DNA from: a virus
DNA length: 51,270 nucleotides
Virus record (IMG/VR): IMGVR_UViG_3300050821_007428
Location: 1-51,270 of that record
Strand: one strand, 5' to 3'
Numbering within the stretch: position 1 is the stretch's first letter; each line of letters starts with the position of its first letter. Positions 1 through 51,270 of the stretch are shown piece after piece. A program made the translations under genes and the position numbers. The notes beneath the pieces were generated by a model. The model was not told the origin of the DNA. It was given only the letters and a program-made list of their open reading frames with translations, and ran no database searches.

Positions 1-1068
1 CCTACCTTGGTAAGTGAGACCTTCGAGCATCGTACGTAACGCCCGGCCGAGTTGTTGCGCGAACAATTGAAAGGACGCCGTCCGCCGAGCCATTGAAACG
101 ATCTCAATGGCCGGCACGTCAGTGCCCTCACCCAAACAATCGACGCTAACGAGCTGCAGCAGAAAACGCTGCCTAAATTTTCCCATGAGTTGCCCGCGTA
201 CATTAATGGGAGTCTTCGCCGTAATGATTTCCGCAGGCACCCCGCGCGAGTTATATTCTGCCGCGATCTTCTTTGCTTCTTCGATGTCGACCGCAAAAGT
301 GACTCCTAACTTTCCTGGGGCGCGTTTGAGATATTCGGTTACAACATTCCCCACTAACTGCTTGGATTTGTGGGTAGCTGCTCGAAGTTGAGGTTGTATC
401 CAATCTCCGGTTACCGGGCTGATTTCAACTTCGCTGAAATCAAGATCCGATTCAGGACAGTAGATATCATAGTCAGTGAGAAAGCCACGATTAATGAGAT
501 CCCGACAATGAGGGCCAATAATGAAGCGATCAACAAGACCATTACCAGTACGACCCAAACCGCACCCGTCGCCACGTAAACCGTGAGCCGTAGGAAAGAA
601 ACCGCGAGCATTCGCGAACAGACCCATAGCTCTGCCCCATTTGTTGAGTCGTTGGACGTGGTGTCCTTCGTCCTGTACGACCAAACCAACTTGAGACAGC
701 CATCTATCCTTCGTATCGTGATTCTTGAGAGAATCCACCCCAGCAACACGCACGTCTGAATTATAACGATATCGACTATAACCGTGTGTTTCAAGATGGA
801 GCCTTATGATTTGTTGTTGAACGGCTTTAGGCGCAATGATCCCGTGGTAGATGTTATCCCGATTGAGTGCCAACGACATCTGCGAAACTAACTCTTGTCG
901 ATGGGCTATCGCGCACGTGGGGACATTCATCCGTTGAATGACCGAGCTAGTTAATACAGTCTTACCACCCCCCGTAGCCATGATCGGCATGAGATTGAAG
1001 ACGTTAGGTTCAGCCCACGCCTCGAATGCGCGGTTTTCCATGTCCGCCTGAAAATCGAAGAGAGTCAC
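1..1068 (-). CDS. DEAD/DEAH-type superfamily 2 helicase, N-terminal part (cut by window edge)
   Basis: This is the first 356 codons of an ATP-dependent nucleic-acid helicase expected to act in phage replication or recombination. From the GTG at 1068, residues 30-37 read MATGGGKT (Walker A), about residues 133-137 read DEGHH (motif II, a DEAD-box variant), and near the fragment's end AQQLGRALR is the motif VI arginine finger. The GTG overlaps the upstream stop (GTGA), which favours it over the in-frame ATG at 1041. The frame stays open to base 1 and continues exactly in frame at base 51270 into the C-terminal part. If the ends are joined the protein has 584 residues. The family call rests on motifs; the substrate is inferred. 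Confidence 0.9.
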   Translation of the reverse strand, partial: MTLFDFQADMENRAFEAWAEPNVFNLMPIMATGGGKTVLTSSVIQRMNVPTCAIAHRQELVSQMSLALNRDNIYHGIIAPKAVQQQIIRLHLETHGYSRYRYNSDVRVAGVDSLKNHDTKDRWLSQVGLVVQDEGHHVQRLNKWGRAMGLFANARGFFPTAHGLRGDGCGLGRTGNGLVDRFIIGPHCRDLINRGFLTDYDIYCPESDLDFSEVEISPVTGDWIQPQLRAATHKSKQLVGNVVTEYLKRAPGKLGVTFAVDIEEAKKIAAEYNSRGVPAEIITAKTPINVRGQLMGKFRQRFLLQLVSVDCLGEGTDVPAIEIVSMARRTASFQLFAQQLGRALRTMLEGLTYQGR

Positions 1069-1856
1069 GGTTGTTCCGATGGGAATGTGGCGGCACCCAT
1101 CTTCACATCGACAGGCAGAACGTACTTGTCCGCCTCGGCAATCAGCCCGTCGAGTGTGGATTGCGTGAGTTGCACGGGCGTCTCGTGAGCGGGTCCGATG
1201 ATGTTTCTGGCCTCTTGCAGCACGCCGGCGACAGTCCCAATGCCCATCTCCGTATAGCGATCCAGCAAACGTAGTAGGCGCTGAATCTTGTCCTGATCAC
1301 GCAACGGGTCGGAGACGGGCGCGCTGACTTTCAGCAACGGGCCGTGATGTTTGCAATGCTCCGGCGCCTCGTAGTGACAAGTACACTTCTCATTTGAGGT
1401 GAGCGAGTCTGGTTGGGATGTAGTCATGGCGTGTTTTCCGTGAGCGGCTCGCTGACCGGCATCCCGGCAACGGGTGCATACAACGATCTCGGGCAACTCC
1501 GCGTGCTGAATGCCGGGAGGCCAGTCCTTGGGAGGTTGGCCGCAGACGAGACACGAGGGTCGCGACAACGCGCCTAGCGCGTGTTTTTGGAAGAAGGCCC
1601 GAAGCTTGGTCAACTCATCGCTCTCAGTAGTCATCTTCGAACCCCTGAGTTGGGATTTTTCTGAGTTGGACCTCTTCAATTCGAGAGCAGCGGCAACAAT
1701 CATGCAGCCTTCGCACTGCTCATCATAGTTACAGACATAATCAAAATGAGGATATGCGCGGATTTGTGGACAGGGTAAATGACGTCCCTTTGCACGTTCG
1801 ATCCACGCTTCGAATTGTTGTAAGATTGAAGTCATTGTTTCTATCTCGGGAATCAT
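1065..1856 (-). CDS. Unknown protein with three Cys/His-rich modules
   Basis: This encodes about 263 residues and I do not recognise the family. The ATG at 1856 follows the upstream stop by one base (TAACATG); an in-frame ATG at 1835 is an alternative. Three Cys/His clusters look like separate metal-binding modules: CNYDEQCEGC near residue 45, CLVCG with CTRC further on, and KCTCHYEAPEHCKHH in the middle. An internal ATG before the second module, at the peptide MTTESDELTK, has an AGGGG ribosome-binding site about eight bases upstream, so shorter products are possible. The gene overlaps the helicase start by four bases, which suggests translational coupling and a role in the replication block. 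Confidence 0.6.
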   Translation of the reverse strand: MIPEIETMTSILQQFEAWIERAKGRHLPCPQIRAYPHFDYVCNYDEQCEGCMIVAAALELKRSNSEKSQLRGSKMTTESDELTKLRAFFQKHALGALSRPSCLVCGQPPKDWPPGIQHAELPEIVVCTRCRDAGQRAAHGKHAMTTSQPDSLTSNEKCTCHYEAPEHCKHHGPLLKVSAPVSDPLRDQDKIQRLLRLLDRYTEMGIGTVAGVLQEARNIIGPAHETPVQLTQSTLDGLIAEADKYVLPVDVKMGAATFPSEQP

Positions 1857-1857
1857 G

Positions 1858-2625
1858 TTAGCGGCAGAGTCTGTCCATTTCGTCGAGTAATTCGACAATT
1901 TCAGTTATTTTGGCTTTGACGACTTTGCGTTCGTCTGGAGTTAGATATTTGAAATTAGAAAAATCTATCGCGCGGATATTACTAAGCGCACCGACTAAAC
2001 CGCGCGCACCCCCACAATTCATTATATTTCGTAGATACTCTCCATATCGGGTCCGTTCAATTCCGAAACTGCTGTTAGTATGTTTCTCAGGTTGGACTGC
2101 AGGTACGTTTCGTGCCGCCACCTTTACGCTTTTGGTATTCTGTGCTGCTTTATACGCAAAATTTAACGGGGTATTTGCGAATCGCACCATTGAATTAGCT
2201 TCAACCTTTTCAAGCCCGAGATTAGTGCAGATCCTACTGCGTTCGGATTCTTTAAAACCCCCTGAAAATCCTTTGCCTTTTCCTTTACCTTCCCCTTGTT
2301 TGCATGTACGTGCTTTAGGTTCAGCCGCACTACTATATTGGTTCAACAACTCACCGCCCTTACGCCAAGCGTCAGCCATCATTTCGTTGGCGCTGCGAAT
2401 CATCGCGGGACCAACTTCCTTCATCGTTCGAACAGCGGCGGCAAGCCCCTCAGCTTGAGACTTGTATCTCAGCAATTCCGGTAGATCCGTGCATTCGGCG
2501 ATTGCCCGACGTGCGGCTTCAATCTTAACGGGTAAGGTGGCATCGTTAATAAGTTGGTTCGTAATCTCGCCCGGCATAGGCTTAAGAGTACGGGATTTGA
2601 CAATGGCACGGTGCATTACTTCCAT
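1858..2625 (-). CDS. Unknown early protein, 255 aa, probable first gene of the leftward replication operon
   Basis: I cannot assign a function. The first half (about residues 30-100) is predicted helical and charged. A low-complexity Gly/Lys stretch (EGKGKGKGFSGG) precedes a SERSRICTNLGLEKVEANSMV segment that could be DNA-binding, but I see no named motif. The ATG at 2625 has no clear ribosome-binding site and lies a few bases after a weak -10-like TATCGC (2633-2638) on the minus strand, so a leaderless message is possible; an ATG at 2616 is an alternative. The gene diverges from the proline-rich gene at 2725 across the dyad at 2644-2659 and heads the block leading into the helicase. Confidence 0.7.
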   Translation of the reverse strand: MEVMHRAIVKSRTLKPMPGEITNQLINDATLPVKIEAARRAIAECTDLPELLRYKSQAEGLAAAVRTMKEVGPAMIRSANEMMADAWRKGGELLNQYSSAAEPKARTCKQGEGKGKGKGFSGGFKESERSRICTNLGLEKVEANSMVRFANTPLNFAYKAAQNTKSVKVAARNVPAVQPEKHTNSSFGIERTRYGEYLRNIMNCGGARGLVGALSNIRAIDFSNFKYLTPDERKVVKAKITEIVELLDEMDRLCR

Positions 2626-2643
2626 GGGTGCGATATCCGCTAG

Positions 2644-2673
2644 TTGACGGGACGGTCAGTCTCACCCTAAGAT
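2644..2673 (+). promoter_or_regulatory. Divergent promoter/operator of the two replication blocks (site E)
   Basis: TTGACG (2644-2649) is followed 18 bases later by TAAGAT (2668-2673), a good sigma70-type pair pointing to the gene at 2725. TTGACG and GGTCAG (2654-2659) form a dyad with a four-base centre, the same architecture seen at 8944, 38261, 40651, 40858, 45642 and 49515. On the other strand CTGACC could serve as -35 for the gene at 2625, with a weak TATCGC 18 bases on. The rest of the gap 2626-2724 shows nothing else. Confidence 0.6.
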
Positions 2674-2724
2674 CCCTCCTCCGTCAATACCCCTGATACT
2701 TCGTGATACAACCGGAGACAATAC

Positions 2725-3837
2725 GTGTTCATTAAATTTGAGCTTGACAGCGAAGATCCAAAGAAAAACCCCGATCAGCTTCGCGCTGCCGCCGCCTTTC
2801 TCTTACATCTCGTCGGCGACCAATCTGCGATTGACGTTCAGGTCGCCACAGGCGATACCCCTAAACCGTACGTATCTCAGGCGCTGAAAACGGCATATGC
2901 GGAACCGTCACCTCCGCCGACCTCCGTTAATAGCGACCAAGGCGACGGTCAAGAAACCGGATATCCCCGGAGTGCTGACGTAATAAATTTTTCGGTGCCG
3001 CCCCCGCCACCTCCGATCACGACTGCGGGTTCTGCGGCGCCGAGCTTCCCGCCTCCGCCATCTGTTGCAACATTTGTGGCGGATGTAAACATTGCTGCAT
3101 CTGCGACGAATCCGAATCTCCCGCCTCCAACGTACGGGTACCAACAACCTGTACCCCCGCCACCCCCTGCGGTGCATGCTACGACTGCCGCTGCGGCGGG
3201 TGCGGTCGGCTCCTCTACCGTAACGTCAGCCGTATCCGCCGTTGCGAATACTGCTAGTACAGTAGAGGTGGATTCAGCCGGTATGCCATGGGATGAACGC
3301 ATCCACCAGAAAGACCGCAACAAGAAACAAGACGGCACATGGAAACTTCGTAAGCAACGCGGGGCAACCCCTGAGCAAGTCACAGCCTTTCAGCAGCTGG
3401 TACAACAGGTCACCAAAGAACATTCAGCTCGTACAAACGGAGTAGTTCCGCTGACTCCCGCTGAACGTGTGGCCGCTCTCAATTCAGGACAGTATCCCGT
3501 CGCTGCGACGGTGTCTCTTCCCGGCACTATGCCTGTGCCCCCGCCACCACCGAACGTTTCCCCCGCTCCAGCAGTGCCTGTCCCACCACCCATCTCTGGC
3601 GCACCTATGCCCCCTCCGCCAATCCCCGCCGCTGGGGTGGTATCTGGGCAGATGACCTTTCGACAACTCATGGATAAGATTATCGCGGCAACTCAAGCCC
3701 ACACAATCACTCCGCAGCAAGTAGCCAAATGCTGCACGGATAACGGGGCACCAAGTTTGCAACAGTTGAGTTTCATGCCCCATCTAGTTGAAGCGGTCAA
3801 CGTCAGCCTGGATATGGTGTTAGCCGGTCTCAGCTAA
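2725..3837 (+). CDS. Proline-rich phage protein of unknown function
   Basis: This encodes 370 residues starting from GTG at 2725, with GGAG eight bases upstream. Three conserved-looking blocks are separated by long Pro/Ala linkers rich in PPPPPP runs. The blocks are an N-terminal alpha/beta segment (1-60), a central segment around residue 190 with GMPWDERIH followed by KDRNKKQDGTWKLRK, and a helical C-terminal domain (about 310-370). The central LPWD.RIH...DG.W signature recurs in many phage replication regions, but I know of no established function. It is the first gene of the rightward operon ahead of a nuclease-like protein and an ssDNA-binding-like protein, so a role in replication or recombination is inferred. 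Confidence 0.8.
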   Translation: MFIKFELDSEDPKKNPDQLRAAAAFLLHLVGDQSAIDVQVATGDTPKPYVSQALKTAYAEPSPPPTSVNSDQGDGQETGYPRSADVINFSVPPPPPPITTAGSAAPSFPPPPSVATFVADVNIAASATNPNLPPPTYGYQQPVPPPPPAVHATTAAAAGAVGSSTVTSAVSAVANTASTVEVDSAGMPWDERIHQKDRNKKQDGTWKLRKQRGATPEQVTAFQQLVQQVTKEHSARTNGVVPLTPAERVAALNSGQYPVAATVSLPGTMPVPPPPPNVSPAPAVPVPPPISGAPMPPPPIPAAGVVSGQMTFRQLMDKIIAATQAHTITPQQVAKCCTDNGAPSLQQLSFMPHLVEAVNVSLDMVLAGLS

Positions 3838-3875
3838 TACCAGATACCTATTTTACAAATTTACCGAGGTTGAAC

Positions 3876-5018
3876 ATGTCATCTCCCGCACGAGTGAGAC
3901 CGAGTAAACTGGATCTAACAGTTGCTTGCCCGGGTAGTCTGCAACTTCAAGAGCAGGTACCCCCTGTCCCGCCGACCTTCGAACAGGCAGAAGGTACGGG
4001 AGGGCATCTCGTAGCGCTCAAATACGCAACCGGTGCTCATGCGGATTGGGCACTCGGACGTAAATTCGAGATTGAAGGTCATCAACTCGAAGTCGACGAT
4101 GATATGATCGATGGCGCCATTTTATATGCCGGCGAAGCTCAAGCAAACGGTCGATTTGAAGATCCGGTGAAAATCCCTGATGTTCATCCCACAGAATGCT
4201 GGGGCACGCCGGACTACTGGCGATGTTTGATAGAGCTGTACATTCGATTACTAACGGTAATTGATTACAAATACGGCCATCGATATGTAGAGGTCTGGCG
4301 ATGCTTTCAGCTGATTGCATACGCGGCTGGAGTTATACGCTTCCTCAATCTACCGGCGGATTTCCCCGTTAAACTCGTAATCGTACAACCTCGGTCGTAT
4401 AGTGGAGATGGCCCCATCCGCGAGTGGACGACGACGGCTGGAGAGATCATCCGGATTTGCCATGAAGAAATCCATCCTAAGGTTGAACTGGCGTTGGGGC
4501 CTAATCCTCCGACTATTTCAGGACGCCATTGCCCGGATTGTAGCGCACGAAACGCTTGCCGTACTTACCAACAAACCACGGAATCTCTGGTCGATTTCTC
4601 AGGTACAGCGGAAATCCGCGATCTCACCGCAGAAACAATCGGCCAAGAATTGAGGCTGTTGAAAGAAGCGATCAAACGCCTCGAAGGTAGATATACTGGT
4701 CTCTACGAGCAGGCTTCCAATATGGCTCGTTCAGGAGTTAGAATTCATCATTGGACGATGGAACATGGTACGGGTAGGTTGAAATGGAAAAATGATACCA
4801 CTCCAGTTAATTTGATCACCATGGCCGATCTCTTAGGAATCAATATCCGCAAACCAACTGCGGTGTTGACTCCAACACAAGTGATCGCGGCAGGTATTGA
4901 CAAGGAAGTTGTAGAACCGCACTATGCCGAACGGCTTCGAGGCGCCGCGCGTCTCGTACAAGACGATACAACCAAACTTCGCAAGATCTTCGCTTACAAA
5001 GAGGTAAATGATGAGTAA
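3876..5018 (+). CDS. DUF2800 protein, Cas4/RecB-like nuclease family
   Basis: This encodes 380 residues. The family is related to PD-(D/E)XK exonucleases and probably processes DNA ends for recombination. GTPDYW (D113) followed by VIDYKYG (D130, K132) gives the D...DxK core. RHCPDCSARNACRTY near residue 225 supplies cysteines of the kind that hold an Fe-S cluster in Cas4/AddB-like enzymes. The ATG at 3876 has GAGG about seven bases upstream and is preferred to an in-frame TTG at 3870. It overlaps the next gene by eight bases. The family assignment is from memory of the N-terminal PSKLDLTVACPGS pattern and the catalytic spacing. Confidence 0.85.
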   Translation: MSSPARVRPSKLDLTVACPGSLQLQEQVPPVPPTFEQAEGTGGHLVALKYATGAHADWALGRKFEIEGHQLEVDDDMIDGAILYAGEAQANGRFEDPVKIPDVHPTECWGTPDYWRCLIELYIRLLTVIDYKYGHRYVEVWRCFQLIAYAAGVIRFLNLPADFPVKLVIVQPRSYSGDGPIREWTTTAGEIIRICHEEIHPKVELALGPNPPTISGRHCPDCSARNACRTYQQTTESLVDFSGTAEIRDLTAETIGQELRLLKEAIKRLEGRYTGLYEQASNMARSGVRIHHWTMEHGTGRLKWKNDTTPVNLITMADLLGINIRKPTAVLTPTQVIAAGIDKEVVEPHYAERLRGAARLVQDDTTKLRKIFAYKEVNDE

Positions 5019-5964
5019 TTTTCAGGCAACGAAATTTCGCACGCCAGTAGGGCGTATGGTATGGGGGAGTCTTTACGATCCTCGTACGGAGGACTTCGAT
5101 GGAAACCCACTCGTGACCAAGAGTGGACCAGACAAGGGCAAACCAACTGTATCCTATGAATTCGGGCTTGCAATTCCGAAATTGCCCAATGAGACTCACT
5201 GGGGCTTTAGCTCTTTCGGAGCGATCATTTGGGCGCAAGGTCATCGCGATCATCCCGAATCGGCTAAGCGGGAGGATTTTTCATGGAAGGTGGTCGACGG
5301 CGATTCGAAAAAGCCGGGGAAACCGTTTCGCGGTAAGCCCGGACGTGCACCATGTGACAAAGAAGGTTTTCCGGGTCATTGGGTATTCACCTTCCGGGGA
5401 TCGAATCCTCCGAAGGTTTGCAACGCCAACGGTTCGGCATATCTTCTCGAGAAAGATACGGTTATGCCCGGAGACTGCATTCAGGTAGCTGGATCGGTTG
5501 TAGGCAATGAAGGCGCTTCCCCTGGTGTCTATCTCAACTTTGATGCCGTATCATTCCAAGGCCCCCATGTGGACGGTCGGCTTTCTATCGGTGGGATTGA
5601 CATCGGTGCCGCAGGATTCGGAACGGACCCGAAACCAACATTTGTGGCCAATATGCCTACGGGGCAGATGGCCCCTCCACCTCCTGCGGCGGGAAATGCC
5701 CTCCCTGCGTTTGGGTCCGTGCCTCCCCCGTTGAACAATCCGCCCCCGCCGCCTATTCAGTCGGCGCCACAGATGGTCCCTCAGGTTCCTGTAACGCCTT
5801 CTCCGGGGTTCATTCAGCCCCCGCCACCTCCGGCTGCCGTCGGTCTACCTCCGCCAGCAACAGGCCCGGTCATGACCGCTAAAGCCAACGGACTGTCGTA
5901 CGCCGCGTTTATCGCCAACGGGTGGAAGGATGACGCATTGAAAGCAAACGGATATATTGCCTGA
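5011..5964 (+). CDS. DUF2815-like ssDNA-binding protein
   Basis: This encodes 317 residues. The N-terminal 190 residues resemble the DUF2815 family, OB-fold-like proteins found beside DUF2800 proteins and phage polymerases and thought to bind single-stranded DNA. A Pro-rich linker (about 215-290) leads to a small C-terminal motif, YAAFIANGWKDDALKANGYI, seen at the ends of various phage proteins and possibly a partner-binding tail. GAGG at 5001-5004 is best spaced for ATG 5011; the ATG at 5008 is very close to it. A strong hairpin separates it from the polymerase. Confidence 0.75.
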   Translation: MSNFQATKFRTPVGRMVWGSLYDPRTEDFDGNPLVTKSGPDKGKPTVSYEFGLAIPKLPNETHWGFSSFGAIIWAQGHRDHPESAKREDFSWKVVDGDSKKPGKPFRGKPGRAPCDKEGFPGHWVFTFRGSNPPKVCNANGSAYLLEKDTVMPGDCIQVAGSVVGNEGASPGVYLNFDAVSFQGPHVDGRLSIGGIDIGAAGFGTDPKPTFVANMPTGQMAPPPPAAGNALPAFGSVPPPLNNPPPPPIQSAPQMVPQVPVTPSPGFIQPPPPPAAVGLPPPATGPVMTAKANGLSYAAFIANGWKDDALKANGYIA

Positions 5965-5969
5965 ACCTA

Positions 5970-6046
5970 CCCCCACGCGCCGAGCCATAGAAGCCAGTAA
6001 CTGACTCGCATGCGAGGGGTCTGGAAATCAGGCCGGCGCGTGGGGG
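5970..6046 (+). promoter_or_regulatory. Long hairpin covering the polymerase ribosome-binding site
   Basis: The arms CCCCCACGCGCCG (5970-5982) and CGGCGCGTGGGGG (6034-6046) pair perfectly over 13 bp. GCC (5984-5986) with GGC (6031-6033) extends the stem after a bulged A. The 44-base interior holds the 12-base palindrome CTCGCATGCGAG (6005-6016). The GGGGG at 6042-6046, the only plausible Shine-Dalgarno for the polymerase ATG at 6051, lies inside the right arm and would be sequestered in RNA. A translational operator is the favoured reading; an origin or attenuator is possible. Confidence 0.75.
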
Positions 6047-6050
6047 ATGG

Positions 6051-8432
6051 ATGACTACCAAAATCGCTCTTGTTGGTCAGCAATTTCCGGTAGGCATCGG
6101 ATATAGTACGATCCTACCGGAAATCGACTTTGAAACATTTTCCGAAGCAGGGTACCGATGGATTGAAACCCCGGGTAAGTGGAAAAAAGCACCCAAGAAA
6201 AAAACCCTGGACATGGTTCTCGACCCATCCGGCCAGTGGATATGGGTACCTCCAAAGTTAGAATTAGACAAGATCCCCCACGGCGGCGCTAAAAGCGGTA
6301 TCTATGCCGTTGGCACGTATAACTACGTGTTACATCCAACTTTCGAAGTCTTATCTCTAGCCTACAACCTAAAGAATGGCATAGGCGCTAGCCTTTGGCG
6401 CCTGGGAGATCCTGCGCCGTTTGATCTGTTCGAATGGATCGAACGATTTTCTAACGACTGGTCTGGTAATTCATGCGACGGTCTCATCGAATCATGGAAT
6501 AATTTCTTTGAAGTTTGTGTTTGGAATTTGTACTGCGTTCCTAAACTCGGTTGGCCCCCACTGCATCTCAATCAAATGCGCGATGCCATGGCGAAGGCAG
6601 CAATCTCCGGTTACCCACGGGCGCTCAAGAATGCCGGGCAGGTATTACGGCTAGTCCATCAAAAAGACCCGGCCGGTGAGAAACTGATCAACAAGCTAAC
6701 CGTACCTAAAAACCCGAGCAAAAAAGATCCGGGTACACGGTGGACTCGCGAAACTGCGCCGGATGATTTTCTACGTTTCGATGCCTACAACGTACAGGAT
6801 ATCCTAGCCGAGTCTGAGGCAAGCTCGAAGATTCGAGATCTATCCCCGCGTGAGCTTGAGATCTGGCAAACCTGTCAGCGTATCAATCACCGAGGTATGT
6901 ACATTGACCTCGTAGCGGTTGACAACTGCATTGCGATCATAGAGCAGGCTCAAATCAAATACTGGGCTGAGCTGAGGGAGATAACCAACGGGGCAGTTAA
7001 AAAACATGATGAAGTAGCTAAAACCGTTGAATGGCTGCGCATCCAAGGGGTCTATCTCGATTCATTGGATGAGGATATAGTATTCGAGGAACTAACCCGC
7101 AATCATCCCCATAACGTCAAGCGCGTATTACAAATCCGACAGACACTCAGTTTCGGTAGTGTCAAGAAACTCTATGGAATGCGTAACCAAACATGCCCCG
7201 ACGGACGTCTGCGGGATATGTTTGCTTTTGCTTCAAATCATACACATCACTGGGCCGGTCAAGGCCCGCAGGTAATGAATCTGTTCAAAGGAAAATTCAA
7301 CAAACCTGAGCAGGTTGAATTCGCCCTCGCGGCTATCGCCAGTCGCAATCTCGAATACGTTGAAAGTATCTTCTCCAAAGGCCCCCCGTGGGATAACGAA
7401 GATAACGTCCCGATGGAAGCGCTCGATGTCATCGCCAATTGTTTGAGGTCGATGATTGTAGCCGCTCCGGGTCATCGTTTGATTACCGCTGACTACAACG
7501 CTATCCAAGCGGTTATAACAGCGGCTTTAGCCGGTGAGAAATGGCAACTCGACGTCTTCCACACGCATGGGAAGATCTATGAAACTACTGCATCGGAACT
7601 GACTGGTAAACCACTACAATTCTATCTCGATTACAAAAAAGCCAACGGCAAACATCATCCGGATCGACAGTTATATGGCAAGATTCCCACATTGGCGAAC
7701 GGGTTTGGAGCTTATATAGGCGGCTGGAGGCGATTCGATGACGAAGGAATTCTAGGTACGGATGAAGAAGTTAAAGCATTGATATTCCGGACGTGGGCTA
7801 AAAATCCTAACATCTGCGAGCTGTGGGGAGGTCAGGTTCGTAACAAGTTTGGTAAAGATCGTCAAGGCCGGAGGGCTAACGAATATCAGGAATACTACGG
7901 CCTGGAAGGCGCCGCCGTCAAAGCGGTGATGGAACCCGGTACATGTTATTCCTACCGTGGGATTTCCTACCAAGTCTATGAAGACATTCTCTATTGTCAG
8001 CCTCCTGGCGGCGGCTCTCCCCTGATGTATCATGAGCCCAAGTTAGAACCGTCTACTCGACATTACGCACGCCCGTGGGAGCAGGAACTAACATACATGG
8101 GTTGGAATACCCAACAAGCCAAGAAAGGTGGAGTAGGTTGGTGTCGAATGGATTTATACGGTGGAGTCGCAACTCAAAACATAGTTGCAAAGGTTCATCG
8201 CGAATTCCAGGCGGATACCCTCGTAGCTCTCGACAAGACCGGAGTTTATCTCCCAGTACACCACGCTCATGATGAAAATGTGACCGAAGTCGCAGACGGT
8301 CAGGGTTCCGTAGCAGAGTATCTCTCTATCGTAAATCGTGGTAAGCCATGGGCGGTAGATGACTGGGGCCGCCCATGGCCTATCAAAGCGCCTTCAGCCG
8401 ATGAAACCCAACGTTATGGTAAATGGGAGTAA
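6051..8432 (+). CDS. Family A DNA polymerase with 3'-5' exonuclease domain
   Basis: This is the phage replicative polymerase, 793 residues. The N-terminal exonuclease shows PEIDFETFS (D26, E28), an Exo II-like SWNNFFE, and YNVQD as Exo III. The palm shows motif A as TADYNAIQ (D481), motif B around DRQLYGKIPTLANGFG (R539, K544), and motif C as AHDENV (H740, D741). The usual motif A glutamate (D-Y/F-S-x-I-E) is Q here, and motif B has one extra residue between R and K compared with the common Rx3K spacing. It is downstream of the DUF2800/DUF2815 pair in the same operon, and its start is probably controlled by the upstream hairpin. I see no internal stop or frameshift. Confidence 0.95.
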   Translation: MTTKIALVGQQFPVGIGYSTILPEIDFETFSEAGYRWIETPGKWKKAPKKKTLDMVLDPSGQWIWVPPKLELDKIPHGGAKSGIYAVGTYNYVLHPTFEVLSLAYNLKNGIGASLWRLGDPAPFDLFEWIERFSNDWSGNSCDGLIESWNNFFEVCVWNLYCVPKLGWPPLHLNQMRDAMAKAAISGYPRALKNAGQVLRLVHQKDPAGEKLINKLTVPKNPSKKDPGTRWTRETAPDDFLRFDAYNVQDILAESEASSKIRDLSPRELEIWQTCQRINHRGMYIDLVAVDNCIAIIEQAQIKYWAELREITNGAVKKHDEVAKTVEWLRIQGVYLDSLDEDIVFEELTRNHPHNVKRVLQIRQTLSFGSVKKLYGMRNQTCPDGRLRDMFAFASNHTHHWAGQGPQVMNLFKGKFNKPEQVEFALAAIASRNLEYVESIFSKGPPWDNEDNVPMEALDVIANCLRSMIVAAPGHRLITADYNAIQAVITAALAGEKWQLDVFHTHGKIYETTASELTGKPLQFYLDYKKANGKHHPDRQLYGKIPTLANGFGAYIGGWRRFDDEGILGTDEEVKALIFRTWAKNPNICELWGGQVRNKFGKDRQGRRANEYQEYYGLEGAAVKAVMEPGTCYSYRGISYQVYEDILYCQPPGGGSPLMYHEPKLEPSTRHYARPWEQELTYMGWNTQQAKKGGVGWCRMDLYGGVATQNIVAKVHREFQADTLVALDKTGVYLPVHHAHDENVTEVADGQGSVAEYLSIVNRGKPWAVDDWGRPWPIKAPSADETQRYGKWE

Positions 8433-8434
8433 AA

Positions 8435-8680
8435 ATGAACGCATATAATCTCCCGCTGAATTGGACTCTAAGTGCGCACGAGGATGAGTCACAATCCTGG
8501 CTCGTACTTACCGGTCCTAGCGGTAAGTGTGCTTTTTCGGTCGAGCGGGGCAGCGTGCGTGCTCAGGTGCTACAAGACTTTATAGCTGCGAGCGTAATCC
8601 GGAAGGTATATAAACCGACGGAACAACTCGTCTGCCGTAAATGTGGATCTTCCGAGGTGATGCCGTGGCCGACAAAATAG
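8435..8680 (+). CDS. Small unknown protein with C-terminal CxxC
   Basis: This encodes 81 residues. The ATG at 8435 has GGGAG six bases upstream and begins just after the polymerase stop; an ATG at 8423 inside the polymerase gene is less likely. The sequence is soluble and alpha/beta-like, with a single CRKCG near the end that could bind metal as half a zinc site, perhaps as a dimer. I do not recognise a family. Its place behind the polymerase suggests an accessory replication role. Confidence 0.65.
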   Translation: MNAYNLPLNWTLSAHEDESQSWLVLTGPSGKCAFSVERGSVRAQVLQDFIAASVIRKVYKPTEQLVCRKCGSSEVMPWPTK

Positions 8681-8853
8681 TTCGTCTATTTTGTAAGACC
8701 GTCTGCGATGACGGTTTAACATATGGCATTGTGAGCCCCGGCCCGAGCTGTACGGGTCCTTTCCGTTGCATAACCGAAGGTAGCTGCTTTTGGCGTCGTT
8801 GGCACAGCCTACCATCTGGTATAATGGCGGGGAACCGGTCGAAAGACCAGTAA
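8665..8853 (+). CDS. Possible small Cys-containing protein
   Basis: This encodes 62 residues from the GTG at 8665, which has a good GAGGTG six bases upstream and overlaps the previous gene. The peptide contains several Cys residues (LFCKTVCDDG, PSCTGPFRC) and then runs into a region with RNA-like secondary structure (8798-8883). The first two thirds look protein-like; the last third may not be. The stretch could instead be a transcribed non-coding leader. Confidence 0.4.
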   Translation: MADKIVRLFCKTVCDDGLTYGIVSPGPSCTGPFRCITEGSCFWRRWHSLPSGIMAGNRSKDQ

Positions 8854-8883
8854 AGACGGAAGTGTCTGGTTCGTATTGCCAAC
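8798..8883 (+). ncRNA. Candidate structured RNA, tRNA-sized, not a canonical tRNA
   Basis: GTTGGCA (8798-8804) and TGCCAAC (8877-8883) form a 7-bp closing stem around an 86-base element. Inside are GCC/GGC (8807-8809, 8826-8828), GGTC-GAAA-GACC (8837-8848, a tetraloop hairpin) and AGAC/GTCT (8854-8857, 8864-8867), a cloverleaf-like layout with a GGTTCG near the 3' side. It lacks a proper anticodon arm and T arm. TGGTATAAT at 8817-8825 could alternatively be an extended -10 promoter. The rest of the gap to 9003 holds a CTCGTG/CACGAG hairpin near 8904 and a promoter. Confidence 0.3.
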
Positions 8884-8930
8884 TGGGCCGGGCCTTCCAA
8901 TACTCGTGTGTGCACGAGGGCTCGGCATTT

Positions 8931-8972
8931 TGTGACGTAGTTCCTGACGTCCCCGTCAGTTTGAGGTATCCT
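8931..8972 (+). promoter_or_regulatory. Promoter/operator (site C) for the zinc-binding protein gene
   Basis: CTGACG (8944-8949), a 17-base spacer, then TATCCT (8967-8972). CTGACG with CGTCAG (8954-8959) forms the dyad with a four-base centre. The upstream TGTGACGTAG (8931-8940) is repeated exactly before sites D (40638) and B (40841), so a whole promoter cassette is reused. The gene it drives begins at 9003. Confidence 0.7.
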
Positions 8973-9002
8973 GGCGTCACTGAATCCCAAGAGGGTATAG
9001 AC

Positions 9003-9923
9003 ATGGCCAAACGCACCGATCTTGCCGCTCCCTCGGTAATTGATCCGGCCGCATTTAAATTTGTGGCCGGGGTTTACTTTGGAGGTCAACCCGGCGAAGA
9101 TTTTGATGCGATACTCGGTGAGTGGATGGCCGAGCGTGGTTCAGGAAATTGGTACGATAAACGCTCCAAAGTACGCGAAGTATTCCCCGCCCTCATGGCT
9201 GATGGCAATTTCGTGCGCAAAGGTACGTGCGATCATTGCGGCGCACATTTCGACTGGGGCGCAGTGTTCCAGCACACTAGCGGCGGCCACATCGTCGTGG
9301 GCAATATCTGCGTAGAAAATACCCTCGAAGTACCTGACCGCATACAACTCGACAAGAAACGCATGCAATCTAAGATTGCTACCGCTCGCGAGACCGCACG
9401 CAATGCGGCTAAAGCTCGTGCAGAAGCCGTTACGTTAGGCATAGAGTGGTTGTATTCCGATACCCACACGGACCGAATACTTGCCGATATCTCCCGCAAA
9501 TGTCTGGCATGGGGCGGTATCACTTCCCGTCAATTAGAACTGGTGAAACGCATTCATGATGGCACGCCGGCTGAATGGCAAATTAAAAAAGCCGCGCGTG
9601 AGGCAGTACGCGCTGCTGAAGATGCCGCCGCTGAACCGGTACCTGTTACTCAGGATCGCATCGATATCGAAGGCGAAATTGTTTCAACCCGGGTACAGGA
9701 CGGATATATGCCCGGAACGTCCGTCACCAAGGTACTAGTAAAAACAACTCGTGGATTCAAACTGTGGGGATCTCTCCCCCGCGCGATCAGCGACGCAGGA
9801 AACTGTGAACTGCGGGGCAAACGGGTAGCCTTTTCCGCGAAAATCGAACGCAGTCGAGATGATATCAAATTCGGTTTTTTCAGCCGACCGACAAAAGCTA
9901 GGGTAATATCTATCTCGACGTAA
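9003..9923 (+). CDS. Phage protein with Cys/His zinc site and C-terminal beta domain
   Basis: This encodes 306 residues; the ATG at 9003 has GAGGGT upstream. A treble-clef-like zinc site is visible as CDHCGAHFDWG, then HTSGGHIVVGNIC near residues 75-105. A basic helical segment follows (about 115-215). The C-terminal beta-rich domain ends with KFGFFSRPTKA, a signature I recall from unrelated phage proteins of unknown function. The open frame continues upstream of 9003, but that stretch looks non-coding and contains the promoter, so I take the later start. A nucleic-acid-binding role is inferred from the zinc site and charge. Confidence 0.8.
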   Translation: MAKRTDLAAPSVIDPAAFKFVAGVYFGGQPGEDFDAILGEWMAERGSGNWYDKRSKVREVFPALMADGNFVRKGTCDHCGAHFDWGAVFQHTSGGHIVVGNICVENTLEVPDRIQLDKKRMQSKIATARETARNAAKARAEAVTLGIEWLYSDTHTDRILADISRKCLAWGGITSRQLELVKRIHDGTPAEWQIKKAAREAVRAAEDAAAEPVPVTQDRIDIEGEIVSTRVQDGYMPGTSVTKVLVKTTRGFKLWGSLPRAISDAGNCELRGKRVAFSAKIERSRDDIKFGFFSRPTKARVISIST

Positions 9924-9947
9924 TCATTTCATCAACAGGAGACTGAC

Positions 9948-10055
9948 ATGCTCGAGGATTGTGGCGCAGCGTCAAAGATGACCAAAGGGACGTTCGATGA
10001 GCCGTTTTGGGAGGGGGGAGTAGGCCCGTTCAATACGTGGAACCCTATTTGGTAG
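9948..10055 (+). CDS. Small 35-residue peptide
   Basis: The ATG at 9948 has an excellent AGGAG seven bases upstream. The peptide is acidic and Trp/Gly-rich at its end (DEPFWEGGVGPF, then WNPIW). It is the last plus-strand gene of the block and overlaps the end of the convergent hydrolase gene by 11 bases. No family is recognised. The strong ribosome-binding site is the main evidence that it is real. Confidence 0.5.
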   Translation: MLEDCGAASKMTKGTFDEPFWEGGVGPFNTWNPIW

Positions 10056-10629
10056 CAGCCAAATGTAACTTGATCCGAGCTACGATATAGGGTGCCCATT
10101 GCTCTATCTTGCCGGCCGTGAAAATATCCGAATGACCGGACACGGCCGGCAATCCATCTGGCGGATTTCCACAGTCGACGTTGGCGATTCGATGCTCGCC
10201 GCCTGAATATCCCGCATGGCCCATCTCTCCCCATACCGGATCGGCCAATCCAATCGCCGCAGCAAGCTTGGCAGCCACGGTCGCGTCATCCCCCGCGTTA
10301 AAGTACACGTCTGCCCACGTCTGCCCAGGGAGCGTTATATCGCATTGGAGGGCAGCATTGATTAATATCATCCCGGCTAGTTTCGGCTGCGGCAGGCTAT
10401 ATCCGATCGCACATCCGTTGCTATGCCCGATATAGACGTCTCCAGGCTCCACATAAGGCGTCAGCGTACGTCGGATGAGTGGATTCGCGATTCGGGTCTC
10501 GACAGCGGTAATGAGCCCATAATCGGGCACACGACAATCAAAACCGGCTCGCTGAAGGTACGGAACCAATTTCAACAAGCCGGCCGAGCCGACCGGGTCT
10601 AAAATCCCGTGTACGACGTGGACGCGCAT
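10045..10629 (-). CDS. Alpha/beta-hydrolase fold protein, possible lysis esterase
   Basis: This encodes 194 residues. The nucleophile elbow GHSNG places Ser at residue 70, an Asp pair follows a strand at 114-115, and a C-terminal SGHSD supplies His166, a complete Ser-Asp-His set. The N-terminal VHVVHGILDP resembles the oxyanion strand of small serine hydrolases. The ATG follows the preceding stop directly, with GGAGG five bases upstream. As the last gene of the late block, after muramidase and holin-like genes, it may cleave lipid or ester bonds of the envelope at lysis. That is inference from position; the substrate is unknown. Confidence 0.75.
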   Translation of the reverse strand: MRVHVVHGILDPVGSAGLLKLVPYLQRAGFDCRVPDYGLITAVETRIANPLIRRTLTPYVEPGDVYIGHSNGCAIGYSLPQPKLAGMILINAALQCDITLPGQTWADVYFNAGDDATVAAKLAAAIGLADPVWGEMGHAGYSGGEHRIANVDCGNPPDGLPAVSGHSDIFTAGKIEQWAPYIVARIKLHLAATK

Positions 10630-11295
10630 CTAGCCTCCAGAATAGGGAACGACGTAAGGTGCCGTAGCGGCGATTACCGCGTTAAGCACCTGAGCAACGT
10701 CCGCCTGGGCAATCGCTACGTTCGGATTCTGCCCGATCTGCTGCTGTACAGCGTTAGTCAGAGCAAGCTCGAGGATTTGCGCGGCAGCAAGATCCGCCGC
10801 TGGCAGATTGAGCTTTGCCACCTGAGCATTAACAAGAGCTGTAACCGCCGCTAGCGAGGCACCAGCCCCCGAGTCTGCCGCCAAGGCGGCTTTGGCGATC
10901 CGATTAATTTGAATCGCCTGTACGCCCTTAGCTTCGGCAATAGCTATCGCGGTATCGACAGCCGCAGTCACGTAGGGAGCTGCTGCTGGCGAGAACACCT
11001 TTTGCATCGTCGTACATCCACTCGTCAAAGACACTCCGACGAGAAACGCGCACAGCATTGCTGGCGTCACAGCCTTGGCCACAACATTCGAGGCGGCTGA
11101 GACTGCAGCCTGGAGAGCCGCACTTGCGGTCCCGGCCGTATATCCATGATGACCAACGTTTACGATAGTTCCGGCCAACGCGACGACGAAAGCGTACTGT
11201 GGAGGAAGCAATTTCGGATCGAGCCCGGATACGATGGCTGCGGCACCCATGAGGTAGCCGGTTAGATGCGGCAAATACGATTTAAGAAATTTCAC
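10630..11295 (-). CDS. Holin-like membrane protein with internal lipoprotein-like signal
   Basis: This encodes 221 residues from the GTG at 11295, which has GGAG eight bases upstream; the open frame upstream overlaps the muramidase and is not coding. The N-terminus has two hydrophobic segments (about 10-26 and 33-50). A third, around residue 95, reads AFLVGVSLTSGC, a textbook lipobox preceded by an in-frame ATG (MLCAF). The remaining Ala-rich helical domain resembles phage lipoproteins of unknown role. It could be a holin joined to an outer-membrane lipoprotein, or two products from two starts. It sits between muramidase and hydrolase in the lysis cassette. Confidence 0.6.
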   Translation of the reverse strand: MKFLKSYLPHLTGYLMGAAAIVSGLDPKLLPPQYAFVVALAGTIVNVGHHGYTAGTASAALQAAVSAASNVVAKAVTPAMLCAFLVGVSLTSGCTTMQKVFSPAAAPYVTAAVDTAIAIAEAKGVQAIQINRIAKAALAADSGAGASLAAVTALVNAQVAKLNLPAADLAAAQILELALTNAVQQQIGQNPNVAIAQADVAQVLNAVIAATAPYVVPYSGG

Positions 11296-11309
11296 TTGCG
11301 GTACTCCAA

Positions 11310-11834
11310 TTATGATTGAACCGCAAGAGTGTACACCAAAAATAGACGCCGAAACCAGCCCAACATGAACTGGGGCTCTTTGTCTTCGAGACTGGCATAG
11401 CGTACAGTACAGTGTGCCGCAAATTCTTGGGCTAACGTTTGATCCGATTGATAGTGAGACCGCCAACCCTCTACGCAACGTAGAGTAAACGGTCCTAAGA
11501 CACCATCCGGTTTCAAATCCAAACATTCTTGTAACATTCGAATCGCGGTACCGGTCCCCATATTAACCGCAGCGTTAAGCATGAGACACGCAAGCGCGGC
11601 CGGTAAACTATCTCCAACAATCGCAGACCATTGCACCTGTCGATAGATAAACGCAGCTTGATCTATTGTGAGATCTCCCACATTGGCGGGCAAAGGGTTA
11701 GCCCAGTCTGCGGATAAACCGTTGAGCGTAGCCTGAGTAATACCGTACTTCGTATGGCCGCCAGGATCTCCCTTAAGATTCGCTTCGCCACCTTCGAGTC
11801 GCAACATCAACGCAATTGCCGCGTCACGGTTCAT
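11310..11834 (-). CDS. GH108 N-acetylmuramidase endolysin
   Basis: This encodes 174 residues that cut peptidoglycan glycan strands at lysis. LRLEGGEANLKGDPGGHTKYGIT (written here only as motif EGG...DPGG.T.YGIT) places the catalytic Glu at residue 14. The rest matches the family's helical body and the small peptidoglycan-binding C-terminal region (family length about 170-190). The ATG at 11834 overlaps the previous stop (ATGA), fixing the start. No signal peptide is evident, so export would need a holin. It follows a coiled-coil membrane protein that could be that holin. Confidence 0.9.
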   Translation of the reverse strand: MNRDAAIALMLRLEGGEANLKGDPGGHTKYGITQATLNGLSADWANPLPANVGDLTIDQAAFIYRQVQWSAIVGDSLPAALACLMLNAAVNMGTGTAIRMLQECLDLKPDGVLGPFTLRCVEGWRSHYQSDQTLAQEFAAHCTVRYASLEDKEPQFMLGWFRRLFLVYTLAVQS

Positions 11835-12049
11835 TTGTGCAAATGCTCCCACAGCCAACCGAGAAACCCACTGGCCGCGAAGGCTTTAAGCAACGCTCGC
11901 GCGCCTTTACTCTGATTGTGGAATTCCAACAGTTTGTCGAGTTTCTTGTTTTGATCCTTTTGATCATTTTTGATGTCAGTTACGTCTTCGGTCAAAGCCT
12001 TGACCGTAGCCTTCATTTCGCCCAAAACAACTAAGTGATTATCGTCCAT
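11831..12049 (-). CDS. XhlA-like coiled-coil membrane protein, candidate holin component
   Basis: This encodes 72 residues. Residues 8-45 form an amphipathic coiled coil rich in Lys/Asp/Gln. The C-terminus has one hydrophobic segment (ALLKAFAASGFLGWLW) followed by a short HLHK tail. This layout is that of XhlA-type haemolysin/holin accessory proteins. The ATG at 12049 lies just after the tail-fibre stop; a GTG at 12061 is an alternative. It overlaps the muramidase start by four bases (ATGA), consistent with a lysis pair. Confidence 0.65.
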   Translation of the reverse strand: MDDNHLVVLGEMKATVKALTEDVTDIKNDQKDQNKKLDKLLEFHNQSKGARALLKAFAASGFLGWLWEHLHK

Positions 12050-12051
12050 AG

Positions 12052-13599
12052 TTAGAAACACACGAAGTCAAAGTTTTCATCAGTAGCAGACCCCGCAGCA
12101 TTATAAGACGTCACCCCAGCAGTTCCCGTGTTACGTGTGTTTATCCCTATTGATCCAGCTGTAGCATTTACCGATCCCATACACGTAGCAGTCAAAGTAC
12201 TCGTATTAGTGAAAGTCAATGTTATAGCTCCAGTTCCAGTACGAGTACAACTTGTTATACCGAAATTCGCGTTAGATCCTACCGTACATGTAGTTCCGTT
12301 GTTTACCACGCTACCGAATGCCAAATAATTGCCAGCATAGGCAGCGTTATGCACCGTATTAACACTACCTGCCGCACCCCCCACGATGCGTATTTGCTCA
12401 AAAGCCCCAGCAGAAATCGACAAAGGAACTGATGTTGAAGCCGGACCGGATATGTAGGCAAATTGTCCGGTAGGAGCACCGGTATACGGAGCACTTCCTG
12501 TAAATCCGGTACTAGTTATAAACATTCCTACACTATTCGTACCGTTCGATACTGCAAAAGATGTTTGTGCATTTCCGCCTGCACTTAGATTATCCAACAG
12601 CCCCTGTATGAGCCCGTTGATATTTACAGCTCCACTAAACCCAGCGTTAAAAGCTGGAGCGGTACTAAACGTCCACGCACCGGTTATTGTAGGCGATGCA
12701 GTTGTATCCAACGAAATTGAGCCCGTAGTCGTAATCGTACTCGGACTCAAAACGATAGCCGTTCCACTGGTCAGACTCGTGACACTACCCGTTCCGGTCG
12801 ATATCGTCTGACATCCAAAAGTATGCGTGGATGTCGAATACGACAGCGCTTGTGTTGAACTACCACAATTGTTTACCGAGACTGCAGCCGGATCGGCGCC
12901 AGATTGCCCCTGTAGTAGGGTATCCGCACCTAATGCCGCAATACCTACAAACGAGCTAGTCCCCTCACCAACTACAACACCATGGGTTGTAAATGCCGTT
13001 GCCCCAGTTCCACCTTGTGGGACAGTTACCGCCGCATTGCTAGTCAGTACCGTCGCAGAAGCATTAGGGAACGTAAATGTTCTAGTTGCAGTTGTAGGTC
13101 CTGTGACACTGAAAAATCCGTTACTCGTACCACCATTAGTACTCGGCAAGATTGACGTGCTGAGTACACCACCGTTGGTAGTGACTCCGAGATTGATCGG
13201 CGGGATATCCGCTCCAACGAGGGCTCGAACGCTCAATGCTCCTGAGCTGCCGTTGGGCGAGGCAAGTACACTATTCGCGGTTTGACCTCCCGCCGCCGTA
13301 ACCGCCAGAGTGCCACTCGAAGTAACTGGAGATCCCGAAACAGTTTCCCACGACGGTACTGTTAGTCCAACACTCGTTACAGTTCCTCCAGTATCGACAC
13401 TGGTGCCATTTACAAACAATCCCTGCGTATTGACCGTACCCGCACCCTGCGCGCCTCCTGTGGCCATTCCCACAACCAGCCCCGTGGTTGGCGTGTAGGT
13501 CATCCCCGGGGGAGGGAAATAATTGTAAACGGTGGCTGCGGTAGCGGTCAGCGTTATCGCAATCGCAAGCCCGGCAAAAAACCCTTTTAACTGTTTCAT
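12052..13599 (-). CDS. Fibre-like repetitive protein with N-terminal signal/anchor sequence
   Basis: This encodes 515 residues. Beginning at ATG 13599 (ATGA overlap with the preceding stop), the first 25 residues are MKQLKG followed by a hydrophobic FFAGLAIAITLTATAA, a signal peptide or membrane anchor. The body is Ser/Thr/Gly/Ala-rich beta-repeat sequence, with motifs such as VPQGGTGAT that are typical of phage fibres and adhesins. Cys pairs appear late (NNCGSSTQ, TFGCQT). It ends the tail-fibre cluster and precedes lysis genes. It may be a receptor-binding or decoration protein; the export signal is unusual for a virion fibre. Confidence 0.7.
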   Translation of the reverse strand: MKQLKGFFAGLAIAITLTATAATVYNYFPPPGMTYTPTTGLVVGMATGGAQGAGTVNTQGLFVNGTSVDTGGTVTSVGLTVPSWETVSGSPVTSSGTLAVTAAGGQTANSVLASPNGSSGALSVRALVGADIPPINLGVTTNGGVLSTSILPSTNGGTSNGFFSVTGPTTATRTFTFPNASATVLTSNAAVTVPQGGTGATAFTTHGVVVGEGTSSFVGIAALGADTLLQGQSGADPAAVSVNNCGSSTQALSYSTSTHTFGCQTISTGTGSVTSLTSGTAIVLSPSTITTTGSISLDTTASPTITGAWTFSTAPAFNAGFSGAVNINGLIQGLLDNLSAGGNAQTSFAVSNGTNSVGMFITSTGFTGSAPYTGAPTGQFAYISGPASTSVPLSISAGAFEQIRIVGGAAGSVNTVHNAAYAGNYLAFGSVVNNGTTCTVGSNANFGITSCTRTGTGAITLTFTNTSTLTATCMGSVNATAGSIGINTRNTGTAGVTSYNAAGSATDENFDFVCF

Positions 13600-14315
13600 A
13601 CAACCAACCATCGGCTCAGAGCCGCGTTATATTGAATCGTGACATCTGCGTACTGTTGAGCGAGAGCATAGTCGCCTACGGATCTAACCTGATTCGCGGC
13701 AGTACCGGCATTGGCCGTAACTGTGACTACATTCGCAGTCGCATCCTTTTTACAGATACGAATCTGCTGGCCATCGCGTTGCGCCACAAATCCATCGAGT
13801 ATGATGTTACCTGCAGTCGCATCATAATCGAGTACGTAATCACTAGGTCCTGGGAGTACGTTATCAGTGTAGGTACCCGCAGCCGGAGCGGTAGAGTTAT
13901 AAAGAGCTACCGAAGAAATCCAACCGGCGCCCCCGGTATCCGGGTCAGTCATGTTTCCGTTCACCGTGGATATCCACACGGCGGCGGAATTTGCAGCCTG
14001 TAGTATTCGAGCCCCGATGGCATAGCCCCCCATGTCGGTCTGCAAAGTAGCATCGTATACGGGAAGTTGACCCGCTCCGAGATATGCAGCCCAGGCACTT
14101 ATCATAAATAATATGCCGTTGAAATCCTTACCCGAAGGCAGTACGCCCCCTGATGCCGGATCTATAAAACAAAGCGGCGGAAATCCGTCATTGAGTGATG
14201 CAGCCCCCGGAGTTACTCCAATTTGAGACGGAGTGGGTATCGCATTGATATACGCCCCCGCCGCATTAACCGCGAATGCTTCTGCTAGCCGTGGAGGCTG
14301 AGGTTGACCGGGCAT
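13596..14315 (-). CDS. Short tail-fibre protein, shares adaptor domain with next fibre
   Basis: This encodes 239 residues. The first 130 residues parallel those of the 440-aa fibre at 14317-15639. Both begin MPG.P.PP, carry a GFPP block, a G.DFNG or G.DING segment, then YDATL...GGYA and NPDTGG/DPDTGG. This shared part is probably the baseplate-attachment domain; the remaining 100 residues are a distinct beta-rich tip. It starts one base after the upstream gene's end and overlaps the signal-bearing fibre by four bases. Confidence 0.75.
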   Translation of the reverse strand: MPGQPQPPRLAEAFAVNAAGAYINAIPTPSQIGVTPGAASLNDGFPPLCFIDPASGGVLPSGKDFNGILFMISAWAAYLGAGQLPVYDATLQTDMGGYAIGARILQAANSAAVWISTVNGNMTDPDTGGAGWISSVALYNSTAPAAGTYTDNVLPGPSDYVLDYDATAGNIILDGFVAQRDGQQIRICKKDATANVVTVTANAGTAANQVRSVGDYALAQQYADVTIQYNAALSRWLVV

Positions 14316-14316
14316 A

Positions 14317-15639
14317 TTAAAGTCCTACTGCAATCCAGATTGAAGATCCACCCGAGTTGTGGATAGTTACGTCAGTTAAACTCGGCAGAGCGCTCAACCA
14401 AGTTTGAACCGCCGCACCGGCTACACTCGTAGGAACAACAAATACGTAGGTAGTAAACGGTACGGGAAAAGTCGCAACAGCCGAACCGCCAGCGGGATTT
14501 ACCGTCCCTGCCTGTAATTTAGCCCCATTCGGGAACGTAATACAGATACCATTTGAGGTAACTGTCAATGTCGGGCTAGCGTATGCAGTTGTAGCAATCT
14601 GAGTAGTCGACGTACCAGGGGCCGCTGTAGGCGCCGTCGGTACGCCCGTAAATACCGGACTACTGAACAGAGCAGATGCCCACTGCGATACCACGTTAAA
14701 GGGAACCTGCCCATTGACGACCTGACCTCCCAGTCCTTGTAATAGGACTTGGGCCTCGAAGTTGGTCAGCGATATCTTCCGTATGAATCCGTCGCCCCCA
14801 CCTGTCGAGCGTTCATACATAACATTCCCAATGGGAAAGTTATCCGCAGGGGCACTCATGTTGAAGAAAGTAGCAAGAACGTATCCAGCGTTGGTACGTT
14901 CTACCAAAGTCAACGGTGTTGGATTCTGATCTATCGGAACGCCCAGCGGCGCCACCGTGGGATAAATATTGCCGTCTCCCACGCTGTAAACACCGAGCGG
15001 AGAACCGAAGCCCCCCTGAGGACTCGTTACTCCAACCGAGCTTAGCACCGAGGTTCTCAATGTCGTAACAAACGCACCAGTTGTGTTGTTTATTACGAGC
15101 CATTCTTGAATGGTTGGCGGGAAATTGACTGCTAGATTTTGAGTCAATGCGCCAGATAATACTATAACCCCGTATTTAGCCTGTTGGTGCGTTAGAGTTA
15201 CAGTTCCACCTGTAGTCGCAATCGTCGCACTACCGTAGGCAGCGATCGGAACCCAATTCGGACCTCCAGTATCCGGATTAGTAGTATTTCCACTCCCAAG
15301 ATTGAGCCATAGCCCAGTACCATCGGCCATGCCCAGAATCGTACCTGTAGCGTATCCACCGATGGCCGCTGCAAGAGTTGCATTATATTGATACGTCTGT
15401 CCACACTCAACCCATAGAGTGTGTGAACTGAGCAGGAACAGATATCCATTGATATCCTGACCTAATGGCGGTTCTCCTCCCGCAACCTCTTCCTGCATCG
15501 TAACCGGAGGAAATCCCCCTTGAATCGACGCGGCATTGGTCCCTGTGGGAGTTTCCGGCATCGGATTAGTAATGAATCCGCCACCCGCTGAAGAAGCAAT
15601 CGCTTCTAACAAATTTGGAGGAGGAGGTGCACCGGGCAT
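14317..15639 (-). CDS. Tail fibre protein
   Basis: This encodes 440 residues. The N-terminal adaptor domain (about 1-140) is paralogous to the neighbouring short fibre. The middle is beta-rich (Thr/Gly/Val), and the C-terminal domain after a PTAAPGTSTTQIATTAYA segment resembles the ends of many phage fibres. AGGA lies eight bases before the ATG. It directly follows the DUF2612 baseplate protein, which fits distal tail attachment and host recognition. Confidence 0.8.
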   Translation of the reverse strand: MPGAPPPPNLLEAIASSAGGGFITNPMPETPTGTNAASIQGGFPPVTMQEEVAGGEPPLGQDINGYLFLLSSHTLWVECGQTYQYNATLAAAIGGYATGTILGMADGTGLWLNLGSGNTTNPDTGGPNWVPIAAYGSATIATTGGTVTLTHQQAKYGVIVLSGALTQNLAVNFPPTIQEWLVINNTTGAFVTTLRTSVLSSVGVTSPQGGFGSPLGVYSVGDGNIYPTVAPLGVPIDQNPTPLTLVERTNAGYVLATFFNMSAPADNFPIGNVMYERSTGGGDGFIRKISLTNFEAQVLLQGLGGQVVNGQVPFNVVSQWASALFSSPVFTGVPTAPTAAPGTSTTQIATTAYASPTLTVTSNGICITFPNGAKLQAGTVNPAGGSAVATFPVPFTTYVFVVPTSVAGAAVQTWLSALPSLTDVTIHNSGGSSIWIAVGL

Positions 15640-15648
15640 GTTATGATC

Positions 15649-16332
15649 CTAAGGTATAGAGTAAAAACAACCCGTTTGACCGGTCTCACGAAATCCGTGT
15701 TGCCGGGTACCCGATTCCGCAAATCCGAATCGACCTCCGGGTATGACAACTATGCTGACTAGTACCCCAGCGGGGTGCGGCAGTACCCCACTGGATGCCA
15801 GAATAGCATATTCCGTAGTTGTCAAGGGGAATTCAAAAATATAGCTCATAGCCATATTTCCCCGATCGATCGTATATGCGCGACCTCTACCGGGAAACAA
15901 ATTCTGTATCAACTGATTCAACGCTGGCGCAGTCGTAGCTACGATATTTGCCAGAGCTTTCGCCAAGATCAATGTACGGTATGAAGCGTCATTGAGCGTG
16001 AAGCCACCTGTACTAATCTGACCCGCGAAAAAAGGACCTCCTGCCCCCGGTTGGTCTCTATTTCCCCAGTTCTGCCAATCTGGAGGGATATCTGGATTAG
16101 CGAAACCAAAGGAGTTTGTCGTACCCGGAATAGGTATAGTTCGCGATACTCCCACAATGCGGCCCCAGATGTTGAGTCCGAAACCAACAGCGGTATCGAC
16201 ATTCCATACGTTGGTATAGAACGCCAACAGATTTTGTCGAGGATCAATGTAGTCATTCATGTTTGTAATGAGTTGCAACAGCGTAGGGCTGTTCGCATAC
16301 TGACTACAAATTGTCTGTTCTACATTTAACAT
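15649..16332 (-). CDS. DUF2612 baseplate protein
   Basis: This encodes 227 residues. The family sits next to baseplate J in contractile-tailed phages and is thought to occupy a position like that of P2 gpI, linking wedge to fibres. Recognisable features are DPRQNLLAFYTNVWNVDTA near residue 32, GLNIWGRIVGVSR, and the C-terminal FGFAESGTRQHGF end. It follows baseplate J after one base and precedes the fibres. Confidence 0.85.
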   Translation of the reverse strand: MLNVEQTICSQYANSPTLLQLITNMNDYIDPRQNLLAFYTNVWNVDTAVGFGLNIWGRIVGVSRTIPIPGTTNSFGFANPDIPPDWQNWGNRDQPGAGGPFFAGQISTGGFTLNDASYRTLILAKALANIVATTAPALNQLIQNLFPGRGRAYTIDRGNMAMSYIFEFPLTTTEYAILASSGVLPHPAGVLVSIVVIPGGRFGFAESGTRQHGFRETGQTGCFYSIP

Positions 16333-16333
16333 G

Positions 16334-17830
16334 TTAGACCAAAATCACTGTAACCGTACCCAATTCGGGCGCTTGATCAATTCCGATGAGCTGCGCAGTT
16401 CCTCCCGCTCCGGTAATCGCTTCCGGAGAACCAACCGTAGTTGTAGCGTTTCCTGACATCTGATACGTTCCGATCCCCCCTACTGCACCGCTCAACTGTT
16501 GTACTATCGTAGTTCCAACCGTTATACCCGTACCCGTCAATTCCGTTCCTGCGGACAATGATCCCGACGTAACCCCGGTGACAGTCAATACGTTGCTGCC
16601 ATTAACGAGTGTGGCATGTCCCGAGAACACCGATCCGATGAGAATCGATAGCACCTGTACGGGAACCCCCGGACCTTCACAAGTAGTAACTGCGCCATAA
16701 AACACGGCTGCAAGTAGTAGCGACCCGATACGTACGCGCTGTCCAGTAGTAGACGGAGTTACCCCATTTGATGCCAATGGGGTGTTAGTTATACCGTCAA
16801 ACTGTTGGCCTACCGCTTCACTAACATCAGTTTCTATCGTAGAAGGCAACGCGGAGCTATTAACTATCGTAATTATAAAATTGAAAACAACAGGATTTTC
16901 AGCGTTGTTATTGAACGTAATCGAATACGAAGGCTGTGGGAAAGAATACCCACTGTCGTCAACCACCGTTTCAGTGGTGTTGCCATTCATATTCGAGCCT
17001 TCATTCTTTTTCGTCCATATGGCGTTAGCGATATCTTGAGCTGCTCCGCCAATGGCTCCAACGAAAAACGAATGGGGCAAGAGAGTGAATCGAGTCGAAC
17101 CAACTACAATCGGATTATCTGTTACGTTCTCTATAGCATATAAATCGAGTACTCCAGGCACTTCGAATACTGCGCCATAAATGGACGGCAGCGACCCGTG
17201 GGCGTTGGCTGCAACGGTATTCTGTCTGCGAAATTCAAAATCCGCAGCCGATTCAACATCTGCTCCAAGAATGCCCGCAGACGGATTGTTAACTGTATTC
17301 CAACTTGCCGGACCCTGATAAATGGCGGTAAGAGTATTCGCCGGACACGGTATCGGACCAGTTACGATGTTAGCAAATGACAGTGTTATATTACCACTCG
17401 CCCCGATCGTACCGCTTTGAGTACAAACGTATATGTTGCCCGAAGTGTCTCGAGCCTGGGCCTGACCCGCTATAAACTGCGTGCCTAACGGCCCCACGCA
17501 AAACGCTTGAACCGTTGTAGGCTCTCCGGGGTCTCGATTGAGAAAATAGATTCGGGCAATCGCATCCTGCATAAACCCGGTAGCATTATCCGGATCAACC
17601 TGCGCTACGAACTGAGCAAATGTTCCATATGAATCGGCGACTATCGCACTGAATGAGGACGCTTGCTGCACCTGAGGGGGTGCACCCCCAGGCTGAGCAG
17701 TCGTTCCAAAGTTGAGTTTGCCGCCAAATGCTGCCTGCATATCCGCCTGAACGCCAGCGAGGATATCGGCTTCAGCGGGTACAGTTAATCCCGTGGGAGT
17801 AAAAATTATCGGGGGGACACTAGTCGTCAT
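16334..17830 (-). CDS. Baseplate J-like protein with inserted beta module
   Basis: This encodes 498 residues of the wedge component joining baseplate and sheath. Family hallmarks include the N-terminal PTGLTVP..ADI...Q.D...AFG segment and the central ESAADFEFRRQ. Near the C-terminus (about 399-476) there is an insertion reading VNGSNVLTVTGVTSGSL..GT.LTGTGI..GT, the same module found in the sheath and head decoration protein. It overlaps the gp25-like gene by four bases. Confidence 0.9.
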   Translation of the reverse strand: MTTSVPPIIFTPTGLTVPAEADILAGVQADMQAAFGGKLNFGTTAQPGGAPPQVQQASSFSAIVADSYGTFAQFVAQVDPDNATGFMQDAIARIYFLNRDPGEPTTVQAFCVGPLGTQFIAGQAQARDTSGNIYVCTQSGTIGASGNITLSFANIVTGPIPCPANTLTAIYQGPASWNTVNNPSAGILGADVESAADFEFRRQNTVAANAHGSLPSIYGAVFEVPGVLDLYAIENVTDNPIVVGSTRFTLLPHSFFVGAIGGAAQDIANAIWTKKNEGSNMNGNTTETVVDDSGYSFPQPSYSITFNNNAENPVVFNFIITIVNSSALPSTIETDVSEAVGQQFDGITNTPLASNGVTPSTTGQRVRIGSLLLAAVFYGAVTTCEGPGVPVQVLSILIGSVFSGHATLVNGSNVLTVTGVTSGSLSAGTELTGTGITVGTTIVQQLSGAVGGIGTYQMSGNATTTVGSPEAITGAGGTAQLIGIDQAPELGTVTVILV

Positions 17831-18183
17831 AGGCCAACAATCCCCGTATTGTCATTTACGTCAACAAACTGTATTTGACCGTCTACATGGCGTGTGTCGA
17901 AATCATAGGAATCAATGACACAAATTGTGGATACAACATCTGGTACGGTCAACGCCGCTTGAACCATAAGCTCTTGAAACACGGCTAACGTTGGTGACTT
18001 TCCCAAGATTGTTTGGTTATAACGAATCCCTTGGGATTTGTCGTACCAAAGCTCTCCCTGGAACAATCGAACTGCACTCGACACATCCTGAGCGAGAGAA
18101 TAAGGTTCCGTTGCGACTGCCCAGTTTCCTGAGGCGTCTACGACGTAATCCCACAGAACCGTATCGAGCAGAAGCGTATCCAT
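17827..18183 (-). CDS. gp25/gpW-like baseplate wedge protein
   Basis: This encodes 118 residues. SLAQDVSSAVRLFQGELWY and a following GI.YNQ.ILGKSP match the small lysozyme-fold-like wedge protein that initiates sheath assembly in contractile tails. Its location between the spike gene and baseplate J is the usual one. It overlaps the spike stop by one base and baseplate J by four. Confidence 0.8.
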   Translation of the reverse strand: MDTLLLDTVLWDYVVDASGNWAVATEPYSLAQDVSSAVRLFQGELWYDKSQGIRYNQTILGKSPTLAVFQELMVQAALTVPDVVSTICVIDSYDFDTRHVDGQIQFVDVNDNTGIVGL

Positions 18184-18959
18184 TAGGTCGGGGTTCCTGC
18201 CAAGCCAGTAACCGGGGTCGATCCTGCGACCAAAGTACCCGGATTATGTCCGTGAGTATGCACGTCGGTGCCTTGCACCGCCAGAGACCCCGAGAACGAG
18301 GAAGCGCCCGCGCCAGTCTGCGATATCGGTCCAGCTAGGACAATGGAGGCCCCCGAGATGGTCGCGGTTCCTGCGGCCTGTACGTCGGCCGTAGCCGTAT
18401 TGACGTTAAAAGCAGTCGAAGCATCGATTTCTACTGTCGGCGCGGTCAGAGTGATCTTCGTGGGGGAGACGATCTCGATTCCCGTTGCCGAAAACCGTAT
18501 GTACTGCACCGGCTGACCGTTTAAAAACCCCCCGAGATAGAGGCCATCCGCCCAGTCAAATACCCCTAAAGACCCGGGGGGTACTCCACCAGCAGAAACC
18601 GCTGCCTGCGGATCAGCCTTGACATTTGAGATATCTCGAGAACAAAAAGCCGCCATCCCGATATCCCCAGGCTTGGGGTCGAGAATCACGGCGTCAGTAC
18701 CTCCCTGGATTCTCAGGTACGGTAGATCCGAAATCTCCCCGTGGGCAATACCTTGCCGACTACCCGACATCTGAAAAATGAGGGGTTGCACCGAAACCCG
18801 ACCCACCGGTGACAGCCCTCCGTCATTAGTACAAGATAAAACTTGTACTAGAGTAAGGGTTTGAACCTTTTGCAGTAGTTGAGCGACAACGAAAGCAATG
18901 ACGTTGTATTCGGTGCCTAACGTACCCGGGTTAGTTTGACCTGTAACCGCATCGGTCAT
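18183..18959 (-). CDS. Baseplate spike protein (Gp138 N-terminal-like) with metal-binding tip
   Basis: This encodes 258 residues. The N-terminal 130 residues look like the OB-fold domain of membrane-piercing spikes (LVQVLSCTNDGG...PVGRVSVQPL, DPKPGDIGMAAFCSRD). The second half is a beta-helix-like run of short Thr/Ile/Val repeats. DVHTHGH near the end is the His-x-His motif that holds a metal ion at the tip of P2-type spikes. The ATG at 18959 overlaps the upstream stop (ATGA), rejecting the longer open frame. Confidence 0.85.
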   Translation of the reverse strand: MTDAVTGQTNPGTLGTEYNVIAFVVAQLLQKVQTLTLVQVLSCTNDGGLSPVGRVSVQPLIFQMSGSRQGIAHGEISDLPYLRIQGGTDAVILDPKPGDIGMAAFCSRDISNVKADPQAAVSAGGVPPGSLGVFDWADGLYLGGFLNGQPVQYIRFSATGIEIVSPTKITLTAPTVEIDASTAFNVNTATADVQAAGTATISGASIVLAGPISQTGAGASSFSGSLAVQGTDVHTHGHNPGTLVAGSTPVTGLAGTPT

Positions 18960-19843
18960 TGCGAAATTCCAAAACCAGCTGGGGGTTGAGCGGTCATGCG
19001 CGCAAACCATGGGCCATCGGGCATCAGACTGGATAGATTGTACTTACAATCGTATATAACCCAATTCCCGTTAGCACTGAGTTGCTGTGCTCCCTGAATT
19101 TCTAAAGGCGCACCGAATCGAAAAGAGGGATTAAACTCTGCAACAACACCGATTAGATTCACGCTGTTGAGTGTGGGCTCTTTGACGAGCCCATTCTGTG
19201 GAGTTACAACTTGTTTAGTTATACTACGCGGCGCACCGGGCAAACCGATCTCCACTAGGCCCGGGATATCAGTATAGTAAACAAGCCCGGCTTTTTGAGT
19301 AGCTGTACGGAGTTGATCCGGAGGAGTACCGGGAAAATACGTTGCTGCAGGAAAAGTCCCCGTAATTCCCACACTGGAGTAATTCAGATTCATCTTCAGC
19401 ACTATCGTACGCAATACTTGGTCGAAACTGGCTGAAGAAGGAAAAGAGGTAGGAGTAGCGGGGTTCAAAAGATCGAACCCTAGGGTTTGAGCCGTAATCT
19501 GAAACGCAACATCTGGCATCTGCTCAAAGTCAGTAACAGATGTAACCAACTGCCCTACGAAAACGGTAGTCCAACCGTTTCCGCTGTTGGATTCAATTTG
19601 CATGCTCGCGCGCGTATACGTGAGTACTCCAAAAGTCAGCCCTGTGAGAGCTTGCATATCGGACGGTTTCATCCCATATATGCGTACATTCGCGGTGGGA
19701 AAAGATGGCGGCCCCGGATAGTCTATGTCCGCAGTAGCACGTAATCCCGTTATTTGCAGGGTGTTGTTATTACCTTGGAAACGTGCAGGATTGTCCTTAT
19801 CGAGAACAAACGTAAATCGAAGTTGTTTTACGGAGAAAGTCAT
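18956..19843 (-). CDS. Baseplate hub protein
   Basis: This encodes 295 residues. The position between the plug and spike genes and the N-terminal beta pattern (LRFTFVLDK, NTLQITGLRATADIDYPG, ANVRIYGM) suit the central hub that carries the spike. The ATG at 19843 overlaps the previous stop (ATGA). I have no single diagnostic motif, so the call leans on gene order common to this phage group. Confidence 0.7.
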   Translation of the reverse strand: MTFSVKQLRFTFVLDKDNPARFQGNNNTLQITGLRATADIDYPGPPSFPTANVRIYGMKPSDMQALTGLTFGVLTYTRASMQIESNSGNGWTTVFVGQLVTSVTDFEQMPDVAFQITAQTLGFDLLNPATPTSFPSSASFDQVLRTIVLKMNLNYSSVGITGTFPAATYFPGTPPDQLRTATQKAGLVYYTDIPGLVEIGLPGAPRSITKQVVTPQNGLVKEPTLNSVNLIGVVAEFNPSFRFGAPLEIQGAQQLSANGNWVIYDCKYNLSSLMPDGPWFARMTAQPPAGFGISQ

Positions 19844-20187
19844 GCGAGGTCCGAAGCTTCTATATAAACCAACAGCCACCGCGTACCCAGTCCAGAATAT
19901 TGAGGGTCATCGGTTCCTTGTGTGTCAACGAATACAAAATCTCCCACGAATCCCAGATACTGACGATTTATTAACAACCGTTTTTGATTCAAACATAAAG
20001 CATTTACGGTTATGGATATACCAGCAACCGTCAATGAGAATGAGAGATACGGTTGCGAAACGCTCAAGTCCGCGATGTCCGTGAATACAGAACCGTCTAA
20101 TGTTCGTAAGTCTATGGCGCAATTCTGTCCCCCCAACACAATCTGTAGAGTTTGATTCGGATTTTGGCTGAGCGGTACGAGCATCAT
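19840..20187 (-). CDS. Baseplate plug protein, Pam3 gp18-like
   Basis: This encodes 115 residues. The LVPLSQNPNQTLQIVLGGQNC start, with DLRTLDGSVFTDI following, resembles the small plug that closes the baseplate centre in cyanophage Pam3 and relatives. It begins at TAATG, overlapping the upstream stop by one base. Size and order fit the family. Confidence 0.7.
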   Translation of the reverse strand: MMLVPLSQNPNQTLQIVLGGQNCAIDLRTLDGSVFTDIADLSVSQPYLSFSLTVAGISITVNALCLNQKRLLINRQYLGFVGDFVFVDTQGTDDPQYSGLGTRWLLVYIEASDLA

Positions 20188-20882
20188 TATGGCGTTACCG
20201 GTACACCATTATGCAAAAGCACAACAGTTACAACTTGTTGAACCGATGCCGGAACTGTAGCTTGCGCCAATTGATTCCCTAGATTCTGGGAGGGGGTTGC
20301 TGCAGGGTTCTGAGCGTTCACAGTATTCGCGGTAGTAGTTGAATACTGCGACGACACTGATTGTATGTTACGAAAGAAGATTTCAAGATCGGCGAAAAAA
20401 TAGGCACCTTCACGACCTAACCGCCGAATCGCATATCTCAAAATGTTCACATTGGGATATTGCTTTTCCGGAGTTAGAATACTGTAAAGGTTGGTATCCC
20501 CCGCGATAGACTGAATCTTATCTAATAGATTCTTTCTATCCTGAAGAGATCCTCCTTTAGACAACTTCACTGATGCCGTGTACGGAATAACAACTTTGTT
20601 GTAGGAAGAAAATTCACCATCCTGTATTGGAAAGTCAGCTATCTTCCATTCATTGGAATTATCAAAATCCAAAAAGCTATCAGGTTGGATTACAACATTT
20701 CCATTCGCATCCAGAATGGCCCATGTGGGTTTAGCCGCTGTTGCTGCACCTAAAAACTGAGATACCGCACCCACAGCGAGTCGGACCGTGTTGATGGCCT
20801 GATTCGCGCGTACGAGCTGAGGTACCCCCGGTAGCTGAGCCACATTGGGAAACTCAGGTACGTTGATGATCGGGTTAGGCAT
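20187..20882 (-). CDS. Dit-like baseplate protein
   Basis: This encodes 231 residues. WAILDANGNVVIQPDSFLDFD, then DFPIQDGEFSSYNKVVIP, and later ILTPEKQYPNVNI match the N-terminal part of the Dit-like tail-protein family of contractile phages, which starts baseplate assembly. The C-terminal 50 residues are Gln/Thr-rich and probably flexible. It sits between tape measure and plug. Confidence 0.75.
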   Translation of the reverse strand: MPNPIINVPEFPNVAQLPGVPQLVRANQAINTVRLAVGAVSQFLGAATAAKPTWAILDANGNVVIQPDSFLDFDNSNEWKIADFPIQDGEFSSYNKVVIPYTASVKLSKGGSLQDRKNLLDKIQSIAGDTNLYSILTPEKQYPNVNILRYAIRRLGREGAYFFADLEIFFRNIQSVSSQYSTTTANTVNAQNPAATPSQNLGNQLAQATVPASVQQVVTVVLLHNGVPVTP

Positions 20883-22489
20883 TAATTCAACCCCGAATTT
20901 GCCTGAGCTACTAGATTCTGACGCTTGATAGCATCTGGTAATGTAGCCGCGATTCCTGCCGCATCAGTAGCCCGGGTATGAATATTCACCGTCTCAATGT
21001 GGGTATTCGTGATCGGTCCATTTACCCCTGATCCAGAATCATTCAATGGTAACGACGGCGTAGTATTACGCGCGGCAAAATCCGCATAGGGAGAACCGAT
21101 GTTGGGTAAATAGTTTGATGTCTCTGACTTCAAAGGATTGACCGCGACAACGCCGGCATTCGCCGCAGCGATCCGGGCATCAATCTTACCTTGGCCGCCG
21201 TTATATGCGTCCAATGCGTACCGCAACGCTTGCTGTGGACTCAACTTCCTCGTCTTACCAACATTGATCAGCCGCTCTATCTCTTTCGCGGCAGTCTCAA
21301 TATCTGCATCAACATTTACTCCAGCCCCGGGAAACGTCTTAGGCATCAACTGCATGAGCCCTACTGCGCCCGATTTACTAACCGCGCTAGGATTAAATCG
21401 GGATTCCTGTCGGGCAATCGTAGCTAGCGTTCCAGGCTGTAGACCATGGCGTTTCTCTGCTGCAGCAAACGCTGCTGAAAATTTAGCAGCACGCGGATCG
21501 AGAGCTGCACGAGGATCAATCCCCGAACGCTTAAATGGGGTCGCAGACGCTCCGGTATCTACAACAGCATTGAGGACCTCAGTCACCCCGGGGCTTACTG
21601 TGGCGACAATATTTTCACCAACCCCTTTGAGGTGGTTCTTCAACCGAGCCCATGACTGCTCTTGAGCCTGTGCAGCGGCAGCGGCGGCAGCAGTAGCTTT
21701 TGCAGTTTTATCTGCGTCTTCAAAAATCTTTGCCCGCTCACTAGACTGTTTGACGAGATACAATTGAACAAACGCTTCGGACATGCCGATTTCTCGAGCA
21801 TACATAGCCTGAGTTTGTAAGTCCTTAGTCTTACCTTTAATCGCGTCGGCGATCTCCTGCTCTAGACGAAGTTTATCTTTCGCTTGATTTTTCTCATCAA
21901 ACGGATTTACTCCGAGATTTCGGAGTTGCCCCGCCAATGCATCTGGGGCATGGATAGCGTACGAAAACTGAGCATGTGCGAGTTTCGCTACATCAGTCGC
22001 GGCATCTTCTGCACTACCTCCAACTTGTTTGTACGCATCTCCCAACTTATCTAATCCTTGAACCTCCACTCCAATTGTGGGAGCAATACGACCTAGATTC
22101 GCAAGTTGATTTGTCGCACCCACGTATGCTTGAATAGCACCTTTAATCGTGTTAAATCCGAGAACTGCTCCCGCAGCTGCAAGCCCGATGGACTTGAGTC
22201 GATCAATGCTCGCCTCGGTATGCTTTGCCTCTTGAGCCTGTTGCTCTCGAGCTTCGCGATCTCTTTGGCGTTGGCGCTTACGTTCCTCGGTATCCTGCTT
22301 CCGCCGTTCAATACCTAACTTTTTAGTATTATCCCCGCTCTTTTCAGTCGAAGCCTGAGTGGCTTTAGCATCCGCCTGCGCGGTGTTTTTGAGCCCAGCC
22401 TGAGCCGCATTGGCTTCAGCCGCGCCTTTCTTATACCCACTCGGATCTAATCCGAGGGTAACCACCAGCGCATCTATAACCTTAGCCAT
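20882..22489 (-). CDS. Tape measure protein with lytic transglycosylase domain
   Basis: This encodes 535 residues. A highly charged coiled region (about 40-100, many Lys/Arg/Gln/Glu) precedes a hydrophobic segment (102-115). An SLT-type transglycosylase domain occupies about 335-440, with catalytic Glu362 in ARQESRFNP, then GLMQLMP (377-383) and AYNGG (428-432). The tape measure sets tail length and the enzyme domain opens peptidoglycan during entry. Using the common 0.15 nm per residue rule, the tail would be roughly 80 nm. The ATG at 22489 overlaps the stop of the -1 frameshift product of the chaperone gene. Confidence 0.9.
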   Translation of the reverse strand: MAKVIDALVVTLGLDPSGYKKGAAEANAAQAGLKNTAQADAKATQASTEKSGDNTKKLGIERRKQDTEERKRQRQRDREAREQQAQEAKHTEASIDRLKSIGLAAAGAVLGFNTIKGAIQAYVGATNQLANLGRIAPTIGVEVQGLDKLGDAYKQVGGSAEDAATDVAKLAHAQFSYAIHAPDALAGQLRNLGVNPFDEKNQAKDKLRLEQEIADAIKGKTKDLQTQAMYAREIGMSEAFVQLYLVKQSSERAKIFEDADKTAKATAAAAAAAQAQEQSWARLKNHLKGVGENIVATVSPGVTEVLNAVVDTGASATPFKRSGIDPRAALDPRAAKFSAAFAAAEKRHGLQPGTLATIARQESRFNPSAVSKSGAVGLMQLMPKTFPGAGVNVDADIETAAKEIERLINVGKTRKLSPQQALRYALDAYNGGQGKIDARIAAANAGVVAVNPLKSETSNYLPNIGSPYADFAARNTTPSLPLNDSGSGVNGPITNTHIETVNIHTRATDAAGIAATLPDAIKRQNLVAQANSGLN

Positions 22490-23080
22490 TTGAAGGACGC
22501 CTGTTGTGGTTGGAGACTAGCGCGATCTCTATGAGATCATGCGCGTCTTGAAGCCCGTAAACAGTTTGCAATTCTATCAGTGACGCAAGACCTTGTGATA
22601 CCAAGAAACTAATGAGCCTAGGAACGTTGGGGCATTCGAGTCCTCTTTTTCCCCTGGTATTGGGCCCGAAGTCGGGGAAGCGTCGGGAATTAAAAAACCC
22701 AAATGTAGTTGCATCACTGCAAGCCGTAATGCAAACCGAGTGGAGATCTCTTCAATCTGAGAATTGATCCCGGGAAAAACACTCTGGAGGGGGATATTAG
22801 TAGCGTGTTGATATTGCACGCATTCCCACATCTCGTCGAGAAGCGGTTCTACTTCCCGGTAGTCTGCTTGCAGCAAAGCGGGTAGCCCCCAGGCTGCGAA
22901 AGACGCAGCACCACCGGCTATGACCTCCGGGGTCACATCTGCATTAGACTTGGAAATAGCAAATAGAGCGCGGATGAACCAACGCTCCGCCTGATCAGCA
23001 GGAAGCTCCGTAAGGATAAATGCTTTGCCTTTATCCCGGCCCTCTTCGGTAATCGTAATCCGTGTTGTTTTGCGCGGCAT
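22482..23080 (-). CDS. Frameshifted tail assembly chaperone (long form)
   Basis: A -1 shift at the U UUU UUA heptamer (22697-22691) after codon 130 enters a frame open for 69 more codons to a TAA at 22484-22482, giving about 199 residues. The added part contains SQGLASLIELQTVYGLQDA then DLIEIALVSNHNRR, which reads like the second-frame domain of known tail chaperones. Its stop overlaps the tape-measure ATG by eight bases. Together with the short form it would load the tape measure and tube, as lambda G and GT do. Confidence 0.8.
22577..23080 (-). CDS. Tail assembly chaperone (short form)
   Basis: This encodes 167 residues, the zero-frame product. It has an N-terminal beta part (TTRITITEEGRDKGKAFILTE) and a helical body with RWFIRALFA and RFALRLAVMQLHLGFLIPD. 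The slippery heptamer lies at codons 129-130. Only the zero-frame product ends in the KVLRH tail. Its place between tube and tape measure is the standard chaperone position. Confidence 0.85.
   Translation of the reverse strand: MPRKTTRITITEEGRDKGKAFILTELPADQAERWFIRALFAISKSNADVTPEVIAGGAASFAAWGLPALLQADYREVEPLLDEMWECVQYQHATNIPLQSVFPGINSQIEEISTRFALRLAVMQLHLGFLIPDASPTSGPIPGEKEDSNAPTFLGSLVSWYHKVLRH
22691..22697 (-). promoter_or_regulatory. Programmed -1 ribosomal frameshift site
   Basis: The minus strand reads T TTT TTA in the correct phase (TTT at 22696-22694, TTA at 22693-22691 in the zero frame). This is a canonical X XXY YYZ slippery heptamer. The -1 frame downstream stays open to 22482. Confidence 0.8.
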
Positions 23081-23095
23081 AACTCATATTTCTAA

Positions 23096-23530
23096 TTAGA
23101 TGGGAAAGGATGTCAAATCTTGATATTCGAGAACTGCGGGGAAAGGGTCAATGACCTTTTTCGCACTCGGCAATCCCTGTGAATTTTTGAAAAACACAGT
23201 CCCGAGTTTGAATCCGAGACTGATAGACGGATACAGGATATTTCCCGTTGCAGCGAACTGTTCCTTTGCTGCCGTAATTGCAAGCGCCCAAGTCAAAAAC
23301 ACATTCAACGCGATACTGTCGGGCTGCAACATGACAGTGATCCGTTTCGGACTCGGGGTATATCCTGCCGACAAAACGCCATCTACTCCCATGCGCGTTT
23401 CGGCAAGGTCGAACGCCTCTTGAGTAAATGCGTCATCAGCCGCATATCCCTGCAACAGTTGTGGGATGGTCCCAAATACACTAGGGACAACCAGTGCAAA
23501 ACTGGAATTAGCTGAGGTAATCGTACCCAT
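23096..23530 (-). CDS. Tail tube protein
   Basis: This encodes 144 residues, directly downstream of the sheath. Size, the beta-rich character and a mid-region RITVMLQPDSIALNVF fit the contractile-phage tube family (DUF3277-like). The tube forms the inner channel through which DNA passes. Position carries most of the weight. Confidence 0.75.
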   Translation of the reverse strand: MGTITSANSSFALVVPSVFGTIPQLLQGYAADDAFTQEAFDLAETRMGVDGVLSAGYTPSPKRITVMLQPDSIALNVFLTWALAITAAKEQFAATGNILYPSISLGFKLGTVFFKNSQGLPSAKKVIDPFPAVLEYQDLTSFPI

Positions 23531-23542
23531 GGTGGTTATCCC

Positions 23543-25312
23543 TTATTGAACGTCGATAGTACCAAGGAACAAAGACTGAATCGATCCGCCGTCTGTATAC
23601 CAAAATTTCATCGGAGGAGATCCGCGAAGCCCACGCACTGTCGGAGATGCCTGCAGAATTTGCAGGAAATATCCGACAGTAGATAACACGCCGTCAATCT
23701 TCGCGCCTGCTGCTAGATTGACTTGTTGAATTTGAGATGCAGACAAAGTGACATTAGACTGAATGGCGCCGAAATTGACATACTTATCAATCGGATCAGC
23801 CAACGCCCCGTGAATAAGATTGATCCCGGCTGTGTTATACGGAATCGATTTAACCGTACTTTCCAACGTCGCTAATGCAAGTTGGAAATCGGCATTCATC
23901 GCAATCTGATTGATATACGGCTGTACCCATCGCCATGGGCCAGGCATTGTACCCCGCTGCATCCATTGAAACTGTTGTGCAGCAGTTGCAAAGGCGCCAT
24001 AATAGTTGTACCCATTACCCACGCCTCCCGTCCCATTGAGAGGTCCTCCAAGGGCCACAGCGGTAGGCTCATCTGTTACATCAGGGATTAATCCGGCTTG
24101 ACCCTTGAATGCTAGGGTTGCCGCACCTTGCGTATCATCGAAATTGAGAGACGCCACAAATCCCATGACGAAAGCGGCTTTTTGACCTTCCGAAAGGTCA
24201 TAGATGGGGATCACGCCGTTATATGCGGCAGTAGTCGCGAGAGCACCAAACGACTCACCATTAGGCGGATTGCTCGTGTCATTGGCCGTAACCGAATCCC
24301 ACTCGGCGTAGATAAATCGTTCTTGCCCCGCAGGACTAGCGGCACTGGTCCATTCAGCAAATCCCGTGGCTTCTGCGACCGTAACCTCAAACACCGTAGA
24401 GAACGATGCCCAGTTCTGAGTCGAAGCCACAATTCCGTTCATCGCACCAGCAGGCGTAGCCGCTGCGGCCCCTTTAGACTGCACCGCGCCTGTCAGCTGA
24501 GTCAGCAACACATCAGCAGCCAGGGAACCTGAGGCGAAGCCTACCGAGCTATTCACGCCCGTAGTCGGCGAGGTAATGACGAAGGCGGCGCGCAACGTGT
24601 CGTAGGTGACAGTGGCTGCACTCGTAACCGTAATTGCTTCCGGCCCAGCGGCCCCTGTAGCATTGGCCGACAGGGTGACCGTACCGACTCCGGAACCCGT
24701 TGTATACGTGCCAAAAGACAAGATCGTCGTCGCGGCAGGAATATCCGTACCCACAACCGTATCGCCGATATGCAAGGTTCCAGATGTCGTACTGTTAACG
24801 GTCAGTACCGGAGAACCATTCGTTACCGTTCCAGTACCGGTAAACACCCCACCAACAGTCTGAAGTCCCGTCTGAATCAGTGTAGCAGCGTTAGTGAAGC
24901 TGGTAGCTGAGGCAAGATTGATCGCGGCAGAAGTAACTATCGCCCCGTCCACTGCGACAATGATCGTACCTGAAAATGCCTGGAGTGCAGTCAGAGTGAT
25001 CGCTGCAAGACTTCCTCCACGTAAATACGCAGAGACTGCGGATTCATTATATTGATAAAAATAAACCGTCGACGGCAACGAATCTGCGCCGATGAATCCC
25101 TGAAAATAAACGTCATCCGCCAAAATCGATTCAGGCGAATTAACTCCGAACCACGAAGTCGCACCTCCTACCGTAAAAGGTTGAGCGACTCCAATCGGAA
25201 TCGAAGTATCATGAGTCAGGAATACGCCATTCAGCGACAGCGGATTCCCTCCAACGCCCAAGACGCTGGGAATTCCACCGATAACGGCTGACATCGGAAT
25301 ACTGGGACTCAT
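23543..25312 (-). CDS. Tail sheath protein, DUF3383, with inserted beta module
   Basis: This encodes 589 residues of the contractile sheath subunit. DUF3383 features include AFSGTIIVAVDG, GFASGSLAADVLLTQLTGA, YAEWDS and the C-terminal GFLQILQASPTVRG-like end. At about 157-231 the module GTGTVTNGSPVLTV...GDTVVGTDIPAATTIL interrupts the domain. That module recurs in baseplate J and the head decoration protein and probably projects from the tail surface. GGAG lies seven bases before the ATG. Confidence 0.9.
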   Translation of the reverse strand: MSPSIPMSAVIGGIPSVLGVGGNPLSLNGVFLTHDTSIPIGVAQPFTVGGATSWFGVNSPESILADDVYFQGFIGADSLPSTVYFYQYNESAVSAYLRGGSLAAITLTALQAFSGTIIVAVDGAIVTSAAINLASATSFTNAATLIQTGLQTVGGVFTGTGTVTNGSPVLTVNSTTSGTLHIGDTVVGTDIPAATTILSFGTYTTGSGVGTVTLSANATGAAGPEAITVTSAATVTYDTLRAAFVITSPTTGVNSSVGFASGSLAADVLLTQLTGAVQSKGAAAATPAGAMNGIVASTQNWASFSTVFEVTVAEATGFAEWTSAASPAGQERFIYAEWDSVTANDTSNPPNGESFGALATTAAYNGVIPIYDLSEGQKAAFVMGFVASLNFDDTQGAATLAFKGQAGLIPDVTDEPTAVALGGPLNGTGGVGNGYNYYGAFATAAQQFQWMQRGTMPGPWRWVQPYINQIAMNADFQLALATLESTVKSIPYNTAGINLIHGALADPIDKYVNFGAIQSNVTLSASQIQQVNLAAGAKIDGVLSTVGYFLQILQASPTVRGLRGSPPMKFWYTDGGSIQSLFLGTIDVQ

Positions 25313-25383
25313 AGATCACTCCGAAAAATTAGACAGGCATACGCCAAATATGGTAAACGAAATCGACAATAAGGTAAAGACTC

Positions 25384-25914
25384 TCAGGGGGGATACGTCT
25401 CGTCCACATTGATCAAAGTCACTTCCAGGGTATTGGCGAACTGCATAGGCGTCGTCGTGACGGGGTTGTATTGCAAAACGGCTTCAATCATCCATCGTTG
25501 CTCATACTGCTGCTCATCGTCATCGAGTGGTACCAAAGTGGCATCACTGGAGTAGAGCGGTTGACACGTCGGCGCCAGAGCTACACATGCAGTCTCATCA
25601 CGCAGGAGCGTCTCGAGCATTACCCCCCAGTCTCCCGACCCCGCACCATATAAATCGAGTTGTAATCGAAGCTCAGTTCCTTGTTCTATTTCGAGAGTCG
25701 TAGGGTTTAACCCTATTTGATCCCATGTGACTTGGTTGGTTCGTAACCGTTTTGCTCGCGTAAGTTGCATAGACACAAAACCCGGAGAGGCAGGCGGAAG
25801 TGCCGTTCGATTAGGCAATCCCTGTATCACAAGCGATTGTCCGAGCCCCGTCACAGACATAACAAAGGCCTGGATCGCGACATATACATCGAGCTGTGGG
25901 GGAGAAACATTCAA
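25384..25914 (-). CDS. Neck/tail terminator-like protein (LIC_12616 / gp12-like)
   Basis: This encodes 176 residues. PNRTALPPASPGFVSMQLT followed by TWDQIGLNPTTLEIEQGTELRLQLDLYG resembles the phage neck terminator family that caps the tail. It lies between head-completion genes and sheath, and it overlaps the preceding gene by four bases. The 69-base gap to the sheath gene shows only a weak promoter-like pair (TTTACC with TCTAAT). Confidence 0.65.
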   Translation of the reverse strand: MNVSPPQLDVYVAIQAFVMSVTGLGQSLVIQGLPNRTALPPASPGFVSMQLTRAKRLRTNQVTWDQIGLNPTTLEIEQGTELRLQLDLYGAGSGDWGVMLETLLRDETACVALAPTCQPLYSSDATLVPLDDDEQQYEQRWMIEAVLQYNPVTTTPMQFANTLEVTLINVDETYPP

Positions 25915-26348
25915 TCTTGCGACACCGGGTTATTCGGATCGAGCTGTAACGTGACGATCACTCGAGACCATGAAAGATTCCCATTACCCGAAGTCCACGG
26001 CTCATCTACAGCGGATATGAGCCATGTGCGTACGGCCCCGGTGGGATACTGTTTAAAAGTCAGGAGATCGCCACCTTTCGATTCCACGCGGTTGATAGCG
26101 TCAGGATTAAAGAACATGTAAACCGCACGGTAAACTCCATTACCCTGTAAAAAGTCATACTTGCGTAGATCCGATCCTCGTACAGCTTGTATCTGCACAC
26201 GCATCGGAATCGCTGCAGCATAAGCGGGAGTGCTCTTTCCGCCAGCTGCAATAGTATTACCAGTAGACACATACCAACTAGCTGCTATGTCTGGATTGAC
26301 AGAGTTTATAGCCCCGCGTACGAGACCGTGTAAGTTGCCTATGCTCAT
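25911..26348 (-). CDS. Head-tail joining protein, unknown family
   Basis: This encodes 145 residues; the ATG at 26348 overlaps the upstream stop (ATGA). The protein is beta-rich with IPMRVQIQAVRGSDLRKYDFLQG and WSRVIVTLQLD near the end. Order suggests a head-closure or tail-completion role. I cannot give a firm family. Confidence 0.65.
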   Translation of the reverse strand: MSIGNLHGLVRGAINSVNPDIAASWYVSTGNTIAAGGKSTPAYAAAIPMRVQIQAVRGSDLRKYDFLQGNGVYRAVYMFFNPDAINRVESKGGDLLTFKQYPTGAVRTWLISAVDEPWTSGNGNLSWSRVIVTLQLDPNNPVSQD

Positions 26349-26932
26349 GTCAACACCTGCCAATCGGTAGATCGGAGCATGACCCCCTTATCTACGAGAC
26401 CTTTGTTGAACCCTTTGATAGCAACAGTTAGCGGCGCGTTATCCGCTGGCCAATCATTCATGGAATTTACGAGCTGATCGTTAATCAGCTCACCCATGTG
26501 CCGCAATGACAATTTCGAATTGTATCCCGTCTCGACAAGGATATCGGCTAAATCACTACCCCAAGTCGGAGAATTCTGTGCAATCATGTTGGTAAAAAAC
26601 GGTCGTGCAGGAATTCGCGCGTTACCGTAATTATTCCAAAATGCAACTGTTGCGACAGGCAATGGTGCCGCAGACTTCGGAGGACCTACAAATGACGCAA
26701 GTTTTGCGGGCCGGGCCTTACGATACTTCTTCAGTGCACTAGGACGTTGACCTTTCTGAAAGGGACCAACCTTGTTGAGTTTATCCAATCCTTTCAGTAA
26801 CCGCTCAGCCCCAGCCGATCGTTGTGGGTAAGTGGCACCTTCAAGAAACCCCACGCGCACGGTGTTAGCTGAAGTCAGCTTTTCAACTGTTCTTGCTAAC
26901 ACCCGTTCGAGTTTCTTGCCGCCACGTATCAT
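26345..26932 (-). CDS. HK97 gp10-like neck protein
   Basis: This encodes 195 residues. It is basic at the N-terminus, with FWNNYGNARIPARPFFTNMI matching the E/N-x-G...PARPFF signature of gp10-like head-tail completion proteins. The C-terminal helix contains NDQLVNSMNDWPADNAPLT. It overlaps the 71-aa gene upstream by four bases. Confidence 0.7.
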   Translation of the reverse strand: MIRGGKKLERVLARTVEKLTSANTVRVGFLEGATYPQRSAGAERLLKGLDKLNKVGPFQKGQRPSALKKYRKARPAKLASFVGPPKSAAPLPVATVAFWNNYGNARIPARPFFTNMIAQNSPTWGSDLADILVETGYNSKLSLRHMGELINDQLVNSMNDWPADNAPLTVAIKGFNKGLVDKGVMLRSTDWQVLT

Positions 26933-27144
26933 TTGATTTCAAATATAGATCCGTCTAATACGTACCGAAGCTTGGCATTCTTCTTAAACCAAGCTTTCAT
27001 GACCGAATTATCAACATTCTTAGTCATACCAAAAGGAACCTTCGAGCCCAAAATCCCCTGCAGCTGAATAGCCCTATAATCGGGCTTTCCAGGCGTACCA
27101 ACTTCAATGACATAACCGTGAGGGAGTGTGCATCCAACGTTCAT
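26929..27144 (-). CDS. Small virion-region protein, short paralogue of the 151-aa protein
   Basis: This encodes 71 residues. MNVGCTLPHGYVIEVG and YRAIQLQGI parallel VTIGCRFPNGYTLEVG and YQRIKLKGT in the gene at 27657-28112, on the other side of the DUF4054 gene. The C-terminal part (NSVMKAWFKKN) parallels the tryptophan helix there. The function is unknown; duplication and shortening are inferred. It begins at TAATG. Confidence 0.7.
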   Translation of the reverse strand: MNVGCTLPHGYVIEVGTPGKPDYRAIQLQGILGSKVPFGMTKNVDNSVMKAWFKKNAKLRYVLDGSIFEIK

Positions 27145-27653
27145 TACTCAATCTCTCCGAATCCAAGTTGCCATGGGAATCCGGGGCCGTTCGGACCAAA
27201 GGAAGGCGGCCCAATGTAATGCATGGTCCGATACTGCGCGGTTTGTTGCCAGAATTTCGCGCCATACTTCGTTTGAATGAAATACGCTTCACTCTGCGTA
27301 ACCGTAGAGGAGTACTCTGCACTAACGGATACCGATCCCTCAGCAGCACTATCAATCCTACCCACGATGCCTTGTGGGGTAGTGACATTTCCTGCCCCGT
27401 CGTTGGCGCCGTATTCAATCGTAGCCAGATGCGCAGTCAACGTGTACAGAAATAACAATCGCTTGTTGGCATCCTGTACACGTGACGCACATGAATTGTC
27501 GAGTAGCAAAGTCGCGTCATTAAACGCGGTCTGCATCTGACCATTCGTCAACCCCGCAAATTCCGGATACAACCCCGCGAATTCAACAGAGCTGAATTGT
27601 ACAATCCCCCGGGTTATGGGGGGACACGGTGTTGGACAGGGAACTACGGGCAT
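27144..27653 (-). CDS. DUF4054 head-tail adaptor
   Basis: This encodes 169 residues. FAGLYPEFAGLTNGQMQTAFNDATLLLDNS with a following LLFLYTLTAHLA helix is the gp6-like connector pattern of DUF4054. GTVTQSEAY/TKYGAKFWQQT is the usual C-terminal stretch. It attaches to the portal and forms the first ring of the neck. Confidence 0.85.
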   Translation of the reverse strand: MPVVPCPTPCPPITRGIVQFSSVEFAGLYPEFAGLTNGQMQTAFNDATLLLDNSCASRVQDANKRLLFLYTLTAHLATIEYGANDGAGNVTTPQGIVGRIDSAAEGSVSVSAEYSSTVTQSEAYFIQTKYGAKFWQQTAQYRTMHYIGPPSFGPNGPGFPWQLGFGEIE

Positions 27654-27656
27654 GAC

Positions 27657-28112
27657 TTACTTATCTTCGCTGAAGTTGGCTGTCTCGACTTTGTCCTTAC
27701 CCACGGTAAGTATCTTGCTCGGATCTAACGGTGCAAGAGGCGCAGGTTTCGACATCGCATCAATAACCGCTGCCTTCGCATTGCCGCCTTTCGTAGCATC
27801 AGCAATTTCAAAGAGATCGCCGGACTTGAGCACGGCGGCTTTCGGATGCTCCCTCTTCCAACGTTCCCAAAAATCCTTGGGAATTTGATTCAAAAATGGC
27901 TCAGGGTTTCCAACCGAAGGAACCAAAATCCCCCGACGAAACATCGCCGCATTGTGCCAATGAGTCCCTTTTAACTTGATTCGCTGATAGTCATCCTGAC
28001 GACGCACCAAAGAAATCAACCCATCCTTCGGGCCGCCTTTTACCGTAGTCTGCAAACCAACTTCCAACGTATAACCGTTGGGAAATCGACATCCGATTGT
28101 TACCAGTTCCAT
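27657..28112 (-). CDS. Virion-region protein, 151 aa, unknown
   Basis: This has an N-terminal beta unit (VTIGCRFPNGYTLEVG), a middle helix with WERWKREHPKAAVLKSGDLFEIA, and a disordered charged tail. It is homologous over its ends to the 71-aa protein at 26929. Similar genes occur between capsid and adaptor genes in this phage group. A capsid-associated role is likely but unproven. Confidence 0.65.
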   Translation of the reverse strand: MELVTIGCRFPNGYTLEVGLQTTVKGGPKDGLISLVRRQDDYQRIKLKGTHWHNAAMFRRGILVPSVGNPEPFLNQIPKDFWERWKREHPKAAVLKSGDLFEIADATKGGNAKAAVIDAMSKPAPLAPLDPSKILTVGKDKVETANFSEDK

Positions 28113-28123
28113 AATCTATCACC

Positions 28124-28669
28124 TCAAAAAAATTTTGCTGTTGTTGAAACTCTAGCCAAATGCCCCGGGCCTGTATTACTACAGACTATCCACGGGGTCT
28201 CAATGGCTCCGCCTATCTCTCCCGAGATTGCCGAGCCATCGGAAATTGAAGCGTAAACCGTATCTCCGTAGTTAGCACCTCCCGCAAATCGTAGCCAAAA
28301 ATTTCCTGAATTCATGAGCGTGGCAACGATGCCTTGCCGCATCCTCCAGGCTTGAAACTGATGATCCCACGTCTGCCACGTCCACGCGGCCATAGGACCG
28401 CCGAACCGTGCCGGGCCGCCTATGACCCCTCCGTTGGCGTAATTGACATTCTGAAGAGGTAGGACGAGTCCGAATGTATCCTCCGGAGTCGTCTGTGAGT
28501 TGAGCACAAAGCCGGTGGCGGGATTACCCCAACCGAATCGACCCTGTAGTATTCCGCCTGGACCCGCGCGCCAGGAACTAGCCCCGGCAAGAGATGATGA
28601 AAACGGAACGAGGGTTTCAAGATTCTGACCTAAAACTCTCGAGGCAAAGCCGCCTTCCCACGCGGTCAT
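28124..28669 (-). CDS. Paralogue of the head decoration/cement protein
   Basis: This encodes 181 residues. The segment ATLMNSGNFWLRFAGGANYG, then DTVYASISDGSAISG, matches VTLFNEGDFWAKFATGATVG, then NNVYADPNDGAPLAG, in the protein encoded at 30131-31279, and GRFGWGNPATGFVLN aligns with its GNFAWVGPQGQVSQS. So the phage carries two cement-type proteins, one on each side of the capsid gene. This copy lacks the repeat modules. Confidence 0.7.
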   Translation of the reverse strand: MTAWEGGFASRVLGQNLETLVPFSSSLAGASSWRAGPGGILQGRFGWGNPATGFVLNSQTTPEDTFGLVLPLQNVNYANGGVIGGPARFGGPMAAWTWQTWDHQFQAWRMRQGIVATLMNSGNFWLRFAGGANYGDTVYASISDGSAISGEIGGAIETPWIVCSNTGPGHLARVSTTAKFF

Positions 28670-28995
28670 GACGCTAGTCCTACACCGGGGGTAAAATATA
28701 TCCCAGCTGAACCGGAGTATAACACTGCAGCCGCATATAGCTGGCCCAACTGAGCCAAACGTATTTGCGCGGGAGTCAGCGAGATGATAGTCGACTCATC
28801 GGGCGCAATGATGAAATCACACTCAGCTGGCGGAGGGCCTGTCCACGCGGTGGCTATAACCCCCTCAGGACCGAGGGCAACATAAGCGTAAAGGGGTTGA
28901 CCTGAGGTCGCGTTTAAGACCCGAAGTTGTAACGAATAGGAATCAAATACCGGCAGCTGGTACGCGGCAGAATCCGTACTCGTTTGCCAGCCCAT
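28666..28995 (-). CDS. Small capsid-region protein, unknown
   Basis: This encodes 109 residues, beta-rich, without recognised motifs (SYSLQLRVLNATSGQPLYAY is representative). GGGAA lies six bases before the ATG. It overlaps the cement paralogue by four bases and follows the capsid gene after a hairpin-containing 72-base gap. Confidence 0.6.
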   Translation of the reverse strand: MGWQTSTDSAAYQLPVFDSYSLQLRVLNATSGQPLYAYVALGPEGVIATAWTGPPPAECDFIIAPDESTIISLTPAQIRLAQLGQLYAAAVLYSGSAGIYFTPGVGLAS

Positions 28996-29022
28996 GGTTT
29001 TCCCACGGGGCTGGAACGGAGA

Positions 29023-29050
29023 GGACCCGGAGGCAATGCAACGCGGGTCC
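29023..29050 (-). terminator. Hairpin downstream of the capsid gene
   Basis: GGACCCG and CGGGTCC (29023-29029, 29044-29050) form a 7-bp stem with a 14-base loop. No T-run follows on the minus strand, so it is more likely an RNA stabiliser or attenuator than a full intrinsic terminator. Confidence 0.35.
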
Positions 29051-29067
29051 GTGATGGCATGCTCCGT

Positions 29068-30093
29068 TTACGCTCCGAGCATTTGCGCGAAGAAGACCGG
29101 ACGGTAAATGATGGTCCCCCAAGACCCCTGAGACTTCTTCTGTTCCCAGGACGAAGTCTTGACGACCATTGCATGCGCCCGCATTTTCTCGGTGAAGGAC
29201 GCTTCACAAGTCTGCTGTCCTTCGACATTGTTGGCGATCAACTGAATCAGTTCCGTACCGCCAAACCCGCCGCCGCCGTTGATTGCGAATTCCGGAACCG
29301 TCACGATTTTCAGATTCGGGAAATTCTTCTTAATCTGATCAAACACGTTCACGTTGAACTGGTTTGTGTTGTTGAAATTCGTGACGTTACCCGGGCTAAT
29401 TCCCATGGTGTAGTCCGTTTCAGCATCCACAAGGCCGTTGCCTTGGGCGATCATTTCCTGTACGAGCCGCAGAACGTCCGAGTAGATCACTGCCGCATCG
29501 GCGCCGAACCATGACGATGTAGGCGCAATCGGCGCCGGCAAAGACGGATCGTTTGTACCACCGAAATTCTGCAACCCGGAGATACCAAACAGATACACAA
29601 GGTTCTGATACTTATTCAACGCCAGGATCGAACCCATGTTGACTTGGTTGGCCCAATCAATCTTGGCTTCGGCCGCACGGGCAAGCTCACGTTCACCCCA
29701 ACGAGTATTGGTTTGGTAGTGATATGACTGACGCTGCGGAAAGTTGACATTCGCGTTGGACATGCCGTCCTGACTGAAATCGCCATAACTCGCAACTTCG
29801 CCAGTCCGTTCCGCCAACAGAAACATGGCCGTATCCGAGACCCACGTACCTTTTTTGGTCTCACCATAAAGCTCTGCGGCCTTCGTAGGGCGCACCAAAA
29901 CTTCAATGATCTTCGGATCAACGTACGTCGTAAACAACGACGGAATACCAGCGTTTGCGGCGGTAACGAGCTGTGGCTGTGCGTCAAACGCACTGTCATA
30001 GCTCATCAACTCAGCCTCGCGGACCTCTTGATTGAGACCTCGCATAATGTGGATACCGTAACGTCGGCCGATATCAGCAAGGTCAATACGCAT
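29068..30093 (-). CDS. Major capsid protein, DUF2184
   Basis: This encodes 341 residues of the HK97-fold shell subunit. IPSLFTTYVDPKIIEVLVRPTKA near residue 50, WGERELARAAEA and MGISPGNVTNFNNTN are DUF2184 features. The C-terminus ends in a beta strand pattern GTIIYRPVFFAQMLGA. A 21-base stretch of the gene (29605-29625) is duplicated outside coding sequence at 34903-34923. Confidence 0.9.
   Translation of the reverse strand: MRIDLADIGRRYGIHIMRGLNQEVREAELMSYDSAFDAQPQLVTAANAGIPSLFTTYVDPKIIEVLVRPTKAAELYGETKKGTWVSDTAMFLLAERTGEVASYGDFSQDGMSNANVNFPQRQSYHYQTNTRWGERELARAAEAKIDWANQVNMGSILALNKYQNLVYLFGISGLQNFGGTNDPSLPAPIAPTSSWFGADAAVIYSDVLRLVQEMIAQGNGLVDAETDYTMGISPGNVTNFNNTNQFNVNVFDQIKKNFPNLKIVTVPEFAINGGGGFGGTELIQLIANNVEGQQTCEASFTEKMRAHAMVVKTSSWEQKKSQGSWGTIIYRPVFFAQMLGA
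29605..29625 (-). repeat. 21-base exact repeat, copy within the capsid gene
   Basis: The 21 bases at 29605-29625 are identical, in the same orientation, to 34903-34923 in a non-coding gap. Here they encode LALNKYQ of the capsid protein. Confidence 0.9.
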
Positions 30094-30130
30094 AGTCTTA
30101 GATCCTGTCTGTTTATTTGACGATTACGGG

Positions 30131-31279
30131 TTAATTCGTGCTGATCTTGCCAAGCTCATTGGCCAGGGGACTATACGTTCCCCGAACCTTGAACCCGGTC
30201 GGCTGCGACGTACCAGCTACGGTCACCGTCGTAGACGCGAAATTCTGAGCGACACTGAGTGAATACAGCCCCGTTCCGCCTGGAGTGTCGCCATTCGTCA
30301 CTGCGACACCAGCAGCAGTTGCCGTAGTCGCCTGACTCAACACATACACGCCAACGCCACCAGGGGTTCCACTCGTCTGAGAGGCGACCGTTGTTGCGGC
30401 GGGTATACCGTTACCAATTACAGTATCCCCCACAAGCAGCGGCCCCGAGAACCCGTTGACTGCAGTGACTGTCAGCGCGGTACTCGTGGCCGTCGATGCA
30501 ACACCCGAAAAGGCATTCTGCTGCAGACCGATGGTCGTACCGTTCGTGACGCCCGTACCCGAGATGACATCACCGAAATTCAAAGCGCCGGTGAGATCCG
30601 CAGTAACGTCGAGTGTGGTGGATACCGACGTAACCGCTTCCGGGCCCGCCGATCCCGTAGCTGCCGCACTCATTTGGTATGTGCCACGCAAACCGTAGCC
30701 ATAGCCTGCAGTAACAGTCAACTGCGCGAGAATCGTGGTACCGGCCGGGATGTCCGTACCCGTTACGACATCGCCCACCGACAAAATGCCGGCAGTTACG
30801 GTATTGATTGTCAACGTAGTTGAAGTGTTGACTACCGTACCTGTACCCGTAAATCCCGCCGAAGCCGTAGCAGTTGCACCCGACGGCGCCGTAGCTCCCG
30901 CCAATGGCGCACCGTCATTCGGATCGGCATACACGTTGTTACCAACCGTGGCGCCGGTCGCAAACTTCGCCCAAAAATCGCCCTCATTGAAGAGGGTGAC
31001 CATGAATCCTTCTGGGACAACGAGCGTCTCTTCACCCAAGAATTGAGTGATGAGCGCTTGTTCATTGCGACCCAGAAACCCGATCTGATAGCCGGAGACA
31101 AACGATTGAGATACCTGACCCTGCGGCCCGACCCAGGCGAAATTGCCTACAATCAATCCACCAGCGGGCGCTACGAGTGCGCCGGGGCCGGCAAGAACGG
31201 AAGCAAAGGGATTGGTCGACGCAAAGTCACCCACTACTGCGGGCGCCTGATTGTCGTTGATTTTACTCTGAAACGGCAT
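30131..31279 (-). CDS. Head decoration/cement protein with repeat modules
   Basis: This encodes 382 residues. Residues 1-128 are the cement domain (GNFAWVGPQG, VTLFNEGDFWAKFATGATVG), the same fold as the product of 28124-28669. Residues about 142-357 hold one clear beta module (142-217), a degenerate one (219-258), a second clear one (259-327) and a partial one. All carry G-D-x(V/I)xGxGIPAxTT-type turns. These likely stand out from the capsid surface. It lies immediately upstream of the capsid gene. Confidence 0.75.
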   Translation of the reverse strand: MPFQSKINDNQAPAVVGDFASTNPFASVLAGPGALVAPAGGLIVGNFAWVGPQGQVSQSFVSGYQIGFLGRNEQALITQFLGEETLVVPEGFMVTLFNEGDFWAKFATGATVGNNVYADPNDGAPLAGATAPSGATATASAGFTGTGTVVNTSTTLTINTVTAGILSVGDVVTGTDIPAGTTILAQLTVTAGYGYGLRGTYQMSAAATGSAGPEAVTSVSTTLDVTADLTGALNFGDVISGTGVTNGTTIGLQQNAFSGVASTATSTALTVTAVNGFSGPLLVGDTVIGNGIPAATTVASQTSGTPGGVGVYVLSQATTATAAGVAVTNGDTPGGTGLYSLSVAQNFASTTVTVAGTSQPTGFKVRGTYSPLANELGKISTN

Positions 31280-31297
31280 GATTGATTTCCTGTAGGG

Positions 31298-31966
31298 TTA
31301 ACGCAACCGGCCGTAACCGGGAATGAGTTTCTCGAGACTGGACACGACGGCGCGATCCATAGCGGGCGTACCCGTAGCCGAAGCCCGATCTTTGGCCAAT
31401 CGCAACATAGTCGACAACCCGGAAGCAGGGATACCCGTGTGATCAACCTTCAGATGATCGAGCGCCGCACGATACGCCTTGCCGGCGCTATCGAAAGTAA
31501 CTTTGCCCAGAATCGGCTCAACATCAACGAGAGCTTTATGGAGAGCGTCTCGTGCGCCCACAGCCTGGGCGATCATTTTGGATACGGTAGCGGAATCAAT
31601 CGCGGTCTTGCCGTCGGCCCGATTGCCGCCCGGAGTAGTGGGATCGCCTTCGTCTTCACCTTCGATTTCTTCATCGTTGGTGCCTTCCGGATCATCATCC
31701 CGGTCTTCTGCAGCCTTGTCTTTCTCTTCATCCGACATGGCATCAAAGGCCTTTTTGTCTTCGTCGGACATCTTGTCTCGAGCCTTATCATGCGCAGCCT
31801 TCCGATCTTTCGCTGCTTTGTCTTCGATGGGTTTCGAGGAAGCTACGTTACCCGGCATGGCGTCCTTCCCTTTATCTGCTGCCATCACTGCAGCCAAGAC
31901 ATCTTCCGGCTTTTTATCGGTCGCCAGAAAGGGCGTAATGGCCTTAAGCACGGCGGAAAGCTTCAT
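31298..31966 (-). CDS. Scaffold-like acidic protein
   Basis: This encodes 222 residues. The middle (50-115) is extremely charged and mostly acidic (DEDKKAFDAMSDEEKDK, DDDPEGTNDEEIEGEDEGD), and the C-terminal third is helical. In related phages such a segment is often fused behind the DUF2213 domain; here it is a separate gene downstream of it. A scaffolding role during head assembly is inferred from charge and position. Confidence 0.65.
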   Translation of the reverse strand: MKLSAVLKAITPFLATDKKPEDVLAAVMAADKGKDAMPGNVASSKPIEDKAAKDRKAAHDKARDKMSDEDKKAFDAMSDEEKDKAAEDRDDDPEGTNDEEIEGEDEGDPTTPGGNRADGKTAIDSATVSKMIAQAVGARDALHKALVDVEPILGKVTFDSAGKAYRAALDHLKVDHTGIPASGLSTMLRLAKDRASATGTPAMDRAVVSSLEKLIPGYGRLR

Positions 31967-32014
31967 AGGGCTACCTTACAGAGTATGAGAATTAACCATA
32001 ATGAGGCGAGTATC

Positions 32015-32770
32015 CTACGTTTCTGTGATGTCCGTCAACTTATGGTCATTGACAAATACATCTGGCCCGGTACGACCGGTGTCGACGATGGCCAAATGAT
32101 TCGCCCACAGACTAAGCATTCGGCCATCGTAACGGTCTCCGTCGGGAGCTACTCCGCTATTCATTTCAGGGATGTAATGATAGCCAGGAGATAACTCACA
32201 CTGACGTTCGGATTCAATCGCTTCGATACCTTCGCCGTCCCATACGGTGAGGTCTGCGACGAGATAGGGAGCAACCCAACGTATGTTGGATATCGCGCCT
32301 ATGATCTTCTGTTTAATCTCGGGTTTTTGCGCAGTTTCAGACGTAACTGCGGTATGAATGATTACGAGCGGTACGCGCTCGAATGACTTCGCCGCAGCTT
32401 CGAGAGCAGCAGCATCCCGATACAGGTAATAAACCTTGTCCGGTTCGAGACCTAGCGATTCTGATCGTGGGATTTCCCGACCGAGATAGGGACATACATT
32501 CGCCTTGGATATGCGACAGTCTTTGACGTGGAGCCAGCCATTAATCGGATCTTTGGTACGCGCGGTCGGCGCGCGATCCATAGCAAGGCGGGGCGAGGAA
32601 TCTACTACACAATCAATTTCGAGGTCTTCGTCGCACTCGATCTCTAGTTCATCTTCGCCGGATTCCCGATAGGCAATCGCAACCGCTTGTTTTTGCGGCT
32701 TTCCAGCGGCAACTTCAGCTTTTACGTTGTGCGAAAACGCAGCTTTCGATTTACCGGGACGTAATGGCAT
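32015..32770 (-). CDS. DUF2213 prohead-protease-like protein
   Basis: This encodes 251 residues. The first 40 residues are a small basic unit (PGKSKAAFSHNVKAEVAAGKP is its core, ending QKQAVAIAY) that elsewhere exists as a separate phage protein, joined here to DUF2213. DUF2213 features are VCPYLGREIP, KVYYLYRDAAAL, ELSPGYHY and WANHLAIVDTGRTGPDV. The family is regarded as the head maturation protease. The ATG lies five bases after a good -10, so a nearly leaderless mRNA is possible. Confidence 0.85.
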   Translation of the reverse strand: MPLRPGKSKAAFSHNVKAEVAAGKPQKQAVAIAYRESGEDELEIECDEDLEIDCVVDSSPRLAMDRAPTARTKDPINGWLHVKDCRISKANVCPYLGREIPRSESLGLEPDKVYYLYRDAAALEAAAKSFERVPLVIIHTAVTSETAQKPEIKQKIIGAISNIRWVAPYLVADLTVWDGEGIEAIESERQCELSPGYHYIPEMNSGVAPDGDRYDGRMLSLWANHLAIVDTGRTGPDVFVNDHKLTDITET

Positions 32771-32775
32771 GCCCC

Positions 32776-32805
32776 AGTATATGGTAAATCACCCATTATG
32801 GTCAA
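32776..32805 (-). promoter_or_regulatory. Internal late promoter ahead of the protease/capsid genes
   Basis: On the minus strand TTGACC (32805-32800), an 18-base spacer and TATACT (32781-32776) form a strong sigma70-type promoter. Only GGGGC separates TATACT from the ATG at 32770. It would boost the head genes. The rest of 32771-32849 shows nothing else. Confidence 0.65.
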
Positions 32806-32849
32806 TCGTAACGTAGCGGCCCGCTGTGGTCTTCGAATCAAAGTACTAG

Positions 32850-32987
32850 TTAAGAGGTTAACGTCGACCCATCCACCGAAGTGTAAGAATCGTATCCCAA
32901 CAAGTTGAGTCTATATCGCATTCGCTTATGCACTCGATGCGGACACTCACTTATCGGAACGTCACAACAACCACAAACTATTTTCAT
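32850..32987 (-). CDS. Small Cys/His-rich protein
   Basis: This encodes 45 residues. The ATG at 32987 overlaps the upstream stop (ATGA). MKIVCGCCDVPISECPHRVH clusters four Cys and two His in the first 20 residues, likely a mini zinc site, then a basic helix RMRYRLNLLG. Its stop at 32852-32850 comes before the head-gene promoter. Confidence 0.6.
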   Translation of the reverse strand: MKIVCGCCDVPISECPHRVHKRMRYRLNLLGYDSYTSVDGSTLTS

Positions 32988-33196
32988 GATGATTTATCTA
33001 CGTGGGATATTGCGCATTCATGTACGGCTATCTGAGGGGGTTCTGTAGTCAACACAACTTCGTCTATCGTAGGCGATTTCATTTGCGCCTTGGTGCATTC
33101 ATCAACTGAAGCATACGGTCCGGATTCAATCCTACGAGAAATCTCCTCTCCAGTATGCGCATTCAACAAAATCAACATGACATAGATCGGGTCCAT
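32984..33196 (-). CDS. Small unknown protein, 70 aa
   Basis: This begins at TAATG, overlapping the MuF-like stop by one base, and ends in an ATGA overlap with the 45-aa gene. The N-terminus IYVMLILLNAHTGEEISRRI is hydrophobic; two Cys occur later. It has a beta-alpha character with no recognised family. Confidence 0.65.
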   Translation of the reverse strand: MDPIYVMLILLNAHTGEEISRRIESGPYASVDECTKAQMKSPTIDEVVLTTEPPQIAVHECAISHVDKSS

Positions 33197-34152
33197 TAGC
33201 GACGTCTCCTCTTATCCGTTATACCCGGAATAATAGCTCTTGAAGTACATCGACAATTTATCAACTGCCCCGGAAAAACCCATTCATTCTCTTCCGGATC
33301 ATACAAACCTTTGTCGAGATCGAAAATCTTTCCTTCTCGACCCCACGCAATGTGTATCGGCCGGGGCTCTTTGCCTCCAGCGCTATGTTGCCAGATAGCC
33401 TGACGTATCCCTAACTCCTGACGTCGCGTCGTCTCAATTACGGCCTTAGCCTTCGCGTTTTGATCCCTCGCGATAAGCGCGGCTCGTTTCTCCTCTATGC
33501 CGTATGACTGTTGTAATTTGGCGCTCAAAGTATGCAAATCCGAGCCCGCACGTACAGCCGCCCAAGTGTCTTGTTGTATCTTGTTGTAGAACGACGCCTG
33601 TAAATTGCGGATCAGTCCTACATTCTCGGCTACAACGAGTTTGTAGCTCTCCAAACTCTTGCGCGTAGGTCGGAATGAGACCGTAAAGCCCGCTTCCTTC
33701 AGTGCCGCTTTCATCGCCACGTCGGTTGCTGAAAAAGCTCGATCCGAGAACTGTTTTGCTATTTGGTCCGAGAGCTTGTCGAATTTTCCGCGCCATTTCT
33801 CGCCCCATTTCTTAAGAGCATTGTTGATTCGAATAGTTGAGCTAGGAGCATCATATGCCGGACGCCATTCGCCGGGAACCCAGCGGATTGAGCTTTCATC
33901 AATCTTAGTGTCGTCATCTTCTCTATATCGATATTCTTCTCGTGGGGGGTAATAGACGATACCTGCATCCATGGCGATTCCCGCAGTGGGGGGCGCTGCG
34001 TTCCATGCGCTCGTGATAAATCCCACGGCATCGGTCAGTGCATCCTGTAGCAACTGACGCAAACACTGCGCGTACCAAGCCTCAACCCCCGAGTTAGGAT
34101 GGATAGCTCGTACTGCTTTCGATTGCTCCGTGTTATTTGTCAGTTTGGGCAT
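33196..34152 (-). CDS. MuF-like minor head protein
   Basis: This encodes 318 residues. The C-terminal PGQLINCRCTSRAIIPG is the MuF hallmark, preceded by ETTRRQELGIRQAIWQHS. Residues 130-240 form the helical body. MuF proteins are minor head components placed after the portal gene. The ATG is inside the end of the small zinc-finger gene. Confidence 0.8.
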   Translation of the reverse strand: MPKLTNNTEQSKAVRAIHPNSGVEAWYAQCLRQLLQDALTDAVGFITSAWNAAPPTAGIAMDAGIVYYPPREEYRYREDDDTKIDESSIRWVPGEWRPAYDAPSSTIRINNALKKWGEKWRGKFDKLSDQIAKQFSDRAFSATDVAMKAALKEAGFTVSFRPTRKSLESYKLVVAENVGLIRNLQASFYNKIQQDTWAAVRAGSDLHTLSAKLQQSYGIEEKRAALIARDQNAKAKAVIETTRRQELGIRQAIWQHSAGGKEPRPIHIAWGREGKIFDLDKGLYDPEENEWVFPGQLINCRCTSRAIIPGITDKRRRR

Positions 34153-34288
34153 TGGGCAAATCCGAATGTATTACTAGGTCCGTTTCCTTAACTTCGGTTT
34201 CATCAATACACAAGGTTCCTGCGCCTTCGCATAGCCTACAATCTACCGGATCACCGTCGCATTGCGGACAGATAATCAACGCCCTCAT
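34133..34288 (-). CDS. Small zinc-finger protein, 51 aa
   Basis: The ATG at 34288 overlaps the previous stop (ATGA), and the stop lies 20 bases inside the MuF-like gene. CPQCDGDPVDCRLCEGAGTLC gives the CxxC...CxxC of a DnaJ-type zinc unit; the acidic tail follows. Function unknown. Confidence 0.65.
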   Translation of the reverse strand: MRALIICPQCDGDPVDCRLCEGAGTLCIDETEVKETDLVIHSDLPNAQTDK

Positions 34289-34521
34289 GGTAACTCAGAA
34301 CGGAACGTCGCTTTCCGAATAAACGTTTTTCCCACTTCTACGCGGCGTTTGATAGCGGCAACCGCTTGTACCTTTCGCGCGTGCAAAATTGTCAGATGCA
34401 CGAGAGCCGATACGGTGCGGACCTCCGTTTGCAGACCAAGGCCAGCCATCACAGTAACATGCGAGCCTACGGTTGCGGGCTTTGTTTCCTCGGCGCGATT
34501 CAACTTTGACTTTTTTGACAT
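34285..34521 (-). CDS. Small basic unknown protein, 78 aa
   Basis: GGAG five bases before the ATG supports it. The N-terminus is Lys-rich (MSKKSKLNRAEETK) and the body helical with HLTILHARKVQAVAAIKRR. No family is recognised. It overlaps the zinc-finger gene by four bases. Confidence 0.6.
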   Translation of the reverse strand: MSKKSKLNRAEETKPATVGSHVTVMAGLGLQTEVRTVSALVHLTILHARKVQAVAAIKRRVEVGKTFIRKATFRSELP

Positions 34522-34575
34522 GTGCTCTCCGGGGATGTTGAGCGCCTTTGCCTCGGCGCCGTGGCAAAATCATTT

Positions 34576-34785
34576 TCACACAGACTTGACTGGATTGGGA
34601 TTGCGCGCGAGATAATCCGCAATCGCGTCATTGTCTACTTTACGCTGCGGCGATCTAGACCCAGTATGTTGCTCCTTACGTGCGACTATGGCTTGCGCTC
34701 GGCGCCGTTCCTTGCCGATCAATGCTTGTTCCGCATTAAGCCGGTAAAGAAAATCCGGCGGTTTGGGTATATATCTAGGTTTCAT
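34576..34785 (-). CDS. Small basic unknown protein, 69 aa
   Basis: The sequence MKPRYIPKPPDFLYRLNAEQ starts it, followed by a basic helix ERRRAQAIVARKEQ. The ribosome-binding site is weak (GAG far upstream). Located after a hairpin-rich gap; no family recognised. Confidence 0.55.
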   Translation of the reverse strand: MKPRYIPKPPDFLYRLNAEQALIGKERRRAQAIVARKEQHTGSRSPQRKVDNDAIADYLARNPNPVKSV

Positions 34786-34932
34786 GGACCCACTCTCTCA
34801 GTTCCCGGTCCACGTATCCAACTAAGTATACGTGGCCGGGTATCCCACAGCATGCGGCTGTCCGTTTAGCCACTGGAGATATCAGACAACGGACTCCAAG
34901 GCCTGATACTTATTCAACGCCAGCCCAGCGTC
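34786..34932 (-). ncRNA. Hairpin-rich non-coding gap, possible RNA element
   Basis: This 147-base gap carries no gene. Its main feature is a hairpin with arms CCCGG/CCGGG plus CCACGTAT/ATACGTGG (34805-34840), 13 bp with one bulged T and a 10-base loop. GTCCG/CGGAC is a second possible stem, and a 21-base exact copy of capsid-gene sequence lies at 34903-34923. I tried to fold a tRNA here and could not. Confidence 0.35.
34903..34923 (-). repeat. 21-base exact repeat, non-coding copy
   Basis: Identical and in the same orientation to 29605-29625 in the capsid gene. Similarity fades after a few more bases on one side (CCTTG is shared with a one-base offset). Confidence 0.9.
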
Positions 34933-35115
34933 TCAGAAACTGACCGCCCCGTCAACTCCCGCCTGACGCGCCCGCACTCGTTTATATAGCGCATGGGCTT
35001 GAGCCGCTCCAATGATACGTCGGACATGACGCCACGCCTGAGCGCGTAATCGTCTATCCTGCTCTCGTGTCAAAATCGTAGCGGGGGATTCTTCATCCCG
35101 GTAATTTACTCTCAT
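34933..35115 (-). CDS. Small Arg-rich protein, 60 aa
   Basis: The ATG at 35115 overlaps the portal stop (ATGA). It is strongly basic (REQDRRLRAQAWRHVRRIIG), so nucleic-acid contact is possible. No family recognised. Confidence 0.6.
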   Translation of the reverse strand: MRVNYRDEESPATILTREQDRRLRAQAWRHVRRIIGAAQAHALYKRVRARQAGVDGAVSF

Positions 35116-36644
35116 TCGTCTTTATCCTTCGGTTCGGTTTCCTCTCCCGGCTCTGGATACAACTGTGGCTCGGGCGCTTCGCCTTCGAGACCGTTGTATC
35201 CAGACTCAGGTTCGGTACGTATCTTATCGCGAACTTCATCCGGAGATATCGCGCCTATCTGCACAAACACAGCGTCTCGATCCGCGTCAGCCTTACGAAT
35301 CTCCGCAAGCTCTTTTCCGTTGGGCTCATAGAGCGGTTGCCATTCAATCGTAATATCGGGATCAACAGAGCCATAAAGATCCATCTGTACAATTTCCAAC
35401 AATCGTATGACGTGGCATGTAAACCCTAATTCCTGCATCCCTTTAACATAACGGTTGCGCGCCTGGAATTCCCCCTCACTCGAAGCATTGAGCCCCGATG
35501 GAGTAATACCGAAAAACTCTATCAGTGGCATACGCCCCGGAGTTGCCATATGCTCTTGAGCCTGGGCCTGGAGCTTGTCTAAGGACCCCAACGGTATATT
35601 CTGAGTCGTCAGTTCTTCCGTATCCTTGTTGGTCACCATCAAACCCCGATTATCTCGAGTCTGCGTAAAGGTCTGTAACCGTTTCATGAATTCCACGGGG
35701 TCTTGCAACAGCGCTTGTAGATCCGTGGATAGTGTAACAATCGAGAAAATATTAATGAGATCATTAACATTTTTAGATGTACGCAACCATCGGTTAACAT
35801 ACGGCATCATCAACTGAGTCATACTGATACCGCTGAAGTCATAAGCTGGCTTCAATAGATCAGGGACTTCTCGGAATCTAAACGTAAGCAACCGCGAGGC
35901 ATGCGTCTTACGACCCAACACGTACCAAGACTGCGGCTTGTAAAAATCGGGTCTCTCAGGATGAGTGGAATTCCACGAATAGGGCGTGAGCCAGTACGGT
36001 TCTATACATGACAAACCCAGCAGCATGCCTTTGCCGATCTTAGTAAGTGGCAGCTGTCGTGTGATATCGTCATCCTGATTTTTGATCGATGCATAGATGT
36101 GCGCACGACCAAACTGTTCAGTCTTGAGCGCGGCTTCTCGAAATAGATCCCGCACCTTCAACTGTTCGAATCGGCTTTCTATCTCGCTGATCTTATCGTC
36201 TAACTTACGCTTTCCTTTGTTCTTAAATTTGAGCCAACGCCGTGTCATTTCATTAGAAAGAGACTCCGCAGGCGTACGATACTCGGTTATCTGCGCAAGC
36301 TCCGCCAGATATGGAAAACCAAGAAACGATAGACCCGGACCTTGTTGGCCACTCGCTCCAAACCCCCAGGAAGCCGGCATCTCGCCAACATCCAACGCCA
36401 TGGGTTCAGTATACCCGCTATCCATGACAAGTCTGAGCGCCTCACCTGTCGGCGCTTCAGCCGGCCGCACGCCCGGCAACGGTGCTGGAAGTACATACGG
36501 TTTACGCTCCTCTTCAGTAGAACCTAACAATTCTAGAATACGATTCCATCGTATATCCGGAGCTGCAGGCGCAGGCAGTGTTTGAGGTTTCGTCTCCGGC
36601 ACAAACAACCCGGAAACTCTCTTCCAGACTTTCATAATATTCAT
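35112..36644 (-). CDS. Portal protein, DUF1073
   Basis: This encodes 510 residues that form the dodecameric DNA gate at the head vertex. GFPYLAELAQITEYRTPAES near residue 105, KVRDLFREAALKTEQFGRA and GITPSGLNASSEGEFQAR are DUF1073 hallmarks. Pro-rich and acidic ends (TEPKDKDE) are typical tails. It overlaps the large terminase by four bases, so the two are translationally coupled. Confidence 0.92.
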   Translation of the reverse strand: MNIMKVWKRVSGLFVPETKPQTLPAPAAPDIRWNRILELLGSTEEERKPYVLPAPLPGVRPAEAPTGEALRLVMDSGYTEPMALDVGEMPASWGFGASGQQGPGLSFLGFPYLAELAQITEYRTPAESLSNEMTRRWLKFKNKGKRKLDDKISEIESRFEQLKVRDLFREAALKTEQFGRAHIYASIKNQDDDITRQLPLTKIGKGMLLGLSCIEPYWLTPYSWNSTHPERPDFYKPQSWYVLGRKTHASRLLTFRFREVPDLLKPAYDFSGISMTQLMMPYVNRWLRTSKNVNDLINIFSIVTLSTDLQALLQDPVEFMKRLQTFTQTRDNRGLMVTNKDTEELTTQNIPLGSLDKLQAQAQEHMATPGRMPLIEFFGITPSGLNASSEGEFQARNRYVKGMQELGFTCHVIRLLEIVQMDLYGSVDPDITIEWQPLYEPNGKELAEIRKADADRDAVFVQIGAISPDEVRDKIRTEPESGYNGLEGEAPEPQLYPEPGEETEPKDKDE

Positions 36645-38251
36645 ATAGTGCTGAACAACTCTTCAGGGAAAACCCAATTAGGCCGCGCGTATCGATAGCG
36701 CATCATTACAGAATCCCCCAAATTTGGCGACATTACCCCATCAGGGACCTTATCAATCATCAACTTACCCGTTTTACTCCATGTTCTCGTAGGCTGTCCT
36801 AGCTCACTCACGAGGGCCGTAAGCCGCTTCATCTTGGGGTTGAGAGAAATAATCCCATTCGGATCGTACTTCTCTCCATTGACCGCGCGAAACGTCTCAT
36901 AAAACCTACGTCGTAGAGCCATCCACGACTGCGCTTTCTGATTCTCCAAATAGTCAATGTTCTTACGATCCGTCCCTGGAGTTTTCGCTTCGGGATCTAA
37001 CACCGGTCCTGATCCCCGAAACATGGCCCAACGTATTTTCTTCTCACGTTCGAAATTGACGATGCCAAAATAGTCTCGCCAGGATGCGCCCATTCCATCA
37101 CCGTCAAAATCAACATCCTCTAATCCAAACCTATCCGCTATCTCAAACGCACGACGTACCGATGTCATAGGATTACTACCCGTGCCCGACCAGTCTTCGA
37201 CCTCTAAGACTTCAATTCCCTTTGCAACACACATTGCATTCTTGTCTTTCCCTGTATCCGCAATATCAAATGCGCCTCGAATCTCTCCTGTAACTGTTAT
37301 ACCCAAACGTTGAGCTGCGCCAATCGCTGCTTGTATCCAAGCCGCTTCAATAACGGCGCCTTCCACAGAGGCCAGGAAGTCGCACCCATATTCTGCCGCA
37401 ACAACAACCGGATCTAACTTAGATAGGAATTCAGCAAAGTCAGGATATGGTTGTTTGGTTTCTTGATTCACCTTACGAGGATCATCGAGATATGAGAAAT
37501 CAAATCGCTTAATCAACCCCCCACGTGCGCGTTCCGCAAACGTATTAGCGAGTCCGTTAACCGAGGACATCTCAATACGACACTTCGTGTTAGCGCTCAA
37601 CGCCGCATCAACTTTCTGTGGGCGTTCGATATACGCAAACTCGTCTACGAAGTAAATAGATTTACGACCTCCACGGCCAATGTTATCGCCGGCTTCTCCG
37701 GTAACCGAAGACCCCGTGTTAGGGAATAACAACTGCATATGCTTGGAATTTTTACGGTCGTCCCACTCTCCCTTGAATTCTCGTGGGAGATACCGAGTAA
37801 ACATCCGACCTTTATAAAACAACGAATCGGGATTACCTGAAGCATCGACCAGTTCTTCCTTACGCGAACCAAACCCAATAGACCCATCTCCCCAAAACAA
37901 ACACAACGCAACACTAATCCCTATTGCTAGCCAGGATGCACCACAATCCCGGGATTTCACGAGAATCCCATTCTCTTCTGCACGCCATTGGGCCATGACG
38001 AAATCAACGAATTCGCGTTGTTTAGGAAACAATACAAACGGCATAATAACCGGACGATTGGTCCCCGCGTTCCTGGGATCTACGGTTACGCCCCAGTCTT
38101 CAATGAAATCCGCGATATGGTCCTTGTAATAGATCTTTGAGGCTAGAAGGTGCTCGGGGCTCGAACGGATTTTAGCCAGTCGTTCCAGACGCTTACGCCA
38201 TACCGGTCCGTAATCCGGATTACGCCAATCAAAAACCGTGACCGCATTCAC
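36641..38251 (-). CDS. terL: Terminase large subunit
   Basis: This encodes 536 residues of the packaging motor. The Walker A-like VKSRDCGASW is at 98-107, and Walker B IYFVDEFA at 199-206 includes the catalytic Glu. The nuclease domain shows FDIADTGKDKNA near 329 and VDFDGDGMGA near 380, both with acidic metal-binding residues. It is separated from the small subunit by a plus-strand gene, which is unusual. Confidence 0.95.
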   Translation of the reverse strand: MNAVTVFDWRNPDYGPVWRKRLERLAKIRSSPEHLLASKIYYKDHIADFIEDWGVTVDPRNAGTNRPVIMPFVLFPKQREFVDFVMAQWRAEENGILVKSRDCGASWLAIGISVALCLFWGDGSIGFGSRKEELVDASGNPDSLFYKGRMFTRYLPREFKGEWDDRKNSKHMQLLFPNTGSSVTGEAGDNIGRGGRKSIYFVDEFAYIERPQKVDAALSANTKCRIEMSSVNGLANTFAERARGGLIKRFDFSYLDDPRKVNQETKQPYPDFAEFLSKLDPVVVAAEYGCDFLASVEGAVIEAAWIQAAIGAAQRLGITVTGEIRGAFDIADTGKDKNAMCVAKGIEVLEVEDWSGTGSNPMTSVRRAFEIADRFGLEDVDFDGDGMGASWRDYFGIVNFEREKKIRWAMFRGSGPVLDPEAKTPGTDRKNIDYLENQKAQSWMALRRRFYETFRAVNGEKYDPNGIISLNPKMKRLTALVSELGQPTRTWSKTGKLMIDKVPDGVMSPNLGDSVMMRYRYARPNWVFPEELFSTI

Positions 38252-38260
38252 AAAAATAAA

Positions 38261-38289
38261 CTGACGCTACTGTCAGTCTCGGTTATAGT
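38261..38289 (+). promoter_or_regulatory. Promoter/operator (site A) of the plus-strand gene between terminase genes
   Basis: CTGACG (38261-38266), 17-base spacer, TATAGT (38284-38289). CTGACG with TGTCAG (38271-38276) makes the shared dyad. TAGGAG serves as ribosome-binding site before the ATG at 38313. Confidence 0.75.
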
Positions 38290-38312
38290 GTGAGTATTCA
38301 TAGGAGATCGAT

Positions 38313-38726
38313 ATGCCTAAAGTAAATCCACACGATAAGATCAATTCTCATCATCGTTCTATCGCGGTCGACTACATGGGCGACGTAAATGCAGGAACAG
38401 TCATCGGTCGACTGTTCGGGATATACGATCTCAAGAGACGACAGATAGGCGCCTCAGCAGAATTATTTACCATACGTACCCGAGCTATCATTTCGGGTAG
38501 CCACGATGACGAACGGACTTGCTCTTACTATGCACTGCCTGCGGGCACATACTATTGCTATAAACCTCATACACTACGCGACGGAAAACCATTCGGCGCG
38601 ATCAAACCCACCCAATGGTTCACAACAGAAGAAGATCGAACCCAGGCGGTCAACACTTATTTCCGCGACGCAGCCAAACGCGCGTTGAAACCCTATAGCC
38701 ATGGGGGTTATGCCAGTTCCAGATAA
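38313..38726 (+). CDS. Plus-strand insert gene between terminase subunits, unknown
   Basis: This encodes 137 residues with its own promoter and a good TAGGAG site. The product is basic with a central YYALPAGTYYCYKPHTLRDG and a C-terminal helix NTYFRDAAKRALK. I do not recognise it. It is opposite in strand to both neighbours and overlaps the end of the small terminase gene by 19 bases. It shares its promoter type with the early blocks, so it is probably an independently expressed early cargo gene. Confidence 0.8.
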   Translation: MPKVNPHDKINSHHRSIAVDYMGDVNAGTVIGRLFGIYDLKRRQIGASAELFTIRTRAIISGSHDDERTCSYYALPAGTYYCYKPHTLRDGKPFGAIKPTQWFTTEEDRTQAVNTYFRDAAKRALKPYSHGGYASSR

Positions 38727-39592
38727 AGCCGTTGAGCCTGCTCGGCGGTCATCTCACTCGCAGCCTTAGCCGCATTAATAGCCACTGTAGCCCCCGCAGC
38801 GGCACCAGCCGCAGCACCGCGCGCAACACTAGCCGCATCATCCCCGTAGATCCCTCCGGCCCGCAGCAGCCGCTCTTTGGCTTTATCGATGTCATGGAGT
38901 ATGACCTCAGTTCCAAACGATGTATGTTTTACCCCCTTGACGATAACTCGGGCCGGCCCCTGGAGTTTCGTCGTATCTGCGATGAGCGTGACGGCATTAC
39001 CGCGTCCCTCGCACTGAGGACAGGTAATGACCGGGTCCGCGCCAGATGAGTAGCCATAGCCTCCCGCGTCGTCTGGTAGAGATAATTTTCTGAGTCTACC
39101 TTCATTCTGTTCGTCCACCTTTGCCAATGCCAAACAGTACTCGGCTAGATCGATCCATTGGAATTTGTGGTCGATGCCGTAGCAGTATCTGCAACACTGC
39201 CAGATATGTTGGGATATCTGATCAGCGTACTTATAACCTTCTACGATAGCCCGGTCATGCTCGAGGATCGCCGCGTAATCAATCACCACAGCTGCGGCAG
39301 CGGCGGATTCATACTCTCGTACGCGATGAAGGATATGCGGCCGATTCGACATCTCCCACGCATTGGTTCGAGCCTGTGCTCGGGTACCAACGTAGTTAGT
39401 GGCCTCGGTATACGCTCGGGTCGCGTTATTATAGAGAACAAACAACCGGGCAAATGCTTCCTCAATTTCATTCAATGGTTTAGATAACTCAACTAGCTGA
39501 GCCCGTTGTCTAACTCCTAATGCATCCACGGTAACCAACTCGCGTGAATTCGCACGAGTTAGTTTCTTGTGACCACTACCCCCGCCAGACAT
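38708..39592 (-). CDS. terS: Terminase small subunit
   Basis: This encodes 294 residues. ATG 39592 with GGAAG five bases upstream is preferred to a GTG at 39604. The N-terminal part has NEIEEAFARLFVLYNNATRAYTEA and a repeated tyrosine-rich helical pattern of small terminases. QCCRYCYG with CPQCEGRGNAV offers a zinc-ribbon-like DNA-binding unit. It should recognise the packaging site. It is the first gene of the late block. Confidence 0.8.
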   Translation of the reverse strand: MSGGGSGHKKLTRANSRELVTVDALGVRQRAQLVELSKPLNEIEEAFARLFVLYNNATRAYTEATNYVGTRAQARTNAWEMSNRPHILHRVREYESAAAAAVVIDYAAILEHDRAIVEGYKYADQISQHIWQCCRYCYGIDHKFQWIDLAEYCLALAKVDEQNEGRLRKLSLPDDAGGYGYSSGADPVITCPQCEGRGNAVTLIADTTKLQGPARVIVKGVKHTSFGTEVILHDIDKAKERLLRAGGIYGDDAASVARGAAAGAAAGATVAINAAKAASEMTAEQAQRLYLELA

Positions 39593-39609
39593 GATACTTC
39601 CCACGTATA

Positions 39610-39660
39610 GAGTTTAGAAACTCGATATATCTAAGATATAGGTTATCTTAGGATTCGCAA
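39610..39660 (-). promoter_or_regulatory. Late-block promoter with dyad operator
   Basis: On the minus strand TTGCGA (39660-39655), 16 bases, TATCTT (39638-39633). CTAAGATA and TATCTTAG (39631-39638, 39644-39651) form a perfect 8-bp dyad over the -10 and spacer. GAGTTT/AAACTC (39610-39623) is a second palindrome near the expected start of transcription. These dyads differ from the TTGACG family, fitting separate late control. Confidence 0.5.
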
Positions 39661-39684
39661 GCCCCATTTTCCCCGCACACTCCC

Positions 39685-39807
39685 CCAGACAACTGATCAC
39701 TATATTGATTAGGCATTGATTTATTTTAAACGTGCGGGTAAGATAGTTTATAAAGGATTAGAGACACATAAATAAATCCCTAACCAATATGGTGATCAGT
39801 TGTCTGG
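39685..39807 (+). repeat. Long imperfect inverted repeat at the block 3/4 divergence
   Basis: Arms 39685-39713 and 39779-39807 match over 29 bp with two mismatches, starting CCAGACAACTGATCAC. A further 9 bp (39718-39726 with 39770-39778) pair after a four-base offset. The 43-base centre is AT-rich. It could be a MITE-like element, a replication origin, a packaging signal near terS, or an RNA hairpin in the leader of the gene at 39826. Confidence 0.85.
39716..39744 (+). promoter_or_regulatory. Promoter of the right-hand early block
   Basis: TTGATT (39716-39721), 17 bases, TAAGAT (39739-39744), placed within the inverted repeat. The transcript would carry the right arm in its roughly 75-base leader. 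Confidence 0.55.
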
Positions 39808-39825
39808 AGAACATCTGTGGAGAAA

Positions 39826-40647
39826 ATGACTCGACGGGAAGCCTTATCTTTAGGACGAAGGCGTTTCTATACAGGAAAGCCATGTAAATACGACCACGAC
39901 AGCGAGCGATACACCACTAGCGGGGCATGTGTCGCCTGTACAAACCCTAAATTAGATGTGGCCGCGCTACCTCCGCCATTAGAAAAGGTAGAGCTGCGTC
40001 CGGGGTATTGGGTAACGAAGTTATCCCAGGAAGAAGCATATGCCAAAGGATGGCGGGTTTTTTTTACAGGCCAACCCTGCAATGAAGGCCATCTAGCCGA
40101 ACGTAGCGTAAGAGACGGTCGTTGCCTGGAATGTATGCACCCCCCTCGGTATGGCGTACATGCTGAAACGGGTTGGTGGGCATTTCAACCGAAACCCCCT
40201 TTACGTGTTCCGCCTAATACGCCTCTATCCTTTCATAAGAGATTGGCCGAAAAGCTCCAGGGAGAAATCCCCCGGCTGGTAAAAGAGATAGAGGTTGAAC
40301 AGAAAGTCACTATCCCCGCACCCCATGAGACCTCCGTTATCTACGGATTGCTTCACATTCATACCGGCCAGATGTGGGAGGGATTGAAAGTCTGGTGGCC
40401 GCGTATGGAAAGATTCAGTGACCGATTCGATAAACGAATCGTATCTCCTATGGTTCCCTGGGTAGAACGCGACGGCATATGGTATGGGATTATGTCTAAT
40501 TCAGAATTGATTCCCGTCCTATCACCCGAGACTCAATACGAGAAGTACGATCCCCAGGAGGGCCGGCGCAAGTCCCAAGCCGAAAGTCGCACTGCAGCTC
40601 GGATCTATCGAAAGCTGAATCCGCAGGAAAAAGAAGATGTGACGTAG
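39826..40647 (+). CDS. Protein with two HNH-associated zinc modules
   Basis: This encodes 273 residues; ATG 39826 has GGAG five bases upstream. Two related modules are visible: FYTGKPCKYDHDSERYTTSG with CVAC after it (about 13-38) and FFTGQPCNEGHLAERS with CLEC (about 78-103). This F.TG.PC..H...R...C..C unit is common at the front of phage HNH nucleases, but I see no HNH core here. The C-terminal half has KRLAEKLQGEIPRLVKE and GRRKSQAESRTAARIYRKL helices. DNA binding is likely. Confidence 0.75.
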   Translation: MTRREALSLGRRRFYTGKPCKYDHDSERYTTSGACVACTNPKLDVAALPPPLEKVELRPGYWVTKLSQEEAYAKGWRVFFTGQPCNEGHLAERSVRDGRCLECMHPPRYGVHAETGWWAFQPKPPLRVPPNTPLSFHKRLAEKLQGEIPRLVKEIEVEQKVTIPAPHETSVIYGLLHIHTGQMWEGLKVWWPRMERFSDRFDKRIVSPMVPWVERDGIWYGIMSNSELIPVLSPETQYEKYDPQEGRRKSQAESRTAARIYRKLNPQEKEDVT

Positions 40648-40679
40648 TTCCTGACACCACCGTCAGTCTCGGGTAATCT
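40638..40679 (+). promoter_or_regulatory. Promoter/operator (site D), leaderless type
   Basis: CTGACA (40651-40656), 17 bases, TAATCT (40674-40679), with CGTCAG (40661-40666) completing the dyad. TGTGACGTAG precedes it at 40638-40647. Seven bases separate the -10 from the ATG at 40687, so transcription should start at the ATG. Confidence 0.7.
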
Positions 40680-40686
40680 AGCCCCC

Positions 40687-40845
40687 ATGCACTACAAACA
40701 CCCCAGTTACATCAGCGGCAATACCCCGGCATGCATGACGATCCGTCGCAATCGGGGTCCAGTCTTCGGAATTCGCACGACCTCCGATAAATCGTGCGTA
40801 ACCTGCGAAAGCTGCAAGCGAACGAAGGTATTCGCCAAACTGTGA
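40687..40845 (+). CDS. Small Cys-containing protein, 52 aa, probably leaderless
   Basis: There is no ribosome-binding site; the ATG coincides with the predicted transcription start. The basic peptide ends SCVTCESCKRTKVFAKL with a CxxCxxC cluster. Unknown function. It is flanked by two copies of the same promoter cassette. Confidence 0.6.
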   Translation: MHYKHPSYISGNTPACMTIRRNRGPVFGIRTTSDKSCVTCESCKRTKVFAKL

Positions 40846-40882
40846 CGTAGTACTAGACTGACGGTAGCGTCAGTTTTATACT
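40841..40882 (+). promoter_or_regulatory. Promoter/operator (site B)
   Basis: The dyad CTGACG-GTAG-CGTCAG (40858-40873) is perfect. TATACT (40877-40882) is the likely -10, with TAGACT (40854-40859) as a 17-base-spaced -35, so the dyad covers the spacer. TGTGACGTAG lies at 40841-40850, including the previous stop codon. Confidence 0.6.
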
Positions 40883-40908
40883 CTGCTCACACGTAACGGA
40901 GACCTCTC

Positions 40909-41091
40909 ATGAACCGATTCGAATCAGTCGCAAAGACTCTCACCCACAAACACGGCGTACACGTGGAGTACATATCCGCGAATCGTGAGTATGTAGTCGA
41001 GGGCATCCGCGCCGAATCTGCCCGCAAGGCGGATAAGGTTGCCCGGGAATTGGCTCGTGCCGCCATCGCCTACCATGGTCATCGATCATGA
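40909..41091 (+). CDS. Small unknown protein, 60 aa
   Basis: GGAG eight bases before the ATG. The sequence is alpha/beta with HVEYISANREYVVEGI and a basic helix KADKVARELARAAIAYH. No family. It overlaps the next gene by four bases (ATGA). Confidence 0.7.
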   Translation: MNRFESVAKTLTHKHGVHVEYISANREYVVEGIRAESARKADKVARELARAAIAYHGHRS

Positions 41092-41480
41092 TCAAGAAAG
41101 GCTCAATTGTCTGGCTCATCCGGAGTTACAATCATGCCGGGATAGTCAGTATCCGTAAGTGCATCGTAACCGCGTGGGGAAAGAAACAAGCGCGCCTGTC
41201 TCATATGAATCACGAGATGACGAAGCATCGTATTAACCATGCCCACCGGAACGATTTGAGCAATCCCCTCAACTCAACCTTCGTGTTTGAGGATGGCACG
41301 GCCGATATAGACGCCGAAGCTCGGGCATTGGTCGTTCATGTGCTCGCATGGCAGAAACAACACTATGAGAAGTGTTTGAAAACGAGTACTAACCGCCGAT
41401 TTCAGGAAAGCATCCAGCAATTTCTGACTGCGATTGACACTGCCGTTCCTACGGTCATTGACCTGACACAGGAAACGTGA
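41088..41480 (+). CDS. Small unknown protein, 130 aa
   Basis: It starts in an ATGA overlap. The first part is a beta barrel-like KGSIVWLIRSYNHAGIVSIRK with CIVTAWGKKQARLSHM; the second half is helical. No family recognised. Confidence 0.7.
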   Translation: MIKKGSIVWLIRSYNHAGIVSIRKCIVTAWGKKQARLSHMNHEMTKHRINHAHRNDLSNPLNSTFVFEDGTADIDAEARALVVHVLAWQKQHYEKCLKTSTNRRFQESIQQFLTAIDTAVPTVIDLTQET

Positions 41481-41512
41481 TTCGGATCACATCATACGGA
41501 TCAAATTCACGG

Positions 41513-41518
41513 TAATCT
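41513..41518 (+). promoter_or_regulatory. Possible -10 element of a leaderless gene
   Basis: TAATCT in the context GGTAATCT-7 bases-ATG, the same arrangement as site D. No good -35 is seen 16-18 bases upstream. Confidence 0.35.
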
Positions 41519-41525
41519 CTCATCC

Positions 41526-41711
41526 ATGGACCCGTACAACTCAACCCCCACAAACCCGGACCCCTGGAAACAGGTTCGTCCGGTAAAGGATAGAACTGTG
41601 ATTCGTACCGCCCTCGTCCGTGTCATCCGTGAACGCGCCCTCGTACGCGGCGTACCATTGAGTTTGATGGAGGTCGCCGTTCTGCGGCCCAGTCGCTGGA
41701 GTGTCCTGTGA
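41526..41711 (+). CDS. Small unknown protein, 61 aa, possibly leaderless
   Basis: No ribosome-binding site is visible before ATG 41526. The N-terminus is Pro-rich (MDPYNSTPTNPDPWKQVRP) and the rest a basic helix. It overlaps the next gene's GTG by four bases (GTGA), which supports it. Confidence 0.55.
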   Translation: MDPYNSTPTNPDPWKQVRPVKDRTVIRTALVRVIRERALVRGVPLSLMEVAVLRPSRWSVL

Positions 41712-42115
41712 GCCCCCGTGAATACGTGGTCGAGACAACCGAAGCCCTCACGGTGTTGGAGCACGATTCACGTCTAGCATTTGACGAACGCTTCGCAGCA
41801 GCGTTAGAAATCGAACGGAGGAGGAGGATAGGTGGTCCCAACTTCACGGGCTCGCAATCTCAATCACAGCCGCGAGAGATCGTCAAAGCTTCCCTGCCGT
41901 TTAAGATTTGCATCAATATGGTTGACGGCTTCGCTGCGGGGAAGCGCACGAGCCGGGATTTCATCTGGCATGTGGAATTGCGCGATGAACGCATCCTGTA
42001 TCATGATCCGTACAAACAACCATACCCTAAAACGCGCAAAGCTGCGATAGTTCAGGCCCGTCGCGCGATTCATGAATGGTGCGTGCATATCACGTATATA
42101 CCGGATATTGTATGA
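41708..42115 (+). CDS. Small unknown protein, 135 aa
   Basis: GTG start in a GTGA overlap. The N-terminal half is a Glu/Arg-rich helix, and the C-terminal half a beta domain with CINMVDGFAAGKRTSRDFIW and a closing AIHEWCVHITYI. No family recognised. Confidence 0.65.
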   Translation: MSPREYVVETTEALTVLEHDSRLAFDERFAAALEIERRRRIGGPNFTGSQSQSQPREIVKASLPFKICINMVDGFAAGKRTSRDFIWHVELRDERILYHDPYKQPYPKTRKAAIVQARRAIHEWCVHITYIPDIV

Positions 42116-42273
42116 TTCGTGAGGACGTTGTAGACGCGGTACTAGATATGGCCACGGTCAAACGGCTGGCCGTGTTCGGACTGGAGATCATAACTCTGAT
42201 CCGATTCTACGGCCCGCAGTTTGGGATGAGCAAACCCGTGCTTATTGCTCGATCACCCTGGAGTATTTTGTGA
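42112..42273 (+). CDS. Small unknown protein, 53 aa
   Basis: ATGA overlap start at 42112 and GTGA overlap at its end. The middle is hydrophobic (VKRLAVFGLEIITLIRFYG). Unknown function. Confidence 0.6.
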   Translation: MIREDVVDAVLDMATVKRLAVFGLEIITLIRFYGPQFGMSKPVLIARSPWSIL

Positions 42274-42554
42274 AGGACATCAACAAAGCGTTTTGTCGAA
42301 TGGTGCTGACGTTGACTATGAAGGACCTGACTGGTCGCGAAGCCGATCATTTCAAAGCAAACGTGGGCGTCGTAGGCATAGGCCGGGGGGATTATTTCGT
42401 TGAGTGGCCGGAGATGGGTGCGGACGGCACTTTCGAGTTTGAGTGTCGAGCCGATAATGTTGAAGATGCCAAAAGCCAAGCCCTCAACAATTGGTTGGAG
42501 TACCACGCGGTAAAAGTCCGAGCTAAGGGGTATCCACCGAGGAAGCCGAAATGA
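42270..42554 (+). CDS. Small unknown protein, 94 aa
   Basis: GTG start. It has an acidic beta domain with GRGDYFVEWPEMGADGTFEF, a helix EDAKSQALNNWLEYH and a basic tail. No family recognised. Confidence 0.65.
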   Translation: MKDINKAFCRMVLTLTMKDLTGREADHFKANVGVVGIGRGDYFVEWPEMGADGTFEFECRADNVEDAKSQALNNWLEYHAVKVRAKGYPPRKPK

Positions 42555-42727
42555 TTAGCGAGCTACCTCCGTCTCGTATTCGTACGAGCCAGGAATACCA
42601 CGATGCGTGCGAGCGATTGGCTAATGCGAGTGTTGCCAAACATCGAGCTGATGCTGAATTCGCTGAAGCTATGCGCGCATTCTCCGCAGCCCAAGGCGCG
42701 GCAAAATCACAGGGAATAATCGTATGA
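42551..42727 (+). CDS. Small helical protein, 58 aa
   Basis: Both ends overlap neighbours as ATGA (42551 and 42724). The product is a single Ala/Glu/Arg-rich helix (HDACERLANASVAKHRADAE). Unknown. Confidence 0.65.
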   Translation: MISELPPSRIRTSQEYHDACERLANASVAKHRADAEFAEAMRAFSAAQGAAKSQGIIV

Positions 42728-43032
42728 ATGTTGTTGTAACGCTGGCATGCGGACACTCTCGAGTCCTAACCGAATCAGTTAACATTGGTACTACGATTTC
42801 ATGTCCCCTTTGCATTTCGAGTCCCGTAGTGGCCATTGACTCGGTCATCGATTCCGAAGGACTCGATCCTTTGTTTGCGGCAGTAATTACTTACGTAGAA
42901 ACGATGTGCGATATAACCGTGGCTCAGGCAACCGGGTTTCATGGGGCCTGGATTATCGAATCACGGCGTCGCGAAGCCCGATCTACTTTCATGAAAGAAG
43001 TGAGTCGACTCACTCAGGATAAAGAGGGATGA
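42724..43032 (+). CDS. Small zinc-binding-like protein, 102 aa
   Basis: TLACGHSRVLTE then SCPLC at residues 8-30 give a C-x-H...CxxC site. The rest is helical, with ARSTFMKEVSRL near the end. Unknown function. Confidence 0.7.
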   Translation: MNVVVTLACGHSRVLTESVNIGTTISCPLCISSPVVAIDSVIDSEGLDPLFAAVITYVETMCDITVAQATGFHGAWIIESRRREARSTFMKEVSRLTQDKEG

Positions 43033-43211
43033 AATCGGGCACACGAGTTGTAGTTACATGGGTTCCTGAACTAGCGAATCGATTAGTGCTCCTCGGAGCA
43101 TTAGGGGTTACGGAATCGGATGTGGATGTCAAGACCGGTTTGATCCAAGTCAGAATAGGGCAGTACCTATTTTGGTGGAATACAAAAGACCTACAGGAGT
43201 TGCCATCATGA
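43029..43211 (+). CDS. Small unknown protein, 60 aa
   Basis: ATGA overlaps on both sides. The sequence is all-beta in appearance: TRVVVTWVPELANRLVLLGA and LIQVRIGQYLFWW. No family recognised. Confidence 0.65.
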   Translation: MKSGTRVVVTWVPELANRLVLLGALGVTESDVDVKTGLIQVRIGQYLFWWNTKDLQELPS

Positions 43212-43735
43212 TCATGTTTCTCAGTTTATCTCTCGCCTTCGTGGGGATATGTGTGTACGCAGCGTATCCTGAGTATGCAAATCCCCGGTTGATCGTAGGA
43301 TTGTTCTTGACGATTATTCTGGCAGTAGCATGTTCGGGGTGCGCCGCACTGCCTATGCCGCTACAGCCGGTCAACGAGCAGTATAACTCCAACATGGCCG
43401 AAGGTGCGTTTCTCGTACTCGAATCGGTAGATACTGCACAGACCATGCATATACGTCAAGGAACGAGCTGTGATCACGAAGCTGATCCGATCGCCGCCTG
43501 GGTATATGGATCTCCTCACCCGAAATCGGGTCGTGTACTACTGACCAACATCGGACTCATGACCGTACATACTATGGTAACTTCATGGTTAGACGATCAA
43601 GTTGCAGCTCATGATACGGCGAACGATTCCAGCGTTGGACCCTGGTATGTCGGACGAATTGTATGGCACGTCGCAAGCTTACTCGGCGCGGGTGCCTCAG
43701 TGATCAACAACAAAGCACGAGGATGCTCACTATGA
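43208..43735 (+). CDS. Membrane lipoprotein-like protein
   Basis: This encodes 175 residues; ATG 43208 is in an ATGA overlap. One hydrophobic helix (2-20) is followed by a second (IVGLFLTIILAVACSGC), where ACSGC is a lipobox. The rest has FLVLESVDTAQTMHIRQ, ADPIAAWVYG and a final IVWHVASLLGAG helix, a pattern I recall from phage membrane proteins of unknown role. It would sit in the inner or outer membrane and could affect superinfection; that is inference. Confidence 0.7.
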   Translation: MIMFLSLSLAFVGICVYAAYPEYANPRLIVGLFLTIILAVACSGCAALPMPLQPVNEQYNSNMAEGAFLVLESVDTAQTMHIRQGTSCDHEADPIAAWVYGSPHPKSGRVLLTNIGLMTVHTMVTSWLDDQVAAHDTANDSSVGPWYVGRIVWHVASLLGAGASVINNKARGCSL

Positions 43736-43914
43736 TTATCGAATACGTGGATTACCAAGGTTTATTGACCAAATATACACGTCTGGATGAGCTTTTCACA
43801 ATCATCCCGCGTATCGGAGAAAGTGTTTGTCTTGAATTCGATTCGAGTCCACGCGAAGTAAAGAACGTCACCCATCACATAGGCGAGAACACAGTTACTG
43901 TTGAGTTAGAATAA
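43732..43914 (+). CDS. Small unknown protein, 60 aa
   Basis: ATG 43732 overlaps the previous stop; GAGGAT is nine bases upstream. The sequence is beta-rich (IGESVCLEFDSSPREVKNVT), reminiscent of small phage SH3-like proteins, but not assignable. Confidence 0.65.
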   Translation: MIIEYVDYQGLLTKYTRLDELFTIIPRIGESVCLEFDSSPREVKNVTHHIGENTVTVELE

Positions 43915-44063
43915 TGGAGGGATACTATTCCCATCGATGCGTAGAATGCACTTTGATGAAGTGCCATGGTCCCAACGAACGATGTAAAAGTTGTTCCTTA
44001 TGCGCTGATCCGGATCGGCATTCATGGGGCTGCCGCTGTAAATTCGATGGAGTCGTACGGTGA
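43914..44063 (+). CDS. Cys-rich mini-protein, 49 aa
   Basis: It begins at TAATG. Eight Cys and several His (CVECTLMKCHG, CKSCSLC, WGCRCK) indicate two bound zinc ions or a disulfide-rich fold. The stop overlaps the next gene's GTG (GTGA). Confidence 0.65.
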   Translation: MEGYYSHRCVECTLMKCHGPNERCKSCSLCADPDRHSWGCRCKFDGVVR

Positions 44064-44449
44064 AACAACCATGGTGTTTAAATCCCGGCTGTTGTGATGG
44101 CACACAAATCATATGTTATATTCCTGACCCTGTTTTACCGGTTTATCAGGCCTTCTTCAATAGATCAGCAAAGTTTGCGGACGTTCAAACTCATCAGGTG
44201 CCTTGTGAGATTTGTTATCCTCAGGCATACCGACTGGCAATACGGAAAATCTATCAGCATGAATCATCCTGTAGGATTCTCAATCCGTGTTATGACCTTC
44301 AATGTCTTTGGTGTCATCCTCCGGGGTCTATACCTCAGTTGATGAATTTTGCCCGATCTACGTTGAGCGATCTCTACGTAGAAAAACGACGAGAATACAC
44401 TGGCCTATACCGATGGCAATCTTTCCCACGAGACCCGAGAACACTATGA
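44060..44449 (+). CDS. Cys-rich protein, 129 aa
   Basis: GTG start. Cysteines occur in clusters (CLNPGCCDGTQIICY, CEICY, CYDLQCLWC), suggesting zinc binding. No family recognised. It ends in an ATGA overlap. Confidence 0.65.
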   Translation: MKQPWCLNPGCCDGTQIICYIPDPVLPVYQAFFNRSAKFADVQTHQVPCEICYPQAYRLAIRKIYQHESSCRILNPCYDLQCLWCHPPGSIPQLMNFARSTLSDLYVEKRREYTGLYRWQSFPRDPRTL

Positions 44450-44691
44450 ATATGGAGCTAAAACGCGCTTATTACACGACCGAGGTTGATCCGCCCCAAC
44501 GTATCTTCCACAACCTGAGAACGATTCCATCGCGGGCTAAAAATCTGTGGTTCCTGTCGGATCTCAGCACCGATACGAAGTTTGTATTCCTGAACGCCGC
44601 AAGAGGGATACGAGTAATTCGTACCGCCGCAGAAGGCTGGACCCGGGAGGACGCGGATACATTTCATCTCTGGCTGATGCGACACGGGTGA
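44446..44691 (+). CDS. Small unknown protein, 81 aa
   Basis: ATGA overlap start. The sequence is alpha/beta, with AKNLWFLSDLSTDTKFVFL and a C-terminal WTREDADTFHLWLMRHG. No family recognised. Confidence 0.65.
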   Translation: MNMELKRAYYTTEVDPPQRIFHNLRTIPSRAKNLWFLSDLSTDTKFVFLNAARGIRVIRTAAEGWTREDADTFHLWLMRHG

Positions 44692-45044
44692 AACGGAACC
44701 AACGACTGCGGAAGATGCTGCTACGTGGATATGAGCCCGCATGGCTCAGAGATCATCCGCGTCGACGGTATATACGGGCTGCGGTCCTTTCTATCCCCGA
44801 TTGGGTTAATTGGACCTTAATTCAGCATATTCATGCTATGAAACGTTTTCTAACGTCTCAGACCGGCGTAGAGCACGTAGTAGACCATGAAATTCCACTC
44901 AACCATACGATGGTCTGTGGACTTACGGTACCTGAGAACCTACGGGTCATCACTCGATCTCAGAACAATGCTAAATCGAACCATTGGAATCCGGATCAGT
45001 TAAAACTAGACTTGGATCACAGACTGGAGTCTGATCATGAGTGA
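44688..45044 (+). CDS. HNH endonuclease-like protein
   Basis: This encodes 118 residues from GTG 44688 (GTGA overlap). EHVVDHEIPLNHTMVCGLTV then PENLRVITRSQNNAKSNHW is the HNH pattern: H in VDHEIPL, central N, and terminal N/H. The basic N-terminus (RGYEPAWLRDHPRRRYIR) could contact DNA. It may nick DNA for packaging or act as a free-standing homing-type nuclease. Confidence 0.8.
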   Translation: MKRNQRLRKMLLRGYEPAWLRDHPRRRYIRAAVLSIPDWVNWTLIQHIHAMKRFLTSQTGVEHVVDHEIPLNHTMVCGLTVPENLRVITRSQNNAKSNHWNPDQLKLDLDHRLESDHE

Positions 45045-45225
45045 TGATGCGCCCATGGAAACGCAAGCACAGTTCATCGAGCGCCGTCGCACTGCACGCA
45101 CGGCTGGTACTCTCGGACTAGATAATGATCCGCTGGTAGTACAGGTACGTCGTCAGTGGCAAGATGCCCAGGAAGTCATGCAGCGGATGCGTGAATACCG
45201 GTTGGCAACTGAGTCTCGTAAATAA
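45037..45225 (+). CDS. Small helical protein, 62 aa
   Basis: ATG 45037 overlaps the nuclease end by eight bases. It is helical and charged (ERRRTARTAGTLG, AQEVMQRMREYRLATE). Unknown function. Confidence 0.65.
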   Translation: MSDDAPMETQAQFIERRRTARTAGTLGLDNDPLVVQVRRQWQDAQEVMQRMREYRLATESRK

Positions 45226-45284
45226 CTCGAGGACCATATAGCCTAAGTCTGAAAGTACCCGTCGAGACTCAGTTCTTATTTTTT
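45207..45284 (+). terminator. Candidate terminator or attenuator between small genes
   Basis: AACTGAGTCTCG (45207-45218) and CGAGACTCAGTT (45263-45274) are a perfect 12-bp inverted repeat, with a 44-base loop and CTTATTTTTT immediately after. The arm spans the end of the preceding gene. Confidence 0.5.
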
Positions 45285-45300
45285 AACTCAGGAGTAAATT

Positions 45301-45645
45301 ATGTTCAATGACGTGTGGGGTCGAGTTAGAAGCGCTGCTCTTATGACGTTTGCACGAGCGCAAGAGATATTACCGTCCAAAAGGGTGGTCTCTCCTTCGA
45401 ACCCTCCTCGGACGTACGATCCTACGGGGCGTACGAGACGTGTTATACGCAATGTATCGCACAAGTGCCGTACCAGTACGTACTTCGAGAATCGTACTCA
45501 GATTCAGGAGATGGCACGTCGACGTAGGCAGATAGAACGAGGTCAGCTCACTGCTTCAAATGGCCTTGTAACTCCAGGCTTGTACGTCGTTTCTCCTCAA
45601 TGGGAACATTCGCATCAGTTCAGCGTGAGATCGAATCACCGTTGA
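45301..45645 (+). CDS. Small basic protein, 114 aa
   Basis: AGGAG seven bases before the ATG. It is very Arg/Thr/Ser-rich (RTRRVIRNVSHKCRTSTY, ARRRRQIERGQ). A nucleic-acid-binding role is possible; no family recognised. Confidence 0.65.
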   Translation: MFNDVWGRVRSAALMTFARAQEILPSKRVVSPSNPPRTYDPTGRTRRVIRNVSHKCRTSTYFENRTQIQEMARRRRQIERGQLTASNGLVTPGLYVVSPQWEHSHQFSVRSNHR

Positions 45646-45658
45646 CGGAAACGTCAAC
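45641..45658 (+). promoter_or_regulatory. Operator-type dyad (site F)
   Basis: GTTGACG-GAAA-CGTCAAC is perfect over 7 bp with the same four-base centre as the promoter dyads. No well-spaced -10 follows, so it may be an operator alone or an RNA tetraloop hairpin. Confidence 0.5.
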
Positions 45659-45661
45659 TAT

Positions 45662-45925
45662 ATGAAAAGTGCGGCTTTCGTCGCGGTTCTCGTGGTAGTG
45701 TTCGCCTGCTGGGTCGGCCGGGGTCTCAAATCCCTGAGTACGGCCGACTCAGTTCGACATCTTACTAAGAGGACTCACGATGACCAACGTTACTGGTACC
45801 GTTACTTTTACACTGCCCGCTCCGATCCCCGGGCCAGCCGGCCCAACCGGTCCTACTGGGGCTGTCGGTCCCGTAGGACCTCCTGGGCCAGCTGGCCCCC
45901 CAGGCGCCGCTACCGCCCCCATTGA
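45662..45925 (+). CDS. Doubtful short membrane peptide
   Basis: The first 25 residues (MKSAAFVAVLVVVFACWVG) look like a signal or membrane segment. The second half overlaps the collagen-like gene in another frame and looks like its shadow. No ribosome-binding site. Low confidence. Confidence 0.25.
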   Translation: MKSAAFVAVLVVVFACWVGRGLKSLSTADSVRHLTKRTHDDQRYWYRYFYTARSDPRASRPNRSYWGCRSRRTSWASWPPRRRYRPH

Positions 45926-46469
45926 CCTCAATGCCCTCGCTCAACAAGTTGCTGCGATCCTAGCGACACCTCCGGTTACTCCACCTCCTGCTACCGGTAG
46001 GATGTGGCTATATCACGACGGCGTATTCAGCGGTGCAGGCGATTACTCCTACGGTTCAGGTTCGATCAAATACGGCGTTCCTGATCCGGCCGACGCCAGT
46101 GTACTTACGGTCGAAGTCCTCGGAGATGAGGGCTGGCAGCCTCGTATGCCTGGAGATGATTTCAACTCAACCGGTTTTACCATTCTCACGGTCAAGATCA
46201 AGCCCACTGAACCCGGGTCGACGTGGACGGCAGGAGTCGAAGGCATCGGCGATACCAACATCCCGAATCCGTCGAACGGGCCGGTCAATATCATGCAGTT
46301 CGGTCCGAATCCGGCAATTGTCGGCCAGTGGAATGAATACAACATTCCTCTCACAGCGCTGGGTCTCGTAAACGGAATCCACTGCTACAAAGCCGCGTTC
46401 CAGAATCAGTCCGCCGCCAATCCGGCAACTGATGTTGTGTACTTCAATGACGTAGGCTTCGTTCCGTAA
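45780..46469 (+). CDS. Collagen-like surface protein with C-terminal beta domain
   Basis: This encodes 229 residues. Residues 16-43 are Gly-x-y collagen repeats (GPAGPTGPTGAVGPVGPPG). A helix DLNALAQQVAAILA and a Pro linker follow. The C-terminal 150 residues (GRMWLYHDGVFSGAG, GEGW-like DEGWQPRMPG, WNEYNIPLTALG, VVYFNDVGFVP) read like a carbohydrate-binding jelly roll. The gene lies in an early-type block, far from the fibres, after a dyad CTGAGT/ACTCAG near 45734. AGAGG precedes the ATG. Confidence 0.7.
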   Translation: MTNVTGTVTFTLPAPIPGPAGPTGPTGAVGPVGPPGPAGPPGAATAPIDLNALAQQVAAILATPPVTPPPATGRMWLYHDGVFSGAGDYSYGSGSIKYGVPDPADASVLTVEVLGDEGWQPRMPGDDFNSTGFTILTVKIKPTEPGSTWTAGVEGIGDTNIPNPSNGPVNIMQFGPNPAIVGQWNEYNIPLTALGLVNGIHCYKAAFQNQSAANPATDVVYFNDVGFVP

Positions 46470-46481
46470 CAGATATAGGGG

Positions 46482-46500
46482 GGCCATGGATGGCCTTTCT
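46482..46500 (+). terminator. Rho-independent terminator candidate
   Basis: GGCCA-TGGA-TGGCC followed by TTTCT, just after the collagen-like gene. The stem is short (5 bp) but preceded by a G-run. Confidence 0.5.
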
Positions 46501-46545
46501 GTGTTAAATTGACATGGCTCATATATACATACAGGAGTTGTGTCA

Positions 46546-46698
46546 ATGAAAATCGCTATTATCGCTCTATTGTTGACGGTCTCAGGAGCAGCAACCGCTC
46601 AAATTGATTGCGGTGGTTGTGGGGGAATCCCGCCTAAGGTGACCCATCCATTGCCGGCGCCTGCTCCCGTCGCCAAGCCTCATATTCAACGCTTCTGA
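46546..46698 (+). CDS. Secreted peptide, 50 aa
   Basis: ATG 46546 has AGGAG nine bases upstream. MKIAIIALLLTVSGAATA is a clear signal peptide with an ATA-Q cleavage site, followed by QIDCGGCGG and a Pro-rich tail. TTGACA occurs at 46510-46515, but no well-spaced -10 is evident. It ends the plus block and overlaps the primase end by 13 bases. Confidence 0.65.
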   Translation: MKIAIIALLLTVSGAATAQIDCGGCGGIPPKVTHPLPAPAPVAKPHIQRF

Positions 46699-49136
46699 CC
46701 TTCGAGGTAACCGTCTCGCACCTGTTGCCCCGTGAGGTGCGAGACGGCCCATGCATGACCTCGTGAGATGTAGATCCTAGGGAACGATCCATCGGGCATC
46801 GCAACGGTAGAAACTCCATCTACCAAACTCGGATGTGGCTCATATCCGAGACTCAATACTAACGCTCGGCGCGCATTCCGTGGGATTGCCCGATCTTTCC
46901 CGCATCGGATCAAGAGCATGTCGACAGCGGCCGAAGAGATCCAACCGCTACGAAATCCATCCATACCTTGTTTGACCGCTTCGAGGATTTCCTGCTCTGC
47001 ACTTCCCAGACTGGCAGTTGCAGCAAGCTCTGTGGAGGTGGTCACCGGAGCTTCGATACATTCGGTCGCAGGATTCAGTTCATCGGGTATGGCGAAAGTC
47101 ATCAGATAGTCGTAGACAATGGCGTAACCATCTGCAGCAAGCCATTTATGTAACGCTATAAAATACGGTTTTGTCAATCCATCCCGGGCTTTATCCGCTT
47201 TCGTTTGTTGGGCACAAAATAGCGGAGCATATCGACGTTCATCGAGATCTATTCGGACTCCGTTCTGATGATTCGAAAACAACAACATGTTGAAACAGAT
47301 TTCCTTCATGATCTTTTCCGCATGCATTGGACGGACTTCAATACGCATGGCGGTTATCAACAATTTCAAAACTTCCTGTAGCTCTCGTACGTCATCACTG
47401 TACATTTCATCTACTATAACCAACAGTTTGTCCACGAATACCGAGTTGAATTTCTCTCCTATCTGATCTGCCTTCGCCCAATGTGTGTATCGCAGACTCA
47501 TGCAGTATTCTAACACCTGACCTATGGTTGTTTTGCCATTCCCTTTAGTACCTTGAACGAATGGAGCCCATTTGAATTTAACTCCGAGGTTTTGACAGCA
47601 CGCAGCCATGTAGGAGATGAGAATTTCCGAATCTCGTCCATTGGGTAGCATCCGCCGAACAAGGTCGAGAAAAGGTGCAGGGTCTCCACTGATGCGACGG
47701 ACATTAGCCGGTCTATAACAGTTGATTTCTCGTCTACCTTCACGGACACGGATGATTCCTAAGGGTTCAGTGGGTTTAAAACATTGAGTTTCAGCTCGGG
47801 GGAATCGATAGATCTCAGATAGTACGTAGGCATCCCACGCGGATTTAGTCGGTTTCTGTCCATCAGCGGTCATGGCATACAGTGGACCACCATACATCGC
47901 ATCAAAACGATCCTTTGTTATCCTCGAACCTTCGGGAAGTTGGATCGAATGAATATCTTCTACGTAGCACATGCCCACAAACATCTGTTTGAGCATGTGG
48001 ATGTGGACATACTCACCAACGGGGGGTAACTCGCCGGGTTTTAATTCTTGCCCGAGATTGATCGCTGGCGTAGCGGGTTGAATAATTGACGGCGAGGGAG
48101 GAACGGTTCCTGAGTAGCCGGGGGTAACACCCGACGTTGTGCCTTGCGGCTGGCCCTCGTTGTCAGGAACCGTTTGGACCGGTTCACGCTCAGCATACCA
48201 TTCCCGCTGTGTACGGCATGCCTCGAGAATCGTGGGTTTGAGATATCCCTCGAGTCGGTCCCATTTGGGCCGTACGAGGGCAGACTGCTGCATCAGCCCT
48301 AGCATACGTTCGCAATTATTACCAGTCCAAAATGCAAGGTGATTAGCTAAGGCCTGATCAGCGGCGGACCGATCATATGCATCTCCCCGTTCCGAGGGAA
48401 AAGCCTTGCCGAGAACGTCGTCTCGAGCTTCCCATAGGTCGCCAAAAGCCGCGCCGCCTCCAAAGATGGCTCGTATACCCTGAGATCGGATTGCCCGGCT
48501 AATGAGCTGTGCATCATCCGCAGGGCCATTCCAGGCATCGACCGGGTTGGAGGTCCATTCGACCCCATGCTCAGGTTCGGGGGTCTCAGGGAAATACTCG
48601 GCTAGGAATCGGTGTAGCGCCTGGGTATGATCCGCTAGGATCGATCCTGAGGCTTCCTGGCCGGTCAATCCGATGAATCGAGCGCGTGAGTATCCTTGCA
48701 TCCGATAGAGCCGATTGTCGACTCCGTGGGCAGGGAGGGGACCGGTATAGCTCATCAGCACATGTCGACCGGTACCGCTGACTGAAGTCTCTAATGCTGC
48801 GCCGGGAAATCGATTGCAGAATGCTGAGACATGAGGGAACCAGCCGCCGTTGGTGTCGCGGCAGTGATCGAGATCGAGAACGAAAATTCCACAATTATCG
48901 TAGAGGGCAAGTCCGACACCATAGCTGGGAATAGCCCGATTTACATTCCACGTTTCCGCCCACATGAGCGCCTCGAATGGCAGCATCCAGTGAGTAGAGT
49001 CATGAGCTGATATATTTTTCCCGGTATAGGGATCTACGGGTATCTTGTCGAGTCGTCCGTCTTGTCGTCGTACCGTATGATACAGGAGAAATTGCCGGCG
49101 ATTCGACATCGCGGCAAGAATTGCCGTATTCTTCAT
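46686..49136 (-). CDS. Primase-helicase (PrimPol-like N-terminus with DUF5906-type helicase)
   Basis: This encodes 816 residues. The N-terminal primase part has GIFVLDLDHC (83-92, acidic catalytic pair) and SGTGRHVL (120-127), as in archaeo-eukaryotic-type primases of phages such as NrS-1. A linker (about 320-375) follows. The helicase shows Walker A GTKGNGKTT (529-537), Walker B LLVIVDE (571-577) and LLFSNHQNG as sensor. It should prime and unwind at the replication fork with the family A polymerase. ATG 49136 lacks a clear ribosome-binding site; ATG 49109 is an alternative. Confidence 0.9.
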   Translation of the reverse strand: MKNTAILAAMSNRRQFLLYHTVRRQDGRLDKIPVDPYTGKNISAHDSTHWMLPFEALMWAETWNVNRAIPSYGVGLALYDNCGIFVLDLDHCRDTNGGWFPHVSAFCNRFPGAALETSVSGTGRHVLMSYTGPLPAHGVDNRLYRMQGYSRARFIGLTGQEASGSILADHTQALHRFLAEYFPETPEPEHGVEWTSNPVDAWNGPADDAQLISRAIRSQGIRAIFGGGAAFGDLWEARDDVLGKAFPSERGDAYDRSAADQALANHLAFWTGNNCERMLGLMQQSALVRPKWDRLEGYLKPTILEACRTQREWYAEREPVQTVPDNEGQPQGTTSGVTPGYSGTVPPSPSIIQPATPAINLGQELKPGELPPVGEYVHIHMLKQMFVGMCYVEDIHSIQLPEGSRITKDRFDAMYGGPLYAMTADGQKPTKSAWDAYVLSEIYRFPRAETQCFKPTEPLGIIRVREGRREINCYRPANVRRISGDPAPFLDLVRRMLPNGRDSEILISYMAACCQNLGVKFKWAPFVQGTKGNGKTTIGQVLEYCMSLRYTHWAKADQIGEKFNSVFVDKLLVIVDEMYSDDVRELQEVLKLLITAMRIEVRPMHAEKIMKEICFNMLLFSNHQNGVRIDLDERRYAPLFCAQQTKADKARDGLTKPYFIALHKWLAADGYAIVYDYLMTFAIPDELNPATECIEAPVTTSTELAATASLGSAEQEILEAVKQGMDGFRSGWISSAAVDMLLIRCGKDRAIPRNARRALVLSLGYEPHPSLVDGVSTVAMPDGSFPRIYISRGHAWAVSHLTGQQVRDGYLEGQKR

Positions 49137-49155
49137 TTCGTTGCGTGCGGTACTT

Positions 49156-49187
49156 GGCCGGGTGGGTAGTGACCTCCGGCCCTTTTT
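49156..49187 (+). terminator. Plus-strand terminator-like hairpin
   Basis: GGCCGG (49156-49161) and CCGGCC (49176-49181) followed by CTTTTT. It faces opposite to the local genes, so it could stop antisense or run-around transcription from the right block. On the minus strand it would be a hairpin between the TetR-like and primase genes. Confidence 0.45.
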
Positions 49188-49476
49188 AACGGCCTAGAAT
49201 ATGATTCGATATGCGCATTGTCAGCGCAGGGGTCATCCTCCGCAACAGATGTGGATTACGTTCAGCCCAGGCGCGTACGAGTATGTCCATGACGTCGTTT
49301 TCAATTGCATATCGCATCACGGCGCTGCGCAGACCTTCCATGCTCTGAAAATGAAAATTGATCGTCCCACAACCACATGGGACTCGAGTGGACACACTCT
49401 CTCGTGTCAAGTTGGTCAGTCCCTTTCGCTGGGCGAGCCAAACAGCGGAATGAAGAATATTCAGTTTTAGAGTCAT
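49186..49476 (-). CDS. TetR-like small DNA-binding regulator
   Basis: This encodes 96 residues. LAQRKGLTNLTRESVSTRV and GTINFHFQSMEGLRSAVM match the TetR helix-turn-helix (about 18-55), including the F-x-S-M-E-x-L segment after the recognition helix. The protein is much shorter than classical TetR (about 200), with no full ligand domain. A member of the dispersed operator family lies right upstream (49486-49515), so it may repress itself and the other dyad promoters. AAGGTG eight bases before the ATG is the ribosome-binding site on read-through transcripts. Confidence 0.75.
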   Translation of the reverse strand: MTLKLNILHSAVWLAQRKGLTNLTRESVSTRVPCGCGTINFHFQSMEGLRSAVMRYAIENDVMDILVRAWAERNPHLLRRMTPALTMRISNHILGR

Positions 49477-49485
49477 GGGATTGTC

Positions 49486-49515
49486 ACCTTATCGGGAATC
49501 TGACTGAGACGTCAA
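49486..49515 (-). promoter_or_regulatory. Promoter/operator (site G) of the TetR-like gene
   Basis: On the minus strand TTGACG (49515-49510), 18 bases, TAAGGT (49491-49486). TTGACG-TCTC-AGTCAG is the dyad, very like site E. It lies in the end of the nuclease gene. Nine bases separate the -10 from the ATG, so an mRNA from it would be almost leaderless. Confidence 0.55.
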
Positions 49516-49980
49516 GGCTGTCCCGACTTTATTCGTAATCACGGCTCTGCCACCTGAGCTATTAATCAGCGTGGCCCACTTGACTTGTGCAAACTCTTCG
49601 AGTGTGCCGTGAAATTTGTAGTCTTCCGCTTTGACTTCCACGGATAGGAATCGGGCAATCATCTGCCCCACCATTGACGCCGTGATAGTTACAGGCTCCC
49701 ACCCAATGAGATCGGCGGATTTAACTGCATCTCCGATTACTTTTGAATCGTTCGCAAGACCGTACCGGACGTAATTTCCCGATTCCATCTTGCCGGCGCC
49801 TCGGTTGTTGCGAAACAGATATGCTCCAACTCGTGCGTATTCCAGACGTATCTCACGTTGGATATAGCCCTCCCGAATCGTCTCTTTAGGCGCAGGCTGA
49901 AGATGTAAACAAGATTCACAGAGATCTCGTAAGGCGCCGGGAGAGATGTTGTGTTTGAGAGACCACTCAAGCAGATTCAT
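49489..49980 (-). CDS. VRR-NUC nuclease
   Basis: This encodes 163 residues. Holliday-junction or flap-type nuclease family (stand-alone VRR-NUC). Visible motifs: FRNNRGAGKMESG..VRYGL (57-74), SADLIGW (88-94, catalytic D) and SVEVK (113-117, E and K). ATG 49980 overlaps the upstream 44-aa gene's stop (ATGA). It belongs to the replication operon. Confidence 0.88.
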   Translation of the reverse strand: MNLLEWSLKHNISPGALRDLCESCLHLQPAPKETIREGYIQREIRLEYARVGAYLFRNNRGAGKMESGNYVRYGLANDSKVIGDAVKSADLIGWEPVTITASMVGQMIARFLSVEVKAEDYKFHGTLEEFAQVKWATLINSSGGRAVITNKVGTALTSQSDSR

Positions 49981-50111
49981 GGACATTGTCCATAGCTGAG
50001 TAAAGCAAGGGCGTATTTAGCTCGAATCCTTTGACCCTCTTTATAGTCTGAAATCAAATACGCCCACCACAACGCGGAAATGTGGTTCTGCACGTCGCGG
50101 GATAGGATCAT
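49977..50111 (-). CDS. Small helical protein, 44 aa
   Basis: ATGA overlaps on both sides (50111 and 49977-49980) support it. Sequence: DVQNHISALWWAYLISDYKE with an Arg/Lys-rich middle. Unknown. Confidence 0.65.
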   Translation of the reverse strand: MILSRDVQNHISALWWAYLISDYKEGQRIRAKYALALLSYGQCP

Positions 50112-50365
50112 GGGGTTCCCCTCTTCAACTGTTGCATTTTCCAGATACGCATGTGGCCGGCAATATCCAACGCCTCAGTATATTTACGACGTTGATCCGG
50201 AGTGGCTTTTAGCCACCCTCCTTTGGATTCGAGATAATCTCTCGCCCACGTGGCAACCATGGCCGGGGCATGTTCATCATTAGCGCGGAGCACGAAAATG
50301 GGTTCATTGTCCTCTGCACGATTGAGACAAGAAACCGCAGTTTCAATTTCTTCATGTTTCAACAT
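50108..50365 (-). CDS. Small protein of a paralogous pair, 85 aa
   Basis: NEPIFVLRANDEHAPAMVATW is shared in pattern with the next gene upstream (DEPVFVVRANNWRAAMYLAL). This D-E-P-x-F-V-x-R-A family recurs in phage early regions; the role is unknown. Basic C-terminus (WKMQQLKRGTP). Confidence 0.7.
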   Translation of the reverse strand: MLKHEEIETAVSCLNRAEDNEPIFVLRANDEHAPAMVATWARDYLESKGGWLKATPDQRRKYTEALDIAGHMRIWKMQQLKRGTP

Positions 50366-50380
50366 AGAGATTCTCCAGAG

Positions 50381-50587
50381 TTAGAATGGTATGTCATTCT
50401 CTTCGTGATACTGCTTCAATTTGAGGGCGGCATCAAATGCCATTTTTCTGCCCACTTTACCTTCAACTATGAGGGCTAGATACATTGCCGCACGCCAGTT
50501 GTTAGCTCGTACTACAAACACCGGTTCATCCCCTGGAGCCTGATTCCAATCACTCTTCGGATCGAGTATCTGTTGGTCTTTGGTCAC
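50381..50587 (-). CDS. Small protein of a paralogous pair, 68 aa
   Basis: GTG 50587 overlaps the helicase stop (GTGA). It carries the same DEPVFVVRA core as its neighbour and a Lys-rich C-terminal helix. Function unknown. Confidence 0.7.
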   Translation of the reverse strand: MTKDQQILDPKSDWNQAPGDEPVFVVRANNWRAAMYLALIVEGKVGRKMAFDAALKLKQYHEENDIPF

Positions 50588-51270
50588 GTGGGCGGCTCCG
50601 GTATCGTTTGAACTGAATTATCATACACGCCGTTGAGTTGTAATTGATCCTGTATCTTATCCATGAGTGCGAGTGCATCTGCGGCGTTGAGTGTTAAAGC
50701 CTTCAGTACATCGGTTCCAAATGTCAGGTAGAAACGTTTTTGAGCTATACGTCGATCTTCAATCTGCTCTCTCCAACCGCCCCATAATTGCATGATACGG
50801 CGTAATTTATGTTGAGCATCCTGTCGTTTCAAATGATTTCCCACAATTACCGTACTAACTGCCCCTGGAAACACTTGTGGCGGAGGACCATCTATCTGGG
50901 CGATTTCTGCCTGCATACTGGCGAGAACCACTGGATCTAACAATACGATATCCCCGTCAACTTGTTCCGGCATAGTACGTCCAGCGGGAATCGGTATAGG
51001 ATGTCCACAATAGGGGCATTCGGAATAGAAGCGTTCGAATACTTTCACGCATTTGAGACAGGTACGCAAGGATTCTGGGCCGCGCCGTGGACGGGATTTT
51101 ATGGGCTGATCTTCGAGAACGTATTGCTGACGAGAGCATGGCCGGCCGTGCCATTGAGCCATGTAAGTCGTGTTGCCCACATGGTCTATGATGATTGCCT
51201 TAGGTTTAGACGATGCAGCTATACCTTGCAATCTTTCCTCATTTGTTAATTTGCCCCATACATCCCAAAG
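50584..51270 (-). CDS. Superfamily 2 helicase, C-terminal part (cut by window edge)
   Basis: This 228-residue segment continues the helicase that starts at 1068. AIIIDHVGNTTYM follows motif VI as in related phage helicases. A zinc ribbon CLKCVKVFERFYSECPYCG lies near the middle. The helical C-terminus (RIMQLWGGWREQIEDRRI) completes it. The upstream frame is open through base 51270 and joins base 1 in phase. Confidence 0.88.
   Translation of the reverse strand, partial: LWDVWGKLTNEERLQGIAASSKPKAIIIDHVGNTTYMAQWHGRPCSRQQYVLEDQPIKSRPRRGPESLRTCLKCVKVFERFYSECPYCGHPIPIPAGRTMPEQVDGDIVLLDPVVLASMQAEIAQIDGPPPQVFPGAVSTVIVGNHLKRQDAQHKLRRIMQLWGGWREQIEDRRIAQKRFYLTFGTDVLKALTLNAADALALMDKIQDQLQLNGVYDNSVQTIPEPPT

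Follow-up and report, generated by a model that had tools for sequence, protein, structure and literature searches.

A long inverted repeat, constant in place and variable in sequence, at the small terminase divergence of an apparently uncultured phage group

Introduction

What is the long inverted repeat that lies in the gap between the small terminase gene of a phage and the gene that diverges from it? The element belongs to a viral record, IMGVR_UViG_3300050821_007428, whose 51,270 nucleotides were analyzed as a whole and are called the window below. A first-pass annotation of the sequence had proposed an origin, a packaging site or a MITE-like element. Ribosome-binding-site hairpins and leader hairpins are already known in phages, and a search of open-licence papers returned no report of this repeat. 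Here we describe its geometry, its occurrence in related phages and the readings that these data allow.

Results

Geometry and setting of the repeat

The junction of the window comprises the following features.

38708..39604, minus strand: small terminase gene terS (start GTG 39604 or ATG 39592; phrog_51, E = 4e-8)
39610..39623, strand not assigned: small dyad GAGTTTAGAAACTC in the terS leader (from sequence and fold)
39631..39651, strand not assigned: small dyad CTAAGATATAGGTTATCTTAG near terS (from sequence and fold, by eye)
39685..39724, plus strand: left arm of the long inverted repeat (from the repeat search)
39716..39744, plus strand: candidate promoter TTGATT-17-TAAGAT, spanning left arm and loop, no better than chance
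39725..39767, plus strand: AT-rich loop of 43 nt, containing GCGGGTAAGATAG
39768..39807, plus strand: right arm, whose end CTGG overlaps a possible Shine-Dalgarno sequence CTGGAG
39817..40647, plus strand: divergent zinc-finger gene (start GTG 39817 or ATG 39826; phrog_1081, E = 3e-28, in two stretches)

The whole element measures 123 bp. Its 40-nt arms pair at 36 of 40 positions (90% complementary) across the 43-nt loop, and in a gapped search the pairing extends weakly to 50 pairs, up to the start codon. When the whole window was scanned, the junction repeat was its top-scoring close repeat, with a score of 60; five shuffled sequences of 51 kb reached 28 at most. It folds far better than shuffled sequences both as single-strand DNA (z = -7.4) and as RNA (z = -7.0), none of 200 shuffles being as good in either case. 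These results agree with the first-pass annotation as regards the position of the repeat, its AT-rich centre, the absence of a gene inside it and, exactly, its arms, described as 29 bp with two mismatches (the outer 29 nt) followed by 9 further pairs. The significant element that it placed beside the small terminase start does adjoin terS. That the repeat also abuts the start of the zinc-finger gene, lying between two head-to-head genes, is a point absent from that annotation. Several relatives have TAAG..CTTA dyads close to terS, as judged by eye.

The match of the terS product to Pfam Terminase_2 is below the family cut-off; its relative in L003 is 62% identical. Leftward, beyond terS, come the large terminase and then the portal genes. 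The zinc-finger gene encodes two CKxGH...CxxC domains (phrog_1081); a PDB sequence search with the protein gave no match, and a fold search with a model of it gave nothing below E = 1. The replication genes of the phage form a T7-like set (polymerase, exonuclease, gp2.5-like protein and primase). A search for integrase, whose control worked, was negative for the window and 11 related records. No DNA similarity to known phage and plasmid records was detected, a profile scan of genome contigs with the terL alignment yielded no relative, and no cultured member of the phage group was found.

Other elements of these genomes were recorded in passing. A CTGAC...GTCAG dyad is repeated in the window (8931-8975, 38258-38285, 40638-40682 and 40841-40873), several copies lying beside gene starts; the two 45-nt copies can be read as promoter-like CTGAC[A/G]-17-TAATCT/TATCCT with the dyad in the spacer. 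Similar elements recur in most relatives searched, with 16 motif matches in G004. Many relatives carry clusters of TTGCAAG/TTGCATC heptad repeats, placed at the terS junction or close to it and ahead of neighbouring genes (among others G002:26855-27524 and G003:43415-43441); the window has no such clusters. The window also holds a nuclease-like gene at 44547-45044 (endonuclease VII match, phrog_1035, E = 2e-6) and, at 45780-46469, an open reading frame weakly matching tail-fibre families, with a G+C-rich repeat (45831-45898) that looks collagen-like by eye.

Recurrence of the repeat in related phages

Relatives, mostly known from metagenomes alone, were collected by terS, terL and zinc-finger searches. 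Contigs with a terS relative and either a divergent zinc-finger gene or a long junction repeat were included, which gave 17 distinct contigs with the window, the near-identical L034 and L035 being counted once. A junction repeat above the shuffle range was present in the window and 11 of the 16 relatives (L003/L011, L004/L012, L032, L034, L037, L038, L104, L105, L106, L043/G013 and L055), a frequency of 12/17 that is somewhat overstated because L043 and L055 entered on account of their repeat; among contigs picked solely by the divergent terS/zinc-finger pair, 10 of 15 were positive. The weakest positives were L104 (score 26 versus a shuffle maximum of 23) and L106 (28 versus 22). Repeats in L026, L028, L029, L030 and L031 were weak or absent, not clearly above shuffles; L026, L028 and L031 have short weak versions, which end at the start codon in L026 and L031. 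The trait requires five changes on the terS tree, indicating that losses or repeated gains occurred.

The zinc-finger gene is not always the neighbour. In L043/G013 the repeat is kept without this gene, 157 nt ahead of the next start, and in L055 it lies about 115 nt ahead of the next start. The divergent gene beside terS in L055 (479-1258) encodes a five-fold CxxH...GxCLxC zinc-finger-like protein distinct from phrog_1081, which occupies the same place and has a long inverted repeat of its own. Most terS relatives without the zinc-finger gene showed no comparable repeat, L016 having short repeated inverted copies. No repeat was found upstream of the phrog_1081 genes of the cultured out-group phages FoX2, SppYZU01, ZX22, KpTDp1 and Vibrio 1.181.O, and none comparable in the cultured phages with a distant terS (Itty13 and DC1). 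Close repeats of equal strength were rare elsewhere in the other genomes and contigs of the group that were scanned. In G001, the genome of L003, small indels split the junction repeat, which is gapped, and another repeat, rich in G+C and located at 23444, is the strongest ungapped one. Separately, a perfect 22-bp inverted repeat with a 15-nt loop lies upstream of another CKxGH-containing gene on an unrelated contig, in an unrelated setting (L108:870-928).

Structure kept while the sequence drifts

Arm sequences are mostly not alignable between phages, yet their pairing persists, and the flanks do align. The closest comparison is that of L032 with L034, which differ at only two of the first 57 nt on the terS side and whose inner arms and loops align in register (MAFFT, structure not used). 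Of the 19 pairs that the two share, 6 had both partners replaced, none had a single partner replaced and one was lost; controls with slid partners gave 0-2 double changes. As only two sequences are compared, the double changes may stem from a small number of events. L003, L032 and L034 have the loop core GTTAAG in common, within GGTTAAGRT in L032 and L034 and GTTAAGAT in L003, to be compared with GCGGGTAAGATAG in the window. Short upstream reading frames occur in the loop of some phages and by eye are not conserved.

Template switching is known to create and homogenise inverted repeats (PMC8794818, PMC8604942), and double changes without single ones fit this process as well as they fit selection. 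Template switching during replication, together with selection for pairing, is the probable means by which the arms remain matched. That shape and place are conserved while the letters differ points to a real, putative regulatory structure rather than a stray mobile element. According to the first-pass annotation, arms neither conserved nor repeated anywhere would speak against the element; this is what we observe for sequence, but as an expectation it is misleading, since conservation here concerns structure and place.

Promoters and predicted access to the zinc-finger start

Promoter scans of the junctions gave a leftward terS promoter (p = 0.016); before the left arm they gave no rightward one (combined p = 0.51), the top-scoring rightward candidates lying within the repeat itself (p = 0.10). 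In the window, the promoter described as good in the AT-rich centre survives as the best rightward candidate, TTGATT-17-TAAGAT, but a consensus scan finds none there, and the score of the candidate does not exceed that of composition-matched shuffles (p = 0.13). With rightward candidates inside the repeat and none to its left, an RNA carrying the full hairpin may not exist. Mismatches in the arms were equally often of the sense G-U type (8) and of the antisense A-C type (8), so that selection on the RNA strand is not apparent.

In 5 of 10 cases examined, the 3' arm extends as far as, or over, the ribosome-binding site or start codon of the zinc-finger gene. The outer right end of the repeat is at or next to one of these in the window, L003, L004, L032 and L037, and 16-23 nt before the start in L034, L038 and L106. 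Accessibility was taken as the predicted unpaired probability of the start region in the full leader versus a leader beginning in mid-loop. It was 0.04 versus 0.69 in L037, 0.32 versus 0.60 in L004, 0.16 versus 0.45 in L003 and 0.22 versus 0.41 in L032, with a modest difference in the window (0.30 versus 0.44); the loss of accessibility in the full leader is strong in L037, L003 and L004 and smaller in L032. The predicted accessibility of the start region changes little or not at all in L034, L038, L104, L105 and L106. Predicted folding hides the zinc-finger start in about half of the phages.

Discussion

Candidate readings of the repeat

We tentatively read the repeat as a structure-based control element of the rightward early unit, acting in the form of a hairpin RNA, and give this reading a probability of about 0.4. 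The zinc-finger gene would be the first gene of the rightward early transcription unit. An RNA with both arms would form a long hairpin in which the translation start of this gene is masked or altered, or which is cleaved by a double-strand RNase; an RNA starting in the loop, without the left arm, would keep the start accessible, as happens in T4 gene e. We infer that both RNAs exist and that they differ in translation. Against a purely RNA-based reading stand L043, which retains the repeat without the zinc-finger gene, the lack of a visible rightward promoter left of the repeat and the equality of G-U and A-C mismatches. On balance we keep to a structure-based control element of the early unit and favor its hairpin-RNA form over a DNA-level element and over an origin or packaging site.

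A DNA-level element, a dyad around an early promoter recognized as an extruded hairpin, cruciform or long operator, with the neighbouring zinc-finger protein as a possible binder, is not very likely. It would account for the overlap of the top rightward promoter candidates with the repeat and for the absence of G-U bias, and a drifting sequence with kept structure suits recognition by shape. L055 pairs a different multi-zinc-finger gene with its own long repeat at the same place, and the zinc-finger domain is shared with phage proteins that carry endonuclease VII or HNH nuclease annotations. However, no nuclease motif is visible by eye in the zinc-finger proteins studied here, the protein model matches no solved structure and the repeat is present in G013/L043 without the zinc-finger gene. 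Moreover, the loops measure 21-59 nt, a length that disfavors cruciform extrusion. The most specific version is a long shot: a sequence-free operator recognized by its shape. In this version the zinc-finger protein would bind the hairpin or cruciform extruded at the promoter of its own gene, and early or terminase expression would thereby be coupled to DNA topology or replication state. If true, such an operator would leave the arm sequence free to evolve.

Unlikely too is a replication origin (a single-strand hairpin for primase or annealing) or a packaging site beside terS. The repeat always adjoins terS, persists in G013 without the zinc-finger gene and belongs to a phage with a T7-like replisome (primase, gp2.5-like protein and polymerase); but such sites are usually recognized by sequence and the arms differ between relatives, five of which lack a clear repeat. 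Nor does the repeat coincide with contig ends, and the skew signal is confounded by gene direction.

It is quite unlikely that the repeat is a functionless by-product, made and kept matched in a non-coding gap by template switching. This process produces and homogenises inverted repeats (PMC8794818, PMC8604942), in keeping with the two-sided alteration of all six changed and paired positions of L032/L034. It sits poorly, however, with the finding of repeats at one junction in 12 phages, comparable strength being rarely reached elsewhere in the scanned genomes, and with the loop core retained in L032, L034 and L003.

Extremely improbable, finally, is the MITE-like or other mobile element of the first-pass annotation, which the terminal-inverted-repeat look and the gene-free 123 bp had suggested: no second copy was found in the window or any collection searched, relatives carry different, unrelated arms at the same junction, no consistent direct repeat (target-site duplication) is seen by eye at the arm ends, and an exact arm match (22 specified bases) is absent from 2.9 million viral contigs and 85,000 species genomes, collections that may lack records very near the window.

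Three further identities do not fit the repeat. The repeat is not an intrinsic terminator, having no G+C-rich stem with a T run and no T run after either arm. It matches no Rfam family at the gathering score, the sub-threshold hits being microRNAs only and caused by the hairpin shape. Its 43-nt asymmetric loop is unlike a protelomerase (tel) site, a palindrome without a long asymmetric loop.

Significance and comparison with known systems

New here is a long repeat that keeps its place at the terS divergence while varying in sequence, within a group of phages apparently not yet cultured. It offers a natural case of a putative regulatory region whose sequence turns over while structure and position are kept, and lets one ask directly if a functional hairpin can be maintained by template switching during replication combined with selection for paired arms. 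It also provides an initial clue to the phrog_1081 zinc-finger family, which is widespread and uncharacterised.

Long RNase III hairpins, in which structure outweighs sequence, are found in early leaders such as the lambda N leader and T7 early RNA. The repeat resembles them as a long hairpin in an early leader and differs in that the spanning RNA and its cleavage are conjectural here. Folding of the RNA masks the ribosome-binding site of T4 genes e and 49, and internal late promoters of gene e yield an RNA without the 5' arm that escapes the hairpin (PMC3014915). With the hairpins of T4 gene e, gene 49 and soc (PMC3014915) the repeat shares, in some of the phages, a 3' arm at the ribosome-binding site; unlike them, the present repeat has arms that look much longer and vary in sequence among relatives, and the start lies outside the arm in about half of the phages. 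As in template-switched quasi-palindromes (PMC8794818, PMC8604942), both arms change together and are homogenised; those papers treat mutation rather than function, whereas here the place is conserved across a phage group.
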